Shown here in pieces: positions 1-40,790 of a stretch of DNA of 40,790 nucleotides. The stretch is taken from assembly GCA_902521325.1 (NCBI GenBank), contig CABYRE010000009.1:1-40790 (forward strand). Reading direction: 5' to 3'. The position numbers and the translations under genes are program-made. The notes below the pieces were generated by a model. That model did no database searches, had not been told where the DNA came from, and saw nothing but the letters and a program-made list of their open reading frames with translations. The DNA comes from an uncultured Alphaproteobacteria bacterium (GTDB lineage: Bacteria > Pseudomonadota > Alphaproteobacteria > HIMB59 > GCA-002718135). The stretch's first letter is position 1, and the number at the start of each line of letters is the position of its first letter.

Positions 1-120
1 TTCAATTTGAGAATGACTAATATTTAAATCTGAATTTCTTATTGTATCAAAATCACTATCTTTTCTAAAACCTTTAGTGGTTATAGGTGACACAACCCTA
101 ACATTAATCGCATTGATCAT
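1..120 (-). CDS. Hydantoin/aspartate racemase-like protein, N-terminal fragment
   Basis: Only the first 40 codons lie in the window; the gene runs off the left edge. The protein begins MINAINVRVVSPITTKGFRK, and the pattern 'V..PITTKGF' matches the start of the aspartate/glutamate/hydantoin racemase superfamily, whose first strand ends in a N/SPxTT motif. These cofactor-independent enzymes epimerise hydantoins or acidic amino acids. The ATG overlaps the TGA of the upstream DUF917 gene (ATGA), so it is the last visible gene of the operon binding protein, ATPase, hydantoinase A, DUF917, racemase. Racemase next to hydantoinase-type genes is a known association. The catalytic cysteines are outside the window, so the call rests on the N-terminus and context. 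Confidence 0.55.
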   Translation of the reverse strand, partial: MINAINVRVVSPITTKGFRKDSDFDTIRNSDLNISHSQIE

Positions 121-1211
121 TTTATTTCCTCTATAGGAATAAATTTATCATAAACTTTAAATGGAACAGGGCCAAATGTATCAAGTGCTGCCTTCGTTCT
201 CATATTAGGTGGTGTACTTACACCTATTACATTTACTCTTTGTCCATATCTAACATCTTCTGCAGTTATTGGTTCAGCATTTTCTAAATCAACTAAGCAA
301 ATCAAGTCAGGTACCATTGCTAATGGCTTACCATCTTTTAAGGCAATAAGAAATTCATTTTGCAATTTAACCAGAATACTGTCATTTGGATCAGTTAAAG
401 AAGTAATTTTTACTTCACCTCGTGCCCAGCCATCTGTAGTTTCTCTAAGTAAATCAGTAACTTTTCCTTGAAAGAGTAACTTACAAAATCTTTTATCAAA
501 ACTATTTTTAAAATAATCCACTATTCCTTCTAAAGGATCAGTTCCTTTAACTCTTGCATCCCCAATAGATTTACCAATTTCATAAGCTAATGTAACAGTA
601 TGATGAACAGATGTTTCTTTCATTTGTTTTCCAGTCATTGGATACAAACAAATTTCTGATTTTGTTCCCATTTGCATACATATAACTCTAGCAAACATTT
701 CAGAAGCATGGTTATTTTCTGCATCAACAACCATTTCATTATCTTTTTCATCTCTTACAATTACAGGAGAGCAATTTACTCCATAAACTCCAAATGTACA
801 CATCTGCAACTCAGGAAAAGCTCTTCCCATGCCATCAGCATCAATAACAGGTAATCCAGTGTAAGCACTTACTATAAATGGTAAAGTTCCATTTATACCG
901 CCAGCTTCAGCTGCAATTAAAGCTGTAGCTTTTTTACCCATTAGCTCTTCCATTTTTCTTAGAGCTTTCACAGCTGATTTTGCGTTTGGAAGTTTTTCAA
1001 CTAAAACAGTAGGTGCGCCCATGTTTGCAATAGGCAAAATCAAATCATCATCATCCACTTCATCAGCTTTTATTAATTTAGGCTCAAAACCTTTTTCAAG
1101 TTCTTGGCGCAGCATTAAACCACCAACATATGGATTACCACCTCCACCAGTACCTAAAAATGCTGTGCCTCTTAAAAAATCATCTATTTTATCTAAAGTT
1201 AATTTATCCAT
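117..1211 (-). CDS. DUF917 (S-methyl-thiohydantoin desulfurase-like) protein, copy 1
   Basis: A 364-residue DUF917 protein, a family often encoded beside hydantoinase-A-like ATPases and thought to act with them on hydantoin-like rings; the exact reaction is unknown here. Family features are the glycine-rich segment GTAFLGTGGGGNP near residue 20, the MGAPTV segment near 65, the AEAGG..GTLP segment near 103, and ADGMGRAFPELQM near 127. The frame is open further upstream, but I chose the ATG at 1211. It aligns with the start of the paralogue at 6765, it lies directly after the hydantoinase stop, and a GGAG precedes it by about 10 bases. The stop overlaps the racemase start. The paralogue has a roughly 8-residue insert around residue 170 that this copy lacks. 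Confidence 0.88.
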   Translation of the reverse strand: MDKLTLDKIDDFLRGTAFLGTGGGGNPYVGGLMLRQELEKGFEPKLIKADEVDDDDLILPIANMGAPTVLVEKLPNAKSAVKALRKMEELMGKKATALIAAEAGGINGTLPFIVSAYTGLPVIDADGMGRAFPELQMCTFGVYGVNCSPVIVRDEKDNEMVVDAENNHASEMFARVICMQMGTKSEICLYPMTGKQMKETSVHHTVTLAYEIGKSIGDARVKGTDPLEGIVDYFKNSFDKRFCKLLFQGKVTDLLRETTDGWARGEVKITSLTDPNDSILVKLQNEFLIALKDGKPLAMVPDLICLVDLENAEPITAEDVRYGQRVNVIGVSTPPNMRTKAALDTFGPVPFKVYDKFIPIEEIK

Positions 1212-1212
1212 A

Positions 1213-2754
1213 TTAATAATTCTCCAAATCGCCAATCGCTTTAATTTGTAGTCTAACAGATTTACCAGGTAAATAAGCTAGAGGGTTTTCATTTATTTCA
1301 TTTATTTCAATTGAACTTTCTTTTGCACCAGCTTCTTTTGCAAGTTGTTTAGCTTCATTAGATGCCTGTTCAATAGTTTTTTCTCTACCTAATTTTTCAT
1401 AATGAAAGACTCTATCAACCTCTCCACTTACTTGTCCAAGCGCTGCACCAACAGCATTTGCAACAGCAAAATTGTCAGGAATAACTAATTCAGATATTCC
1501 ATTCAGATTTTCTTTATTAAGAATTGTACCGCCTCCAACAAAAACCGCAGGTACATTTTCAGCACTAGTTTTCATTTTATCTACTGCGTCTTCTAATAAT
1601 CTTGTAATTTCTTTTTTTGCATTTTTAACTGTACTTTTGTCTAGTTTATTTAATAGAGATTTATCTCCAATATCTAGATCATAATGCTTAACTGCTATGT
1701 CAGTTGCTGTTAAAGTTTCACCTCCAAAAACTAATGCTTTTTCTGTTAATCTATATCCAACACTATCAGGGCCAACCTTGTTGCCATTGTCTCTGATTAA
1801 TGAACCTCCTCCAAGACCTATTGAAATTATATCTGGCATTCTAAAGTTTGTTCTCACACCACCAACATCAGTAGCTATTGCAGATTGTCTAGGGAAACCA
1901 GCTTTAATATATCCTACATCTGATGTAGTACCACCAATATCTACAATAATTGAATCCTGAATACCTGATAAATAAGCTGCACCACGCATACTGTTTGTAG
2001 GTCCACATGCAAATGTTAAAACTGGATACTGCTTAACTTTATCCGGTCTCATAAGTGTACCATCGTTTTGACTTATATAAAGTGGTGCATCAATATTAAG
2101 TTTTTTAAGAGCATTTTTAAAAGACTCAACTATATCAATTGCCAAATTAGCTAATGCTGCATTAATAATAGTCGCATTTTCTCTTTCAATTAAACCAACT
2201 TTACCAATTGAATGAGATAAAGATATATTAGCATCTGGAATAATATTTTTAATAATATCATTTGCTTCTAGTTCCATTTCAGAATTTAGAGGGGAATATA
2301 CAGAGTTAATTGCAATATTTTTATAATTTTTATTTGCTATTTCTTCAGTAATTTTTTTAATCTCATCTTTATCTAACTTAGATATTTCCCTTCCATCTAC
2401 TTCGTAACCACCCTTAGCAAAGTATTTTATTGGATTTATATTATCAATCAAATCTGATGGCCATCCTATCATTTGTTCAAGACTGTCTGCAGCAGGTAAT
2501 GATAATCTTATAGCTGCTATTTTTTGTAATTTTTTTCTCTCAACAAGGGCATTTGTGAAATGAGTAGTACCTATCATTACACTAGAAATTTTATCTGGAG
2601 AAATATTACCTTTAGTTAAAACAGTTTTAATAATATTAAAGACTCCATCGCCCACATCTTCTGTAGTTGTAGTTTTTTCAGATACTAAAACTTTCCCTTC
2701 AGATAAGATAACTCCGTCTGTATTTGTTCCTCCAACATCAACTCCAATTTGCAT
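1213..2754 (-). CDS. Hydantoinase A / oxoprolinase-family protein, copy 1
   Basis: A 513-residue protein of the hydantoinase A/5-oxoprolinase superfamily, ATP-dependent openers of cyclic amides such as hydantoins and 5-oxoproline. The actin-like ATPase signatures are visible: IGVDVGGTNTD at residues 3-13, NDGTLM near 230, VDIGGTTSDVGYI near 270 and FVGGGTIL near 401. It is the short single-subunit form. No HyuB partner is present; a DUF917 gene takes that place immediately downstream. The ATG at 2754 lies 2 bases after the ATPase stop, so the genes are probably translationally coupled. It is clearly paralogous to the gene at 5221-6765 across its full length. The substrate cannot be read from sequence, and naming it N-methylhydantoinase would be a guess. 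Confidence 0.88.
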   Translation of the reverse strand: MQIGVDVGGTNTDGVILSEGKVLVSEKTTTTEDVGDGVFNIIKTVLTKGNISPDKISSVMIGTTHFTNALVERKKLQKIAAIRLSLPAADSLEQMIGWPSDLIDNINPIKYFAKGGYEVDGREISKLDKDEIKKITEEIANKNYKNIAINSVYSPLNSEMELEANDIIKNIIPDANISLSHSIGKVGLIERENATIINAALANLAIDIVESFKNALKKLNIDAPLYISQNDGTLMRPDKVKQYPVLTFACGPTNSMRGAAYLSGIQDSIIVDIGGTTSDVGYIKAGFPRQSAIATDVGGVRTNFRMPDIISIGLGGGSLIRDNGNKVGPDSVGYRLTEKALVFGGETLTATDIAVKHYDLDIGDKSLLNKLDKSTVKNAKKEITRLLEDAVDKMKTSAENVPAVFVGGGTILNKENLNGISELVIPDNFAVANAVGAALGQVSGEVDRVFHYEKLGREKTIEQASNEAKQLAKEAGAKESSIEINEINENPLAYLPGKSVRLQIKAIGDLENY

Positions 2755-2756
2755 AT

Positions 2757-3812
2757 TTAATCCTTTATTATTACAAGGCTATTAGGGTTAAAACCAACTG
2801 TTACATTATCACCTTCTTTCAATCTATTTAAATTCATACTATTTGAAAATTCAGCTGTTAAAGTATGTTTATTAACTTCAACTATATATTTGATTACAGA
2901 TCCTTGATAAGAAATTATTTTTATTTTAGCATTTACTGAAACTAATTCACTTTTATTTGTTGGGTTTATAAATAAATGTTCAGGTCTTAATATACATTTG
3001 CAGTTATCATTATAGATATCATCAATTTCAAATTCAACATCTGAAAAAGACACTTTTGATTTACCTGATGAAGTATTTATAAATTTTAAATTAATAAAAT
3101 TTGAAGTTCCAATAAAGTCTGCAACAAAAGTATTTTGAGGTTTTTCATAAATGTCATCAGGAGTTCCAATTTGAGAAATATTACCTTTATTCATAATTGC
3201 TATTCTATCTGACATAGTTAGAGCTTCTGATTGATCATGTGTTACATATACCGTTGTAATTTTTAATTTTTTCTGTAATTCCTTAATCCAAATCTTCATT
3301 TCTTCTCTAAGTTTTTTATCTAAAGCACTTAAAGGTTCATCCAATAATAATATTTGAGGTTCAGTAACAAGCACCCTAGCTAATGCTACTCTTTGTTGCT
3401 CACCACCAGATAATTCTCTCTGATATCTAGTTTCGTATCCAATTAAATTTACTTGTTCTAGAGCTATTTTAACCTTCTCATTAATTTGTTTCTGATCAAT
3501 ATTTCTCATTTTTAATCCAAAAGAAATATTTTCAAAAACATTCATATGGGGAAAAATTGCATAATTTTGAAAAACAAAACCAATATTTCTTTTTTCTGGA
3601 GCTTGGAATGTAATGTCATTATTACCTATAAAAATTTCACCAGCTGTTGGCATTACAAAGCCAGCTATCATTCTTAATGTTGTTGTTTTGCCGCAACCAG
3701 ATGGACCAAGAATTGAAAAAAATTCTCCAGAATTAATTTTAAAGTCAATGCCATTAACAGCAACATTATCTTCAAATTTTTTTGTTAGTTTATTTATTTG
3801 AACATCAAACAT
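2757..3812 (-). CDS. ABC importer ATPase, PotA/UgpC-like with TOBE domain
   Basis: Nucleotide-binding subunit of an ABC importer (351 residues from the chosen ATG). It shows Walker A GPSGCGKTT at residues 36-44, Q-loop Gln82, signature LSGGEQQ from about residue 134, Walker B ILLLDEP at 154-160 and the H-loop histidine at 192. A C-terminal region of about 100 residues fits a TOBE regulatory domain. The type matches polyamine/iron/thiamine-like importers. The frame opens at a TTG at 3848, but that would translate the perfect hairpin at 3821-3845; the ATG at 3812 begins MFDVQINKLTKKF, the normal family start. No clear Shine-Dalgarno precedes it. The matching permeases are most likely those of the divergent operon (7859-9576). 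Confidence 0.93.
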   Translation of the reverse strand: MFDVQINKLTKKFEDNVAVNGIDFKINSGEFFSILGPSGCGKTTTLRMIAGFVMPTAGEIFIGNNDITFQAPEKRNIGFVFQNYAIFPHMNVFENISFGLKMRNIDQKQINEKVKIALEQVNLIGYETRYQRELSGGEQQRVALARVLVTEPQILLLDEPLSALDKKLREEMKIWIKELQKKLKITTVYVTHDQSEALTMSDRIAIMNKGNISQIGTPDDIYEKPQNTFVADFIGTSNFINLKFINTSSGKSKVSFSDVEFEIDDIYNDNCKCILRPEHLFINPTNKSELVSVNAKIKIISYQGSVIKYIVEVNKHTLTAEFSNSMNLNRLKEGDNVTVGFNPNSLVIIKD

Positions 3813-3820
3813 AAAAATAA

Positions 3821-3845
3821 ACCAGCTACTTATTAAGTAGCTGGT
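3821..3845 (-). terminator. Perfect 11-bp hairpin between binding-protein and ATPase genes
   Basis: ACCAGCTACTT, a 3-base loop, then AAGTAGCTGGT form a perfect 11-bp stem beginning 13 bases after the binding-protein stop. On the minus strand it is followed by TTTATTTTTATG, a U-rich tract ending in the ATPase start codon. It therefore resembles a leaky intrinsic terminator or a 3'-end stabilising hairpin that would leave more binding-protein mRNA than ATPase mRNA. Confidence 0.7.
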
Positions 3846-3857
3846 CAAATATATTAA

Positions 3858-4976
3858 TTAACTAGTAAATATTTCATTTACAGTTTCAACAATATCATCT
3901 TCATTTTCTAAATAGAAATTCCAATCAGGTGTGTGTAAACCATCTAATGCATTAGCATCATTTTTTACACCTTTAGAAGTTAGTAGCTCTGGAAGCTCTG
4001 CATTCTTAATTGTTGGACGTAAATAAAAAGTTTCTCCTGCTTTATTCATGAATTTAGGATCTAGCTTTTCATTAACATAAGCTAAAGCTAATTTCTTTTG
4101 AACAGGATCGGAATATTTACTTACGGTATGAGTTTGAGTTAATAATGGTTTCTGATGTTGCCAGATAAAGTTATCTACTGGAATACCTTTATCCATTTGA
4201 AGATAACATTCTCCTTCCCATTGAACACCAATTTGAACTTCTCCTCTTTCAACAAGAGTTTGCATATTTCCAGTAAAATCTGAAATTTTAGCTGGCATTG
4301 CATCTCTCATTGCTTGGTATCCTGCCTCAAGGTCATATGCATCTTTTCCAAAAGCTTGACATGAAGCGAGGAAAAATACCATTTGAAGTGTATTTGAGGT
4401 TATGTAAGTACCTCTCATTCCATCAAATTTTTTATCCCAGAATTGTTTAAAATCTGTAATTGGTGGATCAACTAAGTCACTTCTATATACATAAGCATAT
4501 TGTCCAAATGCCCAAGTTAGACCAACACCAGTATCTTTAGCAAAATCCCACACATTAGCACCATTAGGAATTGCCGATGCAATTTCATCTGGTGACATAA
4601 AGAAATCACCAGCTCGTGCAGTTTTAACCATTTCAGGAATATTCCAGTTACATATATCGTAAGCTGGATTTTTATCACCGCTAGCTATAAATTTAGGGAA
4701 CCAGGGCCAAGCGCCATCATAAGATATTTTACAATTATATCTTTTTTCAAAATCATTGATAAATGCCTCACGCATGAATTCTTCCCAGAAACCACCCCAT
4801 TCACCAAGTTTTAATTCAGCACCACCAGCATCAAAAGGTTCTCCATCAAAAACAACATCTTGAGACCATGCATGATTAATATTAAATAATGGTAAAGTAG
4901 AGGCAGCAGCAGTCAAAATAGCAGTGTCTTTAATAAATTTTCTTCTGCTATTATTTATCTTTTTCTTTTTTGACAT
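3858..4976 (-). CDS. ABC importer substrate-binding protein with Tat signal
   Basis: Periplasmic solute-binding protein of the PotD/spermidine-putrescine-like type (372 residues), the recognition subunit of the importer whose ATPase follows. The N-terminus has a twin-arginine motif, SRRKFIK at residues 10-16, then a hydrophobic stretch and a plausible cleavage after HAWS, so it is probably exported folded. The ATG at 4976 is preceded by an ideal AGGAGG about 5 bases upstream, which rejects the longer open frame to 5042. The mature protein begins near DVVFDGEPFDAGG and has the aromatic-rich pattern of the family (GEWGGFWEEF, WPWFPKF, QWEGECYLQ). It heads the leftward operon and faces the divergent hydantoinase operon. 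The ligand is unknown; a cyclic amide or hydantoin-like compound is inferred from neighbours only. Confidence 0.9.
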   Translation of the reverse strand: MSKKKKINNSRRKFIKDTAILTAAASTLPLFNINHAWSQDVVFDGEPFDAGGAELKLGEWGGFWEEFMREAFINDFEKRYNCKISYDGAWPWFPKFIASGDKNPAYDICNWNIPEMVKTARAGDFFMSPDEIASAIPNGANVWDFAKDTGVGLTWAFGQYAYVYRSDLVDPPITDFKQFWDKKFDGMRGTYITSNTLQMVFFLASCQAFGKDAYDLEAGYQAMRDAMPAKISDFTGNMQTLVERGEVQIGVQWEGECYLQMDKGIPVDNFIWQHQKPLLTQTHTVSKYSDPVQKKLALAYVNEKLDPKFMNKAGETFYLRPTIKNAELPELLTSKGVKNDANALDGLHTPDWNFYLENEDDIVETVNEIFTS

Positions 4977-5220
4977 AATGCCTCCTAATAAGTTAAATAA
5001 AAGCCTAATGGATCGATCACAAATTGCAACAAAATAATTCAATATAAAAAGAATTTACATAATTTGTTTAATAAAAATAATAATTTATTAATTAATACCT
5101 AGCAAATCGTTAAAGTACTAAATTAGATATTAATTATATTTAAATTGCATAGTTGAGTCATTGATTAATTCTTATAAATTAATTGATTGATACTTTTAAT
5201 TTTTTAAATAGTGTAAAAAT
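4977..5220. promoter_or_regulatory. Shared divergent promoter region of the two hydantoinase/ABC operons
   Basis: A 244-base non-coding stretch separates the start codons of the two divergent operons, so both promoters must lie here. The leftward gene has an AGGAGG at 4981-4986; the rightward gene has no visible Shine-Dalgarno. Candidate operator-like sequences are GATCGATC at 5011-5018 and a 7-bp inverted repeat ATTAATT/AATTAAT at 5164-5183. Both are weak in such AT-rich DNA. No convincing -35/-10 pair with good spacing could be assigned. Confidence 0.5.
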
Positions 5221-6765
5221 ATGTTTCGAATTGGTGTTGATGTAGGTGGTACTAATACTGATGCTGTATTAATGCAGGGAAAAGAAGTTGTGGATGGTTA
5301 TAAATCAGCTACAACAGAAGAACCAGGATTAGGAATAATTAATGCAGTTTCTACAATATTAAATAGAAATAATACTGACACAAAAAATATTGAGTCAGTA
5401 ATGATTGGAACTACTCAATTCACAAATGCATTTGTTGAAAACAAAAGACTAGAACAAGTAGCAGTTGTAAGATTAGGTTATCCAGCTACAGTAAGTGTTC
5501 CACCATGTATAGATTTTTCAGATAATTTAAGAAAAATAATTGGAGAAAATTTTTGGATCGTAAATGGTGGATATGAATTTGATGGAAGATTACTCGGTGA
5601 TTGGTCTAGTAATGAAATTGAAAAAGTTGCAAAAGAAATTAAAAGTAAAAATTTGAAGTATATTTCAATTTCTTGTGTTTTTTCTCCAATTAATGAACAA
5701 CAGGAAAAAGATACAGCTCAAATTATTAAAGAGCATATTCCTGACTCAATTATAACAATGTCTCATCTTATAGGAAGAGTTGGATTTGTAGAAAGAGAAA
5801 ATGCTACAATTATGAATTCTTCTTTAGGTAGACTTGCTGATAAAGTTATTTCATCTTTTAAAGATGCATTGAAGGAATTAAAAATTAAAAGTCCATTTTA
5901 CATTAGTCAGAATGATGGTACTCTAATGTCAGCCGATATAGTTAAAAACTATCCCGTATTAACTTTTGCTTCAGGGCCAACTAATAGTATGAGAGGAGCT
6001 GGTTTCTTATCAAAAAAAAATAATGCTATTGTTGTTGATATTGGTGGAACAACAACAGATTTTGGAGTAATCAAAGAAGGTTTTCCAAGAGAGTCGGCAA
6101 TACCTGTAGACATTGGTGGTGTTAGAACCAACTTTAGAATGCCGGATTTAATCTCTATAGGTCTTGGAGGTGGAAGTATAATTAGAGAAAATAATAATCA
6201 AGTTTCTGTAGGGCCTGATTCAGTTGGATTTAAATTAGATAAAGAGTCATTAATTTTTGGAGGCAAAACAATAACGACATCTGATATTACAGTAGCATCA
6301 GGCGATGCAGAGTTTGGAGATAAAGGTAAAGTACAACACCTTACTAATGACTTAATTACTAAATCTCAAAATAAAATTAAAAATATGATTGAAGAAGGAA
6401 TTGACAGAGTAAAACTAAATAAAGAGGATGTACCAGTAATATTAGTTGGAGGTGGTAGTATTTTAGTAAATGGAAAATTAAAAGGTGCAAGTGAAGTTTT
6501 AATACCTGATCATTCTGATGTTGCTAATGCCATAGGTGCTTCGCTTGCACAAGCTGGTGGCGAAATAGATAAAATTTATTCGTATTCTGAAATGGGTAGA
6601 GAGAAATCAATTGAAAGTGCGAAAAATGATGCGATAAATAGAGCACTTCAAGCTGGAGCAATTAAGAATACAATTAAAATTATAGAATTAGAAGAAATAC
6701 CTTTGAGTTATCTACCTTCTGGTTCAGTTAGAATACATGCAAAAGCAGTAGGAGATATATTTTAA
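5221..6765 (+). CDS. Hydantoinase A / oxoprolinase-family protein, copy 2
   Basis: A 514-residue paralogue of the gene at 1213-2754 with the same ATPase signatures: IGVDVGGTNTD at residues 4-14, NDGTLM near 230, VDIGGTTTDFGVI near 271 and VGGGSIL near 414. It is the first gene of the rightward operon and overlaps the next gene by one base (TAATG). As in copy 1, a DUF917 protein rather than HyuB follows, which suggests that each hydantoinase-A/DUF917 pair is one functional unit. The start has no Shine-Dalgarno, so translation may be leaderless or start from an AU-rich leader. Whether the two pairs act on different substrates or successive steps cannot be told from the sequence. Confidence 0.9.
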   Translation: MFRIGVDVGGTNTDAVLMQGKEVVDGYKSATTEEPGLGIINAVSTILNRNNTDTKNIESVMIGTTQFTNAFVENKRLEQVAVVRLGYPATVSVPPCIDFSDNLRKIIGENFWIVNGGYEFDGRLLGDWSSNEIEKVAKEIKSKNLKYISISCVFSPINEQQEKDTAQIIKEHIPDSIITMSHLIGRVGFVERENATIMNSSLGRLADKVISSFKDALKELKIKSPFYISQNDGTLMSADIVKNYPVLTFASGPTNSMRGAGFLSKKNNAIVVDIGGTTTDFGVIKEGFPRESAIPVDIGGVRTNFRMPDLISIGLGGGSIIRENNNQVSVGPDSVGFKLDKESLIFGGKTITTSDITVASGDAEFGDKGKVQHLTNDLITKSQNKIKNMIEEGIDRVKLNKEDVPVILVGGGSILVNGKLKGASEVLIPDHSDVANAIGASLAQAGGEIDKIYSYSEMGREKSIESAKNDAINRALQAGAIKNTIKIIELEEIPLSYLPSGSVRIHAKAVGDIF

Positions 6766-7859
6766 TGATTGAACTGAACTTATCAAACTTAGAGGATCTT
6801 GCCAGAGGTACAGCATTCTTAGCAACAGGCGGTGGTGGAGATCCTTATATTGGAAAATTAATGTTAAAACATCAACTAGAACAGGGAAAAAAAGTAAAAA
6901 TAATTAGTCCGGATGAAATTAATGACGATACATTTGCCTGTAACGTATTAACTATGGGTGCACCAACTGTGTTTGGAGAAAAAGCTCCAAATGGTTTAAC
7001 ATCCTATGCAGCTATGAAAAAAGTTGAAGAAATAATTGGGAAAAAATTTAATGCCATAATGCCAATTGAAGCTGGTGGTGTTAATGCTACATTACCACTT
7101 GTTGTTGGAGCACTGTCAGGTTTACCAGTAATAGATGCAGATGGCATGGGAAGAGCTTTTCCAGAATTACAAATGGTAACTTATAATGTTGGAGATGTAA
7201 GTATTAATCCATTAGTTGTAATCAATGATTTTTATGAAACTGGAATTTTTAATTCTAGAAGTAGTAGTTCAGGTGAATGGTTATCTAGAGCTGTTTGTGT
7301 AAGAATGGGTGGTATTTGCCAGGTAGCTTGTTATCCAATGAATGCAAAACAAATTAAGGAAACCTCTGTACATAATACAATTAAACTCTCTTTTGAAATT
7401 GGATCTTTAATACAGAAAGCAAGAGATGATAAAAATGATCCGGTTGAAGAAATTATTAAATATATGGGAAAAAGTAATCCCCCTCGAGTTGGTAAACTTC
7501 TTTTCACAGGGAAGATTGATGATCTTCTAAGAGAAACGTTAAATGGATGGACTAGAGGTAAAATGTTTTTAAAAAGTTTAAATAATAAAGATACTTTATT
7601 AGTAGAGTTTCAAAATGAATTTTCTTATGCTAAACTTAACAATAATAAAGTACTAGCAATGGTACCAGACTTGATTTGTGCTCTTGATAGTGAAACTGGA
7701 GAACCAATTACAACTGATAGTTTAAGATATGGACAAAGAATAAAAATAGTGGCAGTTTCAGTTCCACCAATAATGAGATCAGAAAAAGCACTAAAATTAT
7801 TTGGCCCAAGAGCTTTTGGTTTACCTTTTGATTATACTCCGCTTGAGGATATTAGCTAA
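6765..7859 (+). CDS. DUF917 protein, copy 2
   Basis: A 364-residue paralogue of the protein at 117-1211, sharing GTAFLATGGGGDP near residue 17, MGAPTVFGE, the PIEAGGVNATLP segment and DADGMGRAFPELQM. The C-terminal halves also match (LLRETLNGWTRG, PDLICALD, LRYGQRI). It starts within the stop of the hydantoinase (TAATG) and ends within the start of the first permease (TAATG), so all three are probably translated as a coupled unit. Compared with copy 1 it carries a short extra stretch, FNSRSSSSGEW, around residue 165. Function is inferred to be a partner of the hydantoinase A-like ATPase. Confidence 0.88.
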   Translation: MIELNLSNLEDLARGTAFLATGGGGDPYIGKLMLKHQLEQGKKVKIISPDEINDDTFACNVLTMGAPTVFGEKAPNGLTSYAAMKKVEEIIGKKFNAIMPIEAGGVNATLPLVVGALSGLPVIDADGMGRAFPELQMVTYNVGDVSINPLVVINDFYETGIFNSRSSSSGEWLSRAVCVRMGGICQVACYPMNAKQIKETSVHNTIKLSFEIGSLIQKARDDKNDPVEEIIKYMGKSNPPRVGKLLFTGKIDDLLRETLNGWTRGKMFLKSLNNKDTLLVEFQNEFSYAKLNNNKVLAMVPDLICALDSETGEPITTDSLRYGQRIKIVAVSVPPIMRSEKALKLFGPRAFGLPFDYTPLEDIS

Positions 7860-8752
7860 TGGAAGATATAAAAGATAAAAATAATTTTCTAAGAATTTTT
7901 TATACTTATAGACCAGTTCTACTAGTACTGCCTGCCTTAATACTATTTATTATTTTTTTTATAATTCCAGTTCTAAGTATGTTTGTACTTGCTTTTGATA
8001 AGCCTGTTACTGGCGTATTAGATTTGCAAGGAGAATGGACATTAAAAAGTTTTCTAAGAATTTATAATCGTTCATTATACTTTAATGCTGCTGTAACATC
8101 AGTATCCTTAGCAGCGTTAGCATCACTAATTACTCTTATTATTGGTTATCCTCTAGCATATTTAATTGCTAAAACAGAAAATGTTACAAGAAATACATTC
8201 TTAATGATTTTAGTTTTATGTGCAATGCAATTAGATATGGTTATTCGTCTATTTGGACTTATGGTTTTAATGGGTGACAATGGTTTAATTAACGGTGCTT
8301 TAATGTACTTTAATATAATCGAAAAACCTATTGGCCTAATGTATAATAAACTGGGTGTTTTAGTTGGCCTTGTTCAATTTTCTTTGCCGTTTATGGTTCT
8401 TTCGTTAATTGGAATTATAAGAGGAATTTCACCAGCAGTAGTTGAAGCTAGTAGAAGTTTAGGTGCTACACCAAACCAAGCATTTTGGAAAATTATTATT
8501 CCGCTATCAATGCCAGGAATTCTTGCTGGTACATTACTTGTTTTTGCTATTTCAATAAGTTCATATATCGTTCCAGCACTAATGGGTGGTTGGAAGGTTA
8601 TGGTTATGCCTCTTCACGTATATCAACAAATTGCAGAAATGGGCAAATGGCAATTTGGTTCTGCAATTGCAGTTGTATTATTTTGTACAAGTTTATTATC
8701 AGTTATTGTTTATCAAAGAGTTGCAATTAGAATTGGTGGTGGGAGAGCATGA
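7859..8752 (+). CDS. ABC importer permease, PotB-like
   Basis: A 297-residue inner-membrane permease with about six hydrophobic segments and the cytoplasmic EAA loop EASRSLGATPNQAFWKIIIP near residue 195, which docks onto the ATPase. It belongs to the polyamine/iron/thiamine-type permease family (PotB-like). It overlaps the upstream DUF917 stop by one base and the next permease by four bases (ATGA). No ATPase or binding protein lies in this operon. The fitting ones are on the opposite strand at 2757-4976, so the importer appears to be encoded by both halves of the divergent unit. Confidence 0.9.
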   Translation: MEDIKDKNNFLRIFYTYRPVLLVLPALILFIIFFIIPVLSMFVLAFDKPVTGVLDLQGEWTLKSFLRIYNRSLYFNAAVTSVSLAALASLITLIIGYPLAYLIAKTENVTRNTFLMILVLCAMQLDMVIRLFGLMVLMGDNGLINGALMYFNIIEKPIGLMYNKLGVLVGLVQFSLPFMVLSLIGIIRGISPAVVEASRSLGATPNQAFWKIIIPLSMPGILAGTLLVFAISISSYIVPALMGGWKVMVMPLHVYQQIAEMGKWQFGSAIAVVLFCTSLLSVIVYQRVAIRIGGGRA

Positions 8753-9576
8753 GTAAAGCTAAAATTAAAGAAGTTAATGAATTGGGAACTTTAGTTAAAA
8801 TCGGATCAGGAATTGCTTTAGCAATACTTTTAATACCAGTTTTTATTGTTGTTTTAACAGGTCTAAATTCAGGAGATCATTTAACATTTCCTCCAGAAGG
8901 TATTTCGCTAAGATGGATATTCGCTTTTTTTAAAAGTGAAGAATTTCTGTCTGCTTTTCTCTTTAGCTTTGGTTTGGCTTTAATAACTATGACTTTATCA
9001 ACTATTTTTGGAACTTTGGCTGCAATTTTTATAACAAGATTTAGCTTTCCAGGATCTCAACTTTTAAGAGCTTTATTTCTTTCACCTTTAATTTTACCAG
9101 GTATAGTTTTAGGACTAGCTCTATATATTTTTTATGTTTCAACTGATATTGGTTTAGCAAGATCATATCCAGGTATGGTAATAGCTCATATGTTAGTTAC
9201 AATGCCATATGTCATAGGAACTGTTTCCGCCTCCCTATTTAATTTTGATTTAAATTTAGAACAAGCTGCAAGAAGTTTAGGTGCATCGCCCTTAACTGCT
9301 TTTAGAAAAGTTACACTCCCTAACATTAGTAATGGAGTTATGGCCGGTTCTGTTTTTGCTTTCATAGTTTCATTTGGTCAATTTGATGTATCTTTATTTA
9401 TGGCTACACCAAACAATACTCCTTTGCCAATAGCTCTATATTGGTCTTTAAGATATACTTTTGAACCCACTGCTGCTGCAGCTGGCATATTTGCTATAGC
9501 ATTGGTAGTAATTTCAATGTTGATTACGTCTAAGTTAGTTAATTTACAAAAATTTTCTGGAGTTAAATTTGATTAA
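8749..9576 (+). CDS. ABC importer permease, PotC-like
   Basis: A 275-residue permease, second membrane subunit of the split importer. It shows about six transmembrane segments and the EAA motif EQAARSLGASPLTAFRKVTLP near residue 175. The ATGA overlap with the preceding permease is typical of PotB/PotC pairs. It is the last gene of the rightward operon and ends about 30 bases before the convergent end of the neighbouring sugar-importer operon. No strong terminator hairpin is visible in that gap. Confidence 0.9.
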   Translation: MSKAKIKEVNELGTLVKIGSGIALAILLIPVFIVVLTGLNSGDHLTFPPEGISLRWIFAFFKSEEFLSAFLFSFGLALITMTLSTIFGTLAAIFITRFSFPGSQLLRALFLSPLILPGIVLGLALYIFYVSTDIGLARSYPGMVIAHMLVTMPYVIGTVSASLFNFDLNLEQAARSLGASPLTAFRKVTLPNISNGVMAGSVFAFIVSFGQFDVSLFMATPNNTPLPIALYWSLRYTFEPTAAAAGIFAIALVVISMLITSKLVNLQKFSGVKFD

Positions 9577-9606
9577 ATTATTAAATTTTTAGTTATAAAT
9601 TCATAT

Positions 9607-10437
9607 TTATTTTACCGAACCTTCTGTCAAACCAGAAACAAAATACCTTCCAATAAAAACAAATAATAATATAACAGGTAAACTTGCAAGAACTGCTCCT
9701 GATAATAAAAAACCCCAATCAATTTGGTATTGTCCAACAATTCCTGCTAAGCCAACAGGTAAGGTTTTTAAATTATCACCACTTATTAATATTGAAGCAA
9801 AAAGATATTCAGTCCAAGATATAATAAAACAAAAAATTGATACACTTGCTATACCCGGGGCAGCTAAGGGGACAATAATTCTAGAAATTACAATATATCT
9901 TGATGCTCCATCAATATATGCAGCCTCCTCTATTTCATTAGGAATTAACATAAAAAAAGCTTTTAACATCCAAACTGCAAATGGAGTGGCAAATAAAACA
10001 TTAACAATAATCAAAGCAAAATAACTATTAAGTAAATTTACTTTTGCAAATAATAAATAAATAGGAACTAATAAAATGACTCCTGGAAAAGCATATGTCA
10101 CTAGAAGAGAATATTCTACAAATTTATTTCCATAAAATTTAAGTTTATGTAAGCCATAAGCTGCCGATACAGATAGAATTATTGAAATTATCATAGAGCT
10201 AAATGAAACTATTAAACTATTTTTTAAATATATAAAAAAATCTGAGTTAAATAATATTTTATTATAATGTTCTAAAGTAAATGATCTGGGAATAATAGTT
10301 GTAGATGTAGCAATAATTTCTGCAGGAGTTTTAAAAGATGATGTAATTATCCAGAAAAAAGGAAAGAAAAAAATAAGTATAATTAATAATAAAGATAAGC
10401 TTAAAAATATAAGTTTGATATTATTTTCTTTAATCAT
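9607..10437 (-). CDS. ABC sugar importer permease, MalG-like
   Basis: A 276-residue inner-membrane permease of the carbohydrate-uptake-1 (MalG/UgpE) family with about six membrane segments. The EAA loop EEAAYIDGASRYIVISRIIVP lies near residue 168 and the IIVNVLFATPFAVWML stretch is typical of MalG-type proteins. It starts 8 bases inside the end of the upstream MalF-like gene, so the two are translationally coupled. It is the last gene of the operon, and no ATPase gene follows. Such importers in small genomes often borrow a shared MsmK/UgpC-type ATPase; the PotA-like ATPase at 2757 belongs to another family. Confidence 0.9.
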   Translation of the reverse strand: MIKENNIKLIFLSLSLLLIILIFFFPFFWIITSSFKTPAEIIATSTTIIPRSFTLEHYNKILFNSDFFIYLKNSLIVSFSSMIISIILSVSAAYGLHKLKFYGNKFVEYSLLVTYAFPGVILLVPIYLLFAKVNLLNSYFALIIVNVLFATPFAVWMLKAFFMLIPNEIEEAAYIDGASRYIVISRIIVPLAAPGIASVSIFCFIISWTEYLFASILISGDNLKTLPVGLAGIVGQYQIDWGFLLSGAVLASLPVILLFVFIGRYFVSGLTEGSVK

Positions 10438-11302
10438 CTTCTTTTGGCGCCATAGATTTGATAAATAATATTGAGAATAATAATAACAAAAAGCTAGTAA
10501 CTATTGATAAGGTCGCAGCTTGGCTAATTCTAAATTTAGTAAACGCTGTTTCATAAATTAATAATGGTAATGTAGTTGTAGCACTTGATGGCCCACCTTT
10601 TGTGATTAACCATATTATATCAAATATATTGAATGATAATAATGTACCAACTAAACCTAAAACAAAAAGAACGCTTTTAAGATTTGGAAATGTAATGAAA
10701 AGAAATTGTTGAACAAAATTTGCTCCATCAACCTTAGAGGCATCATACATTTCTCTATTTATAGAATTAAGACCAGAAAGAATTATTAATGCTAAAAAAG
10801 GACTCCACCTCCATGAATTTATAAGAACTAAACTTATAAAAGCTTTATTAGGAGAGCTAAAAAAACCCGTAGCATCATCTAATAAACCAATATCAATTAA
10901 AACCGAGTTTATTACACCACTACTACTGCTCAACATTAATTTCCAAATTACAACAACTACTACTGTTGGAATAATAAATGACAAAATAATCCAATTAGCC
11001 ATAATTTTTTTACCTGGAAATTTATAATTAATTGTTAAAGCGATAGTGAAAGCCAAAAAAGTCTGACAGATTGCATTACCAATGATCCAATACAAACTAT
11101 TTAATGAAGCATTTAAAAATTTAGATTTACCAAATAATTTTATGTAGTTTTCAATTCCTACAAATTTTCCTGATGTACCAATAATTTTTACGTTAAATAA
11201 ACTTAATTCAAATGCTATATAAATTGGAACTAAAATAATAAGAGAAATCCAAATAACTAATGGAGAGACAAATAACCAACCTTCAATATTATTTTTTTTC
11301 AC
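10430..11302 (-). CDS. ABC sugar importer permease, MalF-like
   Basis: A 290-residue permease of the MalF/UgpA sugar-transport family, with about six membrane segments and the EAA region YDASKVDGANFVQQFLFITFP near residue 185. The segment LITKGGPSSATTTLPLLIYE near 235 is very typical of this family. Translation starts at a GTG (11300-11302) with no clear Shine-Dalgarno, only 8 bases after the hairpin at 11311-11335. That suggests lower expression than the binding protein. It lies downstream of the binding-protein gene and overlaps the MalG-like gene by 8 bases. Confidence 0.9.
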   Translation of the reverse strand: MKKNNIEGWLFVSPLVIWISLIILVPIYIAFELSLFNVKIIGTSGKFVGIENYIKLFGKSKFLNASLNSLYWIIGNAICQTFLAFTIALTINYKFPGKKIMANWIILSFIIPTVVVVVIWKLMLSSSSGVINSVLIDIGLLDDATGFFSSPNKAFISLVLINSWRWSPFLALIILSGLNSINREMYDASKVDGANFVQQFLFITFPNLKSVLFVLGLVGTLLSFNIFDIIWLITKGGPSSATTTLPLLIYETAFTKFRISQAATLSIVTSFLLLLFSILFIKSMAPKEDD

Positions 11303-11310
11303 AGAAACAA

Positions 11311-11335
11311 CAGCATCTCTTAAAAAGAGATGCTG
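11311..11335 (-). terminator. Perfect 11-bp hairpin between binding-protein and permease genes
   Basis: CAGCATCTCTT, a 3-base AAA loop, then AAGAGATGCTG form a perfect 11-bp stem starting 15 bases after the binding-protein stop. On the minus strand a T-rich stretch TTGTTTCTGTG follows and leads straight into the GTG start of the permease. The arrangement copies the hairpin at 3821-3845 in the other importer operon. It is probably a leaky terminator or a 3' protective structure that raises binding-protein mRNA. Confidence 0.7.
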
Positions 11336-11349
11336 AAAAGAAAATTAAA

Positions 11350-12621
11350 TTATTCAATAGCTTCAGTCATTATTTCCATACCTTCACTAACTGCATCTTT
11401 TGCGCTTTTGTCATCAATTAAAGTTAGTTGAAGAGTTTGAGCTAATAAATTCTGAGCTGAAATAGAAGATATACTTGTAAATGTATTACCATTAGTAAAT
11501 CCAAATAAACTTCCTCTTGTAGAGTTGTCTAACATTGTTTCTACTTGTGATTTATATTTTACAACTACAGGATCATCCCAATAAGTTGAATCTTTACTTC
11601 CAGCTTCAGTTATTGGTAAAAATAATCCAGGCTCCATGTTAATAAATCTTCCATAGTTACCAGGTTCCATTAAAAAACTTAAAAACTTCTTAGAAGCTTC
11701 CATTTTTGCTTCATCTGCGGTCATAATCATTGCAGAGTTAACATATGAAACAGTTCCAGCTCTATGAGCTTTACCATTTGCATAAGGGATTTGTATAACA
11801 CCTAAGTCACTAGCATCACCACCAGCTTGTGAGTCATATGTAGAAATTACAGTAAACTGTAATATCATTGCACAACCTTTACTTGCAAAACATGCTTCGG
11901 CTTCACCCCAAGTCCAGTTCGCTGCATCAGGAGCTGAATATTGATATAATTCTTTGTAGACATCATATGCTGCTACAGTTTGAGGATTATCAAATCTTAA
12001 AGTGCCATCAGAATTATAAATTTCTTCTGCACCTGAATTAACCATAAAACTATAAATTGTTTGATCAGTATAAAGTTGTTTGTTACCTGGAAGACCTATT
12101 CCATAAACACCGTCTTTAGTAAGAGCTTTAGCAGCTTTCTTTAAATCAGACCAAGTTTTTGGAGGTTCAATTCCTGCTGCTTCAAAATCACTTTTTCTAT
12201 ACCATAAAGAAAGTGCCATATTCCAAAGTGGTACAGCATAGGTGTGTCCATTATATGTATATTGATCTAGTGCTTTTTGATAGAAACCATACTTTTCATC
12301 AAGTTCTGCAACAAAATCTTCTACTGGTTGTGCTGCACCCATTTCTGCTAAAATTGGGGTGAAATCAGGTATACCTACTAGTAATTCTGGAGCAGTTCCG
12401 GCAGCAACAGAGGCTGGAGCTTTTGCATAAATTTCGCCCCAATTTTGGACTTCTTGAGAAACATTTATATCGGGGTTTGCTTCATTAAATTCATCTATTA
12501 ATGTTTGAATTCTATCAACTCTATGTGGGACACCTTCCATATGCCAAAATGTAACATTAGTTACTGCAAAGGCATTAAAAGAGAATAGAACTGAAATAAA
12601 AAAAAGTAATAATTTATTCAT
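11350..12621 (-). CDS. ABC sugar importer substrate-binding protein
   Basis: A 423-residue extracellular solute-binding protein of family 1 (MalE/UgpB-like), the periplasmic sugar receptor of the importer. A Sec signal peptide is clear: MNKLLLFFISVLFSFNAFA, then mature VTNVTFWHMEG. Family features include the WGEIYAKAPASVAAGTAPELL region, PLWNMALSLWYRKSDFEAAGI and W-rich patches. The ATG has a good GAGGA Shine-Dalgarno 5 bases upstream. Downstream come the attenuator-like hairpin and two permeases; upstream is an FGGY kinase, pointing to a sugar or polyol that is phosphorylated after uptake. The exact sugar cannot be assigned. Confidence 0.92.
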   Translation of the reverse strand: MNKLLLFFISVLFSFNAFAVTNVTFWHMEGVPHRVDRIQTLIDEFNEANPDINVSQEVQNWGEIYAKAPASVAAGTAPELLVGIPDFTPILAEMGAAQPVEDFVAELDEKYGFYQKALDQYTYNGHTYAVPLWNMALSLWYRKSDFEAAGIEPPKTWSDLKKAAKALTKDGVYGIGLPGNKQLYTDQTIYSFMVNSGAEEIYNSDGTLRFDNPQTVAAYDVYKELYQYSAPDAANWTWGEAEACFASKGCAMILQFTVISTYDSQAGGDASDLGVIQIPYANGKAHRAGTVSYVNSAMIMTADEAKMEASKKFLSFLMEPGNYGRFINMEPGLFLPITEAGSKDSTYWDDPVVVKYKSQVETMLDNSTRGSLFGFTNGNTFTSISSISAQNLLAQTLQLTLIDDKSAKDAVSEGMEIMTEAIE

Positions 12622-12635
12622 TTTTCCTCGCTTAA

Positions 12636-12655
12636 ATTAAGATACATATCTTAAT
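12636..12655. promoter_or_regulatory. 8-bp inverted repeat upstream of the binding-protein gene
   Basis: ATTAAGAT-ACAT-ATCTTAAT is a perfect 8-bp inverted repeat centred about 25 bases upstream of the binding-protein start, in the 71-base gap after the kinase stop. It could be an operator for a local sugar regulator or an RNA hairpin separating kinase and importer expression. No T-run follows on the transcribed strand, so it is not a standard terminator. Confidence 0.35.
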
Positions 12656-12692
12656 ATTAATATGATGGTTTTATCAACTATATTTCAAAGTT

Positions 12693-14180
12693 TTACCAAA
12701 TATTTTCTAATGACTCTCTTAATTTTTTATATTTTTGATATTTATTATTTAAATATTTAGAATGTTTTTTATTAGGTGTGTAAATATGACCAATTTTTTG
12801 ATGAGTGTTTATTAAATTTTTTAAATTTGTTTTATTTAAATAATTATCTATTAAAAAAGATATCCCTAACGCTCCTAGTTCAGAATTAGTTAGTATTTTC
12901 ACTTTAACATTTAAAGCATTTGAAATAAGTTGTGGTAAAATTTTACTTTTTGATGCTCCACCAGCGAGATAAAGATTATCTTTTTTATTAATTTTATTAC
13001 CATAACAATCTTTTATAGATAATGCCAACCCTTCATAACATGAAGTCATAATATCAAAATTATTATGATGAGGTAAAATTCCAAATATCTCTGCTTTGGA
13101 ATTTAAATTTACAAATGGTGATATTGATCCACCATAATTTAAATATGGTAAAAAAATTAAAGAATTTTCATTATAATTGTTATTTAAATATTTATTTTCA
13201 AAATTATTAATTATTTTTATTTTATCAAAATAATTTTTTGTTTTCTTAAAAAAATTATTAATAACCCAATCTATATTTGTTGTTCCTGCAACATTTATTT
13301 TTGTTTCCAACCAAGTATTATTCAATGAAGTGAAAAATAAACCTGAATTATCTCTTGATATTTTTGAATTATTTTTTACAATAATATTATGGCATGTAGT
13401 TCCAATTATGCTAATTTTTTTATTATGATTAATCCCCCCTGCTCCTAGAGTTGAAGCAATAACATCGCCACAACCTATAATGACTGGCGTACCCTCTTTC
13501 AAGTTTGTTAGTTTAGCAGCTTTTCTAGTGATATATCCACCTAAATCGTTTGATTTTTTTACTTCAGGGAATAAATTAAAATACTTGGTGTCTAAATCAA
13601 AAATTTTAAAAATTTTGTGCGATAGTTTTTTATTTTTTATATCTCCTGGAAAAACTGCAACTTCAGTTTCATCATTAAAAATTTTATTAGTTAAATTATA
13701 TCTCAACCAATCCTTACATGTTAAAATATATTTAATTTTATTTAAATTTTTTTTTTCAAATACAGTTATCCATTTTAAAATAGGTATTGTGCAACCAAAT
13801 TGCACAATAGAACCAGTGAGATTATAAACTTGATCAAAAATTTTATCATTTTTGAATATTTTATGACTTCTAGTGTCATTCCATAAAATAGCTTTTCTTA
13901 CTGGTTCGTAATTATGATCAATTGACCAAAAACCAACCATGTTACCAGTTATACCTATCCCTATTATTGATTGTGATTTAACTTTAGACTTATTTATTAA
14001 AATTTTTATACATTTTGCAGTTAATATCCAAAAATCATTCATATCAATTTCAGAATTACCGTTTTGATCAATAATTACAGGATTCTTGATACTGTATGAT
14101 AATGCTTCTTTAAAATTTGTATTAAAAAGAACTGATTTAATCATAGATGTACCAGCATCAATTGTGAGATAATATTTCAA
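12693..14180 (-). CDS. FGGY-family carbohydrate kinase
   Basis: A 495-residue ATP-dependent sugar or polyol kinase of the FGGY family (xylulokinase/glycerokinase fold). The N-terminal phosphate-binding loop TIDAGTSMIKSVLF is at residues 5-18. The RKAILWNDTRSHK segment lies near 85, the GCGDVIASTLGAGG segment near 240 (its aspartate is the expected catalytic base), and LYLAGGASKSKILPQLISNAL near 405. The only plausible start is the TTG at 14178-14180, because an in-frame stop lies three codons upstream; the resulting MKYYLTIDAGT is the normal family beginning. It lies upstream of the sugar importer in the same direction, so the imported sugar is probably phosphorylated here. Erythritol, xylulose or a similar substrate are all possible. 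Confidence 0.85.
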   Translation of the reverse strand: MKYYLTIDAGTSMIKSVLFNTNFKEALSYSIKNPVIIDQNGNSEIDMNDFWILTAKCIKILINKSKVKSQSIIGIGITGNMVGFWSIDHNYEPVRKAILWNDTRSHKIFKNDKIFDQVYNLTGSIVQFGCTIPILKWITVFEKKNLNKIKYILTCKDWLRYNLTNKIFNDETEVAVFPGDIKNKKLSHKIFKIFDLDTKYFNLFPEVKKSNDLGGYITRKAAKLTNLKEGTPVIIGCGDVIASTLGAGGINHNKKISIIGTTCHNIIVKNNSKISRDNSGLFFTSLNNTWLETKINVAGTTNIDWVINNFFKKTKNYFDKIKIINNFENKYLNNNYNENSLIFLPYLNYGGSISPFVNLNSKAEIFGILPHHNNFDIMTSCYEGLALSIKDCYGNKINKKDNLYLAGGASKSKILPQLISNALNVKVKILTNSELGALGISFLIDNYLNKTNLKNLINTHQKIGHIYTPNKKHSKYLNNKYQKYKKLRESLENIW

Positions 14181-14196
14181 TTGATATAACTAAATT

Positions 14197-14373
14197 TTAA
14201 AACCATGATATTCCCAAACAAACCAATGCAATTATCAGAAATATATTCATAATCCATTTTAATATTTTCTTTTTATTATTATGATTTTCATTTTTTGAAA
14301 TAAAGTAAAAAAAACAACCAATAATAAATGATATTATTCCTATAATGTATATTATCCATTGAAAACTAGTCAT
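14197..14373 (-). CDS. Small two-helix membrane protein (58 residues)
   Basis: A short ORF starting at the ATG at 14371-14373 encodes 58 residues beginning MTSFQWIIYIIGIISFIIGC. A hydrophobic helix at about residues 6-25 and a second at 41-57 flank a charged loop (SKNENHNNKKK). The stop is 16 bases before the TTG start of the kinase, and the orientation is the same. That packing and the clean two-helix pattern favour a real gene. No family is recognised and no Shine-Dalgarno is visible, so it could still be chance. Confidence 0.5.
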   Translation of the reverse strand: MTSFQWIIYIIGIISFIIGCFFYFISKNENHNNKKKILKWIMNIFLIIALVCLGISWF

Positions 14374-14410
14374 TAAAACTAAATTATATATTATTTTGAA
14401 ATAAAAATTA

Positions 14411-14442
14411 ACTAATATGAATTAGTATAAGAATAATTCTAA
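14411..14442. promoter_or_regulatory. Two inverted repeats upstream of the Atm1-type exporter; one resembles an Irr/ICE box
   Basis: ACTAAT-ATGA-ATTAGT (14411-14426) is directly followed by TAAGAAT-A-ATTCTAA (14428-14442), the latter with one mismatch. The second resembles the TTAGAA...TTCTAA iron-control element bound by alphaproteobacterial Irr. They lie 28-59 bases upstream of the exporter start, where an operator would be expected. AT-rich DNA makes such repeats common, so this is tentative. Confidence 0.3.
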
Positions 14443-14469
14443 TTAATAATTTATTATGTAAATTTATAA

Positions 14470-16245
14470 ATGAAAAAAAATTCAACTTTCTTTAACACTT
14501 TTAAATTATTACTACCTTATTTATGGCCCAAAAGCAGAAAAGATCTAAGAATAAGAGTGGTTTTAGCTGGGTTGAGTATGATATTAGCGAAAGTAGCTAG
14601 CGTTTATACACCTTTAATTCTTGGAAATGCTGTTGATTCTCTTAGTGATTTAAGTAGTGGTATAAATGTATTTTTATATGTTCCAATTGCAATTATTATT
14701 TCATATGGGATTGTCAGAATAGCTTCATTTGCTTTTAATGAAATAAGAGATGCCCTTTTTTCTAAAGTATCTCAAAATGCAATTAGAAGAGTAAGTTTAA
14801 AAGTTTTCAAACATTTACATTTTTTGTCTTTAGATTTTCATCTTTCAAGACAGACTGGAGGTCTTAATAGATTTATTGACAGGGGTACAAAAGGAATAGA
14901 TTTTTTATTACGCTATGTTTTATTTAATGTTGTTCCAACATTTATTGAGCTAGTTCTTGTTATATTTATTTTACTTACTTTATACGGATTTGAATACGCA
15001 ATCATAACTTTTATAACCATTTCTATCTATGTTATTCTAACATTTACAATTACTCAATGGAGATTACAATTTAGAAAAGAAATGAATTCAGCAGATAATG
15101 CTGCAAGTACTAAAATGATTGATAGTCTTCTTAATTTTGAAACTGTTAAATATTTTAATAACGAAAATCACGAGTTTAAAAGATTAGATGAGTCATTAGA
15201 AAAATATGAAAATGCAGCAAACAAGAATAGAACATCCTTATCTCTTTTAAATATTAGCCAAACATTTGTAATAATGATTGGAATAACTCTTATGCTTGTT
15301 TTAACAGTATTTGGAATTCAGAATAAAACTATAACGGTTGGTGGTTTTGTAGTTATCAATGCTTATATGCTACAACTTTATCAACCATTAAATTTTCTAG
15401 GAACTATTTATCGTGAAATAAGACAATCTTTAGTTGACATGGAAAATATGTTTAATCTTTTAAAAGAAAAAAATAACATTGATGATAGTGGAAATGAACA
15501 TTTAAAAAACAATAATGCAGAAATAATTTTTAATAATATTTTTTTTGGATATGAAAATAAAAGAACAATTATTAAAAATATATCCTTTAGTATACCAGAA
15601 GGTAAATCTTTAGCGATAGTTGGACCAACTGGTGCAGGAAAATCAACAATAAGTAAATTATTGTTTCGTTTCTATGACCCAGATAGTGGAGAAATATTAA
15701 TTAATAAAAAAAATATTAAAAAATACAAACAAAACTCATTAAGACAAATGATAGGTGTTGTCCCCCAGGATACAATTTTATTCAATGACACAATTTTTTA
15801 TAATATTTCATATGGTTTAATAGACTCAAGTGAAGAAGATGTAATAAATGCAGCAAAAATAGCTGGTATTCATGATTTTATTGAAAGTATTCCAGACAAA
15901 TACAATACTATTGTAGGTGAGAGAGGTCTTAAATTATCTGGAGGAGAAAAACAAAGAGTTGCTATTGCAAGAGCTGTTTTAAAAAATCCATCAATTCTCT
16001 TTTTTGATGAAGCAACATCATCTTTAGATACTAATACAGAAAAAGAAATAAACAATAACTTAAATAAAATTTCTCAAGGTAAAACTACATTAATTATAGC
16101 TCATAGACTCTCTACAGTTTCAAATGCAGATAAAATAATTGTTATAGATAAAGGCAATATTATTGAGGAAGGAGATCATTCAAGCCTACTCAACAAAAAT
16201 GGATTATATGCATTAATGTGGAATAAACAAAAACATGAATTTTAA
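14470..16245 (+). CDS. Atm1/HMT1-type ABC exporter (fused permease-ATPase)
   Basis: A 591-residue half-transporter with an N-terminal six-helix exporter domain (about residues 25-330) and a C-terminal ATPase. It has Walker A GPTGAGKST near residue 384, signature LSGGEKQ near 489, Walker B ILFFDEATSSLD near 508 and H-loop AHRLSTV near 543. The start (MKKNSTFFNTFKLLLPYLWPK) and the segment AKVASVYTPLILGNAVDSL are typical of the Atm1/ABCB7-like group common in alphaproteobacteria. That group exports glutathione-based sulfur or metal conjugates and is linked to Fe-S and metal homeostasis; it works as a homodimer. It is transcribed alone from the gap at 14374-14469. A related MsbA-type lipid exporter is less likely given the N-terminus. 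Confidence 0.87.
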   Translation: MKKNSTFFNTFKLLLPYLWPKSRKDLRIRVVLAGLSMILAKVASVYTPLILGNAVDSLSDLSSGINVFLYVPIAIIISYGIVRIASFAFNEIRDALFSKVSQNAIRRVSLKVFKHLHFLSLDFHLSRQTGGLNRFIDRGTKGIDFLLRYVLFNVVPTFIELVLVIFILLTLYGFEYAIITFITISIYVILTFTITQWRLQFRKEMNSADNAASTKMIDSLLNFETVKYFNNENHEFKRLDESLEKYENAANKNRTSLSLLNISQTFVIMIGITLMLVLTVFGIQNKTITVGGFVVINAYMLQLYQPLNFLGTIYREIRQSLVDMENMFNLLKEKNNIDDSGNEHLKNNNAEIIFNNIFFGYENKRTIIKNISFSIPEGKSLAIVGPTGAGKSTISKLLFRFYDPDSGEILINKKNIKKYKQNSLRQMIGVVPQDTILFNDTIFYNISYGLIDSSEEDVINAAKIAGIHDFIESIPDKYNTIVGERGLKLSGGEKQRVAIARAVLKNPSILFFDEATSSLDTNTEKEINNNLNKISQGKTTLIIAHRLSTVSNADKIIVIDKGNIIEEGDHSSLLNKNGLYALMWNKQKHEF

Positions 16246-16322
16246 TTAATAATATTTTATTATCATTTATAATGTTTAAATAATTACTTGATGTAATAGC
16301 TAAATATACTTAAAAAGTATTA

Positions 16323-17351
16323 ATGGCTTATAAAGCTAATAATAAAAGATATAAAAAACTTAAGTACAGAAGATGTGGAAATAGTGGTTTGCTTCTACCT
16401 CCTATTACACTGGGTCTTTGGCATAACTTTGGTGGTAAAAAAACTATGTCGAAAGAAGCAAAGCAGATGCTTTTTAGGGCATTTGATCGAGGTATAACTC
16501 ATTTTGATTTAGCAAATAATTATGGTCCACCAGCAGGATCTACAGAAGAAAATTTTGGTAAAATTATGAACTCTGATTTTAAAAAATATAGGGATGAAAT
16601 GATAATATCAAGTAAGGCAGGCTATCATATGTGGGATGGTCCATATGGTGAATGGGGATCAAAAAAATATTTAACTGCAAGTCTTGATCAAAGTTTAAAA
16701 AGAATGAAGTTGGAATATGTTGATATTTTTTACTCTCATCGTTTTGATCCATTGACACCATTAGAAGAAACTGCTGATGCTTTGGTTCAAGCAGTGCGTA
16801 GTGGGAAGGCTCTATATATTGGCATTTCATCTTATAGCTCTAAGCAGACAATCAAAATGAACAAACTTTTAAAACTACGAGGAGTAACTTGTTTAATCCA
16901 TCAACCATCCTATTCGATGATAAATAGATGGGTCGAAAAAGATTTGTTATCAACCCTTAAAAGATTACAAATAGGATGTATCGCTTTCTCACCACTAGCA
17001 CAAGGCATGTTGTCTGGTAAATACTTAAAATCTATTCCAAAAATTTCTCGAGTTTCAGATAATTCATCGCTAGATAAAAAAATGATTACTGAAAGTTATT
17101 TAATTAAAATTAAAAAATTAACAAAAATAGCTAGGAAAAGAAATCAATCACTACCTCAAATGGCGTTATCATGGGTACTTAGACATAAAAACATGACATC
17201 AGCTCTTATTGGAGCGAGAACTGTTGATCAATTAGATGAATGTTTGGATAGTCAAAACAATTTAATATTTTCTTCTGAAGAATTAAAAGAAATAGATAAA
17301 TATGCAAAAGAAGAAAAAATAAATATTTGGGAAAAATCAAGTAAAGATTGA
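16323..17351 (+). CDS. Aldo/keto reductase, YghZ/MgrA-like
   Basis: A 342-residue NADPH-dependent aldo/keto reductase close to the YghZ (L-glyceraldehyde-3-phosphate reductase) group, which also resembles Kv-beta subunits. The tetrad is visible: Asp and Tyr in FDLANNYG near residues 62-69, Lys in SSKAGY near 98, and His in YSHRFD near 140. The opening RRCGNSGLLLPPITLGLWHNFG is characteristic of YghZ-like enzymes, and the GGWGSKKYLTASLDQSLKRM-type segment also fits. It stands 77 bases downstream of the exporter on the same strand and converges with the MFS gene. It probably reduces small sugar aldehydes; the physiological substrate is not shown. Confidence 0.85.
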   Translation: MAYKANNKRYKKLKYRRCGNSGLLLPPITLGLWHNFGGKKTMSKEAKQMLFRAFDRGITHFDLANNYGPPAGSTEENFGKIMNSDFKKYRDEMIISSKAGYHMWDGPYGEWGSKKYLTASLDQSLKRMKLEYVDIFYSHRFDPLTPLEETADALVQAVRSGKALYIGISSYSSKQTIKMNKLLKLRGVTCLIHQPSYSMINRWVEKDLLSTLKRLQIGCIAFSPLAQGMLSGKYLKSIPKISRVSDNSSLDKKMITESYLIKIKKLTKIARKRNQSLPQMALSWVLRHKNMTSALIGARTVDQLDECLDSQNNLIFSSEELKEIDKYAKEEKINIWEKSSKD

Positions 17352-17362
17352 AAAAAGAAATA

Positions 17363-18517
17363 TTATTTAATTTTTCTAAGATTAAGAGTTATTAAAAAAG
17401 ATATAAATAAAAAAACCCAAATAAAAGATATAACTTTCGTATTTGCAGATATGCTATAAATTTCAGAAGTATATCCTACTATAGCAGGTCCAATTAAAAA
17501 TCCAAGAAAGCCAATGGTTGAAAGATTTGCTGCAGCAGTATTTAAATTATCTTTAGTATTATTTAGGGATACTCTTATTACTATTGGAAAAAAATTTGCA
17601 GAAGCAAATCCTAGTATAAGTAAACCAAGTAAAATAAAATATATGTTACCATACATTATTATTATTAAGTAAATAACTGAACCAATCAAAGGCATATAAC
17701 CACCCACAATTTTCTCTGATGATAATTTAATCATTGAAGCGCCTAAAAACTTTCCTGATGTTTCCCCTGCCCCCCAACAAACAATTGTTAAACTAGCAAT
17801 TAAACTTGTTGTTAATAACTCCCTTTCAAACCAGAGTGGCGCCCAATCAACTAACGCCATTACTGTACCCAAAAAAATAAATAAATATAAACTAAAAATT
17901 AGTATATTTTTTTCAGGAATTTTTAATTTTTCCATTTTTTCTATATTTTCTTCATCTCTATTTAAACCTAATTTATAAATTAATAATGAAGACAAAATTG
18001 AAACAAAAATAAGTGTAAAAAAAAGATAATGTGAGTCAAAATTATAATTTCTATAAAGACCTGAACATAATCCCCCACATAGGAAGCCTAGACTTAAAAA
18101 CGCACTTAAATATGTCTGTAAAATATATTTTGTTTTAATTTCGGCATTATTTGTAGCTATTGTTGCCGTAGTATATATAAATCCAAAGCCTATACCTGTT
18201 GGGAAACAACTCATCAAAAAAATAAATTCATTATTTGATAAACCAAATGTAATTGGTGAAAATGAAAAAATTAATGTACCTATTACAAGTGTATTTCTTG
18301 TTCCTATTTTTGGAATGATAATTCTCCCAGCAACTTGAGATGCAATTAATTGGACAATAGAAAAATACATCAACAGAAATCCAATTGTTCGATTTGAAAA
18401 ATCTAATTTCTCAATAATCCATGGAAAATGTGAAACGGTATTACCCCAAATAAATACTGGAACAAAAATTGAAACAGATGCTGAAAAAAAGCTTTTTAAG
18501 TATATTTTTTTTTCCAT
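17363..18517 (-). CDS. MFS transporter
   Basis: A 384-residue major-facilitator carrier with about 12 hydrophobic segments. The loop-2/3-like motif AGRIIIPKIGTRNTLVIGTLIF near residue 63 is characteristic. The open frame begins at a TTG at 18523, but the ATG at 18517 (MEKKIYLKSFF) is the more likely start. It is clearly paralogous to the partial MFS gene at 39733-40790: both share the AGR(I/L)IIPKIG, WGAGE(T/S)(S/I)G(K/R)FLG and NTAAANLSTI/L segments. It lies 52 bases downstream of the NAD-dependent dehydratase gene and may be cotranscribed with it, suggesting sugar or polyol transport. Substrate unknown. Confidence 0.85.
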   Translation of the reverse strand: MEKKIYLKSFFSASVSIFVPVFIWGNTVSHFPWIIEKLDFSNRTIGFLLMYFSIVQLIASQVAGRIIIPKIGTRNTLVIGTLIFSFSPITFGLSNNEFIFLMSCFPTGIGFGFIYTTATIATNNAEIKTKYILQTYLSAFLSLGFLCGGLCSGLYRNYNFDSHYLFFTLIFVSILSSLLIYKLGLNRDEENIEKMEKLKIPEKNILIFSLYLFIFLGTVMALVDWAPLWFERELLTTSLIASLTIVCWGAGETSGKFLGASMIKLSSEKIVGGYMPLIGSVIYLIIIMYGNIYFILLGLLILGFASANFFPIVIRVSLNNTKDNLNTAAANLSTIGFLGFLIGPAIVGYTSEIYSISANTKVISFIWVFLFISFLITLNLRKIK

Positions 18518-18569
18518 GTCCAACTTCTAAGTTTTAAAAAATATTAAATAAATATTAAATTATGATAAT

Positions 18570-19424
18570 TTATTTTAAATTTTTCCAAGAATACTTCGGT
18601 TTAAATCCTAAAACTCTTTTTGCTTTTTCATTACTTAATAATGTTCTATTTTGACCAATTTCACCCTTAATATTAATATTAGGAAACACTCTATCTAAAA
18701 GTGATTTATTATTCTCATTCATCACTGTGTCATCGGCTGCAATAATAAAATTATCCGCACCTTTCAATTTACTTTTCATTGCTAATAAACAAGCTTGTGC
18801 AACATCTCTAGCATCAACATAACCCCAAAAATTCCATTTTCGTAAATATGGATCGTTTTGAAATGAATTGAATTGTTTGTAATCATGTTCTTCCATTATA
18901 TTGGAATAACGAAGACCAAATATTTTCATATCTGGATTTCTTCTACAATATTGTCTGGCCATTTCTTCTCCCATCACTTTAGAGAGTGAATAGCTTGACT
19001 CTGGACGCGGGTGAAATTCTTCATCAACAGGTACATAAGGCGGATAAGTATCAAAAGGTAAACCTAGAACTGTTTCACTTGATGCCCATACAATATTATT
19101 TATTTTCATAACTTTTGAAGCTTGGAAAATATTATAAGTGCTAAGAGTATTAGCTTTAAAAGTTTTATGATTTGTTTCCAAGCCGGAGGCAGGAATAGCT
19201 GCTTGATGAATTACTGCATCTATCCCATTTATACGGTCATCAATTTCAGAAACTACTTCCATAGCATCACCAAAATCCTCTAAATCAACCTTTGAAAAGG
19301 GAACATCCAATTCAGGGTTATTTACAAAATCAACATTAAATACATTATAATTTTTTTCTAAAAGTAATTTAATTGTTGCTCTACCAGCTTTACCTGAGCC
19401 ACCTGTTACTAATATATTTTTCAT
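18570..19424 (-). CDS. NAD-dependent epimerase/dehydratase-family protein (extended SDR)
   Basis: A 284-residue extended short-chain dehydrogenase. The N-terminal nucleotide-binding loop is GGSGKAGRATI at residues 8-18, a strand-2 aspartate lies in NVDFVNN near 33, and the catalytic YSLSK lies near residue 145. A serine-rich segment (WASSETVLG, near 113) supplies the catalytic Ser/Thr. Uronate dehydrogenases and UDP-glucose 4-epimerase relatives share this layout, so the enzyme may oxidise or epimerise a sugar or sugar nucleotide. The length is slightly short of the 300-330 typical for UDP-sugar epimerases. It is the first gene of a possible pair with the downstream MFS carrier and diverges from the gene at 19495. 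Confidence 0.8.
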   Translation of the reverse strand: MKNILVTGGSGKAGRATIKLLLEKNYNVFNVDFVNNPELDVPFSKVDLEDFGDAMEVVSEIDDRINGIDAVIHQAAIPASGLETNHKTFKANTLSTYNIFQASKVMKINNIVWASSETVLGLPFDTYPPYVPVDEEFHPRPESSYSLSKVMGEEMARQYCRRNPDMKIFGLRYSNIMEEHDYKQFNSFQNDPYLRKWNFWGYVDARDVAQACLLAMKSKLKGADNFIIAADDTVMNENNKSLLDRVFPNINIKGEIGQNRTLLSNEKAKRVLGFKPKYSWKNLK

Positions 19425-19494
19425 GAGCGTACTTTAATAATTATTTTTATAAGAATCATTAGTTATTTGATAAATAGTAAAAAAAGGAGAAATT

Positions 19495-19920
19495 ATGGCC
19501 CAACATATACTTGAAGCTGGTGGCACCCTTCCATTTACTTTTCATGTTTTATTCATGCTTTTTATAGCTTTTGTAATTTATCAATTTTTCTTAAATAATA
19601 AATTTTATGATGAGCTTGGTTTTTCAAATGAAGAACCAAAAACAATTTTTAGAGGTGTTCTAGGTGTGTTATTTTTAGCAATACTTTTGATGTCTATACT
19701 TCTAACATTTGATGTAACAGGCAATACATACGAAGAAAACCTAATTCAATACGAATTTTGGTATTCATTTTTATTGATGCTTTTTACATTTGCCGCCATA
19801 AATGGAGCATTACGAGCATTTAATTTAGTCAATAATTATGGTTTTAAACCTAATATCAGAGGTTTAATATTTCCATTGGTTGGTTTAATTCTAATAGTAT
19901 TAAAACTGATTACTACTTAA
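19495..19920 (+). CDS. Unknown four-helix membrane protein
   Basis: A 141-residue membrane protein with a good AGGAG Shine-Dalgarno about 6 bases before its ATG. Hydrophobic stretches at about residues 15-33, 52-72, 87-107 and 120-138 predict four helices, with polar loops KFYDELGFSNEEPKT and DVTGNTYEENLIQYE. I recognise no family. It is transcribed alone, divergent from the dehydratase gene, and ends at a strong bidirectional terminator. The clean start and codon use leave little doubt that it is a gene. Confidence 0.7.
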   Translation: MAQHILEAGGTLPFTFHVLFMLFIAFVIYQFFLNNKFYDELGFSNEEPKTIFRGVLGVLFLAILLMSILLTFDVTGNTYEENLIQYEFWYSFLLMLFTFAAINGALRAFNLVNNYGFKPNIRGLIFPLVGLILIVLKLITT

Positions 19921-19936
19921 AAATTTTAATTTTAGA

Positions 19937-19964
19937 AAAAGGCGATATATTTCAATCGCCTTTT
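19937..19964. terminator. Bidirectional intrinsic terminator
   Basis: AAAAGGCGAT, an 8-base loop, then ATCGCCTTTT form a perfect 10-bp stem between two convergent genes. T-rich tails occur on both strands (CCTTTTAATT rightward, CCTTTTTCT leftward), so it can end transcripts of the gene at 19495-19920 and of the gene at 19963-20355. It overlaps the leftward gene's stop codon by two bases. Confidence 0.85.
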
Positions 19965-20355
19965 AATTAAAATAACTTCTCATCTTTTTTCTTGATGCAA
20001 AATGTAAGATTAGTGAAACTATAAATAAGAATAGTACAAAATAATATTCTCTAAATTCAACTTGACTGGTGTAAAAAACAAATAAACAACAAATTGTAAA
20101 TGATTTAATATAAATTTCTAAAAACTGAATAGGATATAGTTTTTCTGATTGAAGAAAAAGATACCTAAAACCAAAGTAGGCAAAAGTTAGAAAAACAGCT
20201 AATCTAACTGAAGTAATTCTATGATATGGTATTTCTTGCTTTTCAACTATAGTGAATGGAAAATAGATAGTTACACCTGTAATCTCTGCAATTACAAATA
20301 CTATTGCCCATAAGCTTAATAATCCTATAATAATTTTAGCTAAAGTTTTTACCAT
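19963..20355 (-). CDS. Unknown small membrane protein
   Basis: A 130-residue protein with hydrophobic stretches at about residues 4-28, 48-65, 80-98 and 103-120, suggesting four helices, and a basic end (ASRKKMRSYFN). The frame opens at a TTG (20361); the ATG at 20355 (MVKTLAKIIIGLLSLW) is the better start. It has no recognisable domain. It follows another small membrane protein at 20474 in the same direction with a 118-base gap and ends in the bidirectional terminator. Confidence 0.6.
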   Translation of the reverse strand: MVKTLAKIIIGLLSLWAIVFVIAEITGVTIYFPFTIVEKQEIPYHRITSVRLAVFLTFAYFGFRYLFLQSEKLYPIQFLEIYIKSFTICCLFVFYTSQVEFREYYFVLFLFIVSLILHFASRKKMRSYFN

Positions 20356-20473
20356 TATCAAATTTATGGTCTTTTTTTTACAAGGGTTTTGACCGACCTA
20401 TTTGAATATTTTAACTAAATTTTAATAAAAAATACATAAATATTGATTTGATTGCAGAAAACTAAGTTTATTC

Positions 20474-20875
20474 TTATCTAAAATTATCTTTAATTGGAGA
20501 AAAATATAAAAGAATCAAAATTGCGCCGCTTAATAATCCGCCAATTTGATCCAGCATACCACTAAAAGCAGTATAGATAACAGAACCACTAAAATAATTT
20601 AGAACTATGCCAGCAACTACTAAAAATAAATATAGTGGTTTGCCGTAAGAAATAAATCGATAAAGTAAATTTAAAGTTAGTAGATATAAAAAGAATAAAC
20701 TAATCGATACTATTCGAGAAAAATTTTCAAAATTAGATAATAATCCGTCATTTAAATTTTCATAAAGATTGGAAATTTCGGATGGTTGATACATAGATGA
20801 TATAACCATTAAAATTATAACAATAAAGTCTGCTAAAATTAAATTTTTAAAAATTCTTTCAATTTCCATTATCAT
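20474..20875 (-). CDS. Unknown small membrane protein
   Basis: A 133-residue membrane protein with about four hydrophobic helices (near residues 11-27, 53-72, 77-97 and 105-125). The first loop is polar, SSMYQPSEISNLYENLNDG. Two ATGs are close (20875 and 20869) and there is no Shine-Dalgarno to choose between them. No family is recognised. It lies 97 bases after the gene at 20973-21332 on the same strand and could be a distant member of that transcript. Confidence 0.6.
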   Translation of the reverse strand: MIMEIERIFKNLILADFIVIILMVISSMYQPSEISNLYENLNDGLLSNFENFSRIVSISLFFLYLLTLNLLYRFISYGKPLYLFLVVAGIVLNYFSGSVIYTAFSGMLDQIGGLLSGAILILLYFSPIKDNFR

Positions 20876-20972
20876 ATAGATAGGCTAGCTAATATATAAA
20901 ATAAAGCTAAATAATGATTATAATGCAGAAATGATTTTAAAAATCAGATATAGATTTATGTTTTATATTAAT

Positions 20973-21332
20973 TTATATTGATTGAATGACATCTGAAGAA
21001 TGAATAGTTACTCTTTGTTCACAATTTTTTGCAAATTCATCTAAATCATCTCTAAAATAGCTTCCATTATTTTGAGCAAGCATAAAATGATTATCTATTC
21101 CAGCCTGGTTTTCATAAATTTCTGTTAAAATAAGAGCTATTTTTCCTGTCTCGGCTCCTTCTTTAAATTCAGGTCCAATTGACCAATTTAATACTATAAG
21201 AGCCTTTTCTCCTTCTTTAGTGTGAGTTTCATTCATCCATTTAACATGATCTTCAGCTACTCGCTTTGCAACATCTGAAAGTTCAGGTTTAAAGATCCAT
21301 ATAAATTGTAGTTGTTTTTTATTTTGGTACAT
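20973..21332 (-). CDS. Unknown 119-residue soluble protein downstream of the transglutaminase gene
   Basis: A cytoplasmic-looking protein without signal or membrane segment, starting at an ATG with GAAGGA about 6 bases upstream. Its order of segments (FIWIFKPELSD, then HVKWMNETHTKEGEKAL, then ILTEIYENQAGIDNHF) suggests a small ferredoxin-like alpha/beta fold of the antibiotic-monooxygenase or EthD kind, but I cannot make a firm assignment. It starts 38 bases after the transglutaminase stop on the same strand, so it may be the fourth gene of the glutamine-riboswitch operon. Confidence 0.65.
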   Translation of the reverse strand: MYQNKKQLQFIWIFKPELSDVAKRVAEDHVKWMNETHTKEGEKALIVLNWSIGPEFKEGAETGKIALILTEIYENQAGIDNHFMLAQNNGSYFRDDLDEFAKNCEQRVTIHSSDVIQSI

Positions 21333-21370
21333 ATTTTTCCTTCTTTATTTTAGAAACTTAACAAATTTTT

Positions 21371-22210
21371 TTATTGTTGAGAATTATTTTCAAGTGTTTG
21401 AACATGTATATCTAAGTTTTCAATCAAATTGTTTTGCCCATTATGTCCGTAGAAAACCCCTTTTATAGGTGCAGCTTCACTTGCATCAAGGCCACAAGAT
21501 ACTCTTATATATCTTTCATCAGGGCTGCAACCATTTGTAGGATCAAAACCAACCCAGCCAAGATCATTTATAAAAAATTCTGCCCATGCATGTGTTGACT
21601 GAAATTCTGATGAATGTGAATTATTATGCATGTAACCGTTAACATATCTAGCAGGTATATTGATTGTTCTAGCAGCTGACACCATTATGTGTGCTTGATC
21701 CTGACATACACCTTTTTTTTGATTATAAGCTACCTGTGCTGTTGTTTCATTATTTGTTGAAAGAGGTTTATATTCAACTTTTTCTCTTACTAAATTCATT
21801 AAATTGTGAGAAATAAGTAGTCTTTCATCGTTGTTAAAACCACTTTTTGCTTCTAAAGCTAATTTTTTTATGTCTACATCTGGAATAGTTAAATTTGAAT
21901 TCCTTAAATAAACACAAGGATCTAATTTATCATCTGGGTTAAAATAAACCCCTTTTGTATCAAAAGTTTCTACTTTACCAAGAACAGTAAACTGAATTTT
22001 TTTTACTTTTTTTAAACTAGTAAAACTTTGTATATTATTTGCTTCTCCATCTTTATAGACTGCAGATTTTTCTGCAGAGTCATGATGAACATCCCAATCT
22101 AGAATTTTTAAACCATTATATTCAGATGGATAAAGTTTAGTTGATTGTATAAGTCCAGCTACAGGATTTTTATATTCATATTTAGTTGTATGCTCAATTA
22201 TTATTTCCAT
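21371..22210 (-). CDS. Transglutaminase-like protein of the ATP-grasp/alpha-E cluster
   Basis: A 279-residue transglutaminase-fold protein. The catalytic triad is readable: Cys169 in GVCQDQAH, His207 in STHAWAEFF and Asp223 in GFDPTNG. The N-terminal region (IIIEHTTKYEYKNPV) is the beta-rich domain normally fused in bacterial members. Such proteins are predicted peptidases or amide-bond transferases. The ATG overlaps the stop of the alpha-E gene (TAATG), completing the conserved trio ATP-grasp, alpha-E, transglutaminase. Comparative studies of amidoligases have predicted that this trio makes or processes peptide-like amides; no reaction is proven. Here the trio sits behind glutamine riboswitches, which points to nitrogen control. 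Confidence 0.9.
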   Translation of the reverse strand: MEIIIEHTTKYEYKNPVAGLIQSTKLYPSEYNGLKILDWDVHHDSAEKSAVYKDGEANNIQSFTSLKKVKKIQFTVLGKVETFDTKGVYFNPDDKLDPCVYLRNSNLTIPDVDIKKLALEAKSGFNNDERLLISHNLMNLVREKVEYKPLSTNNETTAQVAYNQKKGVCQDQAHIMVSAARTINIPARYVNGYMHNNSHSSEFQSTHAWAEFFINDLGWVGFDPTNGCSPDERYIRVSCGLDASEAAPIKGVFYGHNGQNNLIENLDIHVQTLENNSQQ

Positions 22211-23145
22211 TAATTAAAAAACTCCTTTTGAATATCAGAATCTACGCTTGAAATTTTATTAATAAATTGTGTAACAAATTCATGAAGACCAAAATTAACA
22301 ATTGACTCAATTTTCTCTTCTTGAATTTTAATATTAAGATCTTTTAAGGTATTATAAATTTTATTAACTTTCTCTGGACTACAAGTTAAATTTGTTAAGT
22401 GTTTTACAATGTTTTGTATACAAAAACTAAGTGATCTTGGGCAATCACTGTTTAGTACTAAAAAATCAGCTATCTTTGTAGAAGTAACATCACCGTCGTA
22501 TGCCCAACGAAAAGCTCTAAAAGATGATAAAGATCTAAGGAGTATACTCCACTGCATATTATCAATATTACCTCCGATATATTGAGGTTTAGGTAGTAAA
22601 ACAAAATATTTAACATCTAATAATCTTGCAGAATTATCTGCCCTTTCAACAAATAATCCTAAATAAAGAAAGTTATAACCATCGTTTCTTAATAAAGAAC
22701 TTAATGAACCTCTAAATAAATTTACTTGTTCGATAGTCCATTCAGTTAAATTAGGAAGATCTGATGCATTAAAATTATTATTTTTTAATTTTATAATTTC
22801 TTGATAAGTTTTGTTAATAGCTAGCCAAGATTCAGGTGTGAATGAAGTTCTTACAACTAAAGCATTACTTCTTGCATTAAGAATACAATTATAAACAGAT
22901 GATGGATTATCCTCATCGAAAAATAAATAATCTTCAACTTTTTTTTGTTCAATAATATTATATTTATTTTTATATCCTTGTATTGCACCTGCAGCAGCTA
23001 AAACGGATTCCCATTCATTATTATAACCATTTGGATTAGGAAATAATGACATTCTGTAACCTACATCTAAGAGTCTTGCATTTGTCTCAGCTCTCTCCAT
23101 ATATCTACTAATCCAATAGAGATACTCAGCTGTTCTACTTAACAT
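22210..23145 (-). CDS. Alpha-E domain protein (DUF403)
   Basis: A 311-residue all-helical alpha-E protein. The opening MLSRTAEYLYWISRYMERAETNARLLDV is diagnostic, and the motif recurs internally as LGLFVERADNSARLLDVKYF near residue 175. These conserved Arg/Glu helices define the family, whose function is unknown but which always travels with the circularly permuted ATP-grasp ligase and the transglutaminase. The gene starts 6 bases after the ATP-grasp stop and overlaps the transglutaminase start, so the three are probably made in similar amounts. Loss of either repeat motif would be notable; both are intact. Confidence 0.92.
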   Translation of the reverse strand: MLSRTAEYLYWISRYMERAETNARLLDVGYRMSLFPNPNGYNNEWESVLAAAGAIQGYKNKYNIIEQKKVEDYLFFDEDNPSSVYNCILNARSNALVVRTSFTPESWLAINKTYQEIIKLKNNNFNASDLPNLTEWTIEQVNLFRGSLSSLLRNDGYNFLYLGLFVERADNSARLLDVKYFVLLPKPQYIGGNIDNMQWSILLRSLSSFRAFRWAYDGDVTSTKIADFLVLNSDCPRSLSFCIQNIVKHLTNLTCSPEKVNKIYNTLKDLNIKIQEEKIESIVNFGLHEFVTQFINKISSVDSDIQKEFFN

Positions 23146-23151
23146 CGAAAC

Positions 23152-24558
23152 TCATTCCGCTAAAACCCATGTATCTTTGACTCCACCACCTTGACTTGAA
23201 TTAACAACGAAAGATCCCTCGTTCATTGCAACTCTTGTTAATCCTCCAGAACTTAATTGTGCATTTTCTCCCATTAAACAAAAAGGTCTCAAATCAACTC
23301 TTCTTCCTTCAACTTGATTTTTTATCAAAGTCGGAGAGAATGATAGATCTAAGAGAGGTTGAGCAATATACCCCCGAGGATTTGCGGAAAGTTTTCTTCT
23401 AAATTCTTCAATTGAGGATTTAGAGGATTTTGGACCTATTAGCATCCCATATCCTCCAGAGCCATCAACTTCTTTTACAACAAGATCAGATAGGTTTTCT
23501 AATACATAGTTAAGATCATCATCCTTGTCACAACTCCATGTCTGAACATTCTCTAATATTGGTTGTTCTCCTAAATAAAATTTTATCATTTCTGGAACAT
23601 AAACATAAATTGCTTTGTCATCTGCGATACCTGCACCCGGAGCTGAACAAATATTAACTCCTCCAGTTCTATACACATCCATAATTCCAGGTATTCCAAT
23701 TACTGAATTTGGGTTGAAACAAAGAGGGTCTAAAAAATCATCATCTATCCTTCTATATACAACATCTACTTTTTTAGGACCATCTACAGTCTTCATGTAT
23801 AGAAATTCTCCCTCAACAAACAAATCAGTAGACTCTACCATTTCAATACCCATTTGATCGGATAGAAAACTATGTTCATAATAAGCACTATTCAATGGGC
23901 CAGGCGTAAGAAGAACGCATACTGGCTCTGAAGTGTTGCATTTTATTGGAGCTAAACTTATTAAAGTTTGAAGTAATCTAGTTGGATAATCATCAATAGG
24001 TGTAACTCGATTTGTATGAAATAAATCTGGAAACATTCTCATCATTATTTCTCTATTTTCTAACATGTATGATACACCACTAGGTGTTCTACAATTATCT
24101 TCTAGTACAAAATACTCATTATGATTTGTTCTGACTAAATCAATACCTACTATTGGACTATAAATTGATCTAGGTGGTGTAAAACCAAACATTGAAACTT
24201 CATAAGATTTTTTTTTAAAAATTAACTCTTTAGGTATGATATTAGCTTTTATTATTTCTCCTTGATTATAAATATCTGCCAAAAAAGCATTTAAAGCTTT
24301 AGTCCTTTGAATTACTCCCTTTTCTAATTTAGACCATTCACTAAAAGTAAAAATTCTTGGAATTAAATCAAACGGTATTATTCTCTCTCTTGCCGTTTCG
24401 CTATTAGTTGAGAATGTTATTCCTATATTTCTAAAATGAGTCTCTGCTTCAGCGTTTTTTTCATTAATCACTTTAGCAGTCATTTTTTCTAACCATTCAT
24501 TTATATTATTATAGTGATTTCTGATTAGACTCTCAGATTGATACATTTCATTAAACAT
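23152..24558 (-). CDS. Circularly permuted ATP-grasp type 2 protein (DUF404/DUF407)
   Basis: About 468 residues. This is a predicted ATP-dependent carboxylate-amine ligase of the circularly permuted ATP-grasp group. Landmarks are FNEMYQSESLIRNHYNNINEWL at the start, RIIPFDLIPRIF near 60, GIDLVRTNHNEYFVLEDNCRTPSGVSYMLENR near 138-170, YRRIDDDFLDP near 268, VVKEVDGSGGYGMLIGP near 360 and ARE/DLRPF plus SSGGLTRVAM near the end. I chose the ATG at 24558; a GTG at 24567 is also in frame. Neither has a Shine-Dalgarno. The start is 2 bases after the stop of a 17-codon upstream ORF, so translation may be coupled. It is the first structural gene behind the tandem glutamine aptamers. Confidence 0.92.
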   Translation of the reverse strand: MFNEMYQSESLIRNHYNNINEWLEKMTAKVINEKNAEAETHFRNIGITFSTNSETARERIIPFDLIPRIFTFSEWSKLEKGVIQRTKALNAFLADIYNQGEIIKANIIPKELIFKKKSYEVSMFGFTPPRSIYSPIVGIDLVRTNHNEYFVLEDNCRTPSGVSYMLENREIMMRMFPDLFHTNRVTPIDDYPTRLLQTLISLAPIKCNTSEPVCVLLTPGPLNSAYYEHSFLSDQMGIEMVESTDLFVEGEFLYMKTVDGPKKVDVVYRRIDDDFLDPLCFNPNSVIGIPGIMDVYRTGGVNICSAPGAGIADDKAIYVYVPEMIKFYLGEQPILENVQTWSCDKDDDLNYVLENLSDLVVKEVDGSGGYGMLIGPKSSKSSIEEFRRKLSANPRGYIAQPLLDLSFSPTLIKNQVEGRRVDLRPFCLMGENAQLSSGGLTRVAMNEGSFVVNSSQGGGVKDTWVLAE

Positions 24559-24560
24559 AA

Positions 24561-24614
24561 TTAGCACGATGAAATGAATGAAGTATTTATAAATCCAAAC
24601 TTAATACCTATCAT
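24561..24614 (-). CDS. 17-residue leader ORF upstream of the ATP-grasp gene
   Basis: The ATG at 24612-24614 opens 17 codons (MIGIKFGFINTSFISSC) that stop at 24561-24563, two bases before the ATP-grasp ATG. It is preceded by AAGGA (24626-24630), 11 bases upstream, the only Shine-Dalgarno-like sequence in this leader. It lies in the loop of the hairpin at 24619-24642. The ATP-grasp gene itself lacks one, so the leader ORF may pass ribosomes on by termination-reinitiation. There is no evidence beyond geometry, and the long spacing is a weakness. Confidence 0.4.
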   Translation of the reverse strand: MIGIKFGFINTSFISSC

Positions 24615-24618
24615 ATTA

Positions 24619-24642
24619 ATAACAGTCCTTTCAATCTGTTAT
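24619..24642 (-). promoter_or_regulatory. Shine-Dalgarno hairpin, candidate riboswitch expression platform
   Basis: On the minus strand ATAACAG and CTGTTAT form a 7-bp stem with a 10-base loop that contains AAGGA. The segment AACAGATTGAA (minus strand of 24630-24640) is also perfectly complementary over 11 bases to TTCAATCTGTT in the proximal aptamer (minus strand of 24715-24725). The two pairings exclude each other and also exclude P1 and P2 of that aptamer. This is the geometry expected of a translational switch. Confidence 0.6.
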
Positions 24643-24676
24643 AATTCATGCTTAGCTATGGATTTTAAAAAGATCC

Positions 24677-24729
24677 GCGTTCCTTCAGCTTTAGCTTACT
24701 TCCGATCTGTTAAAAACAGATTGAACGAT
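24677..24729 (-). promoter_or_regulatory. Glutamine riboswitch aptamer (glnA motif), proximal copy
   Basis: Read on the minus strand: ATCGTTCA, a P2 hairpin ATCTGTT-TTT-AACAGAT, CGGAAGTA, a P3 hairpin AGC-TAAA-GCT, then GAAGGAACGC. The closing stem P1 is CGTTC/GAACG. This three-way junction with conserved CGGAAGUA and GAAGGAACGC matches the glnA RNA, a glutamine-binding riboswitch known from cyanobacteria and marine metagenomes. Comparison with the distal copy shows a completely different P2 that still pairs perfectly and compensatory change in P3. It lies about 120 bases upstream of the ATP-grasp start. Confidence 0.9.
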
Positions 24730-24743
24730 TTAATAACTTGCAT

Positions 24744-24796
24744 GCGTTCCTTCAACTTTCGTCTACTTCCGTTTTGAATTATTCAAAATGAACGAT
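24744..24796 (-). promoter_or_regulatory. Glutamine riboswitch aptamer (glnA motif), distal copy
   Basis: On the minus strand: ATCGTTCA, P2 hairpin TTTTGAA-TAA-TTCAAAA, CGGAAGTA, P3 hairpin GAC-GAAA-GTT, then GAAGGAACGC, with the same P1 (CGTTC/GAACG) as the proximal copy. A 14-base linker (24730-24743) separates the two aptamers. Tandem copies of this class have been described and are expected to sharpen the glutamine response. All junction bases shared by both copies are intact, so both should be able to fold. Confidence 0.9.
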
Positions 24797-24850
24797 GTAG
24801 AATTAATAATAAAATTTATTTATATTTAAATTGATTATGATCATATTTAG

Positions 24851-24869
24851 ATATGCAAAAAATGCATAT
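24851..24869. terminator. 7-bp hairpin between pcs and the riboswitch leader
   Basis: ATATGCA-AAAAA-TGCATAT is a perfect 7-bp inverted repeat 25 bases beyond the pcs stop. On the minus strand the loop is U5 but no U-run follows the stem, so it is a poor intrinsic terminator. It may still separate the pcs transcript from the riboswitch operon. The 24797-24893 stretch must also hold the operon's promoter, but I could not assign a convincing -35/-10. Confidence 0.3.
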
Positions 24870-24893
24870 ATAAAAAAATAGCTAAATTACTAA

Positions 24894-25604
24894 CTAAGAA
24901 AAGTCTTTTAGTGACTTATTTAAACAAATATATGAAAAATATCCTGTACAAATTAACCAAATAATTAACACTATAGTATCATTTATGATTAAATTTATTT
25001 CAGATTTAGTAACTAATCTCAATGTTGTTGCGGACCATATTACAGTAAAAAAAATAGTTAAGTTTCGATAAGATTTTACTCTTAATGGATGAACAAATTT
25101 AAAAGGAATAAAAGTTAATATTGATAAAATAATTATTACAATAAGATTTATCCAAACATTTGAATTTAATATGAAAAAATAAAGTACTACAATATTCCAG
25201 ATTGCAGGGAATCCTCTAAAATAATAATCATCAGTTTTCATATTAACATTAATAAAAGTGTACAATGAAACTCCAAATATTATTGCTGGCATTATAATTT
25301 CAAAACCATTTGGTACTAGTTGAAACCAGTAAATCATCAAAGCAGGATTAATTACATAGTTAAGATAATCAACTATACTATCTAAAATTATTCCATCTAA
25401 ATTTGGCGCTTTTTCCTCTACTCCAATTCGTCTTGCTAATGTACCATCAATCCCATCAACTAATAATGCTAAGCCTAACCATAAAAAAGCACCAGTTTGA
25501 TCATTATTTAATATTGATATTAAGGCAAGGAATCCAAGTATAGCTCCTGATCCTGTAAAAGCATGGACACCCCATGCTGATATTTGGTCTTTATCAACTT
25601 TCAT
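24894..25604 (-). CDS. pcs: Phosphatidylcholine synthase
   Basis: A 236-residue membrane enzyme of the CDP-alcohol phosphatidyltransferase family, closest to bacterial Pcs, which condenses choline with CDP-diacylglycerol to give phosphatidylcholine in one step. The catalytic motif is complete in its Pcs form: DGTLAR, 12 residues, then G...D...D (residues about 50-77). The opening SAWGVHAFTGSGAILGFLAL and the PALMIYWFQLVP segment also fit Pcs rather than phosphatidylserine or phosphatidylglycerophosphate synthases. About seven to eight hydrophobic helices are visible. It is alone or last in a leftward string with the Nudix and photolyase genes (89-base gap). It implies choline use for membrane lipid. 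Confidence 0.85.
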   Translation of the reverse strand: MKVDKDQISAWGVHAFTGSGAILGFLALISILNNDQTGAFLWLGLALLVDGIDGTLARRIGVEEKAPNLDGIILDSIVDYLNYVINPALMIYWFQLVPNGFEIIMPAIIFGVSLYTFINVNMKTDDYYFRGFPAIWNIVVLYFFILNSNVWINLIVIIILSILTFIPFKFVHPLRVKSYRNLTIFFTVIWSATTLRLVTKSEINLIINDTIVLIIWLICTGYFSYICLNKSLKDFS

Positions 25605-25693
25605 AAATTCATTTAGACTTTATCACTAAAATAAAAGAAAATAAAATTTTTGAAAAAAAAAGTAGAAAATTAAGGGTTTATAGGGTTTTAAAA

Positions 25694-26077
25694 TTAGTCT
25701 TTTAATAAGTTTATAATATCACTATCTCCTTCAGCAAAATTATAATTTTTAAACTCATTTTTTGTAATCCATGCTGAATCTTCATGTTCATTTAAATAAA
25801 TTTCACCACTAGTATGAGAGCATAAAAAATAATGTAATTTTACATTTATTCTCTCATCTTTATAATTTTCTTCACCTAATTTATTATTGATAGCTATATT
25901 TATATTTAGCTCTTCTTTTATTTCTCTTTTGAGTGCAATTTCAAAAGTTTCCCCCATTTCCACTTTTCCACCTGGAAACTCCCAACTTAATCCCATATGT
26001 TTATTTTTATTTCTTTGCGCAATAAAATATTTATCATTTTTTATTATTATTGCTGCAACAACATCGAATTTATCCAT
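25694..26077 (-). CDS. Nudix hydrolase, MutT-like
   Basis: A 127-residue Nudix hydrolase with an intact Nudix box starting at Gly37: G(K)VEMGETFEIALKREIKEELNI, with the key residues Glu43, Arg51, Glu52, Glu55 and Glu56. Small proteins that open as VVAAIIIKNDKYFIAQR and contain SWEFPGGKVE are (deoxy)nucleoside-triphosphate pyrophosphohydrolases of the MutT type, clearing oxidised nucleotides such as 8-oxo-dGTP. The ATG overlaps the photolyase stop by one base (TAATG), making a two-gene DNA-protection operon. MutT is not certain, because CTP-type and other small Nudix enzymes share this pattern. Confidence 0.82.
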   Translation of the reverse strand: MDKFDVVAAIIIKNDKYFIAQRNKNKHMGLSWEFPGGKVEMGETFEIALKREIKEELNINIAINNKLGEENYKDERINVKLHYFLCSHTSGEIYLNEHEDSAWITKNEFKNYNFAEGDSDIINLLKD

Positions 26078-27555
26078 TAATTGGTATTATCACGTATAAA
26101 CTGATTTGCTTTCTTTATTATATGATTTTTCCTCTCTGTATTCATTTTATCATAGATATTAACCATCATATTTAAACGTGGATTAGATTGAAAAAATTTT
26201 CTATTTTTATTAATAAAACGCCAATACAATCCATCCATAATGTCATTCCAATCACCTCTTTTAAAATTCATCATTTTCATAAAATAACTCGAACCACAAA
26301 TATAAGGTTTGGTACTAAATATACCTCCATCACTAAACAATCCCATACCATAAACATTAGGTGACATTACCCAATCAGAGCTATCTACAAACATTTCCAT
26401 AAACCAATTATAAACTTCATTAGGTTTAATTTCGCATAAGTTCATAATGTTACATAAAACCATTAGTCTCTCAATATGATGGGTGTAGCCATATTTTTGA
26501 GCATTTTTAATTGAGTGATCTAAAGGATCTAATCCAGTTGTACCGTCATACCATTTTTTAGTAAGAGAATTTTTATGTTGAAAGAAATTATTTTTTTCTA
26601 ATTGTTGATCATAATTTTGGTAAATTCCCCTTATGAATTCTCTCCATCCAATAATTTGCCTAATATAACCTTCATAAGAATTAATTTTAATTTTATTTTC
26701 AACTTTTCTTACTCTTTCAATTATTAGTTCTGGTGTTAATAAACCTAAATTAATCATTGGGCTTAAAACGCTATGAAATAAAAAGTTATTATTTGTATCA
26801 ACTGTATCTTCGTAATCACCAAATAAATTAAATTTTTTAATAATAAAATAATCTAACCATTTAACAGCATCATCATAAGTTGTAGGTAGCCAAAAATTAT
26901 CAACTTGGCCTGGGTGATTTTTAAAAATTATGTTTATTTGTTGTTTTAAAACTTTTGTATGTTTTGTTTCTTTTGCAGTAATCATTTCTGGTATTTTAAT
27001 ATCTTTAGGGAGTTTTTTTCTGTTGTCTTCATCAAAGCTCCATTTTCCACCTTTGGGCTTATTGTTTTCCATTAAAATATCTATTTTTGCACGGGCAATT
27101 TTATAAAAATTTGCCATAAAAGGTTTTTTTGTTTTACTTAAATAATTTTTAAATTCATCTCTTGAATTTAAAAACATGGGTGATTGTATAAAAGTTAATT
27201 TAATCTTATTTTTTTTACATAAGGTGCTTATTTTTTTTTCAAAAAATTTATCTTCGATTTCAAAAGAAATTAACTCTTCAAATTTATTTTTTTTTATAAA
27301 ATTTTCTAATTTTTTTTCGTAGGATATTTTAAAATCTTTTTTTAAATCAATATAATTTACTTTAAATTTATTTTTTTTTAATTCATCAGCATAAGATCTC
27401 ATTGAGGACAGAAAAAGAATGAGTTTTAATTTATGATGTTTTTGAAAAGTACAAAGATCAAAGCTTTCACACATAAAAATAGTTGAGTCTTTATATTTTC
27501 TAAGGTGTTTATAAGGAAATAATTGATTTCCAAGAATTAAAAATAAACTTTTCAT
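26077..27555 (-). CDS. FeS-type bacterial cryptochrome/photolyase (deoxyribodipyrimidine photolyase-related)
   Basis: A 492-residue protein of the PhrB/FeS-BCP family, which repairs UV lesions (known members act on (6-4) photoproducts) using FAD and a 4Fe-4S cluster. The N-terminus FLILGNQLFPYKHLRKYKDS and segments YIRQIIGWREFIRGIYQ near 290, HHIERLMVLCNIMNLC near 352 and WVMSPNVYGMGLFSDGGIFSTKPYICGSSY near 393-422 are diagnostic. Candidate cluster cysteines lie in CNIMNLC and YICGSS; I did not assign each ligand. Adjacent genes are a MutT-like enzyme (overlapping), and a divergent cluster with a lipoprotein and an FAD oxidoreductase. The length matches the family. Confidence 0.88.
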   Translation of the reverse strand: MKSLFLILGNQLFPYKHLRKYKDSTIFMCESFDLCTFQKHHKLKLILFLSSMRSYADELKKNKFKVNYIDLKKDFKISYEKKLENFIKKNKFEELISFEIEDKFFEKKISTLCKKNKIKLTFIQSPMFLNSRDEFKNYLSKTKKPFMANFYKIARAKIDILMENNKPKGGKWSFDEDNRKKLPKDIKIPEMITAKETKHTKVLKQQINIIFKNHPGQVDNFWLPTTYDDAVKWLDYFIIKKFNLFGDYEDTVDTNNNFLFHSVLSPMINLGLLTPELIIERVRKVENKIKINSYEGYIRQIIGWREFIRGIYQNYDQQLEKNNFFQHKNSLTKKWYDGTTGLDPLDHSIKNAQKYGYTHHIERLMVLCNIMNLCEIKPNEVYNWFMEMFVDSSDWVMSPNVYGMGLFSDGGIFSTKPYICGSSYFMKMMNFKRGDWNDIMDGLYWRFINKNRKFFQSNPRLNMMVNIYDKMNTERKNHIIKKANQFIRDNTN

Positions 27556-27633
27556 CGATATTTAAATAGTAAGTTATTGGAAAATTTATATGATTTATTA
27601 AAATTAATTGCTTATTTTAGACAATTTTTTAAC

Positions 27634-27639
27634 TATAAT
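27634..27639 (+). promoter_or_regulatory. Consensus -10 box, possibly leaderless start
   Basis: TATAAT inside TTTTAACTATAATAAG lies 13 bases before the ATG at 27653. The same 16-base pattern, with one change, recurs at 28170-28175 before another ATG. No Shine-Dalgarno separates the box from the start codon, so the mRNA would have a very short leader or none. A matching -35 is weak (TTGCTT, 19-base spacing). Confidence 0.4.
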
Positions 27640-27652
27640 AAGTTATAAATAA

Positions 27653-28162
27653 ATGACCAAATTAGTAAAATTATTGGTAATTCCTCTTATAATTAGTTTT
27701 GCACTAATCTCCTGTAATACAACATCTCCAAATAAGGTAAAAAAATCTGATGCACAAAAAGTTACTAATATTGAATATGGGGCAATTAAAAACTCTCTTC
27801 CAGTAAAAATTGAAGGTGAAAGTGATTGGATTGGAGCAACTGCTGGAGCAATGATAGGAGGTCTTTTAGCTTCTCAAATATGTGGAGAAGAAGAAATATT
27901 AGGAACTAAGTGTCAAGATATTGCTATAGTATATGGAACTATTGGAGGAGCCGCTATGGGCTCAGTAATTCAAGCTAAAATTGGCAATCATGATGGCTTC
28001 CAATATATAGTGAATATTGATGAATGTGGTAATAACACTTCTAATTGCCAAAATGATCAAGAAAAGGCTTTTGTACAAGGAGATAATAATGCCCTTCCGA
28101 ATGGTCAAAGAGTTGTAATTATCTACGGAGATGTAATAAGAGTTATGCCTTATGAAGAATAG
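27653..28162 (+). CDS. Glycine-zipper lipoprotein of unknown function
   Basis: A 169-residue envelope lipoprotein. The signal peptide ends in the lipobox LISC with Cys21 as the lipidation site. A glycine-zipper region follows (GATAGAMIGGLLASQ near 63-77 and YGTIGGAAMGSVIQ near 95-108), as in SlyB/17-kDa-type outer-membrane lipoproteins. Paired cysteines (CGEEEILGTKCQD and DECGNNTSNCQND) may form disulfides in the periplasm. It is divergent from the photolyase gene and heads a rightward group that includes two tiny ORFs and an FAD oxidoreductase. The exact role is unknown. Confidence 0.75.
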   Translation: MTKLVKLLVIPLIISFALISCNTTSPNKVKKSDAQKVTNIEYGAIKNSLPVKIEGESDWIGATAGAMIGGLLASQICGEEEILGTKCQDIAIVYGTIGGAAMGSVIQAKIGNHDGFQYIVNIDECGNNTSNCQNDQEKAFVQGDNNALPNGQRVVIIYGDVIRVMPYEE

Positions 28163-28169
28163 TTTTAAC

Positions 28170-28175
28170 TATAAT
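28170..28175 (+). promoter_or_regulatory. Second copy of the TATAAT element, before a 27-residue ORF
   Basis: TATAAT within TTTTAACTATAATTAG lies 5 bases before the ATG at 28181. A start of transcription at the usual distance would coincide with that ATG, giving a leaderless mRNA. It matches the element at 27634 over 16 bases with one difference. Confidence 0.35.
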
Positions 28176-28180
28176 TAGAT

Positions 28181-28264
28181 ATGAACAAAAGAAATTTATA
28201 TGCAGCTATTGCGATAGTGTTTATTTTTGCTGCTTTAAATTTAACCATATATTTTTTCTATTAA
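28181..28264 (+). CDS. 27-residue single-helix membrane peptide
   Basis: A very short ORF encoding 27 residues that start MNKRNLYAAIAIVFIFAALN: a basic N-terminus (K3, R4) followed by one hydrophobic helix to the end. It is preceded by a TATAAT box at 5 bases and followed after 3 bases by the next ORF, so it is packed like a gene. No family is recognised. Single-helix peptides of this size often escape annotation. Confidence 0.45.
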   Translation: MNKRNLYAAIAIVFIFAALNLTIYFFY

Positions 28265-28267
28265 ATT

Positions 28268-28471
28268 ATGGTTATCAGAAGAAAATCTAGTATTTATAAA
28301 AAATTATATGAAATGAATGGTCAGAAAATGATGTTCGGTCACGATAATATACATTTTAAAACAATTAACTTACCAGCAAAACAGAGATACAAAAATCTAT
28401 GCAGTAAATTTGGTTTAAAAAAAATTAAATCTTCAGTTAAAAAAAATTTTCAAATCATTAACATTAATTAA
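28268..28471 (+). CDS. Small basic protein, unknown (67 residues)
   Basis: A 67-residue, lysine-rich protein without membrane segments (MVIRRKSSIYKKLYEMNGQK at the start, and a basic C-terminal half). It starts 3 bases after the 27-residue ORF and its TAA is directly followed by the GTG of the FAD oxidoreductase. That packing is the main evidence for a real gene. No domain is recognised; nucleic-acid binding is possible from charge only. Confidence 0.55.
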   Translation: MVIRRKSSIYKKLYEMNGQKMMFGHDNIHFKTINLPAKQRYKNLCSKFGLKKIKSSVKKNFQIININ

Positions 28472-29449
28472 GTGAAAAATATTGCAATAATTGGAGCTGG
28501 GATGACCGGCTTGTCTCTCGCTTATAATCTTCAAGAACATAATATTACAATTTTTGATAAATCATGGAGACCAGGAGGAAGAGTATCTACTAGAAAGCAT
28601 GAAAATTATTTTTTTGATCATGGTGCACATTATCTATCGACAAATCATTCTGTAAATCAATTAAATGAAGTAATAAGTAGATATAATTTAGGACAGGTAA
28701 TAGAAATAGATTTTGCAATAGATTATTTAAAAAATAAAAAGTCTAAAAAAAAAATTATTATTGGTCAAAATGGAATGAATTCTATTCCAAAGTCTATTTT
28801 TGATAATATTAAAGTAAATAGTTATTTAAATTCAAAAATAATTAAAATTTCAAAAAATAGTAATGATGTCTTCTCACTATTTACTGAAAAGAGAGAATTT
28901 AAAGATTTTGATTATGTTTTAATTTGTATACCATATTTACAATCAAAAGAACTTTCAAAAGATTTAATTGATTTTACTCAAATTGTTAACGAGCCATCTT
29001 ATGATCCCATACATACTGTAATGTTAGGCTATAAGGATAATAACAACATTAATATTAAGGCTGGTTTAAATCTTCATCAAGATATTAGTTTTTTCATGAA
29101 TCAAAATATTAAATTTAATGAATTATCCCATGATTGTTGGGTATTAAATATGAGTTCTGAATATACGAATAACAATATTAACATTGATAAATCTGATCTA
29201 GAAAAATACGCTCAATCAATATTTGAAAAAACATTTGGTATAAAAAATGAAATAAGATTTATTAAATCACATAGATGGCTATATGCACAAACAAAAGTGA
29301 GTTATAATAGTATTTCAAAAAAAAATTGGATTAATTCTAAGGATAATAAAATATTTTTAAGTGGAGACTGGATTCTAGGAAAAAGTCTTAGTGATGCCTG
29401 GGATGTAGGTGAAAAATTATCACATTATATTAAGATTTTATCAGTTTGA
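28472..29449 (+). CDS. FAD-dependent oxidoreductase, renalase/amine-oxidase-like
   Basis: A 325-residue flavoprotein starting at a GTG that abuts the upstream stop codon. The N-terminal Rossmann motif is IAIIGAGMTGLSLAYNL at residues 3-19, followed by FDKSWRPGGRVSTR near 34-47 and the FDHGAHYLS segment near 54. These are characteristic of renalase-like NAD(P)/FAD oxidoreductases. The C-terminal FLSGDWILGKSLSDAWDVGEKL completes the FAD site. It is encoded close to the divergent photolyase gene, an association often seen with this family, but its substrate is unknown. It converges with the aminotransferase gene with only 2 bases between them. Confidence 0.8.
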   Translation: MKNIAIIGAGMTGLSLAYNLQEHNITIFDKSWRPGGRVSTRKHENYFFDHGAHYLSTNHSVNQLNEVISRYNLGQVIEIDFAIDYLKNKKSKKKIIIGQNGMNSIPKSIFDNIKVNSYLNSKIIKISKNSNDVFSLFTEKREFKDFDYVLICIPYLQSKELSKDLIDFTQIVNEPSYDPIHTVMLGYKDNNNINIKAGLNLHQDISFFMNQNIKFNELSHDCWVLNMSSEYTNNNINIDKSDLEKYAQSIFEKTFGIKNEIRFIKSHRWLYAQTKVSYNSISKKNWINSKDNKIFLSGDWILGKSLSDAWDVGEKLSHYIKILSV

Positions 29450-29451
29450 TA

Positions 29452-30642
29452 TTAAGTATTAAAATATCTTTTAATATTTTTAGCTGCCTGTCTTATTCTT
29501 TGAGTATTTTCTACTAGACCAATACGAACAAAACCTTCCCCTCCTTTTCCAAAAGCCAAACCAGGAGCTACTGCAACATCGGCGTTTATCATTAAATTTT
29601 TGGCAAACTTCATAGAACCCATTTTTTTATATTTTTTTGGTAAAGGAGCCCATACAAACATTGATGCTTCAGGCTCTGGAATTTTATCCCAACCAGCCCT
29701 TTCAAAAGATTCTATTAAAACATCTCTTCTTTTTTTATAAGTCTCTCTTATTTCTTCTACACATTTTTGAGATCCATTTAGAGCAGCAGTTGCTGCTACT
29801 TGAACAGGTGTAAAAGCACCATAGTCTACATATGATTTAATTTTTGTTAAAGCTTCAATTAAAGTTTTGTTTCCAACCGCAAAACCTATTCTCCATCCAG
29901 CCATTGCATAAGTTTTGGATAAGGTTGTAAATTCAACTGCTAAGCTCTTTGCTCCATTAACTTCTAATATTGATGGTGGTGGATTATTACCAAAGTAAAT
30001 TTCGGAATAAGCTAAATCGGATAGAATATACACTTGATATTTTTTTGCAATTTTTACTAATTCTTTATAAAAATCTAAATCAACTATCTGAGCTGTTGGA
30101 TTTGACGGAAAAGAAACGATAATAACTTTTATTGAAGAATATTTTTTTAAATTATTAACTATATTTAATAAAAATTTATTTTTATCGAACTGTTCATTAA
30201 AAATTGTTTGCAAAGGTGTTAATTTAGCTCCTGCAATCATAAAACCATATGGATGAACAGGATATGATGGATCAGGACATAATATTCTATCTCCTTTTGA
30301 AGTTATTGCTTGTGCTAAATTTGCTAAACCTTCCTTTGAACCAATTGTTACTATAATTTCACTTGATGGGTTTACATCAACATTAAATCGTTTTTTATAA
30401 TATTTAGCTTGAGCTTTTCTTAATCCATTAATGCCTTTAGAAACTGAATAACGTCCAACACCTGGCTTATCTATAACTTCTTTCAATTTCTGTCTTATGT
30501 GAAGAGGTGTTGGCATATCAGGATTGCCCATGCCAAAATCAATAATATCCCTACCCTCTGATCTCAGTTTCATTTTTAATGAATTTATCTCCCCAAATAT
30601 ATATGGGGGGAGTCTGTTAATTCTTTCAAATTTAGATTTCAC
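29452..30642 (-). CDS. Class I/II aminotransferase, AlaC-like
   Basis: A 396-residue PLP-dependent aminotransferase. The opening FERINRLPPYIFGEINSLKM and DIIDFGMGNPDMPTP near 36-50 match AlaC-type glutamate-pyruvate aminotransferases. The PLP lysine is in TLSKTYAMAGWRIGF near residue 242, and other conserved parts are SNPTAQ near 180, the SDLAYSEIYF segment near 207 and the C-terminal FVRIGLVEN. It starts at a GTG without a clear Shine-Dalgarno. It probably makes alanine from pyruvate and glutamate in the cytoplasm. LL-diaminopimelate or methionine aminotransferases of the same clade are alternatives. Confidence 0.85.
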   Translation of the reverse strand: MKSKFERINRLPPYIFGEINSLKMKLRSEGRDIIDFGMGNPDMPTPLHIRQKLKEVIDKPGVGRYSVSKGINGLRKAQAKYYKKRFNVDVNPSSEIIVTIGSKEGLANLAQAITSKGDRILCPDPSYPVHPYGFMIAGAKLTPLQTIFNEQFDKNKFLLNIVNNLKKYSSIKVIIVSFPSNPTAQIVDLDFYKELVKIAKKYQVYILSDLAYSEIYFGNNPPPSILEVNGAKSLAVEFTTLSKTYAMAGWRIGFAVGNKTLIEALTKIKSYVDYGAFTPVQVAATAALNGSQKCVEEIRETYKKRRDVLIESFERAGWDKIPEPEASMFVWAPLPKKYKKMGSMKFAKNLMINADVAVAPGLAFGKGGEGFVRIGLVENTQRIRQAAKNIKRYFNT

Positions 30643-30725
30643 TTTTTAAGCAATAATTAATAATTATTAATAATACTAGTTTAAATAAAATTGATTTTTA
30701 ATAATATTATTCCTATTTTTATATT

Positions 30726-31430
30726 GTGATTAAATTATTTTACTATTTTTTACCTTTTATTGTACTTTTTCTACCAAGTTTATGGGTAAATTTTATTTTA
30801 AAAAAATATAATAAAATTTTACCTGATATGCCCTTTACTGGTAGAGAACTTGGAAAAAAAATACTTGAAGAGGAGAAAATCAACAATGTATCAATTAATC
30901 CTATTCAACAACTGGATCATTACAATCCTAAAGAAAAAAAAATACATATAGCTACAGATAAACTTGATAAAAAAAGTATAACAAGTATTGCCGTTGTTGC
31001 TCACGAAATTGGTCATGCAATTCAAGATAAAGAAAAATATAAGCCACTTATCCTTAGACAATCATTAATTGAAAAAACAATGATCTTTCAGAGAATTGGT
31101 TCATTTTTATTAATTATAGGACTACCGTCAATATTTGCTTTTACTAAAAGTCCATTTATCACTTTTATTGCTGCGATAATAATAATGGGATGTTTATCTA
31201 CAAATGTGTTAATTCATTTGATTACTCTGCCTGTAGAATTTGATGCAAGTTTTAAGAGAGCTTTACCAATACTCAAAAGATATGTTCCTAGAGAGAATAT
31301 GCACCAATGTAAATCTGTTTTAAGAGCTGCTGCATTGACATATTTAGCTCAATCCATTGTAAGTATATTTAGATTAAAAATAATACTGTTATCTTTTATC
31401 AATATTTTTAAATCAATTATAAGAAGATAA
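30726..31430 (+). CDS. Membrane zinc metallopeptidase, YugP-like
   Basis: A 234-residue integral-membrane zinc peptidase of the YugP family (neutral zinc metallopeptidase, Zn_peptidase_2). The zinc site HEIGH lies near residues 93-97 in VAVVAHEIGHAIQDK. A third ligand is probably the Glu in LPVEFDAS near 173. Helices occur at residues 4-22, near 120-160 and at the C-terminus. It starts at a GTG. The gene diverges from the aminotransferase and is followed after 48 bases by the 870-residue fusion protein in the same direction. Substrates of this family are unknown. Confidence 0.85.
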   Translation: MIKLFYYFLPFIVLFLPSLWVNFILKKYNKILPDMPFTGRELGKKILEEEKINNVSINPIQQLDHYNPKEKKIHIATDKLDKKSITSIAVVAHEIGHAIQDKEKYKPLILRQSLIEKTMIFQRIGSFLLIIGLPSIFAFTKSPFITFIAAIIIMGCLSTNVLIHLITLPVEFDASFKRALPILKRYVPRENMHQCKSVLRAAALTYLAQSIVSIFRLKIILLSFINIFKSIIRR

Positions 31431-31478
31431 TATTTTTCTCTTTAAATAAAACGGGAAATTTATTAAGTTAGATAATTA

Positions 31479-34091
31479 ATGAATATAAGTGAAAAAATAT
31501 CTTTAATACTAGTAGATAAAGGTTTTTCTTTATCTCCAAAAAAAAACACTGAAGATTTAATCAATTCAGGCACGGAATTACACAAAAGTACTGAAGACAT
31601 CAAAATTGTAGAGCAGCATGGTATTGCAGATCAAATATTTATTCTTTTAAAAGGTGAAGCGGAATACGTAAAATATCATAATAATGTTTTTTACAAGCTA
31701 GCAACATTAAAAAATGTTGGATCACCTCTTGGTGTTTCAGGGTTAAATGCACCAGGTAGATATATGTCAGATATATTTATTAAAGGTAATTCAGAATATA
31801 TTTCTATCAAAATAGAAAAATTAAAAGAGTTAGAAGAGATAGATCCTGACTATGCTAGTTTTTTTTATTCCTTTTTATTATATGAATCAATTAACTTAAT
31901 CTGGTCATCTCGTAACTTAGAAAAACCCGTAAAGCAAAAAAATATTAATTTAGATGAAGGTGTTAAAACTGGTGGAGATATTGTAAATACTAAAAGAATA
32001 AAGAATTCAGCATTTTTAGCTTTTCTAGATGATGATGATTTAGATGAACTAATAAATTATGCAAATATTAGGTTATTTTCTGCCAGTGAATATATAACTC
32101 TAGAAGGTTCAAAATCTGACGGAATAAATATTTTGTTAAAAGGGAAAGTTGAAGCTTCTTTTACAAATCTAAAAGATGATCAATTAGAAAATAATTCAAG
32201 ATCAATAGCTAGAACAGGAGTGGCATTATCATTATCATCAGGATTGCATGATATAGAATCACCCTACTCTTTGAAATCTACGCGAGATACAACAATTTTA
32301 AAATTTTCAAACGAATTTATCGATAATCTAATTAAAACTAATCCAAAATTAGCTATAAAATTTTTTAAAAGACAATTATGGCAATTAAGTCGTTATATTC
32401 AAAGCTCAACTGGTTTGACAACATATCCTGCTAAAAATGAAAAAGAGTTTTTTAAATATTTACTAGAAGATAATTCTTCAAAAATACCAAGCAATTCAAA
32501 ACTTTACACAATTCCTCATTTGTTAGAAAATCATTTAACTCATTCTTTAGCATTTAATACAATTTATGATTTAATTGTTACAGGTAATGATGATGAAAAA
32601 TCTATAGCTAGTCTCATGATAGATGCATTGAGTGGTCTAGAGAGAAAAAATAGATTTTTTAAACAACTAAATAAAATATACAACAGAGTAGCAACTTCAT
32701 ATGATTCAATAAATAAACAAGCATTACAAAAATTAACAAATTCAGATTTTACAAAAGCTTTTGACCAAGTTCCTTATGTTATTAAAGGTATGGAGAATTT
32801 ACCAGATGAACCTACAAACATATTTTTTTATAATCATTTAGCAAGCATTGAAGAAAATGCTTTAGCTAATGGACATCAATTTAGTATAGATAGTCATTTC
32901 ATAAGTGCAAAAATTTTATTTCCAAAATATGGTGATGGTGGTCAAAGAATTGCTCGATATTCTAGAAATACAGAATTTTGGAGATATAATTATTATGAGA
33001 ATTTAGATTATATTTTTGTTCATACACCGGAGTCAGACTATTTAAATGAAACTCAAGACCAAAAAAAGAAGAGAAAAAGTAAATTATTTATCGAAACTCA
33101 AAATATTTTTGATCAAAACAGACCTTTAGTTATTGCGCCAGAAGGCACATCTGAAACTGAAGATAATTTAACTCCAAATTCCCCCGGTCCTTTAAAGCCA
33201 GGGGCATTTTTATTAGCAGATCAATTAAAACCAGAACCTCTTCTTGTTCCAATTGCATTAGCCAATTTTGATTATTCAATTTCTGATACAATTTATTCTG
33301 CAGTTATTAAGGAACCAATTAAAATAAAAGATTTTGTAAATGATATGAAAAATAAAAAAGAGTTAGAAATTTTTTTATCTAAATATAGAAAAACTTTTAA
33401 AACTTATGTTGAGGAAGCTGTTGAGTTAGCAAAATCTGCGAAAAAAAATAAAATTAATCATGAAGATGTAGTAAGTAATTTAAATTTAGTTAGCCCTATT
33501 GAAGAAGAATTTGAAGCAGACGTAAGAGAGTTAGAAATTAAATTACATGCAGATAAATATAAAAATAACAAAATAGTCTTATTTGGAAGCTCAACATTTA
33601 AAGATTGGGAAAATGCAAAAACTGATTTGTCATTTGATAGTTTATTAAATTTAGGATTTGGTGGCTCTACTTTAGTATCATGCCGTACATATTTTAATAG
33701 AATAGTAGTTCCAAATAATCCCGATAAAATGATATTTTATGCTGGAGATAATGATATAGGAAGTGGAATGAGTTCTGAAGATTTAGAAAATGAATTTTTA
33801 TTATTTGCTTCTGAGGTTAATGAAAAATTACCGCATACATTATGTTTTTTTGTATCCATTAAACCAAGTGTATTTAGAAATAACTATTTAAATACTATTT
33901 TAGATGCCAATGAAAGAATTAAGAACAAGATTGAGAAGTTTAGTCAGTGGCGATATATTGATCTTTGCTCACCTATGCTTAAAGCTGGATTTGAAAAATT
34001 TTATTCAGAAGATCCTTTACACATGAATGTACTTGGTTACAGTCTTTTAAGTAAGTTAATAAGAGATGAAATATCAAAATTTACAATTTAA
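31479..34091 (+). CDS. Fusion: two cyclic-nucleotide-binding domains, PlsC-like acyltransferase, SGNH hydrolase
   Basis: An 870-residue multi-domain protein. Residues about 35-145 and 175-310 look like two cyclic-nucleotide-binding (cupin) domains (DQIFILLKGEAEYVKY; DGINILLKGKVEASF). Residues about 430-640 look like a 1-acyl-glycerol-3-phosphate acyltransferase: an NHLASIEEN block at 452 in place of NHxxxxD, and APEGTSE at 553. The C-terminal SGNH/GDSL hydrolase has GSS at 702, GFGGST near 727, GDND near 755 and DPLHMN near 845 carrying the Asp-His pair. There is no signal peptide or clear membrane helix. It may acylate and deacylate lipids under ligand control; the combination is unusual. 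Calls for the CNB domains are weaker than for the two catalytic domains. Confidence 0.75.
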   Translation: MNISEKISLILVDKGFSLSPKKNTEDLINSGTELHKSTEDIKIVEQHGIADQIFILLKGEAEYVKYHNNVFYKLATLKNVGSPLGVSGLNAPGRYMSDIFIKGNSEYISIKIEKLKELEEIDPDYASFFYSFLLYESINLIWSSRNLEKPVKQKNINLDEGVKTGGDIVNTKRIKNSAFLAFLDDDDLDELINYANIRLFSASEYITLEGSKSDGINILLKGKVEASFTNLKDDQLENNSRSIARTGVALSLSSGLHDIESPYSLKSTRDTTILKFSNEFIDNLIKTNPKLAIKFFKRQLWQLSRYIQSSTGLTTYPAKNEKEFFKYLLEDNSSKIPSNSKLYTIPHLLENHLTHSLAFNTIYDLIVTGNDDEKSIASLMIDALSGLERKNRFFKQLNKIYNRVATSYDSINKQALQKLTNSDFTKAFDQVPYVIKGMENLPDEPTNIFFYNHLASIEENALANGHQFSIDSHFISAKILFPKYGDGGQRIARYSRNTEFWRYNYYENLDYIFVHTPESDYLNETQDQKKKRKSKLFIETQNIFDQNRPLVIAPEGTSETEDNLTPNSPGPLKPGAFLLADQLKPEPLLVPIALANFDYSISDTIYSAVIKEPIKIKDFVNDMKNKKELEIFLSKYRKTFKTYVEEAVELAKSAKKNKINHEDVVSNLNLVSPIEEEFEADVRELEIKLHADKYKNNKIVLFGSSTFKDWENAKTDLSFDSLLNLGFGGSTLVSCRTYFNRIVVPNNPDKMIFYAGDNDIGSGMSSEDLENEFLLFASEVNEKLPHTLCFFVSIKPSVFRNNYLNTILDANERIKNKIEKFSQWRYIDLCSPMLKAGFEKFYSEDPLHMNVLGYSLLSKLIRDEISKFTI

Positions 34092-34117
34092 ATTTAAATA
34101 AAAAATTAAATTTAAAT
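34086..34117. terminator. AT-only hairpin between convergent genes
   Basis: ATTTAAATTTAA, an 8-base A-rich loop, and TTAAATTTAAAT form a perfect 12-bp stem covering the 20-base gap between the stops at 34091 and 34112. It has no G or C, so it may be only a weak bidirectional terminator. Confidence 0.4.
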
Positions 34118-35134
34118 ATTAATCTCTTTTCTTAATTTATCAGATTTATATGAATTGAAGACTAATGATAAACTCTTTATGTTATCTTCACCACTCGTGT
34201 CGTGTTCAATTTTATTTATTAGTGAAACAATAAAATGTTTGTGCGTATTAATAACACTTTCTTGAATTTGATCCCAAGGCTTTGAAATCCACTTATATTT
34301 CTTTGGTTTTCCATGATAAATCTTCTTTTTATTATTTTTATGTAAAGTAATTTTGTAATTATAATCCAAATCTATTGAGCCATTAGAGAATTCTAAATTA
34401 ACTAGTGTTTGAGCAAATCTATCGGGTTTTTTTATTGAAGAAATAGAAGCATCAACAATGGTAATACTTTTATTTTTATTTCTTATAAGTGATATAAAAT
34501 CTGTTTCACCTTTAAATTTATTATTTGTATTTTGATTTATAGTATAAATACTTTTGGCTTCTCCCATAAAAAATCTACTTAAATCAAATAAATGAATTCC
34601 TACATCTAAAGTTAAATACTCTTTTAGATCGTATAAATATGTTTGATTTGTATATCCAACAGGATTTGCATGTCTAAAAGATATCTTGGCATAATGTGGT
34701 TTAGTTAACTTCTCTTTATCTATAATTTCTTTTAATTTTAATAAAGGACTTTGCCATCTAAAGTTCTCATGAACCATAAGTGGCGTTTTGTTTTTTTTAT
34801 ATAAAGATACAATTTTTTTTGCATTTGATAAATTTTCAGCAAATGGCTTTTGTATAGAAGTTGGAATTTTATATTTAGATAAAATTTTACCAATATTTAA
34901 ATGTGTTTCCATTGTTGTTACAACATCAACAAAGTCAATTTTATGATTTTTTAACATAAACTCTATTGATGAATAAGAATGCAAAATGTTAAATTTAGAT
35001 TTAAATTTATTAGCTTTTTTTATATCTAAATCACAAACACATATTATTTCTATATTTCTTAATTCTTTCCAAGCTAAAATATGATTTTCAGCAAAAAAAC
35101 CACAACCGATTAATGCACCTTTAAATTTTTTCAT
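34112..35134 (-). CDS. Gfo/Idh/MocA-family oxidoreductase
   Basis: A 340-residue NAD(P)-dependent sugar oxidoreductase. The Rossmann loop GCGFFAENH is at residues 10-18. The usual EKP motif reads SIQKPFAEN near residue 95, so the catalytic-region lysine is kept but Glu is replaced by Gln. DVGIHLFDLSRFFMGE near 175-190 contains the conserved Asp/His of the family. It overlaps the upstream gene by 4 bases (ATGA). The upstream protein resembles D-apionate lactonase, and known D-apiose dehydrogenases belong to this family. A sugar dehydrogenase acting just before the lactonase is therefore a reasonable inference, not a proof. Confidence 0.85.
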   Translation of the reverse strand: MKKFKGALIGCGFFAENHILAWKELRNIEIICVCDLDIKKANKFKSKFNILHSYSSIEFMLKNHKIDFVDVVTTMETHLNIGKILSKYKIPTSIQKPFAENLSNAKKIVSLYKKNKTPLMVHENFRWQSPLLKLKEIIDKEKLTKPHYAKISFRHANPVGYTNQTYLYDLKEYLTLDVGIHLFDLSRFFMGEAKSIYTINQNTNNKFKGETDFISLIRNKNKSITIVDASISSIKKPDRFAQTLVNLEFSNGSIDLDYNYKITLHKNNKKKIYHGKPKKYKWISKPWDQIQESVINTHKHFIVSLINKIEHDTSGEDNIKSLSLVFNSYKSDKLRKEINI

Positions 35135-36945
35135 TTATCTTCTATAAATTTTATTTCTAATGGTTCAAACGTATATGGATTTGTATCTTTTTTAAAATTA
35201 AAAAAAGAAAAATCATTCTTAAAAATATCAGTAAAATTTTTTAAATTAAGCTTATATTGATAACTAAAATTTAAATCAGAAATATTAATTTCTTTCTTTT
35301 GTTTTGAAGAATTTACAAATAAATAATACTTTTTATCTTTTAATACAACTTTTAAACCATACACTTCATTAATTGGATAAAATTTATAAATTTCTGAATT
35401 TGATAATGAAATAAGAAAATCATTTAAATAATACAATGGTCTTTTAGAATTATCTTTATTTAATATTCCGTGATAACCATAAATAGAATTAAAAGTAAAA
35501 AATTTAGACTCTTTATTTATTGATTGAATAAAAATTGCAAGTGTCCAAGTTAATGAAAATAATTGATCATGTCTTGGATCGCAATTAGCCATTTCTAATC
35601 TAATTTTCTTTTTATTACTTACAAGACTTTCACCATACGGATTGAAATGCATACCAATAGTAATTGGACCAATATGAACATTGGTGCTATTAGAAAAATT
35701 TTTTAAAGTTTTAAGGATATAAGGTATAGTTTCAGGTGTATTTAACACACCAAAATCACTAGAATCATGAACAATTGGAGTGAAGGAAAAACTAACCAAA
35801 TCATAAAACATTTTTGGCCTCTTTCTATTTAATTCTGTAAAATTTGTGACCATTCCAGAAACTATTTGACTATGAGAAAACATCTTTTTCGCAATTTTAT
35901 AATATTCGTTTAATTCTGGAACTTTAGGCCATTCACCAGCTGGTTGAAAACTATTCAAATATATTTTTGGACAAATTAAAATTTTATCTAAATTAATAGT
36001 ATTTTCAGTTATAAAATTGTAAATTTTTTTTAACTCATCATCAGGATCGTTAGCTTGATCAACCAAAGCAACAAGAAACACCTTGTTTTGAGATGTTAAA
36101 GTTATATTAGTAAAATCTTCAGTAAAATCAATAAGATAGTAATAATAATCAAAGTTGTTTATTAAATTATCATTTGGAATAATTAAAGAATCAATTTTTA
36201 TACCAATTTTAGGGAACTTATAAGAAGTAGTATGATCAATTTTTACAATATTCTTAGATGGAAATGATCTTTCTTTTTTATTTACTAGATCTATTTTAAC
36301 AGTTTGAGAGAAATTAGTCCCCCCTTTTTCTACGTATGGAAATGGATCTAATAAAGAGCCACTATATATTTTGAAAGAAGCGTCACCCCAGTTTCTTTGA
36401 TCCTCCATTTCAAATAAAATACCCTCAAAATTAATATTTACCAGCAAACTATCATCTAAAGTATAAGCAAGGTTTTTAAATTTAAAAAATGGTTGGTCGG
36501 GTGTTATATTTTCTGGAAATTTTTTTTTCTCTTTTAAATCGTTACCTTTTGTTACAATGATGTTTGAACCAACATGATTTTGTAATGGAATTAATAAATT
36601 AAAACCTATCCTATTAGTCCAAAAATCAGTTAAAAATTCTCCTTCAGAGGATAGTGTGATAAAATTTTCAGAAAATAATATAACATTTCTTGTTTTAAGA
36701 ATTTGATCTATACCATATTCTAAATCAAATATATATTCTAAGGATGTATCAAAGTTCTCTTCATAATTTAGAATTTTAGGATCATAGTTATTCCAATTTT
36801 TGTCTCTTACCAAAAATGATATCATCTTTAAAATTTGAAAATTTTGAAAAGTTATATTTCGAAAAAAAAGATTATCTTTTAATAAGGTAAAAATATTATT
36901 TGAATTTTTTATAAATTTTTCTTCCAACAATTTAGAGTTATACAT
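35131..36945 (-). CDS. D-apionate lactonase-like protein
   Basis: A protein of about 604 residues that resembles D-apionate lactonase (ApnL). The clearest signatures are GISFLVRD-like MISFLVRDKNW near residue 42 and FEMEDQRNWGDASFKIYSG near 177-195, with NRIGFNLLIPL and FPENITPDQPFF between them. ApnL hydrolyses D-apionolactone to D-apionate in apiose breakdown. The frame is open to an ATG at 36972 (35-base overlap with the upstream gene). I chose the ATG at 36945 because its 8-base overlap fits the packing elsewhere; no Shine-Dalgarno decides. No signal peptide is seen. The C-terminal half is more divergent, so the exact sugar is uncertain. Confidence 0.6.
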   Translation of the reverse strand: MYNSKLLEEKFIKNSNNIFTLLKDNLFFRNITFQNFQILKMISFLVRDKNWNNYDPKILNYEENFDTSLEYIFDLEYGIDQILKTRNVILFSENFITLSSEGEFLTDFWTNRIGFNLLIPLQNHVGSNIIVTKGNDLKEKKKFPENITPDQPFFKFKNLAYTLDDSLLVNINFEGILFEMEDQRNWGDASFKIYSGSLLDPFPYVEKGGTNFSQTVKIDLVNKKERSFPSKNIVKIDHTTSYKFPKIGIKIDSLIIPNDNLINNFDYYYYLIDFTEDFTNITLTSQNKVFLVALVDQANDPDDELKKIYNFITENTINLDKILICPKIYLNSFQPAGEWPKVPELNEYYKIAKKMFSHSQIVSGMVTNFTELNRKRPKMFYDLVSFSFTPIVHDSSDFGVLNTPETIPYILKTLKNFSNSTNVHIGPITIGMHFNPYGESLVSNKKKIRLEMANCDPRHDQLFSLTWTLAIFIQSINKESKFFTFNSIYGYHGILNKDNSKRPLYYLNDFLISLSNSEIYKFYPINEVYGLKVVLKDKKYYLFVNSSKQKKEINISDLNFSYQYKLNLKNFTDIFKNDFSFFNFKKDTNPYTFEPLEIKFIEDK

Positions 36946-38185
36946 ATAATTTTGATACTGATTTATAATCATTATATTCTGATATTAAATCTGATTTATT
37001 TTTTTCATATTTTGTATTTTGGATTAAACTTAAAAAAATAAGTTCTCGTTGAGCAAAACTACCTCCAAGGTATTTAAATTGTGATTTAATTATATTTTCG
37101 TTTAATAATTCATTTGTTTTGATACTGTGAATAATTGGCTTTAAGTAATTAATATAATTTTCTTTAAAAGAATTTTCTAAATAATTTTCTTCCATTCTTT
37201 CTTCAAGTTGCTGAAAATAATATTGGTCATCATAGTATAAGTAATAAAAAATAAGATGATAATCAATGAATGGAAGTATGTGTTGATTTTTAAAATATTC
37301 AGCATAATCTTTTAATTTATCCATTCTTTCTTTAACATCCACTCCCTTGTAATGAAGTCTTAATAAAAAGGAACAAGCATTACAAAAATCTAAATAAAAA
37401 ATTTCTGAAGAAGAGAAATAATTATCAAATAGTTTTAAACTTTTCTCATATTCTTGATTGTAGAATAATATTAATGATTGATGCCACCATATATGTCTTT
37501 TTATTGGACCGTAAATTGACCAATTAATTTTATTGAAATTATCATTATTGTTAATTGAGTCGTTATTCTCATTATCATGTACATGCAAAAGGGCGTGCCA
37601 ACTCCACAAATCATTGGATGATTGTTTTAGTGAATTTAAGGCTAAAAGCTTAGCTTTATCAATTATATTATTTTCCTCAAAAGCATAGCTAGTCATCCCT
37701 AATAATAAATTATAATGTTGATCATTTTCAGACCACTGACTAAGTATTTCCTCATGTTTATTTAAAAATTTACTATCAATACCTAAGAAAATATTATTAA
37801 AATGAAATAATCTGATTGCAAAAATATCTTTGGGATTATCTTTTATAATAAATTCCAATTTATTTAATAAGTTTTTTAAATCATTTTTAATCCAAAGATT
37901 GACTATCTCTAAATATTGATAAAAATAATCATTTACTTTATCAGTTGAAATCGATTCTATTGTTTCCCTAGCTAATGAAATTTTTTGAACATCTCTAGAG
38001 AAAAGCAATAAAACTGTTTTTAATAATTTTGGAGCATTAAATTCTGGATTTTTTTTTATTAATTTATTTGTTTTATAAAAAGCATCTTTCTTAAAATAAA
38101 TATATGAATCAATACATTCTTTAAAATTATTTATTTCATCATCTTTATTGCTATCTATCCATTTATAAAAATAATTATTTTGCAT
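36938..38185 (-). CDS. TPR protein resembling TTC38
   Basis: A 415-residue helical-repeat protein with TTC38-like features: DLWSWHALLHVHDNEN near residue 193 and the RHIWWHQSLILFYNQEYEKSLKLFDNY segment near 230. The family has TPR-like helices with paired His/Trp residues and no proven enzymatic role. It has no signal peptide or membrane segment. It is the first gene of the leftward group with the lactonase-like and Gfo/Idh/MocA genes, and its end overlaps the next gene. It may be a scaffold or an uncharacterised enzyme in the same pathway. Confidence 0.7.
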   Translation of the reverse strand: MQNNYFYKWIDSNKDDEINNFKECIDSYIYFKKDAFYKTNKLIKKNPEFNAPKLLKTVLLLFSRDVQKISLARETIESISTDKVNDYFYQYLEIVNLWIKNDLKNLLNKLEFIIKDNPKDIFAIRLFHFNNIFLGIDSKFLNKHEEILSQWSENDQHYNLLLGMTSYAFEENNIIDKAKLLALNSLKQSSNDLWSWHALLHVHDNENNDSINNNDNFNKINWSIYGPIKRHIWWHQSLILFYNQEYEKSLKLFDNYFSSSEIFYLDFCNACSFLLRLHYKGVDVKERMDKLKDYAEYFKNQHILPFIDYHLIFYYLYYDDQYYFQQLEERMEENYLENSFKENYINYLKPIIHSIKTNELLNENIIKSQFKYLGGSFAQRELIFLSLIQNTKYEKNKSDLISEYNDYKSVSKLYV

Positions 38186-38227
38186 GTACTAATAATACAC
38201 ATAATCTAATCATGTTAAATATTTATA

Positions 38228-39118
38228 TTACGAATTAATATTTAATCTCTTTCTTGTTATTTCTTTATTTAATTGAAGTTCTCTGTAAGAAATTAGAAGG
38301 ACACCACAAAAAATTACCGAGGCACCTAACCAGGTATAAAAATCAGGTTTATCGCTAAAGACAAAATATCCAATTATTGATGAAACTACCAAACCTAAAA
38401 ATGAATAAGGTTGAGTCATAGTTACATCAACTAATTTATATGCATGATTTAATGCAATATGTAAAATTGTGCCTGACATTGCAGCGCATAATATAAAAAT
38501 AATTGTTTTTAAGCTTGGCTGATCCCAAAAATATATAACTAATGGAAATGAAAATAGACTCATATAAACATATTGGTGAGATAATATTGTTATAGCACTA
38601 TCATCCTTGGATACTTTTTTAGTTAAAATTATAACCACAGACCAAATTAATGATGAAATAAGTGCCATATATATTCCAATAGAAATATCAATAATACCGG
38701 GTCTCAATATTATTAACATTCCTAAAAAACCCATCACTAATGCAAGTGATCTGTATAAGTATATTTTTTCCTTTAAAAATATAACAGCTAAGATTGTAAC
38801 AATTATAGGGACTATAAAATGAATGGCTGTCATTTTCTCTAATGGAAGCATAGCTAAAGCTGCAAAACCAAGAAGCATAGCAGGTAAATTAAGTGCAGAA
38901 CGTAAAATATGAACTTTTAAATTTGCTGTATTAAATACTTTAAATTTAGTTTTTAGAATGTAGGGAGTAATGATTAAAAAACCAAAAAAAAATCTCAAAA
39001 AACCAGTTGTAAATACATTTAATTCTTCTTGAGCTAATTTTATAAATGTACCCATTAGTGTACCAAAAATAATTGATATAATAATTAAAAAAATTGCAAA
39101 TTGATTATTGTTCGACAA
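38228..39118 (-). CDS. DMT-family (EamA) transporter
   Basis: A 296-residue drug/metabolite transporter with ten hydrophobic helices and two EamA repeats (FLRFFFGFLIITPYILK near 38 and GTILHIALNHAYKLVDVTMTQPYSFLGLV near 213). Such proteins export amino acids, nucleosides or other metabolites. The start is a TTG at 39116-39118: an in-frame stop lies directly upstream and AGGA is well placed about 8 bases before it. It is separated by 42 bases from the downstream TPR gene and preceded by the micro-ORF leader at 39215-39289. Substrate unknown. Confidence 0.85.
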   Translation of the reverse strand: MSNNNQFAIFLIIISIIFGTLMGTFIKLAQEELNVFTTGFLRFFFGFLIITPYILKTKFKVFNTANLKVHILRSALNLPAMLLGFAALAMLPLEKMTAIHFIVPIIVTILAVIFLKEKIYLYRSLALVMGFLGMLIILRPGIIDISIGIYMALISSLIWSVVIILTKKVSKDDSAITILSHQYVYMSLFSFPLVIYFWDQPSLKTIIFILCAAMSGTILHIALNHAYKLVDVTMTQPYSFLGLVVSSIIGYFVFSDKPDFYTWLGASVIFCGVLLISYRELQLNKEITRKRLNINS

Positions 39119-39214
39119 TTAATATTCCTAAATAAAATGATTTGGGACAATGATAACACAATTTTTCCTTATTTATATCTCTATTAAAACAAAATTTGAT
39201 TATATTTTAATAAC

Positions 39215-39289
39215 TGTGGCACTTATAAAAAGAATAGTTCTTTTTTCATAACATTAATTTTCATTATAATTCTCCTTGTAGGTGCCACA
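39215..39289. promoter_or_regulatory. Inverted repeat enclosing a micro-ORF with a strong Shine-Dalgarno
   Basis: TGTGGCAC (39215-39222) and GTGCCACA (39282-39289) are perfect 8-bp arms. On the plus strand the stem extends to 14 bp with two G-U pairs. An inner AAAAAGAA-TAG-TTCTTTTT hairpin lies at 39227-39245. The element sits between divergent eamA-like and yjbQ-like genes and could be a leader RNA on either strand. Confidence 0.45.
39223..39264 (-). CDS. 13-residue micro-ORF in the leader of the DMT transporter gene
   Basis: The ATG at 39262-39264 has AAGGAG (39272-39277) 7 bases upstream, one of the best ribosome-binding sites in the window. It encodes MKINVMKKELFFL and then TAA. The stop touches one arm of the surrounding inverted repeat. 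It could be a leader peptide controlling the transporter 105 bases downstream, or a chance match. Confidence 0.35.
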   Translation of the reverse strand: MKINVMKKELFFL

Positions 39290-39310
39290 ACTTCATTTTA
39301 AGATTAGAAA

Positions 39311-39730
39311 ATGATAAATCTACAAGATGAATTGATTATTCATACAAAAGGTCAAAGAATGTATGAAATAACAAATGAAATAAATAATTGGGTTATAAAT
39401 AATACAATCAATAAAGGTCAATTAAATATATTTATACAGCATACATCTGCATCACTAACTATAATGGAAAATGCAAGTTCTGATGTTCTAGAAGATATTA
39501 ATTCTTTTTTTAAAAAAATTGTTCCGGAAGACTCATCATTATACAAACATAGTTTTGAAGGAGATGATGATATGCCATCACATATAAAGAGTATGTTAAC
39601 ACAAACATCACTTACAATACCTATACAAAATAAAAATCTCCTATTAGGAACTTGGCAAGGAATTTATCTTATTGAGCACAGGTACAACAATTTTAATAGA
39701 AATTTAATCATAAGTTTTGTAGGAAGTTAA
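39311..39730 (+). CDS. YjbQ/UPF0047-family protein
   Basis: A 139-residue member of the UPF0047/YjbQ family (secondary thiamine-phosphate synthase in database naming). All hallmark segments are present: FIQHTSASLTIMENA near residues 41-55, VPEDSSLYKHSFEGDDDMPSHIKSML near 69-95 and LLGTWQGIYLIEHR near 115-128. The conserved His, Asp and Glu residues are thought to form the active or metal site. The physiological role is unsettled; thiamine-phosphate synthase activity is only weak. It is a single gene, divergent from the DMT transporter and convergent with the MFS gene. No thiamine riboswitch is visible upstream. Confidence 0.9.
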   Translation: MINLQDELIIHTKGQRMYEITNEINNWVINNTINKGQLNIFIQHTSASLTIMENASSDVLEDINSFFKKIVPEDSSLYKHSFEGDDDMPSHIKSMLTQTSLTIPIQNKNLLLGTWQGIYLIEHRYNNFNRNLIISFVGS

Positions 39731-39732
39731 AA

Positions 39733-40790
39733 TTATTGTTTTCTTACACTATAAAGAAACAAACATGTATTAACAAACCAGATAAAGCATAAAACTTGAA
39801 CATTAAAAGTTAACCCAAAATAATCAGCAGAAAAACCAACTAAAGCAGGTCCTATCAAAAATCCACCCATTGCTAAAGTACTTAAATTAGCTGCTGTAGT
39901 ATTTATATTCTGTGTGGATTGTCTCAGCGCAAATCTTATTACAACTGGATAAAAGTTAGAAGAGCATATTCCTATCAAAAATATACCTAATAATATTATA
40001 TAAGGGTTCATAGTTAGTATTGAAAGAAAAAATAAAAAACAACCAATCAAACCTAAATAAGCTCCAACAAATTTTTCATTTAATAATTTTATTAAGTAAG
40101 ATCCTAAAAATCTTCCAATTGACTCTCCAGACCCCCAAGCAACGACAGCTAAACTAGCAAAAAATAAAGTTGTTTTTAATTCTTTTTCAAACCAAACTGC
40201 TGACCAATCACCAACAATTCCAACAGATGCATAGAATATAAATAGGTAAATACCAAAAATTAAGATTTTTAATTCTGGTAATTTAAATTTTTCAGATTTA
40301 TCGATACTGTCTTTATCTCTTGGAAATCCATATTGACGAATTAGAAAAAAACCAATTAATCCCATAAATGATAATAAAATAAATAAATTAAATGTAGAGA
40401 AATTCATAAATTGCCATAGAGATGAAAATATTGCACCGCACAGAAAACCAAAACTTAAAAATGCTCCCCAAAGAGGTTGTAAAATTTTATTTGTTTCTCT
40501 TTCAGCAATTCCTGTAATTGCTGTACATGTAGTATAAAATAGACCTACACCAAAACCACATGGCACAGAAGCGAGTAAAAAATGAAAAGAATTTTGAGAA
40601 TTAATCAAAATTATTGGAAATAATGAAAATATTAAAATGCCTATTGATAAAGTATTTTTAGAACCAATTTTAGGGATGATTAATCTTCCAGCAAATTGAC
40701 TAAATATTATTTGAATACCGGATAAAATCATAAAAAAGAAACCTAAAGATGTACTAGGCATCCCTATTTTATTCATAAAATATGGAAGAT
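39733..40790 (-). CDS. MFS transporter, N-terminus beyond the window
   Basis: The frame stays open to the right edge: codons before the internal ATG at 40776 read LPYF, matching FPWI in the paralogue at 17363-18517. The true start is therefore outside and the visible part is a fragment. About 10-11 hydrophobic helices remain, with AGRLIIPKIGSKNTLSIG, AWGSGESIGRFLG and NTTAANLSTLAMGGFLIGPALVGF matching the paralogue. The last three helices and the C-terminus are complete. Its substrate is unknown; a sugar or organic acid is possible. Confidence 0.85.
   Translation of the reverse strand, partial: LPYFMNKIGMPSTSLGFFFMILSGIQIIFSQFAGRLIIPKIGSKNTLSIGILIFSLFPIILINSQNSFHFLLASVPCGFGVGLFYTTCTAITGIAERETNKILQPLWGAFLSFGFLCGAIFSSLWQFMNFSTFNLFILLSFMGLIGFFLIRQYGFPRDKDSIDKSEKFKLPELKILIFGIYLFIFYASVGIVGDWSAVWFEKELKTTLFFASLAVVAWGSGESIGRFLGSYLIKLLNEKFVGAYLGLIGCFLFFLSILTMNPYIILLGIFLIGICSSNFYPVVIRFALRQSTQNINTTAANLSTLAMGGFLIGPALVGFSADYFGLTFNVQVLCFIWFVNTCLFLYSVRKQ

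Follow-up and report, generated by a model that had tools for sequence, protein, structure and literature searches.

A tandem type-1 glutamine riboswitch precedes an operon for a circularly permuted ATP-grasp protein, an alpha-E protein and a transglutaminase-like protein in the stretch of alphaproteobacterial DNA analysed here (40,790 bases, hereafter the window), and we consider it fairly likely that glutamine acts through this leader to repress what would be a nitrogen-response peptide-ligase operon. Each aptamer would bind L-glutamine, as is known for the class. When glutamine is plentiful, the aptamers would fold and the translation of the three proteins would be held down; when glutamine falls, that is, when nitrogen is short, the leader would refold and the operon would be made. 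Ligand binding, the OFF direction, translational coupling and strand exchange are what we infer here, and the last of these has a candidate in a second family, f10. The features of the window are listed in Table 1.

Table 1. Features of the riboswitch leader and of the operon in the window.
Feature	Position	Strand	Details
Palindrome TATGCA-N5-TGCATA	24852-24868		far edge ~73 nt upstream of aptamer 1
Aptamer 1 (5' one), glutamine riboswitch RF01739	24741-24796	-	64.8 bits, E 3e-12, model 1-53
Linker CATGC-AA-GTTAT, predicted 5' strand of helix P0	24733-24744	-	pattern in 65/65 distinct tandem leaders
Aptamer 2 (3' one), glutamine riboswitch RF01739	24674-24729	-	65.9 bits, E 1.4e-12, model 1-53
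Post-aptamer element ATAGC-TAA-GCATG, predicted 3' strand of P0	24647-24659	-	in 65/65 tandem leaders
Hairpin ATAACAG/CTGTTAT	24619-24642	-	loop holds Shine-Dalgarno-like GAAAGG, 24627-24632
Short upstream ORF, 17 codons, MIGIKFGFINTSFISSC	24561-24614	-	stop just 5' of ATP-grasp ATG
Circularly permuted ATP-grasp	23152-24567	-	PF14403 511.8 bits, PF04174 465 bits (CP_ATPgrasp_1/2); PDB 3n6x E 1.1e-175
Alpha-E protein	22210-23145	-	PF04168 277.3 bits
Transglutaminase-like protein	21371-22210	-	PF01841 80.4 bits (Transglut_core), PF08379 44.6 bits (Bact_transglu_N)
119-aa protein, next in line after transglutaminase	20973-21332	-	no known family

The search of the whole window with cmscan against Rfam 15 gave only two above-threshold matches, a head-to-tail pair belonging to the glutamine riboswitch family RF01739. 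Both matches cover the full length of the model, and their scores are nearly twice the RF01739 gathering cut-off of 35 bits, which bears out the assignment to the glnA-type class that an earlier note had made from the letters of the sequence, together with the covariance-model check it had proposed. The two minus-strand units were described there as 53 bases long, and the matches span 56 nt on a 53-position model, a trivial gap. The junction motifs (ATCGTTCA, CGGAAGTA and GAAGGAACGC) and the stem strands quoted in that note are all present in the window sequence: P2 is formed by ATCTGTT/AACAGAT in one aptamer and TTTTGAA/TTCAAAA in the other, and P3 by AGC/GCT and GAC/GTT, the latter including one G-T pair.

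The covariation analysis was performed on 123 distinct aptamers picked by pattern, with the junctions used to anchor the pairs. P2 pairs 1-6 were canonical in 84-98% of the aptamers compared with means of 47-73% for shuffled partners, P2 pair 7 in 69% compared with 48%, and P3 pairs 1-3 in 90-100% compared with 73-82%, the shuffles being a rough control as the aptamer sequences are related. In the same set, P3 pair 4 was no better than shuffled, and P1 gave no covariation signal, its pairs 3-5 being invariant and its pairs 1-2 varying on one side only. The junction motifs were demanded by the pattern, so their invariance among the 123 aptamers is not independent. Compensatory change is present in P2 and P3, and the leaders of homologues keep both the pairing and the junctions, in line with the riboswitch claim. 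A chance match to RF01739 is ruled out by the two high covariance scores together with the covariation of P2 and P3. This RNA is a textbook example of the RF01739 class, whose tandem form and link with nitrogen were already known.

The Pfam matches of the downstream ORFs agree with the ATP-grasp/alpha-E/transglutaminase operon that had been read there from the sequence. The ATP-grasp ORF opens at a GTG (24567), and the conserved ATG at 24558 is more likely to be the true start; 3n6x was the sole solved structure matched by this protein. In the translation of the transglutaminase-like protein, read by eye, Cys is found in GVCQD, His in THAWAE and Asp in FDPTNG, stretches that correspond to the usual motif. 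The 119-aa protein had zero Pfam matches even at E 5; a similar 120-aa ORF occupies, by eye, the equivalent place at the operon locus of genome G078 (L146), and the protein is possibly part of the operon. No member of the Anbu/proteasome family was found among the ORFs scanned around the operon. The ATP-grasp protein itself is widespread: of 240 genomes sampled from the class, 82 gave a match at E 1e-60.

For the analysis of close relatives, the best 80 of 580 loci from a protein search of named genome contigs were kept. Fifty of them (L034-L083) encode an ATP-grasp protein that is 85-99% identical, and all are titled uncultured Alphaproteobacteria except L043 (Pelagibacteraceae). Two aptamers lie ~110-250 nt before the ATP-grasp gene in 47 of these 50 loci, and the pair is kept in 47/47 close relatives with enough upstream DNA among the best 80 of 580 loci. 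Of the other three, L046 and L065 have one aptamer, their contigs beginning 211 or 190 nt upstream, and the contig of L047 begins inside the ATP-grasp gene, as does that of L084 (99% identical). The remaining 29 loci are SAR11 (L085-L113, 73-77% identical, titled Pelagibacteraceae or Pelagibacterales); by pattern, none of these 29, among the best 80 of 580, carries an aptamer, L088 and L110 having little upstream DNA, and Rfam gave no match in the 12 of the 29 that were searched. Within the family of the window's genome, f1, the ATP-grasp gene was found in 57 of 110 genomes, many of them incomplete, and all 57 belong to genus g1.

The window's genome (1.09 Mb in 42 contigs, 56.6% complete) carries four aptamers, which form two pairs, and the second pair is located between glnB (PF00543) and glnA (PF00120). 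RF01739 was detected in 106 of the 110 f1 genomes, the window's own counted, with up to eight matches each. The eight aptamers of G078 (96% complete) form four pairs: one before the ATP-grasp operon, one in the glnB-glnA interval (L147) and one ahead of each of two ammonium transporters (L148; PF00909). Moreover, a single aptamer precedes a further ammonium transporter in G105, G106 and G002, where the transporter was identified via Pfam at L153 and via sequence similarity at L156 and L162. Because pairs stand before glnA and the ammonium transporters in the same family, the operon belongs to the same glutamine-controlled nitrogen regulon as glnA and amtB.

The two ammonium transporter genes lie ~2 kb apart, each with its own tandem riboswitch and with an ORF of 124-130 aa between them (L148 2735-4890, L149 410-2568, L150 minus strand). 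Terminator-like hairpins and U runs were seen by eye after the aptamers in some ammonium transporter leaders (L148-L150).

The GlnD domain PF08335, which also occurs in GlnE, was found in none of ten f1 genomes checked (G000, G078, G037, G088, G049, G002, G103, G106, G108 and G109), nine of them at least 90% complete, and it was found in all three genomes of the sister family f2 and in three of five f10 genomes. Several of the ten f1 genomes were seen to carry glnB. The three f2 genomes have no riboswitch, and two of them encode a distant ATP-grasp protein (50% identity). That f1 has lost the protein sensor agrees with sensing by RNA. A clean replacement of GlnD by the riboswitch was rejected, as G109 is without both and f10 keeps the domain in the three genomes mentioned. 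The search for sigma54 activators returned a ~450-aa protein at E 1e-16 to 1e-23 in five g1 genomes, in G103, G108 and G109 and in the window's genome, matches that are far weaker than the best ones of f10 (E ~1e-70).

Two wider samples, both run under stricter filters, showed how the riboswitch is distributed: RF01739 was found in six of 385 genomes of the class-wide sample, two from f1 and four from f10, and among 398 genomes of the phylum-wide sample in the window's own genome only. Family f10, which is alphaproteobacterial but only distantly related, has 27 RF01739 matches in 23 of 32 genomes, and the same 23 genomes carry the ATP-grasp gene. In each of them one match, 23 of the 27 altogether, lies directly before that gene, with 4-51 nt from GAAGGAAC to the aligned start. 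Judged by its placement, the glutamine riboswitch of f10 is a nearly dedicated regulator of the ATP-grasp gene. The alpha-E and transglutaminase genes follow the f10 ATP-grasp gene at L163 (by Pfam) and L165 (by eye), and at L163 glnB-glnA is found ~5 kb downstream of the aptamer, with no RF01739 match before it.

The other four matches, in two f10 genomes, showed different surroundings by eye. In G860 (5% contamination), the ORF after the L174 aptamer is small and outer-membrane-like, the next one is ammonium-transporter-like, and a glutamate-synthase-like ORF lies opposite. In G857 (4% contamination), three near-identical aptamer copies occur among phage-like ORFs (L194-L196); the aptamer precedes a 77-aa ORF with a GTG start, and a possible Shine-Dalgarno (SD) sequence lies inside a GCACC/GGTGC hairpin.

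The ~115 nt that separate aptamer 2 from the ATP-grasp ATG in the window could be read as a sign that the aptamers serve an unrelated transcript, e.g., a free small RNA, and adjoin the operon by chance. However, only a short upstream ORF lies in that interval, and the placing is the same in all the testable close relatives (47/47, from the best 80 of 580 loci) and recurs, in another architecture, in 23/23 f10 genomes with the ATP-grasp gene, which makes such a coincidence highly improbable. The aptamers are taken here as part of the leader of the operon. The earlier note had called the association unusual and a clue to the physiology of the operon; the presence of the RNA on glnA and amtB in the genus and, in f10, almost only before the ATP-grasp gene strengthens this view. 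The word unusual is relative: in g1 and f10 the association is the rule wherever the ATP-grasp gene is present.

The maximum-likelihood tree of 64 ATP-grasp proteins showed an f10 clade (100/100), a g1 clade (100/99) and a group of g1 with SAR11 (100/99), in which the SAR11 sequence L112 is placed as sister of g1 with 97/78, under the firm-support mark of the tree. As SAR11, which is without the riboswitch, groups with g1, the simplest reading of the tree suggests that the riboswitch was recruited to the operon twice, separately in g1 and f10. The leaders of g1 are tandem, with a linker and a post-aptamer element, and those of f10 contain a single aptamer. One ancestral riboswitch-operon unit that f1 and f10 inherited, or that moved from one family to the other, with a loss in SAR11, would be consistent with the single clade formed by f10, SAR11 and g1 (100/98) and with the weakness of the L112 branch, the one that makes SAR11 paraphyletic to g1. 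Nevertheless, given the SAR11 counts above, it needs one loss there, or two if L112 is placed right, and the g1 leader has the linker and post-aptamer element of the genus's own glnA and amtB leaders, unlike the lone f10 aptamer close to its start; we therefore regard a common origin as rather unlikely and keep to two recruitments.

The ATP-grasp, glnA and amtB leaders of g1 have a common consensus, with the linker C(A/G)TGC-A(2-4)-GTT(A/T)(T/G) and the post-aptamer element ATA(A/G)C-TAn(1-2)-GCATG. When the two were paired, 647 of 650 pair cells were canonical, and the resulting helix, P0, is predicted to enclose aptamer 2. The two sizes of the P0 inner loop vary in step, being 4/4 in 8/8 glnA leaders and 3/3 in 9/9 amt leaders; in the 48 ATP-grasp leaders they are 2/3 in 44 and 3/3 in 4. 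The covariation sought in the strands of P0 across the 65 tandem leaders was not found: they are nearly invariant, with one-sided changes or none, and no compensatory change. Among nine folded leaders, P0 was part of the free MFE structure in five and of the structure with both P1 imposed in six. Across the 48 ATP-grasp leaders, it was present in 28 free folds, 41 P1-imposed folds and 44 P1-blocked folds; as it is seen in both of the latter states, P0 would be independent of the aptamers in the folding model.

The SD sequence of the window, held in the loop of the next hairpin, is flanked by 6-11 contiguous pairable bases (G-U allowed) in 48/48 g1 ATP-grasp leaders, and this hairpin appeared in 39 free, 42 P1-imposed and 37 P1-blocked folds. 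It is a possible part of the expression platform. The folding of the 48 leaders revealed no switch: the SD was unpaired at 0.79 with P1 imposed and 0.82 with P1 blocked, and its accessibility showed a gain above 0.2 in one leader and a loss above 0.2 in one. The closing of the SD by this hairpin was rejected, as the SD lies in the loop and is mostly unpaired in all folding states of the 48 leaders. The 5' strand of P2 of aptamer 2 can pair with the stretch before the SD, with 6-8 contiguous pairs in 40/48 leaders and 4-5 in 8/48; in the controls, the corresponding strand of aptamer 1 gave 4-5 pairs in 48/48, and one shuffle for each leader gave 3-5 pairs in 40 and 6-7 in 8. Strand exchange through such a P2 mimic in the g1 leaders, which are close relatives, is only an idea.

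A short ORF of 16-25 codons, led by an SD, is present in 45 of the 50 leaders of genus g1. Its stop has one base in common with the main ATG in 29 leaders, ends two bases short of the ATG in 11, and falls within -6 to +8 of the main start (6 nt before to 8 nt past) in the remaining 5; L048 and L080-L083 gave zero candidates under the rule used. This arrangement suggests the translational coupling of the short ORF to the ATP-grasp gene, and ribosomes of g1 would probably enter at the short ORF. Some SAR11 leaders, which have no riboswitch, also contain a short ORF preceded by an SD (MSIWQ...; e.g., at L086, L089 and L111). It is placed 59 nt upstream of the ATP-grasp start and overlaps that start, which suggests coupled translation again.

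The palindrome upstream of the aptamers is the only match in the window at one mismatch or fewer, with 0.13 expected. Of the 48 ATP-grasp leaders, 42 have it starting 73-75 nt upstream of aptamer 1 (the exceptions are L069, L074 and L080-L083), and it was found in two of nine amt leaders (L148 and L150) and in none of eight glnA leaders. It is a probable operator, and a transcription factor may act at the operon besides the riboswitch.

The folding of the f10 leaders gave a candidate for strand exchange. With P1 blocked, the CGGAAGTA stretch pairs with sequence 3' of the aptamer in 20/22 leaders, and with P1 imposed, a pyrimidine stretch covers the SD in a number of them. The mean gain in SD accessibility was 0.13, compared with 0.03 for shuffled spacers, in 17 leaders (22 of the 23 were given, of which 3 identical ones were dropped and 2 have no spacer); the gain exceeded 0.2 in 5/17 and was negative in 5/17. 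The alternative fold was more stable than 54 of 60 shuffles in just 5/17 leaders. A strand-exchange expression platform in f10 is plausible in terms of this model. At L186 and L191 (around 1500-1560), 4 nt separate GAAGGAAC from the ATP-grasp start codon, and GAAGGA of the aptamer is the only SD seen; the ribosome-binding site would here be hidden by the aptamer, in a riboswitch that has hardly any expression platform.

Repression is favoured because the aptamer would cover its own ribosome-binding site at L186 and L191, and because of the CGGAAGTA pairing of f10 leaders with P1 blocked. It is weakened as an explanation because the SD stays largely open in every folding state of the 48 g1 leaders, because the SD effect in f10 is modest and because P0 shows no compensatory change. 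In an ON switch, glutamine would raise expression and the operon would store or use surplus amide nitrogen. The post-aptamer element of two glnA leaders (L002 and L147) folds onto the start-codon region when P1 is blocked, which agrees with such a switch; however, the regulon includes glnA and amtB, genes expected to be shut by glutamine, and the SD lies inside the aptamer at L186 and L191. The Burkholderia operon is, moreover, activated through NtrC (passages of PMC5491218). The main argument against the OFF direction is that the cyanobacterial type-1 and type-2 switches tested turn genes ON with glutamine (passages of PMC6316151). Taking these points together, we consider activation by glutamine unlikely, and repression remains the preferred reading.

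A wider reading, to which we give about even weight, is that in f1 glutamine sensing moved from GlnD/GlnE to RNA, with a tandem regulon and P0 over glnA, the ammonium transporters and the operon; that f10 made its own recruitment almost only for the operon, one genus having the SD inside the aptamer; and that the operon would be core to nitrogen starvation across lineages, whatever the regulator. A glutamine sensor on this operon, probably recruited twice independently, shows what the cell measures before making these proteins and ties little-understood peptide-making genes of a streamlined marine bacterium to nitrogen supply. It also points to RNA control of a nitrogen regulon in genomes where no GlnD/GlnE domain is detectable, and it offers hosts for riboswitches whose association with GS, PII and Amt genes a review knew from environmental DNA alone (passages of PMC6316151). 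What appears new is the target operon, its hosts and a recruitment that probably occurred twice.

Among the matches listed from open-access full text, none links the riboswitch with the operon, and within that scope the target operon and the hosts appear new; supplements of the primary glutamine-aptamer and amidoligase papers may list such contexts. The main text of a paper on nitrogen stress in S. meliloti (PMC3596328) does not mention transglutaminase, DUF403, DUF404 or alpha-E. A table of genes that change in a Burkholderia cenocepacia ntrC mutant lists the DUF404/DUF407 and DUF403 genes with values of -8.2 and -9.4 (part of PMC5491218), and Anbu rises in Pseudomonas putida under nitrogen limitation (part of PMC5666114). 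The operon is known together with Anbu (parts of PMC5666114 and PMC6376114), and PMC6376114 describes the hypotheses on its role as lacking experimental confirmation. In marine metagenomes, the domains of the operon show a correlation with those of urea metabolism (part of PMC3597751).

The window aptamers have the junctions and stems of the type-1 class, or glnA RNA. That class was described in marine DNA as well as in cyanobacteria, with nitrogen genes (PII, GS, GOGAT and Amt) as its targets and, sometimes, with tandem copies (passages of PMC2864571). Its published targets, in the passages cited, are PII, GS, GOGAT, Amt and PMT1479, whereas the target in the window is the ATP-grasp operon. 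A review restricts glutamine riboswitches to cyanobacteria, with the GS, PII and Amt contexts coming from environmental sequences (passages of PMC6316151), whereas the host of the window is an alphaproteobacterium. The downstream-peptide RNA (type 2, RF01704) has the same ligand and a related fold, and a short ORF follows the window aptamers too; however, RF01704 was unmatched in the window, and the short ORF there precedes a large, probably coupled ORF. Phage Melnitz and its relatives, phages of streamlined marine bacteria, carry the same RNA class, but the Melnitz riboswitch is phage-borne and tmRNA-linked (passages of PMC9004378), and that of the window is tied to the ATP-grasp operon. The Anbu operon encodes the same three proteins, in the order given in the passages of PMC6376114 and PMC5666114; it contains Anbu, whereas the window operon has none among the neighbouring ORFs scanned and a 119-aa protein instead. 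Finally, the window operon is preceded by a riboswitch, whereas its Burkholderia counterpart uses NtrC (passages of PMC5491218).
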